In this document: in pieces, positions 1-58,400 of the stretch
Position numbering within the stretch: position 1 is the first letter of the stretch
Layout of the letters: each line of letters begins with the position of its first letter
Assembly (NCBI GenBank): GCA_905182215.1
Contig: CAJJAI010000033.1
Location: forward strand, 1-58,400
Direction of reading: 5' to 3'
Source of the DNA: Flavobacteriales bacterium UBA6772
Lineage (GTDB): Bacteria > Bacteroidota > Bacteroidia > Flavobacteriales > UBA7430
Length of the DNA: 58,400 bases
Translations under genes and position numbers: made by a program
The notes under the pieces: model-generated
Seen by the model: only the letters and a program-made list of their open reading frames with translations
The model's database searches: none
What the model was told of the DNA's origin: nothing

Positions 1-225
1 CTGTTGCTAACATTGGTCCTAAGTAATTACTTGTTCTCGCATTCTTCTGAAAATCCTCGCGAATTTCGAACTTGATGTGTACTTGCAATTTAAGTGCTAA
101 CTCACACAACTACGCATAGCAAAGAAGTTCTGATCTAAAATAGAGAAAGAAACTTTACACTTGAATATTCGCAAATTGATAAAGGCTACTCCAAACCAAA
201 AAAGGAATCAAAAACTTCAAAAATT

Positions 226-744
226 ATGATAAAATTTACGAAAAAACTAAAAGTAAAAGCAAGTACCGATCAAGTATGGGAAATATTTGCACATGGCTTT
301 AACGATGCGTATAAATGGATGGCTTCAGTTCCTAATTCCTACGCGCAATCAAATGGAGCGTCGTTTGAAGGAGCTCATTCTGATGGAAGAGTATGTGAAC
401 TAAGTCCTGATAAAAACGGGATGAAGGCTTCTGAAAAATTCTTAGCCTATGATGAAAACAACCAAACTGCTACAGTTCAAGTGGATTTTGTTAACACACC
501 TTTCATTTTTCCAGTAAAATATAACATTCTAGATTTTTCAATCCGTAAACTCGGTGATGGAGAGTCAGAAATGACATGGAAATTCAGTTCCAACATCAAA
601 CCTCTAGGACTTATTTTATGGCCGCTTCTTAGAATTGGTTTCGATAAATTTATTGGAGACATTATGGAGGAATTACAATTTTATGTAGAAAACAATGCCC
701 CACATCCAAGAAAGTTGAAAGCAATTAAAAAGAACACAATCTAA
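226..744 (+). CDS. SRPBCC-superfamily (polyketide cyclase/START-like) protein
   Basis: 172-aa ORF with N-terminal KFTKKLKVKASTDQVWEIFAHGF pattern typical of SRPBCC proteins. Confidence 0.65.
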   Translation: MIKFTKKLKVKASTDQVWEIFAHGFNDAYKWMASVPNSYAQSNGASFEGAHSDGRVCELSPDKNGMKASEKFLAYDENNQTATVQVDFVNTPFIFPVKYNILDFSIRKLGDGESEMTWKFSSNIKPLGLILWPLLRIGFDKFIGDIMEELQFYVENNAPHPRKLKAIKKNTI

Positions 745-847
745 ACAGCTTTAAAACGCTGTGTAACCAAAGCCAGACCACCGTAATAAAAAATGTATTT
801 ACGCTAAACTTTAAGCACGTCGAATAACAAGTTAAGGACTAATAGCT

Positions 848-855
848 TATTTTTG
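848..855 (+). promoter_or_regulatory. Candidate Bacteroidota -7 element TAnnTTTG upstream of serS
   Basis: tatttttg about 20 nt upstream of the serS ATG. Confidence 0.4.
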
Positions 856-874
856 TGTTCCTAAATAAAAGAGT

Positions 875-2143
875 ATGTTACAAGTAGCCTATATACGAGC
901 GCATAAGGAAGAAATAATCCAGCGTTTAACCATCAAGAACTTCGATGCCAAAGACCTTATCGAGGATCTGATTTCATTGGATGAAAAAAGACGAAGTACA
1001 CAGTCTGAAAACGATGCTATTTTAGCAGAATCGAATAAGCTTTCCAAAGAAATTGGGATGCTTTACAAGTCTGGAAATATAGAAGAGGCGAATGCTAAGA
1101 AAGCAAAAACTGCCGAGCTCAAAGAAAAAACGAAGTCTTTACACCTAGTACTTTCTCAAACTCAAGAGGCACTACGCAACAAGCTTGTTCAAATACCTAA
1201 CATCCCACACGAGTCTGTACCTGCTGGAAAGAGTGAGGAAGACAATGAAATTATTAGTCAAGAAGGGGAGCTACCAAATTTAGGCGAAAATGCAAAACCG
1301 CATTGGGAATTAGTAGCAGAGAAAAACATCATAGATTTTGAATTAGGCGTAAAAATTACAGGCGCAGGTTTCCCTGTTTACAGAGGAAAAGGTGCTCGCT
1401 TACAACGTGCTTTAATCAACTACTTTTTAGATAAAAATACCTCTGCTGGTTACGAGGAAATAATGCCTCCACTTTTGGTAAACGAAGCATCTGGTTTTGG
1501 TACTGGGCAATTGCCAGACAAAGAAGGTCAAATGTACCATGCTACAGAAGATAATTTATACTTAATTCCTACAGCCGAAGTGCCGGTAACAAACATCTTT
1601 AGAGATGTAATTGTAAAAAAGGAAGACTTCCCAATTAAATGTACTGCCTATACCCCTTGTTTCCGTAGAGAAGCTGGATCGTATGGAAAAGACGTGAGAG
1701 GTTTAAACCGTTTACATCAGTTCGAGAAAGTTGAAATTGTTCAAATTCAACACCCTGATGAGTCGTACAAAACACTCGACACAATGGTAGAACATGTAGC
1801 GGATATTCTTCGTGAGTTGGGCTTACCGTTTAGAATTTTAAGACTTTGTGGAGGTGATTTAAGTTTTACCTCGGCACTAACATTCGATTTCGAAGTGTAT
1901 TCTGCAGCACAAGACAAATGGCTAGAAGTTAGTTCTGTATCTAACTTCGAAAGTTACCAAAGTAACCGATTGAAATTGCGTTTTAAAGACGAGGATAAAA
2001 AGACCAAACTATGTCATAGTTTAAATGGTTCTTCTTTGGCTTTACCACGTATTATGGCAGCATTACTAGAAAACTACCAAGATGCAGATGGAATAAATAT
2101 TCCTTCAGTATTAGTTCCTTATTGCGGATTCGATAAAATCTAA
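875..2143 (+). CDS. serS: Seryl-tRNA synthetase
   Basis: 422 aa; N-terminal coiled coil plus class II aaRS motifs (PTAEVPVTNIFRD, CFRREAGSYGKDVRGLNRLHQFEKVE, LCHSLNGSSLALPRIMAALLENYQ). Confidence 0.97.
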   Translation: MLQVAYIRAHKEEIIQRLTIKNFDAKDLIEDLISLDEKRRSTQSENDAILAESNKLSKEIGMLYKSGNIEEANAKKAKTAELKEKTKSLHLVLSQTQEALRNKLVQIPNIPHESVPAGKSEEDNEIISQEGELPNLGENAKPHWELVAEKNIIDFELGVKITGAGFPVYRGKGARLQRALINYFLDKNTSAGYEEIMPPLLVNEASGFGTGQLPDKEGQMYHATEDNLYLIPTAEVPVTNIFRDVIVKKEDFPIKCTAYTPCFRREAGSYGKDVRGLNRLHQFEKVEIVQIQHPDESYKTLDTMVEHVADILRELGLPFRILRLCGGDLSFTSALTFDFEVYSAAQDKWLEVSSVSNFESYQSNRLKLRFKDEDKKTKLCHSLNGSSLALPRIMAALLENYQDADGINIPSVLVPYCGFDKI

Positions 2144-2150
2144 TACCTTA

Positions 2151-2177
2151 ACCGAAGCTTAGACTTCGGTTTTTTTT
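2151..2177 (+). terminator. Rho-independent terminator after serS
   Basis: ACCGAAG-cttaga-CTTCGGT stem followed by a T run. Confidence 0.8.
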
Positions 2178-2178
2178 G

Positions 2179-2736
2179 ATGTTAAAAAATACATTCTACA
2201 TATTCATTTCTGCTCTGTTACTTTCTTCTTGTCAAGAAATAAACATCAATAAGGAAGTAAATTACACCTTACTTCTCGATTCTTTGGTGCTTCACCAAAA
2301 GGAGCTATTGGAGGAAATTGACACTGCAAAAATTAACGAATACCTGCAAAAATCGGCTGAGAGATTGGCTCTTTTTGAATTAGAAGATCTAAGCGATTTT
2401 CAGAAACAGTGGTTACACCACGAAAAAATAGCCTACCAAAAAATAGCCTTCAGCTTTTCTGAATTCAACAAAAAAACAGATCACTTAAAAATTGAACTTG
2501 GCTTTTCTAAAAAACAAATTATAGCTTTAAAAGACGACTTAGTACATAGACATTTAACAAAAAAACAGTTTGCTACTTACTTAATGGAGGAGCAAAAAGC
2601 ACTGGGAAAACTCAATGTTATAACTGAAAACCTAAGAAGTACTTTTCACAAAAACGCATCTAAATTCGACTCTTTAGAGTCCAAATTACAAGGAATCTTT
2701 ATTCAGTTAAACGCTATAAAAAGCTCGCATGATTAG
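2179..2736 (+). CDS. Hypothetical lipoprotein-like protein
   Basis: ORF with signal/lipobox MMLKNTFYIFISALLLSSCQE; charged helical body. Confidence 0.65.
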   Translation: MLKNTFYIFISALLLSSCQEININKEVNYTLLLDSLVLHQKELLEEIDTAKINEYLQKSAERLALFELEDLSDFQKQWLHHEKIAYQKIAFSFSEFNKKTDHLKIELGFSKKQIIALKDDLVHRHLTKKQFATYLMEEQKALGKLNVITENLRSTFHKNASKFDSLESKLQGIFIQLNAIKSSHD

Positions 2737-4546
2737 TTTACTAAAAACTACGATTAAGTTGCTTTTAATAGCGCTTGTATTCCCTGTTGTACTCGTAGCA
2801 CAAAACAACAACCAGGCTCAATTAGCCAATCAGTTTTTTAAAGCTGGAGCTTTTCAAAAAGCAAGCGAGCTATATATAGGTTTATACAAAACACATAAAT
2901 CACCCAATTATTATCAGGGTTTACTAGACTGTTACTTAGCATTATCTAAAATTGAGGAAGCTGAAAAACTTGTTAAAAAATACCGTAAAAAGCACACAAA
3001 AAACACGTCTGTACTAGTAGACTATGCTCATATATACACACTAAAAGGAGAGCACAAAAAAGCCGATAAAAAATTTAAAGAACTATTAAATCAGCTTAAA
3101 GAAAACGATCAATTAGTTTCGGTAACAGCTAATAGGCTTTATAAATTTGAGCATTTTGAATACGCCATTGAAGCTTATAAAATTGGACTTCTAAATCCGG
3201 CTAAAAGTACTTATCGTTTTCAATTAGCTAGAATTTACGGGCAACAAGGGAATATTGAATTGATGTATGAGAATTATTTAGAACTCATAACAAGCAATAA
3301 ACAATACCTACAAAGTGTAAAAAACACCTTAAATCGTACTGTCAGTAACGACTCGGAAAGTGAAAACAATATTTTATTAAAAAATATTTTACTTAGAAAA
3401 GTACAAGAAACAAACGATGAGAATTTAGCTGATTTACTTATTTGGTTATTTATTCAAGAAAAGAATTTTACTGCAGCTTTTGACCAAGAAAAAGCAATGG
3501 ACCAAAAACTAGACTCCGATCAAAAAAAGGTCTTTGTACTAGCCTCTATTTGCAGAAAAAATAAAGCCTTCGAAGTTGCAAAATCTTGTTATTCATACAT
3601 TATTTCTAAAGGCACAGAATCTAACTATTACTTAGATTCTCAATTAGCCTTATTAACAGTAAACAAAGAATTACTGGAGGCTAAACCAAAGGCAACAACA
3701 GAAGAATGGAAGCAACTAGAGCAAGAATACGCCAATAGCTTTCTATCCTTAGGAAAAACGAGTTATACCATTTTACTCATTCGCGATTTAGCACAGATAC
3801 AAGCCTTTAGATTATACGATTTAGACAATGCATCTGCTACCATAAAAGAAGCATTAGAATTACACTCGGCAAGTAATGAAGACTTAGCTGAATGTAAACT
3901 CGTTTATGCCGATATACTTTTATTACAAAACGAAATTTGGGATGCTATTCTCTACTATTCGCAAGTAGACAAGGCTTATAAGCACGATATTTTGGGTCAT
4001 GAAGCAAAATTCAGAAGAGCTAAAATTTCGTATTATCAAGGTGATTTCGATTGGGCACAGGCACAATTAGATGTACTAAAAAAATCTACCGCTAAACTTA
4101 TCGCAAACAATGCGATGGAGTTGTCGCTACTTATTCAAGACAACCTAAACATGGATACCACTACGGTAACTATGGAAATATTTGCACGTGCCGATTTACT
4201 TATTTATCAGAATAAGCTAGACCAAGCATACCAAACCTTAGACAGTATTATTATTGATTATCCTGGACATAGTTTGTTAGATGAAGCAATGTACAGACAA
4301 TACGAAATAAAAATGAAGCAAGATAAAAAAGAAGATGCCAGCGAATTATTAGATCAAATAATAAGCTTCTTTTCTTTTGATATCTTAGCAGATGATGCGA
4401 AATTTGCACAAGCCCAACTGCAAGAGTATTATTTTAAAAACACCGCTTTAGCAGTATCGCTTTACGAAGATATAATTACCAACCATCAGGATAGCTTTTA
4501 CCTTGCAGAGGCAAGAAAACACTACCGAGAATTAAGTGAAGAGTAA
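2729..4546 (+). CDS. Tetratricopeptide-repeat protein with signal peptide
   Basis: 605 aa, N-terminal signal peptide, repeated helical TPR-like segments; overlaps the upstream ORF. Confidence 0.75.
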   Translation: MISLLKTTIKLLLIALVFPVVLVAQNNNQAQLANQFFKAGAFQKASELYIGLYKTHKSPNYYQGLLDCYLALSKIEEAEKLVKKYRKKHTKNTSVLVDYAHIYTLKGEHKKADKKFKELLNQLKENDQLVSVTANRLYKFEHFEYAIEAYKIGLLNPAKSTYRFQLARIYGQQGNIELMYENYLELITSNKQYLQSVKNTLNRTVSNDSESENNILLKNILLRKVQETNDENLADLLIWLFIQEKNFTAAFDQEKAMDQKLDSDQKKVFVLASICRKNKAFEVAKSCYSYIISKGTESNYYLDSQLALLTVNKELLEAKPKATTEEWKQLEQEYANSFLSLGKTSYTILLIRDLAQIQAFRLYDLDNASATIKEALELHSASNEDLAECKLVYADILLLQNEIWDAILYYSQVDKAYKHDILGHEAKFRRAKISYYQGDFDWAQAQLDVLKKSTAKLIANNAMELSLLIQDNLNMDTTTVTMEIFARADLLIYQNKLDQAYQTLDSIIIDYPGHSLLDEAMYRQYEIKMKQDKKEDASELLDQIISFFSFDILADDAKFAQAQLQEYYFKNTALAVSLYEDIITNHQDSFYLAEARKHYRELSEE

Positions 4547-4547
4547 A

Positions 4548-4859
4548 ATGATCATATACAACGTTACCGTAAATATTGAAGAGTCTGCACAACATGAATG
4601 GTTGAAGTGGATGAATGAAACTCATATTGCAGATGTGCTGAATACAGGCATGTTTACAGCTGCAAAAATGAGTAAAGTATTAGTGGAAGAACAAATGGGT
4701 GGCGTAACCTACTCTATTCAATACACTTGCGAGAGTCAAGAAAAACTCGATTTGTATACTAAGAATCATGCCCCAGCTTTACAGCAGGAACACAACAATA
4801 AATTTCAAGGTAAATTTGTTGCCTTTCGTACACTCATGGAAGTAATTAGCGAGTTTTAA
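4548..4859 (+). CDS. DUF4286 family protein
   Basis: MIIYNVTVNIEESAQHEWLKWMNETHI...VLNTGMF pattern; start taken at the internal ATG. Confidence 0.75.
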   Translation: MIIYNVTVNIEESAQHEWLKWMNETHIADVLNTGMFTAAKMSKVLVEEQMGGVTYSIQYTCESQEKLDLYTKNHAPALQQEHNNKFQGKFVAFRTLMEVISEF

Positions 4860-4933
4860 TATGACAGTAGCTAGCAACAAAAATAGTTTAACCCAAGGAA
4901 ATAGCTATAGCGAATTCCATGTGATAAATAAAA

Positions 4934-5722
4934 ATGAATTATAAGCACATGAAAAAGGTAAGAGCTAAAAAACATTTAGGACAACATTTCCTCAAAGATC
5001 TTTCTATTGCTAGAGGAATCGTAGATGGATTGAGTGGCGAAGGTTACGAGGACGTAGTAGAAGTAGGTCCTGGGATGGGCGTGCTTACTCAGTATTTATT
5101 AAAGAAAGACTTTACCACCCATGTCATAGAACTCGATAGAGAATCTGTTGCCTATTTACAGGGGAAATACCCAGAATTGAGCCCACGCATACACTCTACA
5201 GACTTTTTACAACTCGATTTAACAAATCTTACAAGAGGGCAATTTGCTCTTATTGGAAACTTTCCCTATAATATATCCTCTCAAATTTTATTCAAAGCAC
5301 TCGAATACAAAGAGCAGGTTCCCGAAGTTGTGGGCATGTTTCAGAAAGAAGTTGCCGAACGTGTTGCCAGTGGCCCTGGGAGTAAAAAGTATGGGATTAT
5401 CTCTGTGTTACTTCAAGCTTATTACGACATAGAATACTTATTTACCGTAGAACCCGAAGTATTCGATCCACCACCAAAAGTGAAATCTGGCGTAATACGC
5501 TTGCGCAGAAACAATAAAGATAAATTAGACTGCAACGAGAAATTTTTTAAACGTGTGGTAAAACAATCTTTTAGTCAGCGTAGAAAAACACTGCGAAATT
5601 CCCTTAAACCACTTATAGGTAAAAGTGATTTCAACGACCCTCTTTTAACCGAAAGAGCCGAACAATTATCGGTGGAAGATTTTGTGTACCTTACCAATCA
5701 GCTCGAAAAAATTCAACCATGA
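4934..5722 (+). CDS. rsmA: 16S rRNA (adenine1518/1519-N6) dimethyltransferase
   Basis: [33 protein letters not shown] motifs. Confidence 0.95.
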
Positions 5723-7068
5723 AATTTGAATTATCTAAATATTATATACAAGATATAAGCGAAAAGCTGGAACGCAAAGACTTTAAAATCTTAAAAGCAG
5801 AGCTTTCCGAATTACATCACGCTGATATTGCTGAGCTTATTGAAGAGCTCGACGACGAGGAAGGTAAATTACTTTTTGAGCTTTTTGAAGATGAAGATTC
5901 TGCGGAAATCCTTATCGAATTAGACGACGAAAACAGAGAGGTTGTACTCGAAGATTTAACCTCGCAAGAAATTGCTGAAATGCTCATTGAGAATTTAGAT
6001 TCTGATGATGCGGCAGATATTATTGCGGATTTACCTAGCTACAAAAAAGAAGAGGTATTAGCGCATATAGAAGATATAGATCACGCGAGTGATATTGTAG
6101 ATCTTCTATCCTATCCAGAGAACACTGCCGGAGGTTTAATGGCAAAAGAACTTATTCATGTAAACGACAAATGGTCTATTTTACGATGTGTAAGCGAAAT
6201 GCGTAAACAAGCCGAAGATGTTGATAAGGTGTACACGATATATGTAGTAGATGACAATCGAATTTTACTGGGAACGCTGTCTTTAAAAAAGTTGCTACTT
6301 TCGCCCGAAAAAAACTTAATTAAAAACATCTACAACGAAAAGGTAATCTCTGTAAAAGCCAATTTCGATGATGAAGAAGTTGCTAATATTATGGACAAAT
6401 ACGATTTGATCGTATTGCCTGTGGTAGATGACTTAAATCGTTTAATTGGTAGAATTACTATAGACGATGTAGTAGATGTGATGAAAGAGGAAGCCATGGA
6501 GGATTACAATAAAGCCTCCGGTATTTCCGAACAAGTAGATTCCTCAGATAATATTGTAACCCTTACCAGAGCAAGACTTCCTTGGCTACTTATTGGCTTA
6601 ATGGGAGGAATAATGGGTGCCCAAGTTATGGGGATTTTCGATATTGCAAACAATATAGAATTAGCCTTCTTTACCCCTTTAATTGCTGCTATGGGCGGGA
6701 ATGTTGGGGTGCAATCTGCCGCTATTATTGTACAAGGTCTCGCAAGTAATAGTTTAGGAATGGACACGTTGGGCGAACGCTTGTTTAAAGAACTTGGTGT
6801 TGCCATGCTCAATGGAGTTATTTGTTCAGCAATCATAATGCTAATTACATTCTTATTAGGTTACCCTAGTGCTATTTACTTTACGGTGAGTATTTCAATA
6901 ATGGCAGTAATTATTTTTGCTGCACTCTTTGGAACCTTTGTTCCCCTTGCGCTTAACAAATACAAAATTGACCCAGCACTAGCTACAGGGCCTTTTATTA
7001 CCACCGTAAACGACGTACTCGGTTTGTTTATATATTTCATGATTGGTAAACTATTTTTAGACCTCTAA
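5719..7068 (+). CDS. mgtE: Magnesium transporter MgtE
   Basis: MgtE N domain, CBS pair and C-terminal TM domain ([17 protein letters not shown]); overlaps the rsmA stop. Confidence 0.95.
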
Positions 7069-8021
7069 TGAAAGTCCTTTTTGTAGATAGTGTACATTCT
7101 ATTTTAGAAGAAAGGCTCTTAAATATGGGCTTTACTTGTGAACACGATTATAGTTCAAACAGAACAGATTTACTTGCTAAAATAGCCAAGTATCAAGGCT
7201 TAGTAGTTCGTTCTCGAACTCCCATTGATGCTGAATTTCTAGCAGCTGCAACAAGCTTAAAATTTATTGCTCGCTCTGGGGCTGGATTAGAAAATATAGA
7301 CTGTGAAAAAGCAGAGAGCTTAGGAGTCCATTTATTTTCTGCTCCCGAAGGAAACCGACAAGCTGTTGGTGAGCATGCCTTAGGAATGCTATTAAACTTG
7401 TTTAATAATATTTCTAAGGCAGATGCAGAAGTACGTTCTGGAAAGTGGAATAGAGAAGCCAATAGAGGGATTGAACTCTCTGGTAAAACGGTCGGGATTA
7501 TTGGCTACGGAAACATGGGCAAAGCCTTTGCTAAATGCATCTCAGGTTTTAATTGTACCGTATTGGCTTACGACACTACTAAAACGGGCTATTCTGATGA
7601 CTACGTTTGTGAATCTTCTATGGAAGACATTCAAGCTAATGCAGATATTATTAGTTTTCACACACCTTATAACGATAGCACACACCATTGTTTAGACTGC
7701 GATTTCATTGCAAAAATGAATAAGCCTTTTTATATAATTAATACCGCTAGAGGAAAAGTTGTTCGGACTGAAAGCCTGGTAAAAGGATTGCAAGAAGGTG
7801 CTATTTTAGGAGCTTGTTTAGATGTTTTAGAATTTGAAAAAGCAAGTTTTGAAAATATGTTCGACACAGTAATACCTACGAGTTTTCAATATTTACTAGA
7901 TTCAAAAAAAGTATTATTAAGCCCGCATATAGCCGGTTGGACCGTAGAATCATATTATAAACTATCTTCTGTATTAGCTGATAAGATTGGTGAATGGGAA
8001 ATGGTGAAACGTAAGTGGTAA
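7068..8021 (+). CDS. D-isomer specific 2-hydroxyacid dehydrogenase (SerA-like)
   Basis: GKTVGIIGYGNMGKAFAK NAD-binding motif, NTARGKVV motif. Confidence 0.85.
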   Translation: MKVLFVDSVHSILEERLLNMGFTCEHDYSSNRTDLLAKIAKYQGLVVRSRTPIDAEFLAAATSLKFIARSGAGLENIDCEKAESLGVHLFSAPEGNRQAVGEHALGMLLNLFNNISKADAEVRSGKWNREANRGIELSGKTVGIIGYGNMGKAFAKCISGFNCTVLAYDTTKTGYSDDYVCESSMEDIQANADIISFHTPYNDSTHHCLDCDFIAKMNKPFYIINTARGKVVRTESLVKGLQEGAILGACLDVLEFEKASFENMFDTVIPTSFQYLLDSKKVLLSPHIAGWTVESYYKLSSVLADKIGEWEMVKRKW

Positions 8022-8051
8022 AAAGGAAAAGAATGGTTGATCTTCCTTTTT
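8020..8051 (+). terminator. Terminator-like hairpin
   Basis: AAAAAGGAA ... TTCCTTTTT inverted repeat directly after the dehydrogenase stop. Confidence 0.5.
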
Positions 8052-8129
8052 CACTCAAAACTTACAACTCATAACTTAAAACTTCTTTACCCTCCTGACT
8101 CCTGAATTCTGTCTACTGAATCCTACCTT

Positions 8130-9176
8130 CTACCCTCTAACATTCAGATGTTCCCTAAGCATGTTCCCAACATACATCAATGCTAATACAAGTAACATTA
8201 TTGCCATTCCGGGAACCATTGCCAAATAAGCTTTGTCTAATATTATATACGAATAGTGATTCTTAATCATAGCACCCCAGGAAGGCATTGGAGCTTGTGC
8301 ACCAATTCCTAAGAAACTTAATCCAGCCTCAATTAAAATTGCAGAGGCAAAATTGGCAGCAGAAATAACAATAATAGGACTCATAATATTTGGAAGAATA
8401 TGTTTAAACATAATTCTAAAATCCCCAAAACCTAAAACTCTTGCAGCCTGAATATATTCCATTTGTTTAAGGCCTAAAACCTGTCCTCTTACCACTCTTG
8501 CTACTTCTACCCACATAGTTAGTCCAACTGCTACAAAAACCTGCCAAAAGCCCTTGCCTAAAGCCAAGCTTATTGCAATTACCATCAATAGGGTAGGAAT
8601 TGACCAAACGACATTTATAAGCCATAAAATACACTTGTCTATCCACGAGCCATAATAACCAGAAATGAGTCCAAGTGTAATTCCAATAATAAGGGAAATA
8701 AAGACCGATATAAACCCAACTGCCAATGATATTCTGGTCGCTACAATTAATCGACTTAGTAGATCACGCCCATATTTATCGGTTCCTAAAAAGTAGGTTT
8801 TGGTGAAAATTGGCGACTTATATTCGGAGAAAACAAGCTCTTGACTTGGGATCGTTTTTAAGTACTCTGTACCATAATGGGTATAAGCAACGATAGAATC
8901 TGAAACAGTAAACGAACGAATTGGAATAGACTTATAATTTGAAACCTTACCTCCTATTAATTGTTGAATGAAGGAGGTACTACTTGAATCTTCTTTTGGA
9001 AGATGTAAGAAAGAAACTTCTGTCCCTGGTATAAGCGTACTTAGCTCTAAGTGCATTTCGTTTGCAAAAGGACTTTTATCAGGCGCAATAAAATAGGCAA
9101 AAACCGCACACACAATACTACAGAGTATAATGAATATGCCGAAGAGTCCTGGGATGTTCTTTTTTACTTTTATCAC
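8130..9176 (-). CDS. ABC transporter permease, DppC/OppC family
   Basis: 348 aa with LGTDKYGRDLLSRLIVATRISLAVG and EAGLSFLGIGAQAPMPSWGAMI motifs. Confidence 0.92.
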   Translation of the reverse strand: MIKVKKNIPGLFGIFIILCSIVCAVFAYFIAPDKSPFANEMHLELSTLIPGTEVSFLHLPKEDSSSTSFIQQLIGGKVSNYKSIPIRSFTVSDSIVAYTHYGTEYLKTIPSQELVFSEYKSPIFTKTYFLGTDKYGRDLLSRLIVATRISLAVGFISVFISLIIGITLGLISGYYGSWIDKCILWLINVVWSIPTLLMVIAISLALGKGFWQVFVAVGLTMWVEVARVVRGQVLGLKQMEYIQAARVLGFGDFRIMFKHILPNIMSPIIVISAANFASAILIEAGLSFLGIGAQAPMPSWGAMIKNHYSYIILDKAYLAMVPGMAIMLLVLALMYVGNMLREHLNVRG

Positions 9177-9317
9177 TTTTATAAATCTGCCTTAAAACTA
9201 CAAATATTGCTTTAATATGAATAGATATCTTCTAAAAAAACAACAAGATATCTGTTTGATAAATGAGTATATTTATCCAATACAAATAGTAAAGTGCAAG
9301 AAGGAAAAATTATTAAT

Positions 9318-10772
9318 ATGCAACAACATCTTTATATACATGGTGACTACATCAAAGCTGACTCTAATGAGTCCTTTGAAACGATTAATCCAGCCACAAA
9401 CCAAGTTATTTCCAAGGTAGATCAAGCCAGTGAGGACGATGTTGAAAAAGCAGTAATTTCTGCAGAAAAAGGTTTTGCTGTTTGGTCTGCAATGTCAGCA
9501 GTCGAGCGAAGTCGCATCTTACTTAAAGCTGTCGCAATTTTACGCAAGCGCAACGACGACTTAGCTGCTTTAGAAGTAATGGATACCGGAAAGCCACTGC
9601 AAGAGGCAAATTGTGTCGATATAATGAGTGGTGCAGACGTGATTGAATATTACGCCGGGCTTATACCAGCATTACAGGGCACACAACAAGATTTAGATAG
9701 CAACACTTTTTTCATATCAAAGAGAGAGCCTCTGGGTGTTTGCGCAGGTATTGGCGCCTGGAATTATCCAATTCAAATTGCTTGTTGGAAGTCAGCTCCA
9801 TGTTTGGCGGCTGGAAATGCAATGATTTTTAAACCTTCCGAGGAGACTCCTTTGAGCGTACTTAAACTTGCTGAAATATACACTGAAGCCGGAATGCCTC
9901 CGGGTGTTTTTAATGTAGTACAAGGAGATTATCGAGTTGGTCAGTATTTGTCTCGACACCCTCGTATTGCAAAAATTTCGTTTACAGGTAGCTGTGATAC
10001 TGGGAAAAAAGTGATGACTGATGCAGCGGAAACACTCAAAGAGCTTACTTTGGAACTGGGTGGTAAATCACCATTAATTATTTTTAATGATGCCAATTTA
10101 AACAACGCTGTTTCTGGGGCGCTATTGGCTAACTTTTACACGCAAGGCGAGGTTTGTACCAACGGTACCAGAGTATTTGTCCAGAGCGGTGTTTACGATA
10201 CATTTATAGAGAAAGCAAAACAGCGTAGTGAAGCCATCAAATTGGGTAACCCGATGAACTTAGATACACAGATGGGTTCACTTATCAGTGCAAAACATCT
10301 TGATAAAGTAATGGGCTATATCAATCAGGCAAAGGATTCTAATGCACGTCTTATATGTGGTGGTAATCGACATAATTCTGATGATACTCGTGATGGTTTT
10401 TTTGTTGAACCAACGATTTTTGCAGATTGTGAAGATGATATGGCACATGTTACAGATGAGATTTTTGGTCCAGTGATGTCGGTACTACGATTTACTGATG
10501 AAACAGAGGTCATTGAACGCGCAAATGACACTAGCTTTGGTTTAGCCGCAGGTGTATTTACGCAAGACATAAATCGTGCACACCGTGTTATTAATCAATT
10601 ACAAGCAGGAATATGCTGGATTAATAGTTGGGGAGATTCGCCGGCCGAAATGCCTGTGGGTGGATATAAACAATCTGGAATAGGACGCGAAAATGGCCCT
10701 GAAACTTTAAAACACTACACCCAAGTAAAAAGTGTATTTATCCGTATGGATAATGTAGATAGCCCATTCTAA
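9318..10772 (+). CDS. betB: Betaine-aldehyde dehydrogenase
   Basis: ALDH with [66 protein letters not shown]; start placed at the internal ATG because the upstream codons look like a ruvC remnant. Confidence 0.88.
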
Positions 10773-10796
10773 ATTCAAATAAAAATACGACTGAAG

Positions 10797-11348
10797 GTGC
10801 AAGAAGAAAAAATTATTTTAGGAATAGATCCAGGGACTAGTATTATGGGCTTTGGTTTGATTAAAAAAAAGGGCTCCAACTTCGAAATGATTATGATGGA
10901 TGTTTTAATCATGACTAAAATAAACGACCCTTATTTAAAGCTTCAAAAAATATTTCAGAAAACTTTGGCAATTATAGACCAATACCACCCGGATGAAGTG
11001 GCTTTAGAAGCTCCGTTTTTTGGTAAAAATGTACAATCAATGTTGAAATTGGGGAGAGCCCAAGGCGTTGCTATGGCGGCAGCTTTGCAAAGAGATATCC
11101 CTGTGACAGAATACGCCCCACTAAAAATAAAAAAAGCTATTACAGGTAGAGGGGCAGCATCCAAAGAACAAGTAGCTGCCATGTTAATGCAAATGCTAAA
11201 TATTAAAGAAATGCCTAAATACTTAGATGCCACCGATGGATTGGCTGCAGCAATGTGTCACGGCTTACAAAACGGGGCAATTAACACTGGAAAAGGAAAA
11301 TCTACTTGGGCTAGTTTTGTGAAAAACAACCAAGATAGAATTGGGTAA
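10797..11348 (+). CDS. ruvC: Holliday junction endodeoxyribonuclease RuvC (GTG start)
   Basis: EKIILGIDPGTSIMGFGLI, ALEAPFFGKNVQSMLKLGRAQG, DATDGLAAAMCH. Confidence 0.95.
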   Translation: MQEEKIILGIDPGTSIMGFGLIKKKGSNFEMIMMDVLIMTKINDPYLKLQKIFQKTLAIIDQYHPDEVALEAPFFGKNVQSMLKLGRAQGVAMAAALQRDIPVTEYAPLKIKKAITGRGAASKEQVAAMLMQMLNIKEMPKYLDATDGLAAAMCHGLQNGAINTGKGKSTWASFVKNNQDRIG

Positions 11349-11353
11349 TCTAG

Positions 11354-11746
11354 CTAGAACTTCTCCTTGATGTTCTCAGCAATTCCCTTCATTTCAGCAT
11401 CCTCAACTTTTAACTTAGGCTTAGAGAAATTAATATCCTCCACGTTTTGAAGTGGTATTAAATGGATGTGTGCATGTGGCACTTCTAATCCTATTACCGC
11501 AATACCTACTCGCTTACATGGCATAACCCTTTTTAGAGCCTTAGCAGTCTTTTTAGCAAACAACCATAGATTAGTGTACGATTCGTCAGAGAGGTCAAAA
11601 ATAGAGTCTATTTCTTGCTTTGGAATAACAAGTACATGTCCTTTAGCTAATGGGAAAACATCCAAAAAGGCTAAAAAGTTTTCATCTTCAGCAATTTTAT
11701 AAGCAGGAATCTCACCCTTTACAATTTTTGTAAATATACTAGCCAT
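11354..11746 (-). CDS. HIT family protein (HinT-like)
   Basis: ASIFTKIVKGEIPAYKIAED...; HIT triad region HAHIHLIP. Confidence 0.93.
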   Translation of the reverse strand: MASIFTKIVKGEIPAYKIAEDENFLAFLDVFPLAKGHVLVIPKQEIDSIFDLSDESYTNLWLFAKKTAKALKRVMPCKRVGIAVIGLEVPHAHIHLIPLQNVEDINFSKPKLKVEDAEMKGIAENIKEKF

Positions 11747-12219
11747 TAACGGGTGATATTGATAATCTCAAATTTCATCAATCCAGCAGGAACAGTAATT
11801 TCGGCAATTTCGCCCACTTTCTTTCCTAATAAGCCTGTACCTATAGGAGAGTTTATAGAAATTTTACCTGATTTTACATCTGCCTCAGACTCTGCAACTA
11901 ATGTAAAAGTCATTTCAGTGTTATTTGCTAGGTTTTTAATCTTCACAATAGACAAAGCCAGAACCTTATCGGTGTCTAATAGTGACTCATCTATTACACG
12001 GGCTCCAGCATACATACCTTCGAGTTTTGAAATTTTCATTTCTAACATCCCTTGGGCCTCTTTTGCCGCGTCGTATTCCGCATTTTCAGATAAATCACCT
12101 TTATCTCTTGCTTCTGCAATTTGATTAGTGATACTTGGACGCTCCACAAACTTTAGTTGTTCAAGCTCATCCTTTAATTTTTGTAATCCTTCTTCTGTAT
12201 AATAAGATATAGTAGACAT
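11746..12219 (-). CDS. greA: Transcription elongation factor GreA
   Basis: MSTISYYTEEGLQKLKDELEQLK...ARDKGDLSENAEYDAAKEAQGMLE; start at internal ATG, adjacent to the HIT gene. Confidence 0.95.
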   Translation of the reverse strand: MSTISYYTEEGLQKLKDELEQLKFVERPSITNQIAEARDKGDLSENAEYDAAKEAQGMLEMKISKLEGMYAGARVIDESLLDTDKVLALSIVKIKNLANNTEMTFTLVAESEADVKSGKISINSPIGTGLLGKKVGEIAEITVPAGLMKFEIINITR

Positions 12220-12245
12220 GATAGTACTTTTTAAAAGTAATTTAA

Positions 12246-12281
12246 CGAAAAAAGAAGACCCATTTGGATCCTCTTTTTTAT
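12246..12281 (-). terminator. Terminator-like hairpin downstream of the PorV-like gene
   Basis: aaaaaagaagacc ... ggatcctctttttt imperfect inverted repeat with G-U pairs and flanking A/T tracts. Confidence 0.5.
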
Positions 12282-12308
12282 TTAGCATCCTCCCTCAGGA
12301 GGGAAATA

Positions 12309-13370
12309 TTATAGTGTTATTCTAGCACCTATTGTGTGAGGCGACGCGAGTGGACTAGCCTGACGGAAAGAATAATCTAATCCGAAGTTAGTTCCTGAGC
12401 TCAATGGTATTTCGAAAGTGAAACCTGCATTTAGTCCAGTAAACACAGTAGTTCGTGTAGCTTGATCTAAAATCCCAGCTTCGTATACATAACCTGTTCT
12501 TAACATGAAGTAGGATTTGTAACCATACTCTAGCCCTAACCCGTATTGATCTTTAGTAAAGGAATTAGATGTGAAATTACCTGCCATAGTTAAACGACTG
12601 TCCTGATCGATCGTGAAATCGTAAGAACCACCAATGTGTAATAAAGAAGGTAATTCGAAAGCATCAGATCTTAATTCATATGTTTGATCGTAATCTTGAC
12701 CGAAAGCATCATCATTCGTTAATTTAACTCCGTTACCATCACCTTCAAATTTCATTTTAGGACCTACGTTTTTTAACGAAACCCCAAATTTAATTTGACG
12801 ATTTGCTCCAGCTACATATTGAATACCTGCATCTAAAGAGACAGCAGAAGCTTTCATATCTGGAGTAGATTCAGAGATCATTCGTACTGTAGCACCCCCA
12901 GAAATGTTATCGGTAAATTTCTTAGCATAAGAAAGTCCAATATTCATTACCACAGGAGAATAAGTAGCACCAGTACCTTCTGGAGCGCTAGGATCGGTAA
13001 TACTAATTTCACCAAAACTTACAGTAGATATGGCTAAACCAAGTACTGCATCGTCTGCTAAAGCTTTAGAAAAACCAAAAGCACTTACTTGCATATCGAA
13101 AAGCCAAGTAGTAGAAGCGAAAATAAACTCTGTATTTTCAGTCCCTGCTAAACCAGCAACATTTAAGAATGTAGCTTCTAAACCTTGAACAGAAGCAGTA
13201 TTAATACCTCCCCATCCTGAAGAACGAGCCCAAGGGTTGATTAACAATTCTGTAGCACCAGCTTGTCCCGAACGTTGTTCGTTACCTGCAAATGCACTAC
13301 TAGAACAAAGTACTAATAAACCTGTTAAAAGAACAGGAAACACTTGTTTTGTATATTTTTTCATAACCAT
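12309..13370 (-). CDS. PorV/PorQ family outer-membrane beta-barrel protein
   Basis: Signal peptide; AGATELLINPWARSSGWGGINTASVQGLEATFLNVAGLA pattern of PorV/PorQ-type proteins; C-terminal beta strands. Confidence 0.8.
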   Translation of the reverse strand: MVMKKYTKQVFPVLLTGLLVLCSSSAFAGNEQRSGQAGATELLINPWARSSGWGGINTASVQGLEATFLNVAGLAGTENTEFIFASTTWLFDMQVSAFGFSKALADDAVLGLAISTVSFGEISITDPSAPEGTGATYSPVVMNIGLSYAKKFTDNISGGATVRMISESTPDMKASAVSLDAGIQYVAGANRQIKFGVSLKNVGPKMKFEGDGNGVKLTNDDAFGQDYDQTYELRSDAFELPSLLHIGGSYDFTIDQDSRLTMAGNFTSNSFTKDQYGLGLEYGYKSYFMLRTGYVYEAGILDQATRTTVFTGLNAGFTFEIPLSSGTNFGLDYSFRQASPLASPHTIGARITL

Positions 13371-13407
13371 AGTCGTATGAATTTTAGTCTTTAACAATTT
13401 TAGTCTA

Positions 13408-16400
13408 CTAGAATGAATCTAAATCAATTGGACGAAGTGCACCGAACCATTTTAAAGTTTTCTCACCATACTTCTTACCATCAATATGTATAATGTATAC
13501 ACCTGAAGCAATTGCAATATTGTGATTATTCTTTAAATCCCAGTCCCAACCTGTTACGTTAATTTCACTATCTAAATCTACACGTCTTACGAGTGTACCC
13601 GAAACATTGTAAATAGATATAGTACAAATTTTTGGAAGGTTTGTAATTCTTACACGTGTATCAAGTTGACCACCCTCGTAGTTCGTATTTCCGTAATAAG
13701 GATTCGGTACTACTTGAATTAGATCCATTGCATCTGTAGCTGCATCTAAATCATTCGTAACGGTCATTATAGATTTCGTTTCGAAAGCGTAAAGTGGGTT
13801 CCCATCATTTATGTCTGAAGCAGCATCGCAGCCATCAACATCTTCGAGGTTGTACTTTTCGTAACTTTTTGAAACTCTAATTTGAACTTCTATAGTCCCA
13901 TCTAAAAGAGTTGAATTTTGAGAAGCTAATGGAATAGATACCCAAGCTAAATCTTCATATACTTTCTTTTGATTTACAAAAGACTCCATCGCTATTAGTC
14001 TGCTGTAGAAAGGATGGTCTAGCTCTTCATCGCCAGCATATTCGCTCATCGCTACATATACATAATGACGACCACCAAAAACGATATTAGATTCATCAAA
14101 AGTATTACTAAAGAAAGCAGAGAAGAAGTTCTCCCCAGCTATATTAGTAGAAGTAGGATTCCAAATCATGTCACTACCATTATGATCAGGTAAAGTGGAA
14201 GCTTCACCGAACATCATGTTCAAACGAGTTCCTCTTTCTAAATCTAAGGCATATCCAGGAAACCAAGAGAATCCTGTAGTTCCATCTTCATCCATACCAT
14301 CTTTATCAACAGAAGGCAAATCTTTCAATAACATTCTAGTTATAGTATCTCCAGTTTCAATTACTGGAACACGAGTCCAAAGAGATTTATCATCGGTATA
14401 CACAATATCAACTGAAGTTAATTTGTTCAACTTTTGACCTCTACCAATAGATGGAGAATGTTTAAATGCAATATCATCTTTATCGAAACCAACTAACCTG
14501 TACGGAGCCCACATTCCATTTAGAATACCTTCGTAAGTTGAGTTTTCATCCTCCCAAGCATCAGTAGTACCCATGTCTATATCTATTGCATCGCCACCTG
14601 CAGGATCGGGATTAGAAGCAGTTCCAGAACGGATCCAGTTAGCTGGGTGTACAAATACAGCGCCTTGAGATTCGCCAAAGAAATCGTTATCAGGAACAAA
14701 GTCTAACCAAGAAGTAGAATTCTCTTTAATTAACGTAGCACTTAACAATCCGTTAGAACCATTCGTATCATCACCTGCATTAATTGCATTCACAATGGTA
14801 ACAGACAATCCAACTTCAGCAATTATCTGTTCGTTCTTAACACTCATAATAGTATCAGAATTCCAAGACTCACCAGAAGTAAGGTTGGTTAAAATCCATC
14901 TAGCAGTATCGTTAACAGAATTAAGTACAAAAGTAAATTCAGCGTTTTCTGGTACGTTTAATGGATCAATTACTTTAATGTCTACAGGACCTCCATCTAG
15001 AGCATAGTCTGTACTACTAGTACAGTCACCATTTAATAGTGCAGTTTTCATCTCGGTAGTAAACTGTAGTTCTAATCCACCGTTACCCATTCCTTCTAAA
15101 CGAGTCATCGCTGGAATAGTACCATAATTTGAATTTTGGATAGTCCCATTAGATTCTGCACTCGTAATATGAGGTATTGCAGTGTACTGCTTAATATTTT
15201 TACGACCCGCTAAGAATGGTTTTTTCTGACCTTCGAAACTCGCTGCGTAAATATTTTCTGGATCTGGGACTTGATCTTGCTTATACTCAAGGTATTCGTT
15301 GTATCCGTATGCAATAGCAGTAAAATAATAAGTTCTGTTATTGATTAAAGTACGGTCACCCTCAGCAAATAAATCTTGCGTGATCACGAAAGAGTGAATA
15401 ATTCCATCATTTGCAGCCTCGAGAGTCATATTAGTAGGAACATCAGCTTCGAGGTCTAAACTAAAGTCAAAATTAGTAAGATCTGCAATAGGAGAAATTG
15501 TTTCCTCAGCAGTAGCATTACCATTTTCATCTCTATAGTTTTCAATATCACATTGAAAAACCATTCTAGCCTTATCTACATCGTATACATCAGAAGCGGT
15601 AACCGTTTCGTCTTTTAATTGAAACACTTGGTACCCCTCAAACACATACGCATCTCTATAAGGTAGAGTTTGAGCATCGTCGTAATAACCAGAAATATTA
15701 ATCAAATCTTCTTCTAAATAATCTTCGTTTGCATTCTGATTATTATTAGAAATGTTTGCAGCATTCGAAATCGTGAAAATAATTTCTTTATTTAACTCTT
15801 GAATGGTTAAATCTGGTGCATCTGGACCGTCAAGAACCTCAAAACAAATATCAAACAGTTTTTGTGCTTTATCATCTGCTATACGCATAAGCTCTACAGA
15901 TTCCCAAGCACCACCACTACTAGCTCTTGCCCATACTACACCAGTAGTAATAGTATTTAAAGCTCCAGGCTCTAATGTAAAAGGCCCTGCAGACTGAACA
16001 AAACGTCTATCTGCGGGTTCATTACCTGCAATTTGTTCTGTCCACGAATCTTCAAAAGAAGGATCGGTATCACCAGGGAACATAAAGTTACATAATGGGC
16101 TCGATGGGTTTCTACCATCTGCACCATAAGTCATTGGCTTATTATCGAGCCATTTTCCTTGTAAGTAATTATAAAAATCTTGAGCAATGTCTGGATTACC
16201 TGTTACAGATCCATCATTGTTAAAATACATAAATTTAGACATAATGATTTGCTCACCTGCCTCATCTATAATACCATCCATATCGTTATCGATACCATCG
16301 CCTTCATCAGCCACAGGACCTCTAAAGAAATCGACTCCAATAGCAGGAGGATTAGCACCATAACCAGCAGCAGTACCATCATCTTCATCACCATTGTAAC

Positions 16401-17466
16401 AGTAACCTAATCCTCTGGCAACATCACAACCTACAAAATCATCTTGGTAATCACCTAAATCTGGATCTACATGTACTCCAAAATACGCATCATTCAATGC
16501 ATTATGCGAACGGTTAATTAGTTTATAGTTATAAAAAGTCATGTTATTAATCTCGTCGTTGGTAGAGAAAGCAAAAGCTTGTGCTTGAATTTCTAAACCA
16601 ATAGGCTCAACTGAACCAGAAGCAGTATGAGACTCTCCTTTATCGTTGTAAACCCACCATAGTGTTTGATCACCAAAAAGCATGTCGTATTCCTGACAAT
16701 TAAATGTACCATCTAAATTATACTCAGGATAATCTCCTACTGTAGGATTATATTCACCATCACCATCTACATCGCGGAAAGGAGCCAAAGTTTCGAGAGC
16801 ATAATAAGGATTCGTTCCAACTAGCTCATCGTATTCCTCACTAGCATTATTGTTTTGGTCATCATCATCACGATTTCCAGGGTAATTTAAAATAGAAAGT
16901 GGAATTGAATAGTCTGGAAACTCAATACTAGGATTTTGCGAAGTAGAATAAGCAACAAACTCTTCAACCTCAGCTCTAGTAATTACATGGTGATAATCGT
17001 ACTTAGCACAAATGAATGCTTCTGTAGTACCATATTTATTGTTTGGATTACCATCGGCACTTAAACGAACATTGTCTAAAGGACCTGGCCAGTAATCGTT
17101 ACCCGACTGACGGTAAGTCTGAGCTGCTACTTTAAGCTGGTCATCATCATCCATACCACCGATCCATAATGAACCTGCAAATAAAGAGTGTTTTCCACTG
17201 TTTTTTGGAATTTCGTATTTCCCAGCAGCTAAGTTCCACCACATATCACCACCATTCAATATGGTAGTTTTAACATTATTAATATCTAATAATGTTTGAG
17301 CAGTACCAGCAGCACAGTTATACGCCAAAGATTGAGTAGGCGTGGTAGCATCTCCACCAGAATAATTAACATTTTCTTTTGCTTGAGCACCTAAACCTAG
17401 GGTTGCAAAGAAAACATACAGCGTATTTTTAATTGTCTTTTTCATAAACATACAATTTTCTACCAA
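13408..17466 (-). CDS. Very large secreted/surface protein with C-terminal T9SS-like domain
   Basis: 1352 aa; signal peptide; Asp-rich DVDGDGEYNPTVGDYPEYN and DGIDNDMDGIIDEAGE motifs; C-terminal VVPNPYYG...VRITNLPKICTISIYNVSGTLVRRVD...SGVYIIHIDG. Confidence 0.82.
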   Translation of the reverse strand: MVENCMFMKKTIKNTLYVFFATLGLGAQAKENVNYSGGDATTPTQSLAYNCAAGTAQTLLDINNVKTTILNGGDMWWNLAAGKYEIPKNSGKHSLFAGSLWIGGMDDDDQLKVAAQTYRQSGNDYWPGPLDNVRLSADGNPNNKYGTTEAFICAKYDYHHVITRAEVEEFVAYSTSQNPSIEFPDYSIPLSILNYPGNRDDDDQNNNASEEYDELVGTNPYYALETLAPFRDVDGDGEYNPTVGDYPEYNLDGTFNCQEYDMLFGDQTLWWVYNDKGESHTASGSVEPIGLEIQAQAFAFSTNDEINNMTFYNYKLINRSHNALNDAYFGVHVDPDLGDYQDDFVGCDVARGLGYCYNGDEDDGTAAGYGANPPAIGVDFFRGPVADEGDGIDNDMDGIIDEAGEQIIMSKFMYFNNDGSVTGNPDIAQDFYNYLQGKWLDNKPMTYGADGRNPSSPLCNFMFPGDTDPSFEDSWTEQIAGNEPADRRFVQSAGPFTLEPGALNTITTGVVWARASSGGAWESVELMRIADDKAQKLFDICFEVLDGPDAPDLTIQELNKEIIFTISNAANISNNNQNANEDYLEEDLINISGYYDDAQTLPYRDAYVFEGYQVFQLKDETVTASDVYDVDKARMVFQCDIENYRDENGNATAEETISPIADLTNFDFSLDLEADVPTNMTLEAANDGIIHSFVITQDLFAEGDRTLINNRTYYFTAIAYGYNEYLEYKQDQVPDPENIYAASFEGQKKPFLAGRKNIKQYTAIPHITSAESNGTIQNSNYGTIPAMTRLEGMGNGGLELQFTTEMKTALLNGDCTSSTDYALDGGPVDIKVIDPLNVPENAEFTFVLNSVNDTARWILTNLTSGESWNSDTIMSVKNEQIIAEVGLSVTIVNAINAGDDTNGSNGLLSATLIKENSTSWLDFVPDNDFFGESQGAVFVHPANWIRSGTASNPDPAGGDAIDIDMGTTDAWEDENSTYEGILNGMWAPYRLVGFDKDDIAFKHSPSIGRGQKLNKLTSVDIVYTDDKSLWTRVPVIETGDTITRMLLKDLPSVDKDGMDEDGTTGFSWFPGYALDLERGTRLNMMFGEASTLPDHNGSDMIWNPTSTNIAGENFFSAFFSNTFDESNIVFGGRHYVYVAMSEYAGDEELDHPFYSRLIAMESFVNQKKVYEDLAWVSIPLASQNSTLLDGTIEVQIRVSKSYEKYNLEDVDGCDAASDINDGNPLYAFETKSIMTVTNDLDAATDAMDLIQVVPNPYYGNTNYEGGQLDTRVRITNLPKICTISIYNVSGTLVRRVDLDSEINVTGWDWDLKNNHNIAIASGVYIIHIDGKKYGEKTLKWFGALRPIDLDSF

Positions 17467-17468
17467 GA

Positions 17469-20400
17469 CTAAAAGTCTAGTGTTACACCTAAACGAACAG
17501 TTCTCGGACGCGTGTAATTATTAGGGTTATTTAACTTTAAAGAGTATAAATCATTAAAGGCTGTGGGATCAACTTGATTCTGTGTAGCGTTTACACCTAC
17601 TGCAGAGTTAAGATACCCATCGTCGTCTGCATTACCAGTATATTGGTAAACAGTAACAAGGTTTTGAGTATTTAACAAGTTTTGTACTTGGAAATATACA
17701 TTCATAGAAGCAGATTTCATTTCCTCACCTTCGCCCCAAGAAATATCAAAGCCTTTGTTTACTCTCAAATCTAAACGGTATCTCCATGGTAAACGAGAAC
17801 CGTTTACAGAACCCTCTAGGTTTGTTCTATCGTTTATACCAAACATTGCCTCACGAGTAGAATTTAATTGTCTAGAGAATGGAGTTCCCGAACCTGCAGT
17901 AGCAACAACGTTTACACCCATATTTTCTAATATTGGGCGACCACCTACAGTAGGTCCATTGTATTTGTTTCCAGACCCGTAACGGAAGTCAATACTTGCA
18001 GTTAAATTATGACGTTGGTCGTAATCTAAAGGTAAGGTTGTTCTTAAGTTAGGTTGGTCAGAGTTTACAATATCAACTCCTGAAGTAGAAGATGAACCAG
18101 ACCCATCTGCAAACTGTAAAGTATAGTTAGCGTTAAAACTAATATTGTTAGTTCTACGCATTTCGTAAGCCAGAGACAAACCTTTTACAGTACCAAAATC
18201 AATGTTTCCATAAGTAAAATACTCTCTCGGGTATGCAAATGCAACTCTAGTATACTGAATCATATCTCTCATTTCTCTATAGAAAGAAGAAATAGAAATT
18301 GCAGAACTAGCAGATAGAGTTTGCTTAAATCCAAGCTCGTAATCTGTAGTACGTTGTGACTTTAAGTTTGGATTATTTATTGTACTAGCTGTTTTATGAG
18401 CCAAGAATAAATAATCTGTAGGATCCATTCTGTTTCTACTCGGACGCTGTGTTAATACATCGTAATGTGCATAGAAAATAGCTTCATCAGAAATTGGGAA
18501 ATTGAAAGAAATACGAGGCATGAAAGAAACTTGCGGTGTATAATCTTCGAACGCATCGGCGCTTAAACCTGCATTTAAAGGGTCTTCTGCTCCAGTTGTC
18601 GAATTTGCTAACATTGGTATAACCCCTGTAGAAGCATCTAAAACACCTGGATCTGTAATTGGCAGACCTTCGGCATTGTACCAGTTATCACCATTTCTAT
18701 ATCCTGTAATAAAAGATGCGTTTTCCTTAGCGTTTACATACACTACATATTCGTCTCCAATATTAGTTGGGTGATCTCCAAGGTCACTAACTTCTCCAGC
18801 TGAAAGAACTTCGAATATAGAATATTTGTCTTTCAACACTTCCTGGTTGGCATCGTATCTATCTACACGAACACCAATATTGAAGATTAAATCTTCGAAA
18901 GCGAATTTATCTTGAATATAACCCGACACATAAATAGGTTGGAAAGCACCCATTTCACGTTTATAATCTCCATTGTCATCTTTATCAGTTAAGAATTCTT
19001 TCATTCCTGGCTGAGCACCTTCAAGTTTATTTCCGTTACTATCGTAACCATACCAAGAACCGTAAGATGAATTAGGATTTTGTGTAAGCAACTCATCAGA
19101 ACTAAACATAGAAATATCGAAATCCGAAGGTAAATAAGTATGAATATCTACAATTTGATCGTCATCAATATCATGTGCATCTCTAAACTTAGTTGCAAAA
19201 CTGGTCATCTCATCTAAATTGATAATATTTTGTTGTCCGACTAAAGAACCTTGGTCGTTTAAGAATTCGTAAGAGCCCTCTTCAAGACCAATGTATTTAT
19301 TTACCTGTTGCTGAGCTAAGGTCCATAATCCAACAGGACTAATTCCATAGTATCTATCATCTCTTTGCTCGTACTCGAAACCAAACTGAAGTGCGTGATC
19401 GTTAATATCGGCAGAAGCAGAACCTGTGAAACGGAATTGAGTATCTTTATACTTACTGTATCCATTATACTCTCTACCGGTATTGTACCATAAAGAATAT
19501 ACATCCTCAGTACGATCTCCATTTACTGCAGCTCCAATACCACTTACTTGCGCTAAACTTGTAATTCCTTGATTCCCTAAGAAATCGAAATACGATTGGG
19601 TATAAGTAGTAGCATAAGGGTTTAAATTAGCTGCTTCGAATTCATAATTTGTAATTACGTTACTTTGTTCCACAAAATTGTAAAATGGTACATTTTGATC
19701 CAATTCAGCATCGTAATAAAAACCACCTACTTCAACCACAGTATCAAGTCCATTCCAAAGTACATTTAAGCTATCGCTTGGATCCCAAGGAAGGCTTTGC
19801 AGTAGACCACGCTCTGGTGTGAATTTACCAATATAACCGTAATTAAATAGATTGTCTTCATGATCTGAATCTTGAGTGATTTGATTATCTACAGAGTAAT
19901 CTGCCTGTAAAGTAAAGAATGCATTCTTTAAAGAAGAAGATGATTGCTCGTCGTCTGAAGCACCAAAACTCTGTTGTAAACGAGAATAAATTCTCCAAGA
20001 ATTCTTAATCGTTTCTGGATTATTCTCTGGATTGAATAAACTGTAAGTATAAATATAACCTCTGTCTTTAGAATACGAGAAGTTACCACCTAAAGTAATA
20101 TTAGTGTTTTTAGAAGGTTTAAAATCAATTTTACCTTGAATACGAGCACTTTTCTTAGCAACATTTTGCTTGGCATCAATGTGCTCTAAATCATCCATGG
20201 TGATAAATTCAGCAGCTCTTAAAGCTTCTACCTCACCTAGGTTATAACTAAACAATAATGGAGTATCGTGAAGCTCATCCATTTTGGCATCTTTCACCTT
20301 ATACATACCAACTGCTGATGGATCTTCATCCTTCACGTCTTCGTATTCACCAGATAAAAAGAATCCTAAAATGGAGTTACCTTCTTCGTTTTTCATTAAT

Positions 20401-21170
20401 GGACCCGATAAGTTAAACCCTACTAAGTTATATCCATAAGGATCTAACAAACTAGAGGAAACAACTTCCATCCCACCGAAAAATTCGTTTGAAGGACCAC
20501 GAGTAGTAATACTAATTACACCCCCCATAGCATCTCCATAAGAAGCAGGTAACCCACCTGTAATTACAGTCATTTGTTCTATAGAAGATTGTGGTAACTT
20601 ATTAGACGCTCTCACTTTAACTCCATCAATATAGAAGAAAGTTGCATCAGAACGTGCACCACGCACATTTAAAGCTCCCCCTTCATCTTCTTGATAAATA
20701 CCCGCAGTTTGCGCAGCCACCGACTGTACATCACGCGTTGGTAAAGCAGTAATAGCTTCCTTTGTCAAGGTAGTCCCTGTTTTATCTGGATCGATAAGAG
20801 GTACCACATATTCAACTAATTCTACCTCACCCAATACATCAGACTCCATTTTAAGCCCTGCATTGATAAAAGTAATTTTGTTAGAAGAAACTAGAACGTC
20901 GCGTATTTCTTTGGTTGCGAAACCAATAAACGACACTTTTACCGTGTATCTACCTGGGTCTATTGGTTTGATGGTATACTTCCCATCAAAATCAGCAACA
21001 GCTCCATTAACAACGGTTCCATTTAATTCTATCACAATATTTGCCATTGGTACAGACTCTCCTGTATCAAACTCTGTGATTGTACCTTTTAAGGTACCTG
21101 ATTGCGACTGTGCTATAGAATAATTTGAGATCCCGAGCAAGGCAATCACAGCTAGTAATTTTCGCAGCAT
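17469..21170 (-). CDS. TonB-dependent receptor with N-terminal carboxypeptidase-regulatory-like domain
   Basis: 1233 aa; GTLKGTITEFDTGESVPMANIVIE...GKYTIKPIDPGRYTVKVSFIGF; plug-domain motif GALNVRGARSDATFFYIDGVKV; C-terminal beta-barrel. Confidence 0.92.
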   Translation of the reverse strand: MLRKLLAVIALLGISNYSIAQSQSGTLKGTITEFDTGESVPMANIVIELNGTVVNGAVADFDGKYTIKPIDPGRYTVKVSFIGFATKEIRDVLVSSNKITFINAGLKMESDVLGEVELVEYVVPLIDPDKTGTTLTKEAITALPTRDVQSVAAQTAGIYQEDEGGALNVRGARSDATFFYIDGVKVRASNKLPQSSIEQMTVITGGLPASYGDAMGGVISITTRGPSNEFFGGMEVVSSSLLDPYGYNLVGFNLSGPLMKNEEGNSILGFFLSGEYEDVKDEDPSAVGMYKVKDAKMDELHDTPLLFSYNLGEVEALRAAEFITMDDLEHIDAKQNVAKKSARIQGKIDFKPSKNTNITLGGNFSYSKDRGYIYTYSLFNPENNPETIKNSWRIYSRLQQSFGASDDEQSSSSLKNAFFTLQADYSVDNQITQDSDHEDNLFNYGYIGKFTPERGLLQSLPWDPSDSLNVLWNGLDTVVEVGGFYYDAELDQNVPFYNFVEQSNVITNYEFEAANLNPYATTYTQSYFDFLGNQGITSLAQVSGIGAAVNGDRTEDVYSLWYNTGREYNGYSKYKDTQFRFTGSASADINDHALQFGFEYEQRDDRYYGISPVGLWTLAQQQVNKYIGLEEGSYEFLNDQGSLVGQQNIINLDEMTSFATKFRDAHDIDDDQIVDIHTYLPSDFDISMFSSDELLTQNPNSSYGSWYGYDSNGNKLEGAQPGMKEFLTDKDDNGDYKREMGAFQPIYVSGYIQDKFAFEDLIFNIGVRVDRYDANQEVLKDKYSIFEVLSAGEVSDLGDHPTNIGDEYVVYVNAKENASFITGYRNGDNWYNAEGLPITDPGVLDASTGVIPMLANSTTGAEDPLNAGLSADAFEDYTPQVSFMPRISFNFPISDEAIFYAHYDVLTQRPSRNRMDPTDYLFLAHKTASTINNPNLKSQRTTDYELGFKQTLSASSAISISSFYREMRDMIQYTRVAFAYPREYFTYGNIDFGTVKGLSLAYEMRRTNNISFNANYTLQFADGSGSSSTSGVDIVNSDQPNLRTTLPLDYDQRHNLTASIDFRYGSGNKYNGPTVGGRPILENMGVNVVATAGSGTPFSRQLNSTREAMFGINDRTNLEGSVNGSRLPWRYRLDLRVNKGFDISWGEGEEMKSASMNVYFQVQNLLNTQNLVTVYQYTGNADDDGYLNSAVGVNATQNQVDPTAFNDLYSLKLNNPNNYTRPRTVRLGVTLDF

Positions 21171-21334
21171 AAACTTATCTTTTAGTTTGGCCTAGATTTT
21201 TTTCAATCTGGTAAATATAGGACTAATAAAGATGCCATTCAAATACTTTCCGCAAGTAATACTCGTTATAGTACAATTCTTTATCGTTTTTTTGCAGTAA
21301 GACTTACAAACATAACTCAATATCAACTATTTGT

Positions 21335-21751
21335 ATGAAACGATTACTTATACTTATTAGCCTTCTATTACTTGTTTGCGGATGCGATAAAGACAAATAT
21401 GAATTCCCTGACGCCTACGTTAACACTTTTTTATACCCCAATAATGTCGAGTTTAATGGCTTGCACTTCCCTGGAGGGGCTACTTATATAGATGGAGGCG
21501 TAAATGGAATTTTAATTTTTCATGATTATTTCGATAACTACATTGCCTACGACCGCGCTTGTACAAATGAGCCCTTAAATAGCTGTGAACAGGTCTATAT
21601 TAATACCGAAGAATCAAATGTGCTTTCTTGCCATTGCTGCGATTCGGAATATTTTATTTTTGATGGCGCCGTAACACTAGGACCAGCACATTACGCACTA
21701 CACAGATACAAAACTAGCTTTGATGGTGTTAAACTGAGGATTTATAATTAG
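21335..21751 (+). CDS. Small lipoprotein with Rieske-like C-terminal motif
   Basis: LLLLVCGCDK lipobox; DRACTNEP...LSCHCCDSEYFIFDGAVTLGPAHYALHRYKTSFDGVKLRI. Confidence 0.6.
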   Translation: MKRLLILISLLLLVCGCDKDKYEFPDAYVNTFLYPNNVEFNGLHFPGGATYIDGGVNGILIFHDYFDNYIAYDRACTNEPLNSCEQVYINTEESNVLSCHCCDSEYFIFDGAVTLGPAHYALHRYKTSFDGVKLRIYN

Positions 21752-21832
21752 GGTGGTGGAAATGATTTGAACTTCGACAAACAACTGACTGACAGCCAAT
21801 TCCCAATTCCCCAAAAAAAAACAACCTAAACC

Positions 21833-21859
21833 AAAAAAATCGCCCGAGGGCGATTTTTT
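21833..21859. terminator. Bidirectional terminator between convergent genes
   Basis: aaaaaATCGCCC-ga-GGGCGATttttt. Confidence 0.85.
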
Positions 21860-21905
21860 GATTTTATAAAACATAGAAGACAATCTTCTAAATTCTTTGC
21901 CTTAT

Positions 21906-23207
21906 TTAATAACGGTAGTATTCTGGCTTATATGGGCCTCCAACTGGAACGCTAATATAATCAGCTTGATCGTCGCTAAGAACCTCTAGGTCTACACCTA
22001 ACTTAGCTAAATGTAAACGAGCTACTTTCTCATCTAAGTGCTTCGGTAAGGTATAAACCTTGTTTTCGTATTTATCAGAGTCTAGCCATAACTCTAATTG
22101 AGCTAATGTTTGGTTTGCAAAAGAGTTAGACATTACAAAAGAAGGATGTCCAGTAGCACAACCTAAGTTTACCAGTCTACCTTCAGCTAATAAAATAACA
22201 TCTTTACCTGCAATTGTATATTGATCTACTTGAGGTTTGATTTCAATTTTTGAAGCACCGTGGTTATCATGCAACCAAGCCACATCAATTTCATTATCGA
22301 AGTGCCCTATATTACAAACGATGGCTTTGTCTTTCATATTCTCGAAATGACGACCTACTATAATATCTTTGTTCCCTGTAGTAGTAACTACAATATCAGC
22401 TTGTTTAACTGCATCGTTCATTTTCATCACCTGGAAACCTTCCATAGCCGCTTGAAGCGCACAAATAGGATCGATTTCTGTAACAATTACACGAGCACCT
22501 GCAGCTTGTAAAGACTGCGCAGAACCCTTACCTACATCACCATAGCCGGCAACTACAGCAACTTTACCTGCAATCATTACATCTGTAGCTCTACGAATAC
22601 CATCAATTAAAGACTCACGACAACCGTATTTATTATCGAACTTCGATTTTGTAACAGAATCATTAACGTTAATGGCTGGCATAACTAAAGTACCATTCTT
22701 TTCTCTGTCGTATAAACGGTGAACTCCTGTAGTAGTCTCCTCAGACAATCCTTTGATGTCTGCAACCAACTCTGGGAATCTATCAAAAACCATATTGGTT
22801 AAATCACCACCATCGTCTAAGATTAAGTTTAAGGCTTTACCACCTTTAAACGAACGTAAAGTTTGCTCTATACACCAGTCAAATTCCTCGTCGTTCATAC
22901 CTTTCCAAGCATAAACAGGTACGCCTGTAACAGCAATTGCTGCAGCTGCGTGATCCTGAGTAGAAAATATATTACACGAAGACCAAGTAACATCTGCTCC
23001 TAAAGCAACCAGAGTTTCAATTAAAACAGCCGTTTGAATAGTCATGTGTAAACAACCTGCAATACGTGCCCCTTTTAAAGGTTGCGCCGCAGCATATTCT
23101 TCACGAATAGACATTAAACCAGGCATCTCTGCCTCCGCCAAACGGATTTCTTTTCTTCCCCAGTCTGCTAAAGAGATATCTTTAACCTTGTATTGAACTG
23201 TACTCAT
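21906..23207 (-). CDS. ahcY: Adenosylhomocysteinase
   Basis: [65 protein letters not shown]-terminal [10 protein letters not shown]. Confidence 0.97.
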
Positions 23208-23239
23208 AGTTTCGTAATTTTTTAATAGAATTTTCAAGT

Positions 23240-23248
23240 GCAAATATA
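23240..23248 (-). promoter_or_regulatory. Candidate -7 element TAnnTTTGC upstream of ahcY
   Basis: gcaaatata on + strand = TATATTTGC on - strand. Confidence 0.45.
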
Positions 23249-23471
23249 CAATAAATCAATTTGTGAATTTGAGAATTGCTACTTATTAATGATTAATTAA
23301 TCGTTTAAAAGAAATCTAAACTTCTCAATCATATTCAGAAATGATTATTGACAGCAAGACTATTTTGACTATTAATTCTAGAGCGTATTGAATTGCCAAC
23401 CGCTTACAGCCCTTCTTTTAAATCCAATTTTTCCAAGTGCTTATATTTAGATCCCTATATTTACAATCGAA

Positions 23472-24065
23472 ATGAAACAAGTATTTTACAAAAGCATAGC
23501 CAAAGAGGGTCACCTATATATGTGGAAGGTGCAATCGTCTGCCTTGCAATTATTAAAGTGTATAAATTTGTCTGGTGCAGAGACCTTAAATTTTGCAGAC
23601 TTAAAAACAGAAAAAAGGAAAGTTGAGTTTTTGGCTTGTAGAATTGCCTTAAAAAACCTGTTTACTAAAGATCTTATTTTAGAACATTTTACTTCTGGAA
23701 AACCTTTTATTAAAGAAGCAAAACACCTTTCAATTTCGCATAGCCATAACTATATAGCCATAGCTTTTGGAGAAACAGAAATCGGAATAGACATTGAAAA
23801 GCCTCAAGAAAAAATGCTTCGTCTAATTTCGAGAGTACTCTCGGAGCAGGAAAACAAAACATTCCTTAAAAATCCAAGCAAAGAACTTGCCTGTAAATTA
23901 TGGGGAGCCAAAGAGTCGATTCTTAAATATATCGGAGACAAAAATCTCAATTACCGAGACGATATAATACTCAAAGGGAATTCTGCTCGCTATTTAGGAA
24001 AGGAATTCAACATCTACCACGAAGAGATTGAAGAAATGATTTTGACTTACGTGGAGGGGAAATGA
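23472..24065 (+). CDS. 4'-phosphopantetheinyl transferase superfamily protein
   Basis: HLSISHSHNYIAIAFGETEIGIDIEKP and CKLWGAKESILKYIG motifs. Confidence 0.88.
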   Translation: MKQVFYKSIAKEGHLYMWKVQSSALQLLKCINLSGAETLNFADLKTEKRKVEFLACRIALKNLFTKDLILEHFTSGKPFIKEAKHLSISHSHNYIAIAFGETEIGIDIEKPQEKMLRLISRVLSEQENKTFLKNPSKELACKLWGAKESILKYIGDKNLNYRDDIILKGNSARYLGKEFNIYHEEIEEMILTYVEGK

Positions 24066-24167
24066 TTTGATGATTTTAGAATGGTTGTGTGAAAAGCAAA
24101 CAAGTTCAGTCTTTATCTTCTTAATTCTCTAACTTCTGTATTCTGACTCCTACCTTCTTCTTCTCAT

Positions 24168-24665
24168 TTACTTCTCCATACAATCGCATGGCTCACTCAT
24201 AAATAAGTCCACACCTTTCATCAGCTCTAAATTCGCATTGTACTTAGTAAAGGATAAAGCAAGACCTCGAATGTCTAGCAATTTAAGATTTTTCAAGTTT
24301 GCTAATTCTTTGGGAAGCGATTCAATATTGTTATCCCATAAATCCAATTCCTCTAGAGATTCTAAAAGACGTATACTAGTAGGAATAATCTCAATATCAT
24401 TTCTACTTAAATAAAGTGTTGTTAGGTTCGATAAATGCGCCAAAGAATCTGGAAAAGACTTTATTTTGTTCTTACTTAAATCGAGCACTTTTAAATTTGG
24501 GAACTTCTGTAATTCTTTAGGAAACTCTGTAAACCCTTTTCTCCTTAACTCGATTTGATAAACCTGATCAGAATTCTCTAAAGCTGCATCCAAACTTTTA
24601 TAAACGAAGTCTTCTTGTGCAAAAACACTAAAACTAGCAACTAAAAAAAAGAATAACAGGCGCAT
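24168..24665 (-). CDS. Leucine-rich-repeat secreted protein
   Basis: Signal peptide; LRRs LKVLDLSKNKIKSFPDSLAHLSNLTTLYLSRNDIEIIP... Confidence 0.85.
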   Translation of the reverse strand: MRLLFFFLVASFSVFAQEDFVYKSLDAALENSDQVYQIELRRKGFTEFPKELQKFPNLKVLDLSKNKIKSFPDSLAHLSNLTTLYLSRNDIEIIPTSIRLLESLEELDLWDNNIESLPKELANLKNLKLLDIRGLALSFTKYNANLELMKGVDLFMSEPCDCMEK

Positions 24666-24666
24666 C

Positions 24667-25584
24667 TTAATTGGCTAGAACAAATTGCTTATCCAATTCT
24701 AACTGAACTTTTAAAGCCTCCAAGCTTTCAAATTTTTGCTCTTCTCTAATCCAATTTTCAAAAGTTAAGGTGATTTCTTCTCCGTAAATATTCGCTTCAA
24801 AATCTAAAATATGTACTTCTATCGTTTTCTCCTCGCCATCTATGGTAGGCCTCAATCCAATATTTAGCATCCCTTTATATACCTGCTGATGTACCGAAAC
24901 AGTTACCGAATAAACGCCATTTGCTGGAATGAGTTTATGCGAGTCAACCACTTTTAGATTCGCAGTTGGGAAACCTAATTTATGTCCCAAATTATTTCCT
25001 TTAACTACAATACCACTTAAATGGAAATCGTGTGTTAAATAATCTTTCGCCGTTCTAATATCACCAGATTCTAATGCTTTTCTAATCTTAGTAGAACTCA
25101 CCGAAATAGCATCTATGTCTTGTGCATGTATCTCCTCAACTTGGAAACCATACATAGGACCGTATTCTTTAAGGTGCTCAAAACTCCCCTCTCTGTTTCT
25201 ACCAAAATGATGGTTATAACCTATTACAAGTCTTGAAGTCCCCAGTTTATTAACCAGAACATCTCGAACAAACTCTACCGAAGAAAGGCGAGAAAATTCT
25301 CTAGAAAAAGGATGTATGATTAAATGATCAATCCCAGCAGCTTCTAAAAGTTTGATTTTTTCGTTTTTTGTGGTAATGAGTTTTAAATCATTGTCGGAAA
25401 ACAAAACCATGCGAGGATGTGGAAAAAAGGTTAATAAAACCGTTTCTCCATTTATAGAAGTCGCTATTTCTTTTAAGCGATCTATAATTTTAGAATGCCC
25501 AACGTGTACCCCATCGAAAGTACCTGTAGTAACTACTGCATTCTCAACTCCTTCAAACTCTTCAATGCTATGATATATTTTCAC
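24667..25584 (-). CDS. ribF: Bifunctional riboflavin kinase/FAD synthetase
   Basis: VVTTGTFDGVHVGHSKIIDRLKE; GNNLGHKLGFPTANL; GVYSVTVSV. Confidence 0.95.
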   Translation of the reverse strand: MKIYHSIEEFEGVENAVVTTGTFDGVHVGHSKIIDRLKEIATSINGETVLLTFFPHPRMVLFSDNDLKLITTKNEKIKLLEAAGIDHLIIHPFSREFSRLSSVEFVRDVLVNKLGTSRLVIGYNHHFGRNREGSFEHLKEYGPMYGFQVEEIHAQDIDAISVSSTKIRKALESGDIRTAKDYLTHDFHLSGIVVKGNNLGHKLGFPTANLKVVDSHKLIPANGVYSVTVSVHQQVYKGMLNIGLRPTIDGEEKTIEVHILDFEANIYGEEITLTFENWIREEQKFESLEALKVQLELDKQFVLAN

Positions 25585-25651
25585 AAGCTAAAATCTAACA
25601 ACATTATTACCAGTAATTAAGCCGATTAAACAGTACGTTTAAAAGTGCATT

Positions 25652-25659
25652 CAAAATTA
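25652..25659 (-). promoter_or_regulatory. Candidate -7 element TAnnTTTG (ribF direction)
   Basis: caaaatta on + strand = TAATTTTG on - strand, about 70 nt upstream of the ribF start. Confidence 0.35.
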
Positions 25660-25706
25660 GCAAAATAAAAAAGGAGTGGGCTATTATCTAATCAAATAAA
25701 AATCAG

Positions 25707-27275
<1,569 letters not shown>

Positions 27276-27281
27276 ACGTCT

Positions 27282-27518
27282 ATGTTAGTTGATATTATTA
27301 CACCCGACGCAAAACTATTTACTGGTGAAGTTCTTTCTCTAAAACTTCCTGGTACAGATGGTAGCTTCGAGATCTTGAATGATCACGCGCCGATTATCTC
27401 AACTTTAGCGGCAGGTGATATTACAGTATCTCTAGATAATGGTCAAACGGAATCTTTCACGATTCACGGAGGCGTTATTGAAATGCAAAACAATAAAATT
27501 ATCGTTTTAGCTGACTAA
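27282..27518 (+). CDS. atpC: F0F1 ATP synthase subunit epsilon
   Basis: 78 aa; VDIITPDAKLFTGEVLSLKLPGTDGSFEILNDHAPIISTLAAG. Confidence 0.93.
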   Translation: MLVDIITPDAKLFTGEVLSLKLPGTDGSFEILNDHAPIISTLAAGDITVSLDNGQTESFTIHGGVIEMQNNKIIVLAD

Positions 27519-27540
27519 GCTGTAAACGTTACAAATATTA

Positions 27541-27569
27541 AAGAGTCCCTTTTTGGGGCTCTTTTTTTT
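27541..27569 (+). terminator. Rho-independent terminator after atpC
   Basis: aagagtccc-tttt-ggggctctt + T8. Confidence 0.85.
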
Positions 27570-27593
27570 GTTTAAGATTTTTATCTTTACCTC

Positions 27594-28703
27594 ATGTCTA
27601 AAACACAATCACTAGAAGAAAAACTTCAACTTAAATTAGCACTTCGAAAGCAAAACAACAGCCTTCGAGTTCTACACGATAAGTCTAGTTTAATAGATTT
27701 TTGTTCGAACGATTACTTAGGGTTTTCCCAAACACTAAATGTAAAACCTTCCACATTATCTGGCGCTACAGGTTCTCGGCTCATAAGTGGAAATTCTAGC
27801 CAATTTGAACAGCTAGAGTCTAAAATTGCCAACTTTCACCAATCCGAAACTGCCTTAATTTGCAATTCTGGTTACGATGCGAACATTGGCTTGTTTTCGT
27901 GTATAGCACACAAAGGCGACACGATCATTTACGACCAATATATACATGCAAGTATACGAGATGGGATAAGACTCTCTAAAGCACGATCATTTTCCTTTGA
28001 GCACAATAGCTTACCCTCTCTACAGAAGAAGTTAGAGCAAGCAAGCGGAAATATTATTGTAGCCATCGAATCCATCTATTCTATGGATGGCGATTGCGCT
28101 CCACTAGAGGAGATAATCACTTTATGTGAACAATACAAGGCACACATAATATTAGACGAAGCACATGCAATGGGTGTGCTTGGAGAAAAGGGCGAAGGAT
28201 TAGCCCAGAGCTTACAGCTACAAGACAAACTATTTGCTAGAGTGCAAACTTTTGGAAAAGCAATGGGCTGCCACGGAGCCGCAATTTTAGGATCCGAAAC
28301 CCTGAAAAATTATTTAATCAATTATTCACGTTCCTTCATCTATTCTACCGCCCTAGCAGCACATAGTTTAAATAGCATAAACGCTGCCTACACAAAACTG
28401 ACTAGTGATGATGACATTAGTAATCTCCATAAAAACATAAGCCAATTCAAATCCTTACTTTCTGATACGCTTAAAAGTAAGTGGATAGAAAGCGAGAGTC
28501 CAATTCAGTGTTTTTTAATTCCTGGAGTAGATGAAGCTAAAAGGGTAGAAGCTGGATTACAAGTAAAAGGCTTGAATAGTAGAGCCATCCTTCACCCTAC
28601 GGTAGAGGAAGGAAAAGAACGCATTCGGATTTGTATTCACAGTTTTAATAGCGCACAAGAAATAAAACTTTGTATTGATAGTTTAGAAGAATTAATCAAA
28701 TGA
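27594..28703 (+). CDS. bioF: 8-amino-7-oxononanoate synthase-like pyridoxal-phosphate aminotransferase
   Basis: DFCSNDYLGFSQ, GATGSRLISGNS, DEAHAMGVLGEKGEG; next to bioD and bioA. Confidence 0.9.
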   Translation: MSKTQSLEEKLQLKLALRKQNNSLRVLHDKSSLIDFCSNDYLGFSQTLNVKPSTLSGATGSRLISGNSSQFEQLESKIANFHQSETALICNSGYDANIGLFSCIAHKGDTIIYDQYIHASIRDGIRLSKARSFSFEHNSLPSLQKKLEQASGNIIVAIESIYSMDGDCAPLEEIITLCEQYKAHIILDEAHAMGVLGEKGEGLAQSLQLQDKLFARVQTFGKAMGCHGAAILGSETLKNYLINYSRSFIYSTALAAHSLNSINAAYTKLTSDDDISNLHKNISQFKSLLSDTLKSKWIESESPIQCFLIPGVDEAKRVEAGLQVKGLNSRAILHPTVEEGKERIRICIHSFNSAQEIKLCIDSLEELIK

Positions 28704-29317
28704 AAAAATACTTTATAACTGGTATAGGAACGGATGTTGGAAAGACTATTGCAGCCTCAATAATTACAGAAGCTTTAGAAGCAGATTATTGGAAACCCAT
28801 ACAAGCAGGAGATTTAGATACTAGCGACACTCTAAAAGTGAAAGCTCTCGTAGGAAACACTAAAACTGTATTCCATACTGAAGCCTATCGTTTAAATCAT
28901 CCTATGTCGCCACACGCAGCAGCAGAACGCGATGGGGTAGAAATAAATTTACAAAGCATAAAACTACCCGCTACCCAAAACCATTTAGTGGTAGAAGGTG
29001 CTGGAGGATTATTAGTTCCACTAAACAGAAAAGAAACAATACTCGATTTAATCACCCAATTAGGAATTGAAGTGATTCTTGTTTCTCGTCATTATTTAGG
29101 GAGTATAAATCATACCTTAATGAGTGTAGAGTTACTCAAAAATAGAAACATCGCTATAAAAGGTATTCTCTTTAACGGAGCAGAAAATAAGGATACAGAA
29201 TCTATTATACAGGAAATAACTGGACTTACTATTCTAGGTAGAATTGATGAATTAGAAGACCTGAATAAAGGAGTGATTAGTTCTATTGCACAAGAATTGA
29301 AAAAAAAATTGCTGTAG
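28700..29317 (+). CDS. bioD: Dethiobiotin synthase
   Basis: KYFITGIGTDVGKTIAASIITEAL, YWKPIQAG, VVEGAGGLLVPL. Confidence 0.94.
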   Translation: MKKYFITGIGTDVGKTIAASIITEALEADYWKPIQAGDLDTSDTLKVKALVGNTKTVFHTEAYRLNHPMSPHAAAERDGVEINLQSIKLPATQNHLVVEGAGGLLVPLNRKETILDLITQLGIEVILVSRHYLGSINHTLMSVELLKNRNIAIKGILFNGAENKDTESIIQEITGLTILGRIDELEDLNKGVISSIAQELKKKLL

Positions 29318-29348
29318 GCTGAAAGCTCACAGCGCATAGCTGAAAAAA

Positions 29349-30614
29349 ATGAATTTAGTAGAAAAAGATCAAAAATACATCTGGCATCCTTTTACCCAAA
29401 TGAAAACGGCGGGTGCTCCATTACCTATTGTAAAAGGAGAAGGAACCTTATTAATAGACGATAAAGGTAATTCGTATATCGATGCTATTTCCTCATGGTG
29501 GGTTAATTTACACGGACATAGCCATCCCTATATTGCAGAGAAGGTTTATGCACAAATGCTACAATTAGAACATGTAGTTTTTGCTGGATTCACACACAGT
29601 CCAGCAGTAGAACTCTGCGAAAAACTAAGTAAACATTTACCCCAAAATCAAGCGAAATTCTTTTTCTCTGGCGATGGTTCTTCAGCAGTAGAAATTGCAC
29701 TCAAAATGAGTGTTCAGTATTGGAAAAACAAAGGCGAAAGTAAAACGCGTTTTGTTGCTCTTGACGGTGCTTATCACGGAGAAACATTTGGGGCGATGTC
29801 TGCAGGAGCACGAAGTATTTTCTCTGCTCCCTTTTCAGATTTATTATTCGAAAGCACTCATATACCTTTTCCAAAAGATGAAGAAGCCGCTGTAAAAAGC
29901 CTAAAAGAAGAATTAGCAAAAGGAGACGTAGCCGCTTTTATTTTCGAACCACTCATACAAGGAGCTGCCGGAATGCGTATGTACAAACCTGAGGCACTCA
30001 ACAAGCTTATAAAAGTTTGTAAAGAAGCTGGCGTTTTATGTATTGCCGACGAGGTAATGACTGGATTCGGTAGAACAGGAACCACCTTTGCAGTAAATCA
30101 AGTAGAAGAAGAACCCGATTTTATATGCATGTCTAAAGGGCTCTCTGGAGGAACACTTCCACTCTCTTTAACAACCTGTACAAATGCTATTTTCGATGCT
30201 TTTTTAGGCGACGATATACAGAAAGCTTTCTTACACGGACATTCTTTTACAGGAAATCCTATTGGTTGTGTGGCGGCAATTGCGAGTTTAGAATTACTCG
30301 AAAAAGAAGAATGTCAAGAGGCGATGAAAAATATTGCAGCTAGACATAAAGTGTTTGGTGAGAAGATTAAAAACCTAAGCATCATAAAAGACATTAGACA
30401 AACAGGTACAGTAATCGCCATTGAATTAAAAGCAGACTCTTCAGGTTATGCGAGCACAATAAGACAGCAATTATACCAAAGCTTTTTAGCTGAAGGGGTC
30501 TTATTAAGACCACTTGGAAATGTAATTTATATTCTAGCACCCTACTGTATTACAGCCAAAGAATTGACTAAAGTGTATGAAGTAATAGAAACTAAATTGA
30601 AAACCTTATGTTAA
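29349..30614 (+). CDS. bioA: Adenosylmethionine-8-amino-7-oxononanoate aminotransferase
   Basis: YIWHPFTQMKTAGAPLPIVKGEGTLL; DGAYHGETFGAMS; ADEVMTGFGRTG. Confidence 0.95.
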   Translation: MNLVEKDQKYIWHPFTQMKTAGAPLPIVKGEGTLLIDDKGNSYIDAISSWWVNLHGHSHPYIAEKVYAQMLQLEHVVFAGFTHSPAVELCEKLSKHLPQNQAKFFFSGDGSSAVEIALKMSVQYWKNKGESKTRFVALDGAYHGETFGAMSAGARSIFSAPFSDLLFESTHIPFPKDEEAAVKSLKEELAKGDVAAFIFEPLIQGAAGMRMYKPEALNKLIKVCKEAGVLCIADEVMTGFGRTGTTFAVNQVEEEPDFICMSKGLSGGTLPLSLTTCTNAIFDAFLGDDIQKAFLHGHSFTGNPIGCVAAIASLELLEKEECQEAMKNIAARHKVFGEKIKNLSIIKDIRQTGTVIAIELKADSSGYASTIRQQLYQSFLAEGVLLRPLGNVIYILAPYCITAKELTKVYEVIETKLKTLC

Positions 30615-30639
30615 AATAAAACATCAATCGAGATTGAAA

Positions 30640-30810
30640 ATGTACCTAATCATTTCAATCCTTAGCTTTATTGGAGCAATTACAATTCTATGCTACGACT
30701 TAACGGTATTAAAATCAATGAGAGAATTTACAGACCCATTTGTGTATGTATTTGTGTGGGCTACCTTTTTATTTCATTTTGAAAGAAAATATATAATTGT
30801 AAAACGATAA
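30640..30810 (+). CDS. Small hydrophobic protein (56 aa), not in the supplied ORF track
   Basis: Uninterrupted ATG..TAA: MYLIISILSFIGAITILCYDLTVLKSMREFTDPFVYVFVWATFLFHFERKYIIVKR, two hydrophobic segments. Confidence 0.5.
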   Translation: MYLIISILSFIGAITILCYDLTVLKSMREFTDPFVYVFVWATFLFHFERKYIIVKR

Positions 30811-30855
30811 GTCTCATTTTCAAATATTCAAATTCTCAAATCTTCAAATCGACTT

Positions 30856-32106
30856 TTAAATCCCCGATCGTATCGCTTCTACAGGATCTAATTTAGAAGC
30901 TGCAATCGCCGGAATCATCCCTGAAATAATTCCGATTAAAACAGAAACCCATAAACCGGTTACTACATTACTGACCGACAAGGCAATGTCGAATTCTATA
31001 TAATAACCTGCTATTACTGTACCTGCATAAACAACAGAAATACCAAGAACACCTCCTATTAAACACAATAAAATAGCCTCAAATAAAAACTGAAGTAAGA
31101 TAAAGTGATTTTTAGCACCAATGGCTTTTTGAATCCCAATGATGTTGGTTCTTTCCTTTACAGAAACAAACATAATATTGGCAATCCCGAAACCACCTAC
31201 AAGCAAGGAGAATCCACCAATTATAATTCCGGCTAAGTCGATAACACCAAACATCATGTCTATCCCTTTAGAAATTATACTGGTCTCGTTTAAAGCAAAA
31301 TTATCATCTGATTTAGGCGCAAGGCGTCTCACAGAACGCAACACTCTTGTGAGATCGTCTTTTAATTGCTCGTTGCTAATACCTTGTTTGGCTTTTACCA
31401 TAAACATAGGGTTGGTAGACTCGCTGTTGAGTCGAATAAAATTACGTGCAAACTTTACGGGTAACACAATATTGTCGTCATCACTACTCCCAATTACGCT
31501 GTCTCCTGCCTTTTCAAAAACTCCTATAACGGTGGCTTTCTGCCCCATAAACTTAATCACTTTCCCAAGTGGATTTTCACCTTCAAAAAGCGATTCAGCA
31601 ATATTAACACCAATAATAGCAACAGGTTTTCCAGTGGCAGATTCTAAAATTGAAAAATACCTACCAGAGGACAAGTCAAAACCATATACATCCTGATAGC
31701 CATGAGAAACTGCAGCAACCCCTATTCCGTCTACATCGTTAGTTCGATATTTAGCCGTTTTATTTCCAGCTCCTACTACAAAAGCAACTGCTTCGGCAAC
31801 CTCTAGTCGCTGTTCTAAACTCGCTAATTCTTGCAATGTAGGTATTGGTCGTTGGTAGTACTTCCACCATGGATAATCCTCCCCCATAGACCAAGGCCAT
31901 TTCTGTACAAAAACGACATTGTCTCCCAGAGATTCTACGCTAGTACGAATGTTTCGCTCCAAGGAGTCTACTACCGAAAAAACAGAAATAATTGCAAATA
32001 TACCGATGGTAACCCCTAATAAAGAAAGGAGTGTACGTAGCTTGTTTCCTACTAATGCTTGAATAGCAAATCGAAAACTTTCTTGTAGTATTTTTAAGAG
32101 AATCAT
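30856..32106 (-). CDS. MacB-like ABC transporter permease (FtsX domain)
   Basis: ALVGNKLRTLLSLLGVTIGIFAIISVFSVVDSL; C-terminal ASKLDPVEAIRSGI. Confidence 0.93.
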   Translation of the reverse strand: MILLKILQESFRFAIQALVGNKLRTLLSLLGVTIGIFAIISVFSVVDSLERNIRTSVESLGDNVVFVQKWPWSMGEDYPWWKYYQRPIPTLQELASLEQRLEVAEAVAFVVGAGNKTAKYRTNDVDGIGVAAVSHGYQDVYGFDLSSGRYFSILESATGKPVAIIGVNIAESLFEGENPLGKVIKFMGQKATVIGVFEKAGDSVIGSSDDDNIVLPVKFARNFIRLNSESTNPMFMVKAKQGISNEQLKDDLTRVLRSVRRLAPKSDDNFALNETSIISKGIDMMFGVIDLAGIIIGGFSLLVGGFGIANIMFVSVKERTNIIGIQKAIGAKNHFILLQFLFEAILLCLIGGVLGISVVYAGTVIAGYYIEFDIALSVSNVVTGLWVSVLIGIISGMIPAIAASKLDPVEAIRSGI

Positions 32107-32205
32107 AAACCTTTGGTTCCTGTAAATATATAGTTTTCTATTTGTGAATTTAAAAGGAGGTCAACAATTTACGTTTTACCTTTTCACGATTTACGTTTTT
32201 CAAAC

Positions 32206-33201
32206 TTAATCCAATTCTTCAGAAAGTAATTTTAACTCTAAACGAGGCGACATTTTTTCGTACACCATTCGATAAACAGCATCGGTAATTGGCATTACTA
32301 CACCGTAATCCTTATTGATTTCTTTGATGCATTTTACTGCATAATACCCTTCGGCTATCATATTCATATCCATTTGAGCTGCTTTTACAGAATACCCTTT
32401 CCCGATGTAGGTTCCAAAGGTTCTGTTTCTACTAAACTTTGAATAAGCAGTAACTAATAAATCACCCAAATAGGCAGAATCTTTGATATCGCGAGTAATG
32501 GGGTGTACGGTATCTACAAAGCGTTTTATTTCGCGAATAGCATTCGAAATTAACACCGATTGAAAATTATCTCCATAGCCCAATCCATGAGCTATACCAG
32601 CGGCTACAGCAACTACATTTTTCAGAACTGCAGAATATTCAGTCCCGTAAATATCATCAGAAATAGTAGCCTTAATATACCTACATCTTAATTTTTCTGC
32701 CATAAATTCTGCTACCGAAGTATCTTCACAAGCAACAGTAAGATACGAGAGACGTTCTAATGCAACCTCTTCGGCATGACAAGGGCCTGTAATAACCCCA
32801 ATATTATTAAGAGGCACTTTATAATGTTCTTGTATATATTCTCCTACAATTTGATTGTATTCTGGGATAATTCCTTTTACGGCAGAGAAGAATACTTTTT
32901 TACTCAAATCGATTTCTAAAGCGGATAAAGTACTGTGTAAAAATGCGGAAGGAATTGCCAATACAATAACATCAGCTTGTTCGCAAATAGTTTTTAAATC
33001 GCTACTCACCTCAACAATTTCTGTATTTATACGAGCACCGCTAAGGTAACGTGGGTTGTGTTGCGTTTCTTTAATATGTTGAACGGCATCTTCATTACGC
33101 ATCCACCAAAAAAGGCTATCTACGTTATTTGCCAATATTTTCACCATTGCGGTAGCCCAACTACCCCCACCAATAACAGCTATTTTTTTATCTGTATTCA
33201 T
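32206..33201 (-). CDS. gpsA: Glycerol-3-phosphate dehydrogenase [NAD(P)+]
   Basis: KKIAVIGGGSWATAMVKIL; TGPCHAEEVA; EYSAVLKNVVAVAAGIAHGLGYGDN. Confidence 0.93.
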   Translation of the reverse strand: MNTDKKIAVIGGGSWATAMVKILANNVDSLFWWMRNEDAVQHIKETQHNPRYLSGARINTEIVEVSSDLKTICEQADVIVLAIPSAFLHSTLSALEIDLSKKVFFSAVKGIIPEYNQIVGEYIQEHYKVPLNNIGVITGPCHAEEVALERLSYLTVACEDTSVAEFMAEKLRCRYIKATISDDIYGTEYSAVLKNVVAVAAGIAHGLGYGDNFQSVLISNAIREIKRFVDTVHPITRDIKDSAYLGDLLVTAYSKFSRNRTFGTYIGKGYSVKAAQMDMNMIAEGYYAVKCIKEINKDYGVVMPITDAVYRMVYEKMSPRLELKLLSEELD

Positions 33202-34593
33202 CTATTTTTTTCTCAAATGAAATTCAACCTTTTTCAAATTGTCCATTTTCAATAAAAAGGACTCTATAAAAGATATAATCTGCGACTCTGCTCCAAAGTT
33301 AATCTTTTCCACATCATCGCTTGGTTTATGATAATCGTTGTGCTTACCTGTCCAAAAATGCAATGCAGGAACACCTACATTGTAAAAAGCAGTATGATCG
33401 GAAGGACCATCTTCGCGCATTTTTAATTTTAGGGGAAAAGCATCGCAATCAACTTCGTTTAAAGAAGATTTCCATAACAAGGCACTACCAACACCTTCAA
33501 TAGTTAAATCCATATTCTTTTCCATGCGACCAACCATATCCATATTCAAGGCAAAATTTAATTCACTTAATGGAATCGTAGGGTTTTGAACAAAATATTG
33601 AGAGCCTAACAAGCCCTTTTCCTCAGCAGAAAAAGCAATAAAGAGATAGTTGTACTTTTCTGTGGGTTTATTGTTCACAAAATAATGAGCCAATTCCAAC
33701 ACTGCAGCTGTACCACTGGCATTGTCGTCTGCGCCATTGTGAATTTTTCGAGGACCTTTGTAAAGAGAACCCTCACCACCGTACCCCAAATGATCGTAAT
33801 GCCCCATAATCGCAATGGTGTTTTCTGCTCCATTATCGAGAAAGCCAATTACATTATGTGCTTTGGTAGGCACTTCGTATTGAAGTACTGATATACTCGC
33901 ATTTTCTAAATATTCTACGGGTACTTTCGCAAAAGCAGATGGTTTTAAGAATACAACAGGAATTCCGATTTTTTCAATGCGTTTGAAATTTGAAATTGGT
34001 AAATCAATACCTTTTTGCGAACTATACAAAAGTAATGCTACCGCCCCCCTATCACGAGCCTCCGTAGCACGAGCTAATAAATCAGGAACCTCAAATTCTA
34101 TGTTTTGAGGAGTAGAAATATCTATCTGAACTACATATCCATTTACCTCTATATCTAGTCTTTCATAGTCAGAGTATCCCTCCTCAGGTACATGTATACC
34201 ATGCGAAGCTGATAATACAGGCACATCGGTTAGTATCCCATTTGAAGATAAATTTATCGGATAAAACTCGTGATTTAACCTAATGAGTTTATTGTTAACT
34301 GAGAGTGTCGTTTTATTTGGTTTTTGTTTCACCGTTTCGAAATAGGAAAAGGCCTGCACAAATCCATCTGTTCCCTTTGGACTCAAACCAATTTCCTGCA
34401 TTCTACCTACAATATAATCTCTGGCTTTTATTTCACCTGTAGTACCCGGCTCCCTACCTTCCATTTGATCGCTGGCTAGGGTGGATACATCAATTTTGAG
34501 TCTCTTAACTGCCTTTTTATTTACTTTAGAGCAATCTTGCGCCAAGGCAATAAAAGGAAGCAGCAGTCCGAAAAGGATTCCAAATTTTCTCAT
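33202..34593 (-). CDS. M28 family peptidase (PA domain-containing)
   Basis: Signal peptide MRKFGILFGLLLPFIALAQ; GHYDHLGYGGEG, NGADDNASGTAAVLELA, FSAEEKGLLGSQYF. Confidence 0.9.
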   Translation of the reverse strand: MRKFGILFGLLLPFIALAQDCSKVNKKAVKRLKIDVSTLASDQMEGREPGTTGEIKARDYIVGRMQEIGLSPKGTDGFVQAFSYFETVKQKPNKTTLSVNNKLIRLNHEFYPINLSSNGILTDVPVLSASHGIHVPEEGYSDYERLDIEVNGYVVQIDISTPQNIEFEVPDLLARATEARDRGAVALLLYSSQKGIDLPISNFKRIEKIGIPVVFLKPSAFAKVPVEYLENASISVLQYEVPTKAHNVIGFLDNGAENTIAIMGHYDHLGYGGEGSLYKGPRKIHNGADDNASGTAAVLELAHYFVNNKPTEKYNYLFIAFSAEEKGLLGSQYFVQNPTIPLSELNFALNMDMVGRMEKNMDLTIEGVGSALLWKSSLNEVDCDAFPLKLKMREDGPSDHTAFYNVGVPALHFWTGKHNDYHKPSDDVEKINFGAESQIISFIESFLLKMDNLKKVEFHLRKK

Positions 34594-34648
34594 AAATTTA
34601 TACGCTTGTTCAAATTTAATACGAGAATTCTCGTAGGTAGTACACAAA

Positions 34649-34677
34649 AAACCCTCCTTAAATAGGAGGGTTTTTTT
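34649..34677. terminator. Rho-independent terminator (purF and/or opposite strand)
   Basis: ACCCTCCT-taaat-AGGAGGGT + T7, A-rich on the other side. Confidence 0.85.
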
Positions 34678-34682
34678 ATAAG

Positions 34683-36581
34683 TTAGTATGCTCTGTTTGG
34701 ATTACCTTCTACATAATACATAAAGGCTTTGTTTACTACTTTGTTCCCACCGGGAGTAGGATAATCACCTGTAAAATACCAATCTCCTTTATGGTTAGGA
34801 CAGGCTTGGTGAAGTTCGTCTATACCTTGGAAGATAATTTCTACCTCCGCCTTTATATCTTCTGGTTTGAGGAGTTCCACACATTTAGCAGAAATTTCTT
34901 CTGGTGTAAATGGATTGTAAATACCTTTCACGTAATTTACAACCTCTTCTTTAGGCAAGCCTATTTGAGCTTTACATTTTTGGTAGATTTCCTCAATTAA
35001 AGATTCCATCCCTCTATCTTTCAACAATGCGATAGCTGCTCTAAAGGCAATAAAATCGCCCATTCTAGCCATGTCTATTCCATAACAATCTGGGTAGCGA
35101 ATTTGAGGCGCAGAAGAAACCACAACAATTTTCTTTGGATTTAAGCGATCTAATATTTTAAGAATACTTTTCTTTAAAGTAGTTCCTCTTACAATACTGT
35201 CGTCAATCATCACCAAATTATCGGTATTGCTTACCTGTCCGTAAGTAATATCGTATACGTGTCCTACTAAGCTATCGCGGTTAGAATCATCTGTAATAAA
35301 GGTTCTAAGTTTAGCGTCTTTAATTGCAATTTTTTCAATTCTTGGACTTACAGAAAAGATCTCTGTAATTTGTTTTGCCGTAGCATCAGAGCCAAGATCA
35401 AGTACTTGTTGTGCTTGTTTTTCTTTATACAAATCTTCCATTCCTTTTACCATTCCGTAAAAAGAAGTTTCGGCTGTATTAGGAATAAAGGAAAATACAG
35501 AGTTCTTTAAATCTCCTCCAATACTCTCCATTATTTTAGGGCAAATTAACTTCCCTAATTCTTTACGCTCTGTATAAATATCGGCATCGTTTCCTCTAGA
35601 GAAGTAGATACGTTCAAAAGAACAAGCTTTATTTTCTAAAGGCTCTGTTATTTGATCCATGCTTACACGACCATCTTTTTTGATGATTAATGCGTGGCCA
35701 GGAGTAATTTCAGAAATGGAGTCTTGAGGAACATTCATGGCTGTTTGTATTACAGCTCTTTCTGAAGCAACCACTACAATCTCGTCGTCTTTATAATAAA
35801 AACCTGGACGAATTCCTGCTGGATCTCTCAATGCAAATGCATCTCCATGCCCCATTAAACCGCACATTACATAACCTCCATCCCACTTTTTAGCAGAATT
35901 GGCAAGTACATTTTGTACATTTATTTTCGAAGCGATGAATTTTGACATCTCTCGCTTACTGGTAACTTCATCTTTATACTTGTAATAAATTTCGTCGTTT
36001 TCCTCATCAAGGAAGTGCCCAATTTTTTCGAGTATTGTAACCGTATCCGATTTCTCTTTTGGGTGCTGACCTAAATCTATAAGTTGATCGAATAACTCAT
36101 CTACATTGGTCATGTTAAAGTTACCTGCCAATACTAAATTACGAGTCATCCAGTTGTTCTGACGTAAAAATGGGTGACAATGTTCTACACTATTCCCCCC
36201 ATAAGTACCATAGCGAAGATGCCCTAAAAACAATTCTCCAGAAAACGAAACATTTTCCTTTAACCACTGTACATCCTTAAGTTTCCCAGGATTCTTTTCT
36301 TCTACATCTTCAAATTTCTTGTTGATGTAAGTAAAAATATCTTGTACAGAATTAGTTTTATTAGATCGGTAACGAGAAATATACCTTTTACCAGGCGCTA
36401 CATCGAGTTTAATGTTTGCCAAACCGGCACCATCCTGACCACGATTAACCTGCTTTTGCATTAACAAGTACATCTTATTTAAACCATAAAGAGAAGTGCC
36501 ATACTTTTCTTGGTAATACTCCAAGGGCTTTAGAAGGCGAATCATCGCTACTCCACACTCGTGTTTTAACTCGTCACTCAT
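34683..36581 (-). CDS. purF: Amidophosphoribosyltransferase, long Bacteroidota form
   Basis: 632 aa: HECGVAMIRLLKPLEYY; FSGELFLGHLRYGTYGGNS; VMIDDSIVRGTTLKKSI PRPP motif. Confidence 0.9.
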   Translation of the reverse strand: MSDELKHECGVAMIRLLKPLEYYQEKYGTSLYGLNKMYLLMQKQVNRGQDGAGLANIKLDVAPGKRYISRYRSNKTNSVQDIFTYINKKFEDVEEKNPGKLKDVQWLKENVSFSGELFLGHLRYGTYGGNSVEHCHPFLRQNNWMTRNLVLAGNFNMTNVDELFDQLIDLGQHPKEKSDTVTILEKIGHFLDEENDEIYYKYKDEVTSKREMSKFIASKINVQNVLANSAKKWDGGYVMCGLMGHGDAFALRDPAGIRPGFYYKDDEIVVVASERAVIQTAMNVPQDSISEITPGHALIIKKDGRVSMDQITEPLENKACSFERIYFSRGNDADIYTERKELGKLICPKIMESIGGDLKNSVFSFIPNTAETSFYGMVKGMEDLYKEKQAQQVLDLGSDATAKQITEIFSVSPRIEKIAIKDAKLRTFITDDSNRDSLVGHVYDITYGQVSNTDNLVMIDDSIVRGTTLKKSILKILDRLNPKKIVVVSSAPQIRYPDCYGIDMARMGDFIAFRAAIALLKDRGMESLIEEIYQKCKAQIGLPKEEVVNYVKGIYNPFTPEEISAKCVELLKPEDIKAEVEIIFQGIDELHQACPNHKGDWYFTGDYPTPGGNKVVNKAFMYYVEGNPNRAY

Positions 36582-36785
36582 AGGGCTTGGGCAGTAAATT
36601 TAAGCCTGCAAGTTACAATAAAGTTTAGAGATTTTAAGCCCTGTTTTTGATCCTTTTATTGGGGGAAATAGGGAATAGGTAAAAGGGGATTTAGATAGCA
36701 AAAGGCATAAAGAGATAGTTACTACATTTATCAAAAGAATAAATGTGTAACTTGTTGAGGTAAAATTGTATCCTAATATTTTATT

Positions 36786-38108
36786 ATGAAAAATATCATT
36801 CCCCTATTCACATTATTTTTAACGGTTAGTCTTAATGCTCAAAACCTAGTACCAAATCCTAGTTTTGAGGTCTATACTGGAATATTTAATGATTTCATGC
36901 ATAATGCAGATTTAGAATACGCTACACCTTGGTTCGATACCCCTGCATATCCTGGGGGGGGGGGCAACCCCAGATTATATAAACATTAACATGCCGCTAA
37001 CCTTATACAATAACGATACCTACGAATTTCAAACACCAAAATCTGGTTATGCGATGGCAAGTTTTTTTTCTTGTAATTATAACGAGGTTATTCAAACGAG
37101 TGAGCCATTTCAAATTCGACTAAAAGAGCAGATGGAAGTCGGCGAAATTTACCAAGTCAGTTTTTATATCAAAAAGGCTAACTATTACAATTCAGGAGAA
37201 TGCTATTATGGCTCAGATGAATTAGGAATTTACTTCCATACCGATACCATTTATGGTATGGCTTACGAATCGGAACATGAAGATATAAGTAAAATAGAAA
37301 ATGCCTTAAATCTTTACGTAATGGATACTACTATTTGGGGCAATCCTTATCCTGTTTTATCTCAATTTTTACAAACGCCAGATGTAGCCTTAGACACCCT
37401 TATAAACGACGAGGTAAACTGGTATTTGGTTACCGATACAGTATATGCCGATAAAGCCTACGAGTTTATGACCTTTGCAAGATTTAATATGTTCGAAGAT
37501 ATACAATGGGCTATAGAAGAAGATTGTATTTGGGGAACAGCCGTTTCTGCCATGCTCGTAGACGATGTGAGTGTAAACCTAGTAAATGAAGAACATATAG
37601 AAGCAGTGCAGGCTTAGATACTACAATATGTTTGGGAGCGTCTGTACAAATAGGCACAAGTGAACACGAAGATTATATGTATTGGTGGACACCCAACGAG
37701 GAAATGGAAACTAGTATTTACGGAAATGTAAACCCCGGTATGCCATGGGTAAACCCCACAGAAACCACCACCTACACGCTAACACAAAAAGACTTTGCAT
37801 TTGAAGAGACTATAGATGTGGTTACCATAACGGTAGAAGTATGTCCAGGATTTAGTGTAGGTGAAACTGTAGCTGAGACTATTAAAATCTTCCCGAATCC
37901 AGCAAAAAACTTTATTGAGATTGAAAGTGGCTATGCCATTGATTCATGGAAGTTATTGGATGTCTTGGGGAAAGAAGTCGCTAGTAGTAAGTATCTGGAA
38001 TCTAGTAAAAACTTAGTACTTGATGTTTCGTCTTTTGATGCAGGGCTTTATTTCTTGGAAATGGAGCTTGATGGTATTCAAGTTATAAAACAGTTAATGA
38101 TTGAGTAA
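36786..38108 (+). pseudogene. Frame-disrupted (or phase-variable) T9SS-sorted secreted protein in three ORF pieces
   Basis: Piece 1 (36786-36989) signal peptide + LVPNPSFEVYTG; piece 2 (36991-37617) continues if the G11 tract loses one G; piece 3 (to 38108) AGLDTTICLGASVQIG...FPNPAKNFIEIESG..DVLGKEV..LDVSSFDAGLYFLEMELDGIQVIKQLMIE = type A sorting domain. Confidence 0.8.
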
Positions 38109-38208
38109 CACCCCTATAACCCCCTACCTATGTGGGCTAAAGGGCTTAATCACTTTTTCGGATTATTCATTAAATCGCCGTTTTACGTTTTACCTCTTCC
38201 ATTTTACG

Positions 38209-39231
38209 TTAAACAAAATCCTCTTTTTTCATTCCCAGCCAATCTAAAGCTGATTTACTTAATAACTGTTCTTTCTGGGCATCCTCCCAAGGCATGCTAT
38301 TTATTAATTGTCCGGGCTGTAATTCGCCTAGCGGAAATGGGTAATCTGTTCCTAGAGCAATCTTATCGGCACCCATTACATCCACAATATATTCCAACAT
38401 TTTAGGATCGTGTACGAGGCTATCGATAAAGAATTTTCCAATATAATCTCTAGGGTGTTTTTTGTTATCTACTGCACAAAGGTCTGGGCGAACCTCAAAT
38501 CCGTGCGAAACACGACCTATGGTAGAAGGAAAAGAACCTCCACCGTGAGCAAAGGCAACGCGCAATTGGGGTAGTCTCTCGAAAACTCCACCAAAGATGA
38601 ATGAGCAAATGGCTCTAGAGCTTTCTGCAGGCATACCCACAAGCCAGGGAAGCCAATATTTATCCATGTGTTCCTTAGCCATCATATCCCAAGGATGTAC
38701 AAACACGCACATATCTAACTCTTCGCAAGCTTGGAAAATTGGAAAAAATTCGGCTTCGTTTAGATTCTTATTGTTTACGTGGGTTCCTATTTGAATCCCT
38801 TTTAAACCAATTTCTTTACAACGCTTTAACTCTTGTATAGCGAGTTCTGCATTTTGCATCGGAACAGTTCCTAAACCTGCAAATCTGTTTGGAAAACGCT
38901 TTACAATATCGGCAATATGATCGTTTAAAAACACAGCTACTTCGAGTGTGTCTTTTGGTTCTGCCCAATACGAAAACATCACTGGAACGGTAGACAATAC
39001 TTGTACGTGAACACCTTGCTCATCGGACTCTTCCATGCGTTTTTCTGCCGACCAACAATTATCGTCTACCTCGCGGAAAAACTTATCGTCCATCACCATT
39101 TTTGCACAACATGGTTTGTGATGATCAAGACTAATGAATCCTCCATAGCCAAACTTTTCCTTAAAATTAGGAATGTCCTTTGGAAGGATATGCGTGTGAA
39201 TATCTATGGTAAATAAATTCTTTTGTGGCAT
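38209..39231 (-). CDS. Amidohydrolase, 2-amino-3-carboxymuconate-6-semialdehyde decarboxylase (ACMSD)-like
   Basis: IDIHTHILPKDIPNF; HPWDMM; AFAHGGGSFPSTIGR; ALGTDYPFPLGE; adjacent to 3-HAO. Confidence 0.87.
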   Translation of the reverse strand: MPQKNLFTIDIHTHILPKDIPNFKEKFGYGGFISLDHHKPCCAKMVMDDKFFREVDDNCWSAEKRMEESDEQGVHVQVLSTVPVMFSYWAEPKDTLEVAVFLNDHIADIVKRFPNRFAGLGTVPMQNAELAIQELKRCKEIGLKGIQIGTHVNNKNLNEAEFFPIFQACEELDMCVFVHPWDMMAKEHMDKYWLPWLVGMPAESSRAICSFIFGGVFERLPQLRVAFAHGGGSFPSTIGRVSHGFEVRPDLCAVDNKKHPRDYIGKFFIDSLVHDPKMLEYIVDVMGADKIALGTDYPFPLGELQPGQLINSMPWEDAQKEQLLSKSALDWLGMKKEDFV

Positions 39232-39240
39232 AGTGCTGTG

Positions 39241-39771
39241 TTATATAAAACGAGGATCGGTATCCATTTCTGTTCGACATGAATTGCATGTGCGCAAGTC
39301 TTTACTTGCGTAAAAAGCCTTAAATCGAGGAATAAAATCTTTTTCAATATTATCTAAAGGGAAATAGGTTTCGTGCAATTTATGGTTGCAATTATCGCAA
39401 AACCACAATAAACCATCCATATCATTAGTCCCTTTTCTAACCTTTTCAATAACGAGTCCAACAGAACCTTCAGAACGCATTGGCGAATGCGGTACTTTGG
39501 CAGGAAGCAAGAACATCTCACCTTCCTTAATAGGTATATCTACAGCCTTTCCGTCTTCTTGAATACGCACATTTATATCGCCTTCCACTTGAAAAAACCA
39601 CTCTTCACTTTCGTTGTAATGGTAATCTTTACGAGCGTTAGGACCACCTACAATCATAACTATAAAATCGCCTGCCTGCTTGTAAAGGTTTTTATTCCCT
39701 ACAGGAGGTTTTAATAAATCGCGGTTTTCTGCTATCCACTTATTTAAATTGAACGGTTTTTGCACTGCCAT
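39241..39771 (-). CDS. nbaC: 3-hydroxyanthranilate 3,4-dioxygenase
   Basis: [51 protein letters not shown]-terminal [15 protein letters not shown]. Confidence 0.93.
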
Positions 39772-39902
39772 AAGATCGTTTTTAGTGGGAGCAAGGTACT
39801 AAATTTGAATGAGGCACTACAAAGTAGTTTTGCTATTTTAAATAGCCGATGAGTTTAGTAAGAATACTATCTTTGCCATTCAAATACGCAAAAGACTTTT
39901 TT

Positions 39903-39965
39903 CCTCACCCTTAAAAACTCTCTTCCTAATGGGGAGAGAGAAGTTTCGCAAGAAACAGGGTGAGG
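39903..39965. repeat. Nested-hairpin (REP/MITE-like) intergenic element
   Basis: Outer arms CCTCACCCT (39903-39911)/AGGGTGAGG (39957-39965); inner arms ctctcttcc (39918-39926)/ggggagagag. Confidence 0.6.
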
Positions 39966-40014
39966 TTTTGCGTTTCTACCCTATTTTCTTTTTCGGAGAC
40001 TCTTTTGTTTTTTG

Positions 40015-40250
40015 CTTATCCGCATGATTTAATTTCCCTTTATTTTACCCGTCCTCCATTATTTTAGAGAAAGAAACGTATAAAATGCGTGTCGAAAAAT
40101 GCTGTTTGAGTTACACGACTGAAGGGAGTTTAGCGAGTTCATTTTACTAGCCATTTTAAAGTTTATTGAACGTTAAGAAAGTATTGAAAATCATGAGTTC
40201 CATTGAAAATGGATGCACACGAACTAATGGAAGTCATGATTTTTGGTTCT
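40015..40250 (+). repeat. Dispersed intergenic repeat, copy 1 (inverted copy at 47398-47630)
   Basis: Shares acccgtcctcYattMttttagagaaaNaNacgtataaaat, cgacYgaagggagtttagcgagttcattttactagccattttaaagtttattgaacg and catgatttttggttcttt with the reverse complement of copy 2. Confidence 0.8.
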
Positions 40251-40421
40251 TTTCATCGAGAAAAGTACAAGAGAAATAAAGAGAAATTTAGTGTCCATAC
40301 TATTTGATAGAGAACCTTTTTGTTACCACTGCTCAGAATGGAATAAACATAATTTATTTTAGTGAAATTGAGCTCCAAAATGATGTAGTTAGCGAAAGCT
40401 GAAAAGCTCAATACAATTCAC

Positions 40422-40430
40422 TACTTTTGC
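40422..40430 (+). promoter_or_regulatory. Candidate -7 element TAnnTTTGC upstream of aspS
   Basis: tacttttgc 19 nt before the aspS ATG. Confidence 0.45.
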
Positions 40431-40448
40431 TGCTCAAAATCAGACAAC

Positions 40449-42200
40449 ATGTTACGATCACATACTTGCGGAGAGCTAAACATTAGCAATATAGGAAATG
40501 AAGTTACCCTAAGTGGATGGGTACAAAAATCGCGCGACCTCGGGGGGATGACCTTTGTAGATTTACGCGATAGATACGGCATTACACAATTGGTTTTTAA
40601 TATGGAAACCAACGAAGGACTTTGTTTGGAGGCTCGTAAATTGGGTCGTGAGTTTGTAATTCAGATTAAAGGTACTGTGATTGAACGCAGCGCAAAAAAC
40701 AAAAAAATTCCTACTGGAGAGATAGAAATTCAAATTGCAGAATTGACCATTTTGAATTCTTCTAAAACACCTCCTTTCACAATCGAAGATAAAACCGATG
40801 GTGGGGACGATTTAAGAATGAAATACCGCTATTTAGACTTGCGTAGAAACCCTGTTCGCGAGAACATGATTTTGCGTTCTAAAGTAGCTATTGAAACAAG
40901 AAAGTATTTAGCAGACTTAGACTTCATCGAAGTTGAAACACCTGTTTTGATTAAATCGACTCCAGAAGGAGCTCGTGATTTTGTGGTTCCTAGTAGAATG
41001 AACGAAGGACAATTTTACGCCCTTCCACAATCGCCACAAACCTTTAAGCAACTGCTTATGGTAGGTGGATTCGATAAATACTTTCAGATTGTAAAATGTT
41101 TCCGCGACGAGGATTTAAGAGCCGATCGTCAGCCAGAATTTACACAAATTGACTGCGAGATGTCTTTCGTAGAGCAAGAAGATATACTTAACACTTTCGA
41201 GAATTTAACACGTCATTTACTGAAAACGGTAATGAATGTGGAATTGAAAGATTTCCCGAGAATGACTTTCGACGATGCGATGAAAGTGTATGGTAACGAT
41301 AAGCCAGACATTCGCTTCGATATGAAATTGAACGAGATCAACGACCTTGCTCAAAACAAAGGCTTCAAAGTATTTGACGATGCAGAATTAGTCCTAGCGA
41401 TTAACGCGAAAGGCTGTGCTGGATATACGCGTAAGCAATTAGATAAATTAACTGATTGGGTAAAGAGACCTCAAATTGGTGCCAAAGGTTTAATTTATGT
41501 GAAATGCAACGAAGATGGTTCTTATAAATCATCCGTTGATAAATTCTTCAATCAAGAAGACCTAGCTGCATGGGCAAAAGCTACAAATGCTGAAGCAGGA
41601 GATTTAATCTTAGTATTGAGTGGCGACACCAATGCAGTGCGAAAGCAAATGAGTGAATTGCGTTTGGAAATGGGTGAGCAACTCGGATTGAGAGATCCAA
41701 AAGTATTTGCTCCGCTATGGGTTATCGACTTCCCACTTTTAGAATGGGACGAAGAAAGTGGGCGTTACCACGCAATGCACCATCCGTTTACCTCTCCTAA
41801 ACCAGAAGATTTAGACAAATTAGATACGGCACCGGGTGAGGTGAAAGCCAATGCCTACGATATGGTATTAAACGGTTCTGAAATTGGTGGTGGTTCTATT
41901 CGTATTCACGATAGAGACCTACAAAAATTAATGTTCAAACACTTAGGATTTACCGACGAAGAAGCACAAGACCAATTTGGGTTCTTAATGAACGCCTTCG
42001 AATATGGTGCACCTCCACACGGTGGATTGGCATTTGGTTTAGACCGTCTTTGTTCTATTATGGGTGGAGCAGAATCTATTCGCGATTTCATCGCCTTCCC
42101 TAAAAACAACTCGGGTAGAGATGTAATGATCGATGCACCTTCTAAAATTGACACTGTACAGTTGGATGAATTAAGTTTGAGAATTGCATTAAAAAACTAA
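40449..42200 (+). CDS. aspS: Aspartyl-tRNA synthetase
   Basis: [77 protein letters not shown]. Confidence 0.98.
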
Positions 42201-42223
42201 TAAGGTTCAATAAACTAAACACA

Positions 42224-42702
42224 ATGAGAAATTCCATACTATTGACCTGTTGAACGGCGCTATTTTCATTAAACACTTTTGCTCAAACAACAGAACATCC
42301 CGACAATCACGAGCATCATGTTTACGAAATAGGCATTGCAAATGCACCTGTTTATTTTTTAAAAGAAAATGTAGTTGCTTTCGGCTTACATGTGCACTTA
42401 ATTAAAAAAATAGCCCACACTAAGTTTGGAATTGGTGTAGGTTATGAAAAGATTTATGATGAGCATAAACACAATACAATAGGCCTTCTGGTAAGTTAAA
42501 CCCAGTAGAACAACTGAGTTTAAACGCATCACCAGGAATTACTTTTGATGGAGGAGAGTCTGAAATCAACTTTGCGATGCATTTAGAAACTTCTTACGAA
42601 TTTGAATTCGATAATTTTCACTTGGGTCCAGTGTTAGAATTTGCTTACGATCCGGAGGATATACACATAAGTTTAGGACTTCATTTGGGTATTGGATTCT
42701 AA
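42224..42702 (+). pseudogene. Degraded outer-membrane-type protein
   Basis: MRNSILLTC*TALFSLNTFAQTTEHPDNHEHHVYEIGIANAPVYFLKENVVAFGLHVHLIKKIAHTKFGIGVGYEKIYDEHKHNTIG then frameshift to PSGKLNPVEQLSLNASPGITFDGGESEINFAMHLETSYEFEFDNFHLGPVLEFAYDPEDIHISLGLHLGIGF*. Confidence 0.85.
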
Positions 42703-42725
42703 ATAATCCTTATTCTTAAAAACAT

Positions 42726-42754
42726 AAAAAAGCAGCCGAGGGCTGCTTTTTTTA
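42726..42754. terminator. Rho-independent terminator
   Basis: aaaaaAGCAGCC-gag-GGCTGCTttttttt. Confidence 0.85.
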
Positions 42755-42830
42755 TGCATTATACTTTTTAAGTATAGAACATCTAACTTGGCATATATTT
42801 TGAGCCAACACATTGCATAACAAGCCTACT

Positions 42831-45800
42831 ATGAAAAAACTTTTCCTCTCCTTAGCTTTACTACTAAGTACTTCCATTTTCGCTCAGTTAGAAATGCGCT
42901 ATGCGCAAAGTACCGACGAGAATCCGAAATGGATACAGTTGATGTACACTGAAAACCCGGATGCAGGATTAATTACCGAAGCTTACAAAGACTATTATAA
43001 AACCCATCCTTTTGTAAAAAACAAACACACACAATACTACAAAAGGTGGCAACGATCTATTAGTAGATCTTCTGCAAAACCTACTCAAAAATACATAGAT
43101 GCTAGTAATGCTAGGAAGTCTGCAGCAATGTGGATTCCTCGAGGTCCTTTCGATTTCGATATTGATGCTGCTAGTAGATCCTATGCGCCTGGAGCAGCAC
43201 ACATTTATTGTGTAGAACAAGCAATAACGAATACCAATGTTATTTATGCTGGTACAGCAACTGCAGGAATTTGGCGTTCTAACGACAAAGGAGAAAACTG
43301 GTTTTGTTTATCAAAAAACCTTCCTGTAGGCTCTGTTTATTCTGTAGAGATAGATCCTACTAACGAGGACATTGTTTATTTTTCTGGCGCAGGAACACTT
43401 TACAAATCCTCCGATGGAGGAGCAACACATACCGATATAGGTTCTGGAGAATTTAGTTCTGGAATAAGTATCAAAGAAATAATGATTCACAACGGGAAGT
43501 TGTGGGTAGCATCAGATCAAGGACTTTATTATTCTACCGACAACGGAAATTCATTTACGCAAGAAGAATCAGGTTCTTGGCAAGAAATGGAAGTTCATCC
43601 TACCAACGACCAAGTACTATATGCAGTACGAGTAAATAGCACGACTACCTCATTTTTTAAATCTACCAACAACGGTTCTACATTTAGCGAAATAGGAAAT
43701 GGCTGGCCTAGTCCAGCATCTGGAGACGAGCAAAAGCGTACAGAAATTTCTGTTAGTGCCGACTCACCGAACAAAGTTGTAGCCTTGGCTACAGGAGCAG
43801 CTAATGGAGGGTCTGGTTTATATGGAGTTTATATTAGTGAAGATCAAGGTGCAAACTGGGAGTTTAAATGTTGTGGACCTCAACCTGGAGGTCCTGCATC
43901 TTCTACTAACATTAATACAATGGCTTGGAGCGATACTGGGACTGACGATGGTGGACAGTATTATTACGATGTAGCCTTAGCGGTAAACCCACTAGATGCA
44001 AACACCATTCATATTGCAGGGGTGCAACATTGGATTTCTACCGATGGTGGCGATACTTTTACCTGCCCTGCAAAATGGTCGCATCCCGATAAAGACGAAT
44101 ACATTCACGCTGATATTCACGACATGCGTTATTTTGGCAACGATCTTTGGGTAGCCTGCGATGGTGGAGTCTTTTACTCTAACAATGCTGGAGATAGCTT
44201 TGATAAAAAAATGTACGGAATTTCTGGAACAGATTTCTGGGGCTTCGGTGCTGGATTTAGCGATGGCGAAGTTATGTTGGGTGGAACTTATCACAACGGA
44301 ACACTTATAAAAGACCATGAAGTATACGAAGGTGGATGGCTTTGTGCTGAAGGTGGTGACAACTACCGTGGATTTGTGAATTTTGCTGATGCAACTAAAG
44401 TATATACCGATGGTGGTGGAAGAATTTTACCTGGAGATCGTACCGTAAGTTTGGGCTCTTTTGCGATGCAATACAAGCCCAATGCTTCCTATATTGTTGG
44501 AGAATCGAGTAATCTAGAATTTGACCCACGCTCGCCTAATATCCTATATATTGGAAACGAAACTACACTGTATAAATCCTTCGACAATGGAGCAAGCACA
44601 AGTATACTTAATGATTTTGGAGAAAAAGTAACTTCTGTAGAAGTAGCTTGGTCTAATCCAGACTATATATATGTAGCAACTTACGCAGGTTGGTGGGATA
44701 CAAAAAAAATGTATAAATCTAGCAATGCTGGAAGTACTTGGACAGATATCACACCTTCCTCTTCTGTAGTAAATGGTCAGACTTGGATTCCGTATGACAT
44801 AACTATTAGTAGCGATAATGCAAACCATATTTGGATGGTGCGTACTTCTATGTATGGAACCCCAAGCGACGGACAAGGATACGATGTATTTAAATCTACA
44901 AATGGTGGAAGTACATGGACAAACTGGACTACGGCTACTCTAAACGACGAAAACATCACTAATGTAGAGCACCAAAGAGGTTCTAACGGTGGCGTTTATA
45001 TTGGTACACGTCAGGCTGTGTATTATAGAGACAATACAATGAGCGACTGGATTTTGTATAATAATAACCTTCCACTGCGTACAGCATCCACTCAATTAAT
45101 ACCTTACTACAAAGAAGGAGTCTTAAAAAACGGAACCAACCAAGGTGTTTGGGAGGTAGATTTTTATACTGAAAACGCACCATCGGCACAGATTTCTGCA
45201 GATAATTTTACTATTAACTGTACCAATAACATTGTTCAGTTCTACAATCACTCCGCAATGAAAACTGAAGGGGAAGAGTTTTCATGGTCATTCCCAGGTG
45301 GAATTCCTACTAGCTCAACAGAAAAAAACCCAATGGTATACTATGCCAACTCAGGAAATTATGATGTTACCCTCACCGTAAGTGATGTAAATGGTACAGA
45401 CTCACAAACGATTTCTAATTTCATAGAATTCGAAGATTTAAGTCTCACAGACATCAACGAAATGGAACAAAACTTTAACAGTGAGGTGTTCCCTCCGGAA
45501 GGATGGATATTACCCGAGGCTGGTTATTCTTGGCAAGCAATAGAAATTACAGATGCGAACTGCGAAACTAGTACTGCGGCATATGTAAACAACTTCTCTA
45601 TTAGTCAAAGTGGTGTAGAGGCCGGATTACTAAGTCCAAAAGTAAATTTAAATATTTTCGAAAATGCTACATTGAGTTTCAACTATGCCTACGCTCGTTA
45701 TGGAGCCAATTATTCCGACGGTCTAAAAGTACAAGTATCTACCGACTGTGGAGAGACTTGGACAACACTTTGGGAAGCGTATGGAACAGACCTATCAACC

Positions 45801-47225
45801 GTTCCAGACAACTCCTCGTGGTGGGAACCAACTTGTGGAGACTGGGCTAACTTAAATATAAGTTTAGTAGAATACGCTAACCAAACAATTAATGTGCAGT
45901 TTGTAAATGTAAATGGCTATGGAAATAGTCTATTTATAGACAATGTGAATTTTGCAAACAACGACGGAACTCTGGAACTCGTTAATCCAATTCCAGGATG
46001 TATAGATAGCAATGCTACCAACTACAACTCAAGTGCAAATATAGATGATGGTTCTTGTGAATATACCGCTTTTGGTGGACAGATGATTAATTTAAGTGAA
46101 GGCTGGAATTTAATTTCTACCTATATTATTCCAACTAACCCAGATTTAGAAGTAGTGTTAAATGAAGTTGTTGAGGAAATCGTTTTAGTAAAAGATTATA
46201 TAGGAAACGCCTATTTACCTGACTGGAATTTTAACGCCATTGGGAACATAAGTAATTACGAAGGATACCAAGTAAAAGCATCTACTAACTCTAGTTTCAC
46301 AGTAGAAGGTGAAATTATTGCACCTCAAAATACTACAGTTCCAGTACAGGAAGGATGGAATATAATTTCTTATTTACGTCAAAATAATGCCAATGCAGAA
46401 TTGGTTTTAGAAGAGGTCTCAGCTGAGATTGTTATTGTAAAAAACTACTTAGGGAACGCCTATCTACCCGCTTGGGATTTTAATGGTATTGGAGACTTTG
46501 AGCCTGGACAAGGATATCAATTAAAAGCAAATTCTGACTTCGAATTACAATACATTTCTAACAATGCAGAGTACCGAAATGTAGATTTAGTGACCATAAA
46601 AAACCAATCTACTAACAAAGAAATTAGCTTAAACACAGGCTCTAATATGCATTTGTTAATTCCAGAAAATGTATGGGATACAAGCATTTCTTTATGTGAC
46701 GAACTTTATGCTTACGATGCAGAAGGAAGATTAATTGGAGCCTCTAAAATAACGCTCCCAAATACACTTATTTGTCTTTGGGGAGATGATGTATTAACCG
46801 ACGAAAAAGAAGGCTTGTACACTGCCGAAGAAGTAAGGTATAAGGTTTGGAATAAATCTACTGGATTAGAACGCACTATTCAGGTACTTTCTAATAGCTC
46901 TACAAACTTTGTACAAGACCAGTTGATTATTGCTAGAAAGGTAAGCGAAAACGCATTTTCTAGTAATATCCAATTAATGGATGCAGTACCAAATCCTGCT
47001 AAAGACCAAACATTGATTCGCTTGTATATCGAAAACGATAGTGAGCTACATCTGGAACTTTTTGATGTGATAGGAAACAAAGTTTTAGACCTTGCTAAAG
47101 GGCAATATTCTAAAGGGTATCACGAATTTAACATTGATGTAAACACACTTTCTGCAGGTTCTTACCTCTACCAAATAAGGTGTAATATGGAGCGAAAAAC
47201 TAAACGTTTGGAGATCGTTAAGTAA
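42831..47225 (+). CDS. Large secreted protein: sortilin/BNR-type propeller repeats, PKD domain, C-terminal T9SS type A sorting domain
   Basis: MKKLFLSLALLLSTSIFAQ; repeated STDGGDTFT/KSSNAGSTWTDI/KSTNGGSTWTNW motifs; FSWSFPGGIPTSSTEKNPMVYYANSGNYDVTLTVSDVNG; C-terminal AVPNPAKDQTLIRLYI...LSAGSYLYQI. Confidence 0.9.
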   Translation: MKKLFLSLALLLSTSIFAQLEMRYAQSTDENPKWIQLMYTENPDAGLITEAYKDYYKTHPFVKNKHTQYYKRWQRSISRSSAKPTQKYIDASNARKSAAMWIPRGPFDFDIDAASRSYAPGAAHIYCVEQAITNTNVIYAGTATAGIWRSNDKGENWFCLSKNLPVGSVYSVEIDPTNEDIVYFSGAGTLYKSSDGGATHTDIGSGEFSSGISIKEIMIHNGKLWVASDQGLYYSTDNGNSFTQEESGSWQEMEVHPTNDQVLYAVRVNSTTTSFFKSTNNGSTFSEIGNGWPSPASGDEQKRTEISVSADSPNKVVALATGAANGGSGLYGVYISEDQGANWEFKCCGPQPGGPASSTNINTMAWSDTGTDDGGQYYYDVALAVNPLDANTIHIAGVQHWISTDGGDTFTCPAKWSHPDKDEYIHADIHDMRYFGNDLWVACDGGVFYSNNAGDSFDKKMYGISGTDFWGFGAGFSDGEVMLGGTYHNGTLIKDHEVYEGGWLCAEGGDNYRGFVNFADATKVYTDGGGRILPGDRTVSLGSFAMQYKPNASYIVGESSNLEFDPRSPNILYIGNETTLYKSFDNGASTSILNDFGEKVTSVEVAWSNPDYIYVATYAGWWDTKKMYKSSNAGSTWTDITPSSSVVNGQTWIPYDITISSDNANHIWMVRTSMYGTPSDGQGYDVFKSTNGGSTWTNWTTATLNDENITNVEHQRGSNGGVYIGTRQAVYYRDNTMSDWILYNNNLPLRTASTQLIPYYKEGVLKNGTNQGVWEVDFYTENAPSAQISADNFTINCTNNIVQFYNHSAMKTEGEEFSWSFPGGIPTSSTEKNPMVYYANSGNYDVTLTVSDVNGTDSQTISNFIEFEDLSLTDINEMEQNFNSEVFPPEGWILPEAGYSWQAIEITDANCETSTAAYVNNFSISQSGVEAGLLSPKVNLNIFENATLSFNYAYARYGANYSDGLKVQVSTDCGETWTTLWEAYGTDLSTVPDNSSWWEPTCGDWANLNISLVEYANQTINVQFVNVNGYGNSLFIDNVNFANNDGTLELVNPIPGCIDSNATNYNSSANIDDGSCEYTAFGGQMINLSEGWNLISTYIIPTNPDLEVVLNEVVEEIVLVKDYIGNAYLPDWNFNAIGNISNYEGYQVKASTNSSFTVEGEIIAPQNTTVPVQEGWNIISYLRQNNANAELVLEEVSAEIVIVKNYLGNAYLPAWDFNGIGDFEPGQGYQLKANSDFELQYISNNAEYRNVDLVTIKNQSTNKEISLNTGSNMHLLIPENVWDTSISLCDELYAYDAEGRLIGASKITLPNTLICLWGDDVLTDEKEGLYTAEEVRYKVWNKSTGLERTIQVLSNSSTNFVQDQLIIARKVSENAFSSNIQLMDAVPNPAKDQTLIRLYIENDSELHLELFDVIGNKVLDLAKGQYSKGYHEFNIDVNTLSAGSYLYQIRCNMERKTKRLEIVK

Positions 47226-47256
47226 ACTATCTAACGAAAACGTCTTAAAAGAATAC

Positions 47257-47298
47257 TAAAAAGTCCTCACCGAAATATTTTTCGATGAGGACTTTTTT
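47257..47298 (+). terminator. Rho-independent terminator after the secreted-protein gene
   Basis: AAGTCCTCA...TGAGGACTT + T run. Confidence 0.85.
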
Positions 47299-47397
47299 AT
47301 TTCAATTCAAGTATAGATTTATAGGCTTGTTTAAAGGATGCTGAATTTAGGCTATAAATACTAAATAGTTAAAAAACGTGTTGTAGTTCTTTTACTT

Positions 47398-47630
47398 GAT
47401 CAAAAGAACCAAAAATCATGTCTTCAATTCTTTCTTATCGTTCAATAAACTTTAAAATGGCTAGTAAAATGAACTCGCTAAACTCCCTTCGGTCGTTTAG
47501 TTCAAACAACATTTTACTACACTCATTTTATACGTCTATTTCTCTAAAAGAATAGAGGACGGGTAAAAAAAGGAACGTAAATACTCAAAAGTCAAAAATT
47601 TATGTTCCCTGCAAACAAGCGGATAAGCAT
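47398..47630 (-). repeat. Dispersed intergenic repeat, copy 2 (inverted relative to copy 1)
   Basis: Reverse complement aligns to 40015-40250; lacks the internal hairpin segment present in copy 1. Confidence 0.8.
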
Positions 47631-47636
47631 ATAGAT

Positions 47637-48443
47637 TTAAAACCTACACCCAAAAACAATATTAGTTTGTACAAAGAAGAAATACTGACTCGCTCTATCA
47701 ACCGGATTCTGAGTAGTACGAATGTCTGGCATATGAATAAATCCAGCTTTCAATTCTGAGGAAACAAATAAATATTTTCCTAAGTTCAGTTGAGCTGCAC
47801 CTACAGCACTCATTCCGTATCCTGCTAAATGAAAATCATCGTGTCTAGCATTGTTTAAAAGAGTGGCATTCGTTTTAGGAATCATAATACCGACTCCTAA
47901 ACCTTCACTTAAATCCAAAGAAATTTTATTGCGCTTCCAAAACTCATCTGTTCTTCGGAGTTCAACATTAATATAATTGAGTCCGTCGGTATGTTCAAAA
48001 AGCAATAAGTGCGTATCCAAAACTATTTCATCATCTTCATAAACACCATCAAAATCGGTTTCTGAATTCTCAATAAATCCGTTTACAGAAACAACCTGAT
48101 TAGAATCTACCACATATTTCATGTGATCTGCGCCAATAGAAATAGAGTACTTATTAGTAATGAAATAGCCAACACGGGCATTAAATTGAGGAATGGTAAT
48201 TCGTAAAGGGTGAAAATAATCGTAGGTATTAAAAGGTGTTTGTCGGTCGTGCGCAATTGTGTTTTCGATGGTGAAATCGTAGTCTTTACCAGAAAAATGA
48301 ATATCCGAAGTACTATACATTGCTCTGTTCCAACCCCAATATAAAAAGACTTCTCCTTTTCTAGATTTCACTTCCTGCGCTTGTTCTTGCGCCATTAGCG
48401 CAAAACTAAAGAGTGATAGTAAGAGTAAACAGTAATTCCGCAT
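47637..48443 (-). CDS. Hypothetical outer-membrane beta-barrel-like protein
   Basis: Signal peptide MRNYCLLLLSLFSFALMAQ; alternating beta strands, C-terminal aromatic end VQTNIVFGCRF. Confidence 0.65.
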   Translation of the reverse strand: MRNYCLLLLSLFSFALMAQEQAQEVKSRKGEVFLYWGWNRAMYSTSDIHFSGKDYDFTIENTIAHDRQTPFNTYDYFHPLRITIPQFNARVGYFITNKYSISIGADHMKYVVDSNQVVSVNGFIENSETDFDGVYEDDEIVLDTHLLLFEHTDGLNYINVELRRTDEFWKRNKISLDLSEGLGVGIMIPKTNATLLNNARHDDFHLAGYGMSAVGAAQLNLGKYLFVSSELKAGFIHMPDIRTTQNPVDRASQYFFFVQTNIVFGCRF

Positions 48444-48578
48444 GAATAAATTAATTTTATGTTGGCAAAATAAGGAAATATTAAGGACTTAAACAGCATA
48501 GTATCTAGCTAAATAGCAGTCGGATTACAATATGATAAAAGTCTTGCCTAATGTGTTTCCTAATTGAGAAAAGGCTCG

Positions 48579-48587
48579 TATTTTTGC
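48579..48587 (+). promoter_or_regulatory. Candidate -7 element TAnnTTTGC upstream of hemA
   Basis: tatttttgc 20 nt before the hemA start. Confidence 0.45.
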
Positions 48588-48606
48588 ACAAATCAATTCT
48601 AAGGAT

Positions 48607-49842
48607 TTGAGCGTACAGGAAGCTAAATTTATAAGTCTAGGGATTTCGCATTGGAAAACACCAATCGATATCCGCGGAAAATTCAGTTTTCCTCAAGAAG
48701 CTGTAGAAGCTATTCTTGAGGAGGCTAAGGAGCTAGGTATTAAGAGCCTTTTTGTGCTTACTACCTGTAACCGCGCACAGTTTTTTGCACATACCCACAA
48801 TGCTTTTATCCTAAAAGAACTCTTTGCAAAGCACACCAAAGCATCGCTAGAAGAATTCGAAAAATACCATTTCCTACTGACTGAAGACGAAGCTGTACAT
48901 CAACTTTTTGAGCTGTGTTGTGGATTGGATTCTATGATATTGGGTGATTTACAAATTGTAAGTCAGGTAAAAGACGCGGCTAAATACGCCAATAAAAAAG
49001 GGATGTTAGATGGCTACTCTCATAGGTTGATGCAATTTGTATTGCAGGCTTATAAAGATGTGCGTACCGATACTGCCATAAACGAAGGCCCTGCCTCTGT
49101 AGCTCATGCTGCCGTACTGTTCATGAAAGAGCGTTTTAAGCAGTTTACCGATAAAAAAATCCTCCTCTTTGGAACTGGCGAAATTGGCGAAACAACCGTT
49201 AAAAACTTACAGAAGCACAGCTACAAAGAGATGGTTCTTATAAACCGAACCCGTTCTAAAGCAGAAGCTATTGCCAAACCATTAAGCATACGTGTTGCCG
49301 ATATAGAAAAGCTAAAAGACGAATTAATCGATACCGATATATTAATTGTGGCTACTGGCGCGTTTGAACCTACGGTGCACACAGAACATTTTAAGGGATT
49401 AAACTGCGAAATGTTGTTATTGGATTTATCGGTTCCAAGGAATATAGATTCCGAAGTTGATCAGATAGAAAACCTTGAGCTTATCGATATGGATCAGCTC
49501 AATAGCATACAAGATGAAACTTTGGCAATGCGTCGCAAGAACATTCCCAAAGCGCGTACCATCATCAACCTACATAAAAACGAATTTTACGACTGGGTAT
49601 TAATGCGTCATTTATCGCCTACTATTCAGGCTTTACGCGAAAAACTACATTCGTATAGAACGGATGAGCTCGAACAACAGAAATTCCGTTTGAGTGATGA
49701 AGAGTTTAAAAAAGCAGATAAGTTGGCTACCAGTGTGGTTAATAAAATTGCCAATCAAGCTACAGAATACATCAAATCGAAATACCGTCAATCTGATGAA
49801 ATGGTAAAGATGGTAGAAGAAATGTTTAAACTGAACCCATGA
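48607..49842 (+). CDS. hemA: Glutamyl-tRNA reductase (TTG start)
   Basis: SLGISHWKTPIDIRGKFSF; VLTTCNRAQFF; ILGDLQIVSQVKDAAKYA; LLFGTGEIGETTVKNL. Confidence 0.95.
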   Translation: MSVQEAKFISLGISHWKTPIDIRGKFSFPQEAVEAILEEAKELGIKSLFVLTTCNRAQFFAHTHNAFILKELFAKHTKASLEEFEKYHFLLTEDEAVHQLFELCCGLDSMILGDLQIVSQVKDAAKYANKKGMLDGYSHRLMQFVLQAYKDVRTDTAINEGPASVAHAAVLFMKERFKQFTDKKILLFGTGEIGETTVKNLQKHSYKEMVLINRTRSKAEAIAKPLSIRVADIEKLKDELIDTDILIVATGAFEPTVHTEHFKGLNCEMLLLDLSVPRNIDSEVDQIENLELIDMDQLNSIQDETLAMRRKNIPKARTIINLHKNEFYDWVLMRHLSPTIQALREKLHSYRTDELEQQKFRLSDEEFKKADKLATSVVNKIANQATEYIKSKYRQSDEMVKMVEEMFKLNP

Positions 49843-50759
49843 TTCGAATAGGAACCCGAAAAAGCAAGCTGGCTTTATGGCAAGCGTATAAAGTACAAGA
49901 GGAACTCAAAGCGCTAGGGCAGGCTTCCGAATTGATTTTAATAGAATCTGAAGGCGATATAGTACTCGATACGCCCCTACCACTTATGGGTGGAAAAGGT
50001 GTATTTACTAAAGCTTTGGATGATGCTTTGGTAGCTGGAAAAATCGATATTGCAGTTCACTCTCATAAAGACATCCCTACCGACTTACCCGAAGGAATAG
50101 AGCTTTGTACAGTAATGGAAAGAGCCAATCCTTTTGATGTGTTGGTGGTTCGTAAAGACACCGAATTCTTAAACATTGAAGACTACGCTGGCTTAATCGC
50201 CACGAGTTCTAATAGAAGAAGATCACAGTGGCTAGACCGCTACGAAAAACACAGTACATGCGACATCCGTGGAAATGTACAAACACGTATTAAAAAGCTT
50301 AGAGAGAGTAATTGGGATGGTGCCATTTTCGCTGCTGCGGGATTGCAACGCTTAGAGCTCGATCACGAAATAGCTATGGTTTTAGATTGGATGGTACCTG
50401 CACCTGGACAAGGAGCAGTTGCTGTGGTTTGCCGAGAAGGTGATACTGCTACTGCAGCTATTTGTAGTGGTTTCCACCACGAAGAAACTGCTTTTTGCAC
50501 AGGTATAGAGAGAGATTTCTTGAATCGATTAAATGGTGGTTGCTCCGCTCCTATTGGCGCTTACGCGAAAGTGGAAGAAGGGATTCTTAAACTCCAGACC
50601 ATCGTTATGGATCCAAATGCCGAAATTAAGATTGAGGTAAATTTAGAAAAGGATGCTATGCTCGCGCACAACTTAGGGATAGAAGCAGCAGAATATGCTC
50701 TGGAAAGAGGTGCAAAAGACATCATCGATAAACTACCTAAAGAAAAGCGCTTACACTAG
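49839..50759 (+). CDS. hemC: Hydroxymethylbilane synthase
   Basis: IRIGTRKSKLALWQAYKVQEEL; KGVFTKALDDAL; SHKDIPTDLPEG; LNGGCSAPIGAYA. Confidence 0.97.
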   Translation: MIRIGTRKSKLALWQAYKVQEELKALGQASELILIESEGDIVLDTPLPLMGGKGVFTKALDDALVAGKIDIAVHSHKDIPTDLPEGIELCTVMERANPFDVLVVRKDTEFLNIEDYAGLIATSSNRRRSQWLDRYEKHSTCDIRGNVQTRIKKLRESNWDGAIFAAAGLQRLELDHEIAMVLDWMVPAPGQGAVAVVCREGDTATAAICSGFHHEETAFCTGIERDFLNRLNGGCSAPIGAYAKVEEGILKLQTIVMDPNAEIKIEVNLEKDAMLAHNLGIEAAEYALERGAKDIIDKLPKEKRLH

Positions 50760-51440
50760 ATGAATCAAAAAGGGCACATATGGATTACTAAATCGCTGAA
50801 CGAGCGACAAAGAACCTATGTCCAAAATTTAGGACTTCAGATTAAAGAAGTAGCCCTTACAAAGATTAAATCTATTGACTTCCCGAAAGACCTTGCTGAA
50901 GCTGAAGCTTGGATTTTCACTTCTCAAAATGCTGTAAAAAACGTACTTCGACAGGCTCAGTACGACAAAGGTGGGTTTTCAGGAACAGTTTATGCTTCTG
51001 GGAAGCTAACAGCAAAAGCATTGCAAGAGAAAGGTTTTGAAACTATATCTGGTGCTGATGAAACGGCTCTTAGTTTAGCAGAAAAAATTGCTGAAGACGG
51101 TATTAAATCTGCTCTTTTCTTTTGTGGAAACATGCGCAGAAACGAGCTACCACAATACCTAGCTAAAAAAGGAATTCAACTAAAAGAAGAAGTTGTTTAC
51201 CACACGCTTTTAGAACCTAAAATGATACAAGCTCAAAAAGGAGACGCCCTCTTTTTTATGAGTCCATCTGCAGTAGAATCTTATGCTATGCTAAACGAAT
51301 TCAATACAGAAATCGATTATTACAGTATTGGAGGAACTACTGCCAAAGCATTACAGAATAAGGGCATTCAAAAACATCACACAGCAGCAGAAGCTTCGCT
51401 TGAAGCCATGCTGAAACAATACACTACAGAAAACAACTAG
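50760..51440 (+). CDS. hemD: Uroporphyrinogen-III synthase
   Basis: Position between hemC and hem[13 protein letters not shown] and [11 protein letters not shown] motifs. Confidence 0.85.
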
Positions 51441-51442
51441 AT

Positions 51443-52471
51443 ATGGAGTTTCCAAAATTAAAAAACGACCTCTTACTAAGAGCTTTAAAAGGTGAAATCG
51501 TTGAAAGACCACCGGTATGGATGATGCGTCAAGCAGGGCGTTTTTTACCAGATTACATGGTTTTAAGAGAGAAGTATACTTTCTTCGAACGCTGTGAAAC
51601 TCCCCATTTAGTTTCTGAGATTACCACCATGCCTATATGGCAAGTGGGTACCGATGCAGCCATTTTATTCTGTGATATTTTAGTCGTTCCTATGGCTATG
51701 GGATACCATGTAGATATGGTTCCTGGTGTAGGTCCTCGTCTTCCGAGAACTGTAAAAACTTTAGCGGATGCCGAAGCGATTGTTGTTCCCGATGTAGAGA
51801 TTGCATTAGGATATGTAATGGAAGGGATTAAGCAAACGCGTATGGACCTAAAAGGGGAAGTTCCATTGATTGGTTTTGCGGGTGCTCCATGGACTTTACT
51901 TTGTTATATGGTTCAAGGAAGAGGTTCGAAAGATTTTTCTGAAGCAAAGAAATTCTGTTTTGAGCAACCTGAAGCTGCTAGAGTATTGTTACAAAAGATT
52001 ACCGATACTACGATTGCTTATATGAAAGCACAGATTAAAGCGGGTGCTCAAGCATTCCAATTATTCGATTCGTGGGCTGGTTTATTGAGTCCAGATGACT
52101 TTATGGAATTCTCTTATCCTTACTTAAAGCAAATTGTTGCCGAATGTACTGTTCCGAATATCTTATTCGCTAAAGGTTCGTGGTATGCTTTAGAAGAATT
52201 AAAAGCTACGGGTGCCAACGGTATCGGTATCGACTGGGCAGTAACACCAGAAATGGCTCGTAAAGTTTTAGGACACGATGTAACCATTCAAGGGAATTTC
52301 GATCCTTCAAGATTATACGCGCCTATTCCTAAAATTGAACAATGGACTAAAGAGATGATTGACCGTTTTGGAAAAGACAGATACATCGTAAACTTAGGAC
52401 ATGGTATTTTACCCGATGTTCCTGTAGACCATGCAAGAGCGTTTATCAATGCAGTGAAAAACTATAGTTAA
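51443..52471 (+). CDS. hemE: Uroporphyrinogen decarboxylase
   Basis: [40 protein letters not shown]. Confidence 0.97.
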
Positions 52472-52589
52472 AAAGGAGTCAGGATTCTGGAGACAGAAGT
52501 CAGATGAAATTTTGAGTTTTAAGCTTTGAGTGATAACTAAAAGCTAGCCAAAAGGCTTTTGTCATTTTCAAATCGTCAAATCAATTTAC

Positions 52590-53498
52590 ATGAACATAAA
52601 GGAGACATTTACAGCCCACCTCTTCGATTTACAAAATCGTATTTGCGCTGCTTTGGAAGAAGTAGATGGCAAAGCTAAATTTGTAGAAGATGCTTGGGAA
52701 CGCCCAGGTGGTGGCGGTGGTAAAACACGCGTTATCGCCAATGGCGATGTCTTCGAAAAAGGAGGAGTTAATACCTCTATAGTACACGGTGAATTACCCG
52801 AGGTTTTTAAGGAAAAGTTTGGGGTGAGCGAAGCGAGTTTTTATGCTTGTGGACTCTCCTTGGTTATTCATCCTACGAGTCCTAAAATTCCTACCGTACA
52901 TGCCAATTGGCGCTATTTTGAAATGTACGATGGCGATGGAAAAGTGATTAAAAGATGGTTTGGTGGTGGCTCCGATCTTACTCCGTATTATATTGTAGAG
53001 GACGATGCAAAACATTTTCACCAGGTGATGAAAGATATGTGTGACACTCACAATAAAGCATACTACTCTGAATTCAAAAAAGCCTGCGACGAATATTTCT
53101 TTAACTCTCACAGAGATGAAACACGTGGTATTGGCGGCATCTTTTACGATTATAAACAAGAAGACGAAAGTATGTCTTGGGAAGCACTTTTAGCCTTTCA
53201 AATAGACGCTGGAAACTGCTTTGTAGAAGCCTATGCTCCGATAGTTGAAAAACACAAAGAGGAGACCTATACCGAAGCTCAAAAATACTGGCAAGAAATC
53301 CGCCGTGGACGCTATGTAGAATTTAATTTACTCCACGACAGAGGCACACATTTCGGTATTAAAACCAAAGGTAGAACAGAATCTATTCTGATGAGCTTAC
53401 CTTCTACCGTTCGTTGGGATTACGATTTCCAAACCGAAAAAGGAAGCGAAGAAGCGAAGTTGATTGAAGTACTGATGAATCCTAAAGATTGGGTTTAA
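52590..53498 (+). CDS. hemF: Oxygen-dependent coproporphyrinogen III oxidase
   Basis: EDAWERPGGGGGKTRVIANGDVFEKGGVN; WWFGGGSDLTPYY-like KRWFGGGSDLTPYYIVEDD. Confidence 0.97.
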   Translation: MNIKETFTAHLFDLQNRICAALEEVDGKAKFVEDAWERPGGGGGKTRVIANGDVFEKGGVNTSIVHGELPEVFKEKFGVSEASFYACGLSLVIHPTSPKIPTVHANWRYFEMYDGDGKVIKRWFGGGSDLTPYYIVEDDAKHFHQVMKDMCDTHNKAYYSEFKKACDEYFFNSHRDETRGIGGIFYDYKQEDESMSWEALLAFQIDAGNCFVEAYAPIVEKHKEETYTEAQKYWQEIRRGRYVEFNLLHDRGTHFGIKTKGRTESILMSLPSTVRWDYDFQTEKGSEEAKLIEVLMNPKDWV

Positions 53499-53552
53499 AT
53501 CGAACACGTGGATCGTAATTCGGAAAACGGAAGACGTGAGGTGTTAAAATTA

Positions 53553-53597
53553 TAAAAGCTTGCTACTCTAAAGCTCTAGAGAAGCAAGCTTTTTTAT
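53553..53597 (+). terminator. Rho-independent terminator after hemF
   Basis: AAAAGCTTGCT...AGCAAGCTTTT + T run. Confidence 0.75.
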
Positions 53598-53694
53598 TCA
53601 ATAATGAAATACAAAAATTCAGTATTACAGTTTTCATCAAACACTACATTTCAACACTATCCAACACAGAGCACTAAAGGCATCAAAAAATAAG

Positions 53695-53703
53695 TATCTT
53701 TGC
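53695..53703 (+). promoter_or_regulatory. Candidate -7 element TAnnTTTGC immediately upstream of dxr
   Basis: tatctttgc ends 4 nt before the dxr ATG. Confidence 0.5.
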
Positions 53704-53707
53704 GCTT

Positions 53708-54859
53708 ATGACAAAAAAACGCCTAGCCATATTAGGGTCAACGGGTTCTATAGGAACACAAGCTTTAGAAGTTGTTCTGGAGCAAAAAGACCGTTTTGAA
53801 ATAGAGGTTTTAACCGCACATCGCAATGCCGATTTATTAATTGAGCAAGCGATAGCACACCAACCAAACGTGGTGGTTATTGGCGAAGAAAGTCTGTACA
53901 ATAAAGTATTTGCTGCACTAGATGCACATCATATAAAAGTATACGCGGGTGCAGAAGCACTTTCGCAAGTTGTACAGATGGAAACGGTTGATTTGGTGCT
54001 TACCGCTTTGGTAGGCTACGCAGGTTTAATTCCGACATTAGCTGCCATAGACGCAGGAAAAAATATCGCATTAGCAAACAAAGAGACCCTGGTGGTTGCT
54101 GGAGACTTGGTAACGCAAAGAGCCAAAGAAAAAGGGGTGAACATCTACCCAGTAGATTCTGAACATTCGGCTATTTTTCAATGCTTAACAGGCGAGTTTC
54201 AAAACCCAATAGAGAAAATTATTTTAACAGCTTCGGGAGGTCCTTTTAGAGGAATGAATCGTGAGGACTTGTTGAAAGTTACCAAAGCACAAGCTTTAAA
54301 ACATCCCAACTGGGAAATGGGCGCAAAAATCACCATCGACTCGGCGAGTATGATGAATAAAGGATTGGAAGTTATAGAGGCAAAATGGTTGTTTGGTTTA
54401 AAGCCCGATCAAATAGAAGTAATTGTTCATCCACAATCTATTGTTCACTCCTTGGTACAGTTTCAAGATGGATCGATGAAAGCACAGTTGGGATTGCCCG
54501 ATATGAAGCTTCCTATACAGTACGCAATGGCGTATCCAGAACGCTTAGCCAATAATTTTGAACGATTCAATTTTATGGATTATCCAAATTTATCATTCGA
54601 ACAGCCCGATTTAAAAACGTTTAGAAACCTACAACTCGCTTTCGATGCTATGCATAGAGGTGGAAATGCAGCCTGTATTTTAAACGCTGCAAACGAGGTT
54701 GTAGTAGCCGCTTTCTTACAAGAAAAAGTAGGCTTTGTACAGATGTCGGATCTTATTGAAGATACGCTACAAAAATGTACATTTGTCGCGCAACCTACAT
54801 TAGAAGATTATATCGCTTCGGATTCTGAAGCACGTAGAATAACAACAAACAATATTTAA
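53708..54859 (+). CDS. dxr: 1-deoxy-D-xylulose-5-phosphate reductoisomerase
   Basis: KRLAILGSTGSIGTQALEVV; NKETLVVAGDLV; PVDSEHSAIFQCL; TASGGPFRG. Confidence 0.97.
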   Translation: MTKKRLAILGSTGSIGTQALEVVLEQKDRFEIEVLTAHRNADLLIEQAIAHQPNVVVIGEESLYNKVFAALDAHHIKVYAGAEALSQVVQMETVDLVLTALVGYAGLIPTLAAIDAGKNIALANKETLVVAGDLVTQRAKEKGVNIYPVDSEHSAIFQCLTGEFQNPIEKIILTASGGPFRGMNREDLLKVTKAQALKHPNWEMGAKITIDSASMMNKGLEVIEAKWLFGLKPDQIEVIVHPQSIVHSLVQFQDGSMKAQLGLPDMKLPIQYAMAYPERLANNFERFNFMDYPNLSFEQPDLKTFRNLQLAFDAMHRGGNAACILNAANEVVVAAFLQEKVGFVQMSDLIEDTLQKCTFVAQPTLEDYIASDSEARRITTNNI

Positions 54860-54863
54860 TAGC

Positions 54864-56192
54864 ATGACTGAGACATTAATCAAAGCAGCTCAATTTTTCT
54901 TGAGTCTTTCCTTCCTAATCGTATTACACGAATTAGGACATTTTATACCCGCTAGATTCTTCAAAATACGAGTAGAGAAATTCTACCTTTTCTTTGATCC
55001 TTACTTTTCTATTTTCAAGAAAAAAATTGGCGATACAGAATACGGTATTGGATGGTTGCCTCTTGGAGGATATGTGAAAATTTCGGGTATGATAGACGAG
55101 TCTATGGATACCGACCAACTCAACTCCGAACCACAGCCCTGGGAATTTCGTTCTAAACCAGCCTGGCAACGTTTAATTGTTATGTTGGGTGGAGTTACAG
55201 TAAACCTAGTATTGGCCATGGTTATATACGCCATGATTTTATTTACTTGGGGTGGCGATTACTTAAAAACTGAAAATGCGGTTTACGGAATAGAATGTTC
55301 GGAATTAGCGAAAGATCTTGGTTTCCAAAATGGAGATAAAATCCTTACGGTAGACGGTGTTTATTACGAGAGTTTCATCGAAATTCCAGAAGCTATTCTA
55401 ATCTCTGGAGCTAACGAAGTGATCGTTGAAAGAAAAGGTGAACAAGTAAGTATTCCAATTCCAACGAATATTGTAGAGCAATTTATTGAGCGAAAAGGGA
55501 AGTCTGGATTTATTGGTTTAGCATGGCCTTATATAGCACAGCAATTCGAAAAAGGCTCTGCTGCTGAAGCTGCTGGAGTTCAAGTAGGTGATCAATTGAT
55601 TGGTATTAACGGAGAAGAAATGCTTTACTTCTCGGAGTATATTCACAAACTGCCTACACTCGCAGGACAAGAAATTAATCTTTCTGTACTAAGAGGAATG
55701 GATACCCTAAATTATGCGATCGCTCTTAGCGAACCAGCAAGATTAGGAGTGTACTACGTGCCACCAACAGAATTAATTATATACGACCATCAAGAATACG
55801 GATTCTTTGAATCTTTCCCTGCTGGAACGGCTTTAGCAATAGACAAATTAGACTCTTATGTACAGCAGTTTAAGTTGATTTTAAATCCTGAAACTGGAGC
55901 TTGGAAAGGCTTAGGTGGTTTTATTACCATGGGGAAACAATTTAAACCTGTTTGGGACTGGAAGCATTTCTGGAACTTCACCGCTTTCCTTTCTATCATC
56001 TTAGCCTTTATGAATATTCTTCCTATACCTGCCTTAGACGGTGGACATGTAATGTTCTTACTATGGGAAATTGTAACAGGAAAATCGCCTTCAGACAAGT
56101 TTTTAGAATACGCTCAAACAGCTGGATTCTTTATTCTTATGGGCTTATTATTATTAGCAAACGGAAACGACATTATAAACCTTTTCAATTAA
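54864..56192 (+). CDS. rseP: RIP metalloprotease RseP
   Basis: LIVLHELGHFIPARFFKIRVEKFYLFF; PDZ domain; FMNILPIPALDGGHVMF. Confidence 0.95.
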   Translation: MTETLIKAAQFFLSLSFLIVLHELGHFIPARFFKIRVEKFYLFFDPYFSIFKKKIGDTEYGIGWLPLGGYVKISGMIDESMDTDQLNSEPQPWEFRSKPAWQRLIVMLGGVTVNLVLAMVIYAMILFTWGGDYLKTENAVYGIECSELAKDLGFQNGDKILTVDGVYYESFIEIPEAILISGANEVIVERKGEQVSIPIPTNIVEQFIERKGKSGFIGLAWPYIAQQFEKGSAAEAAGVQVGDQLIGINGEEMLYFSEYIHKLPTLAGQEINLSVLRGMDTLNYAIALSEPARLGVYYVPPTELIIYDHQEYGFFESFPAGTALAIDKLDSYVQQFKLILNPETGAWKGLGGFITMGKQFKPVWDWKHFWNFTAFLSIILAFMNILPIPALDGGHVMFLLWEIVTGKSPSDKFLEYAQTAGFFILMGLLLLANGNDIINLFN

Positions 56193-56203
56193 AAGGGTTT
56201 TTG

Positions 56204-56212
56204 TAATTTTGC
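56204..56212 (+). promoter_or_regulatory. Candidate -7 element TAnnTTTGC upstream of the ALDH7-type gene
   Basis: taattttgc 22 nt before ATG. Confidence 0.45.
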
Positions 56213-56234
56213 ATCACAATTCAAGACAATAACT

Positions 56235-57776
56235 ATGGATCAATTTGGAATACAAGAAGCCCTAAAATCTTTAGGCCTTGCAGAAGTAAATAAAGGAAGC
56301 TCAACAGGAAAAGACTGGTTGGGTAGTACTACAGATTTAATCGAATCGTACTCTCCAGTAGATGGGAAGTTAATCGGTAAAGTTGCTGTAACTACAAAAG
56401 AAGACTACGAAGCTATTGTTGCTGCTGGTCAAGATGCGTATAAAGATTGGAGAGTGATGCCAGCACCTTTGCGTGGTGAAATCGTTCGTCAGTTTGGAAA
56501 TAAATTACGTGGACACAAAGAGGCTTTAGGAAAACTTGTTTCTTACGAAATGGGTAAATCTTACCAAGAAGGTTTAGGTGAAGTTCAAGAGATGATTGAC
56601 ATCTGTGACTTCGCTGTAGGTCTTTCTCGCCAGTTAAACGGTATGACGATGCATTCTGAGCGTCCTGGTCACCGTATGTACGACCAATACCACCCATTAG
56701 GGATTGTAGGGATTATCTCTGCATTTAACTTCCCAGTAGCGGTTTGGGCTTGGAACACAGCTTTATCGTGGATTTGTGGGAATGTATGTATCTGGAAGCC
56801 GTCAGAAAAAGCACCAATGTGTGGTGTAGCTTGTCAGAACATTATGGCCGAAGTATTAAGAGACAACGACTTACCAGAAGGTATTTGTGCACTTGTAAAT
56901 GGTGACTACAATGTTGGTGAGTGGATGACAAACGACAAACGTGTACCATTAATTTCTGCTACAGGTTCTACTCGTATGGGAAGAATTGTTGGTACTGCAG
57001 TTGCACAACGTTTTGGTAAATCTATTTTGGAATTAGGTGGTAACAACTCTATTATCGTTACGCCAGATGCAGATTTAGAAATGACTATTATCGGTGCTGT
57101 ATTTGGTGCTGTTGGTACTGCCGGACAACGTTGTACTTCTACTCGTAGATTAATTATCCACGAAAGTATTTACGATACTTTAAAAGAGAAATTAACTTCT
57201 GCATATAAGCAATTGAGTATTGGAAATCCATTAGACGAAAACAATCATGTTGGGCCGCTTATCGATACCGATGCTGTTGGTATGTACAATTCTGCTTTAA
57301 CTAGAGTTGTAGAAGAAGGTGGAAATATTATTGTTGAAGGTGGTGTATTAACTGGTGAAGGTTACGAATCTGGTTGTTATGTTAAGCCTGCTGTAGCTGA
57401 AGCTAAAAATAGCTTTGCTATTGTACAACACGAAACTTTTGCACCTATCTTATACTTGATGAAGTATTCTACTTTAGACGAGGCGATAGCAATGCAAAAT
57501 GATGTTCCTCAAGGATTGTCTTCAGCTATTATGACGACTAACCTAAGAGAAGCTGAACTTTTCTTATCGCATGCTGGTTCAGACTGTGGTATTGCCAATG
57601 TAAATATCGGTACTTCGGGTGCTGAAATTGGTGGTGCTTTCGGTGGTGAAAAAGAAACAGGTGGTGGACGTGAGTCTGGTTCTGATGCTTGGAAAGGGTA
57701 TATGCGTCGTCAAACAAACACGATTAACTATTCTACTTCTTTACCTTTAGCTCAAGGTATCAAGTTCGAATTATAA
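56235..57776 (+). CDS. ALDH7-type aldehyde dehydrogenase (L-aminoadipate-semialdehyde / piperideine-6-carboxylate dehydrogenase-like)
   Basis: YHPLGIVGIISAFNFPVAVWAWNTALSWICGNVCIWKPSEKAP; LELGGNNSIIVTPDADLEM; GTAGQRCTSTRRLIIHE; GAFGGEKETGGGRESGSDAWKGYMRRQTNTINYS. Confidence 0.9.
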   Translation: MDQFGIQEALKSLGLAEVNKGSSTGKDWLGSTTDLIESYSPVDGKLIGKVAVTTKEDYEAIVAAGQDAYKDWRVMPAPLRGEIVRQFGNKLRGHKEALGKLVSYEMGKSYQEGLGEVQEMIDICDFAVGLSRQLNGMTMHSERPGHRMYDQYHPLGIVGIISAFNFPVAVWAWNTALSWICGNVCIWKPSEKAPMCGVACQNIMAEVLRDNDLPEGICALVNGDYNVGEWMTNDKRVPLISATGSTRMGRIVGTAVAQRFGKSILELGGNNSIIVTPDADLEMTIIGAVFGAVGTAGQRCTSTRRLIIHESIYDTLKEKLTSAYKQLSIGNPLDENNHVGPLIDTDAVGMYNSALTRVVEEGGNIIVEGGVLTGEGYESGCYVKPAVAEAKNSFAIVQHETFAPILYLMKYSTLDEAIAMQNDVPQGLSSAIMTTNLREAELFLSHAGSDCGIANVNIGTSGAEIGGAFGGEKETGGGRESGSDAWKGYMRRQTNTINYSTSLPLAQGIKFEL

Positions 57777-57797
57777 GAGATTAAATTCTTTATATAG

Positions 57798-57830
57798 AAT
57801 CCCCGTCCATTTTGGACGGGGATTTTTTTT
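57798..57830. terminator. Rho-independent terminator
   Basis: ATCCCCGTCC-atttt-GGACGGGGAT + T7. Confidence 0.9.
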
Positions 57831-57833
57831 GGT

Positions 57834-58400
57834 TTAAATCTTCGGCCAATTATCATGAACTACAAAACCTGTAGATTGCAATTCTCCATTTTTAAAACAA
57901 GCGATATACAAACTCCTAGGACTGTCTTGTAATTCTACATTTAAGAGTACAAGGCAATCTGATTTAGATAGTAAGTTGTCTTTTTGAGATACTGAGCTTA
58001 GCCAATCCTTTTTATGTAAAAGAAGAAACTTACAATCCTCTTTTAAAAAGGCTTTCGCTTCATTATAATAAATCCACCAACCTTTATTATGCTGAGGATT
58101 TATAGCGGGAGAAACTGAATATTTCTTTTTAGGATGGTAATACAAAGCCCCTTTCACAAATAAACGAGCTTTAGCTTCTTTAATGTTTAAATCAGCTAAA
58201 AGCTGAACACCTTCCTCCGTTTTTAAAATTTCGCATTGATGCGATACCAATTTCTTTAATTTTAAATGCAGGTAATCGTTGGCGTTAGGACCAATAAACA
58301 GCGTTTCCTCTTTATCTGGAACAGCCAAATAGAATTTCACAGCCAATTCCCAATGCTCAATTTTAATAGTTCTTGTATCCTGCACAATAAGATCCACCTC
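57834..58400 (-). CDS. DUF1853-like protein, truncated at the window edge
   Basis: HWELAVKFYLAVPDKEETLFIGPNANDYLHLKLKKLVSHQ; ORF reaches the end of the window so its true start is unknown. Confidence 0.6.
   Translation of the reverse strand, partial: EVDLIVQDTRTIKIEHWELAVKFYLAVPDKEETLFIGPNANDYLHLKLKKLVSHQCEILKTEEGVQLLADLNIKEAKARLFVKGALYYHPKKKYSVSPAINPQHNKGWWIYYNEAKAFLKEDCKFLLLHKKDWLSSVSQKDNLLSKSDCLVLLNVELQDSPRSLYIACFKNGELQSTGFVVHDNWPKI

What the first reader, a model, noticed from the sequence alone, without database searches (positions are those of the whole stretch)
36786..38108. T9SS-type secreted-protein gene interrupted at a G11 homopolymer: possible phase-variable surface protein
The gene has a signal peptide, a GEVYQVSFYIKKA-like body and a C-terminal T9SS sorting domain. 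It is out of frame at a run of 11 Gs (36954-36964) in this AT-rich genome. Deleting one G restores ...WFDTPAYPGGGATPDYININMPLTLYNNDTYEFQTPKSGYAM... into the next ORF. Long poly-G in a surface-protein ORF is the classic arrangement for slipped-strand phase variation. Sequencing or assembly error at a homopolymer is the main alternative.
Basis: partly seen in the sequence, partly recalled or inferred. Interest (0 to 1): 0.6.

Follow-up and report, generated by a model that had tools for sequence, protein, structure and literature searches.

The report
Doubly broken secreted-protein gene, poly-G tract
A gene for a secreted, sugar-binding-type surface protein in a Flavobacteriales genome is broken in two places, once at an unusual run of 11 Gs and once further on, so it looks like a decaying accessory gene rather than one that the run of Gs can switch on and off.

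Summary
The G11 run (36954-36964) is the only G/C run of 8 or more in the whole 1.26-Mb assembly, and the reading frame is lost there. The frame that continues after the G run stops at 37615-37617, before the type IX secretion sorting domain, which lies in another frame; the second break is within 37590-37614, away from any homopolymer. As assembled, no G-run length gives one protein with both signal peptide and sorting domain, so slippage here cannot alone be an ON/OFF switch. The segments either side of the G run form one jelly-roll, carbohydrate-binding-module-like domain common in Bacteroidota; the run codes for a loop. None of 80 homologues has a G/C run above 7. The gene is absent from the same site in a congener. 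Another accessory gene nearby (42224-42703) is also broken, by a nonsense codon and a frameshift, while about 30 kb of conserved genes in the window are unbroken. Best reading: a lineage-specific T9SS cargo gene decaying by indels, one at a slippage-prone G tract. Phase variation would need the second break to be an artefact; only reads can settle that.

The parts
36786..36953 (+). 5' part of the gene: signal peptide and start of the jelly-roll domain (MKNIIPLFTLFLTVSLNAQNLVPNPSFE...), frame 0
   Evidence: ORF list; codon log-odds favour this frame, 0.12 against -0.60 and -0.54; QNLVPNPSFE shared with about 95 homologues
36954..36964 (+). G11 tract and first frame break; codes for the loop between the conserved W and the (T/S)PDYFN motif
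   Evidence: unique in the assembly; alignment position
36964..37614 (+). Middle segment in the second frame: rest of the jelly-roll (CBM-like) domain; ends at TAG 37615-37617
   Evidence: 217 codons without a stop (chance about 2e-7) and best codon score in this frame; homology across the tract; one AlphaFold2 domain spans the tract (pTM 0.80)
37590..37614 (+). Interval that holds the second frame break (back to the first frame); no homopolymer
   Evidence: TGA in frame 0 at 37587-37589 and TAG in the middle frame at 37615-37617 bound it; codon preference changes frame here
37614..38105 (+). 3' part: linker (DTTICLGASVQIG...) and T9SS type A sorting domain, frame 0
   Evidence: PF18962 46.6 bits and TIGR04183 33.8 bits, both over cut-off; PF18962 at 37887-38102
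42224..42703 (+). Second broken accessory gene in the same contig: in-frame TGA in the signal peptide and a frameshift near 42495
   Evidence: matches at 39% (full-length, open frame) and 61% (partial) identity in a same-order genome; absent between the same neighbours in G001

Best explanation
This is a lineage-specific accessory gene for a T9SS cargo protein: signal peptide, a jelly-roll domain resembling carbohydrate-binding modules, a linker, and a type A sorting domain. It is broken by two separate small indels and is probably a young pseudogene. The first break is most likely polymerase slippage in a G tract that grew within a Gly-rich loop; the second is an ordinary indel about 640 bp downstream. 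Shown: both breaks in the assembly, the domain homology, the absence of the gene from the site in a congener, and a second broken accessory gene nearby. Inferred: that the breaks are present in living cells and are not reversible, and that the intact protein bound glycans at the cell surface.
For: Two breaks, the second not at a repeat. The segments are coding: best codon score in the stated frames; the segments either side of the tract align with homologues over one domain and fold as one domain with CBM4, CBM16, CBM22, CBM61 and gingipain adhesin domains among the PDB matches. Accessory: purF and the amidohydrolase gene are neighbours with 143 bp between them and no gene in congener G001, and lie next to each other in G009; no homologue in the other 11 family genomes. 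Decay of accessory genes: 42224-42703 carries a nonsense codon and a frameshift. About 29.7 kb of conserved coding sequence shared with G001 shows no break. If indel errors fell evenly, all three single-base breaks falling in about 1.8 kb of accessory genes would have a chance of about 2e-4 (my arithmetic). Short T9SS genes elsewhere in the genome whose 5' end is visible are intact.
Against: All three segments have kept good codon usage and no nonsense codons, which also fits an intact gene with two assembly errors. No reads, no second strain and no transcript data were available. The assembly is a 62%-complete MAG.
Confidence: 0.6

Rival explanations
1. Phase-variable surface protein: the G tract changes length by slippage and switches the gene; the second break is an assembly or sequencing error.
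For: G11 is within the range that is mutable in Campylobacter (8 or more; PMC6321876). It sits early in a secreted-protein gene, is unique and far beyond chance. The downstream frames are well kept.
Against: As assembled, no tract length gives a signal peptide and sorting domain in one protein. The tract is not conserved in homologues. There is only one such tract in the genome. MutS with an intact frame is present (885 aa), which should dampen slippage. In the family, coding tracts are mostly in frame and also occur in housekeeping genes.
Confidence: 0.15
2. Assembly or consensus artefact at both sites: the gene is intact in the cell.
For: MAG contig; homopolymers are error-prone; codon usage and frames are otherwise undecayed.
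Against: No break in about 29.7 kb of conserved genes of the same contig. The second break is not at a homopolymer. A neighbouring accessory gene has a nonsense codon, which indel errors do not make.
Confidence: 0.2
3. Programmed recoding (ribosomal or transcriptional slippage) lets one message be read through both shifts.
For: The two shifts are in opposite directions, so the sorting domain returns to the starting frame. Transcriptional slippage on G runs is possible in principle.
Against: No slippery heptamer is visible at 37590-37614. Homologues do not share a shift site: 79 of 80 have no stop inside the domain.
Confidence: 0.03

Closest known systems
T9SS type A cargo proteins (PF18962 / TIGR04183)
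   Same: Signal peptide at one end and a sorting domain above cut-off at the other
   Different: Not one open frame; two frame breaks between the signal peptide and the sorting domain
Bacteroidota secreted proteins beginning QNLVPNPSFE with a jelly-roll domain (no Pfam model matched the window's protein)
   Same: Same domain, 21-38% identity, same invariant residues
   Different: The G-coded loop is specific to this sequence; the homologues are open through the domain (79 of 80)
Carbohydrate-binding modules CBM4, CBM16, CBM22, CBM61 and gingipain cleaved-adhesin domains
   Same: Jelly-roll fold by Foldseek, E from about 1e-4
   Different: 9-14% identity and TM-scores of about 0.26-0.40 over the query; sugar binding not shown
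Poly-G phase-variable genes of Campylobacter and Helicobacter
   Same: Long G tract inside a surface-protein reading frame, frame lost
   Different: Single tract in the genome, no tract-length variation seen, not conserved, and a second break makes the switch ineffective

Membership tests
T9SS type A cargo protein | C-terminal sorting domain over the curated cut-off | tested here: met
   PF18962 46.6 bits against 27; TIGR04183 33.8 against 23
T9SS type A cargo protein | N-terminal signal peptide in the same reading frame and protein as the sorting domain | tested here: not met
   Two frame breaks between them
Slipped-strand phase-variable gene | Long homopolymer inside the reading frame or promoter, beyond chance | tested here: met
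   G11, 0.27 matches expected in shuffles, unique in assembly
Slipped-strand phase-variable gene | One tract length yields a complete functional reading frame | tested here: not met
   All three length classes end before the sorting domain: stops at 36987-36989 and 37615-37617, and after about six codons in the third frame
Slipped-strand phase-variable gene | Tract length varies between cells, strains or homologues | tested here: inconclusive
   No tract in 80 homologues; no strain genomes or reads available
Pseudogene | Two or more inactivating changes relative to intact homologues | tested here: met
   Two frame breaks against open homologues
Pseudogene | Changes confirmed in raw reads or independent isolates | not testable with these tools
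   No reads held

The most novel reading that the evidence does not exclude
A slippage-switched T9SS adhesin in an uncultured Flavobacteriales lineage, with the second break an artefact: poly-G phase variation of a type IX cargo protein. My short paper searches found no report of one.
Probability: 0.13. Interest if true: 0.5.

Novelty: new member of a known kind. Interest (0 to 1): 0.17.

Why it matters
If it is a decaying cargo gene it is ordinary: it catches a secreted surface-protein gene of a small-genome Flavobacteriales lineage in the course of being lost. It is a warning that a poly-G tract plus a restored next ORF is not enough to call phase variation; the whole gene must be open at some tract length. 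If reads showed the second break to be false and the tract to vary, it would be a candidate for G-tract phase variation in a T9SS surface protein.

Tried and rejected
Second-strain evidence: the held genomes are one per species, the first scan of genome contigs with the middle segment found no close relative, and metagenome contigs could not be scanned. Viral contigs: no relative. Family names for the jelly-roll domain: no Pfam or NCBIfam model matched the window's protein; weak hits to CBM_4_9 and BT_4411 appear only in homologues; no PDB chain by sequence. Mobile element: no flanking repeats that would suggest an insertion sequence. Mismatch-repair loss as a cause of slippage: rejected, MutS is present with an intact frame. 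Translational coupling of separate genes: rejected, because the third ORF has no signal peptide of its own and the jelly-roll domain spans the first break. Papers: searches for poly-G phase variation in Bacteroidetes or with T9SS gave nothing directly relevant; [quoted passage not shown]

Full report
What is there. The window is the whole of contig 33 of a 1.26-Mb, 62-contig, 62%-complete assembly. The order is probably Flavobacteriales: a same-order genome's homologue (L028) matches, over the printed stretch, a record titled Flavobacteriales (L183). The gene runs on the + strand from 36786 to 38108, between two conserved genes on the minus strand: an amidophosphoribosyltransferase-type gene (purF, 34683-36581) and an amidohydrolase gene (38209-39231) (gene names are my reading of the sequences). 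The G11 run at 36954-36964 is exact. Shuffles of the window expect 0.27 matches to G8 and none of 100 reached the 4 seen. No other G or C run of 8 or more exists in the assembly. The next longest G run in the window is 6.

The gene is broken twice. From the start codon the frame runs MKNIIPLFTLFLTVSLNAQNLVPNPSFE... to the G run and then ends at TAA 36987-36989. The frame one base over carries ATPDYININMPLTLYNN... to TAG 37615-37617. The sorting domain at 37887-38102 is not in that frame; it is in the starting frame, open from 37590. So a second break must lie within 37590-37614. Codon log-odds support each segment in its own frame, and the preferred frame changes around that interval. There is no homopolymer and no obvious slippery heptamer there. 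The consequence is simple: for each of the three classes of G-run length, translation from 36786 ends before the sorting domain. A tract-length switch alone therefore cannot make the complete protein from this assembled sequence.

What the protein was. Joined across the G run, the first 266 residues match secreted proteins in 14 other genomes of the order at 28-38% identity, and the domain profile finds 271 related stretches in Bacteroidota-dominated genome contigs. Alignment puts the G-coded residues in a loop of variable length between a conserved tryptophan and the motif (T/S)PDYFN. AlphaFold2 with 51 sequences gives one domain with pTM 0.80 and mean pLDDT 78 (two loop residues before the tract differ from the natural reading because the tool needs a coded shift). 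Foldseek matches include jelly-roll carbohydrate-binding modules and gingipain adhesin domains, at low identity. Pfam has no model that hits the window's domain. Sugar binding is an inference from fold.

Is the tract a conserved switch? In 80 homologues the longest G or C run within the domain is 7, and 46 of them have a longest run of 4. In the other 11 family genomes, G/C runs of 8-11 do occur. Of 20 stretches examined, most coding cases are in frame and include, by my reading of the sequences, atpA (G10), rplB (G9) and a peptidase gene. One congener, G002, has a C10 run at a frame change in a different surface-type gene, whose later part also holds stop codons. Long G/C tracts thus break expendable genes now and then in this group, but there is no sign of a set of switchable genes like that of Campylobacter, where 5-81 genes per strain qualify (PMC6321876). 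MutS is present with an intact frame.

Where the gene came from. In congener G001 the genes from the peptidase through purF, the amidohydrolase, a dioxygenase-type gene and aspS to the large T9SS gene are in the same order at 68-92% identity, but nothing lies between purF and the amidohydrolase (143 bp). In G009 the two are a few bases apart. None of the other 11 family genomes has a homologue. The gene is therefore accessory, most simply a gain in this lineage.

Error or decay? Comparing G001 ORFs with the window gives single unbroken matches over about 29.7 kb of conserved coding sequence (sum by me). The three single-base breaks of the contig that I found, two here and one near 42495, are all in accessory genes totalling about 1.8 kb. 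Evenly spread errors would do that with a chance of about 2e-4 (my arithmetic). The gene at 42224-42703 also carries an in-frame stop in its signal peptide, has relatives in another genus of the order, one of them full-length in an open frame, and is missing at that place in G001, where only about 113 bp separate aspS from the large gene. Decay of accessory genes explains all this. I cannot exclude that poorly covered accessory stretches were assembled with errors, since no reads are available.

Verdict. A broken, lineage-specific T9SS cargo gene with one break at a G11 slippage site; ordinary unless reads show otherwise.

Noticed in passing
window 42224-42703 (+): A second broken accessory gene (outer-membrane-type protein, HEHH near the N-terminus) with a nonsense TGA in the signal peptide and a frameshift near 42495; absent at the same place in congener G001.
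   Followed up: yes
L108:1372-1379, L117:1473-1481 (minus), L120:1486-1494, L122:1541-1549, L123:1474-1482, and L125-L154: In this family, poly-C runs of 6-9 often sit 0-5 bases before the ATG of secreted proteins, many with a shared NTG(A/S)NMT N-terminal domain, in a context like TTAACTAAA-C(6-9)-nn(n)-ATG. Row counts are far above the poly-G version of the pattern (60 rows against 12, overlapping rows included) and above the reversed control (13). Could be a translation-initiation or slippage control element; worth its own study.
   Followed up: partly
L105:1518-1528 (G002 contig 105): A run of 11 G on the coding strand upstream of a gcvT-like start, followed by a TACTTTTG that resembles the Bacteroidota -7 element: a possible spacer-length-sensitive promoter.
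   Followed up: no
L106:1541-1550 (G002 contig 11): A C10 run at a frame change in a lipoprotein-like gene of the same genus; the downstream part also has stop codons, so it looks like a pseudogene.
   Followed up: partly
window 36725-36748: Short palindrome (ACATTTAT...ATAAATGT) in the upstream region of the broken gene, of unknown meaning.
   Followed up: no
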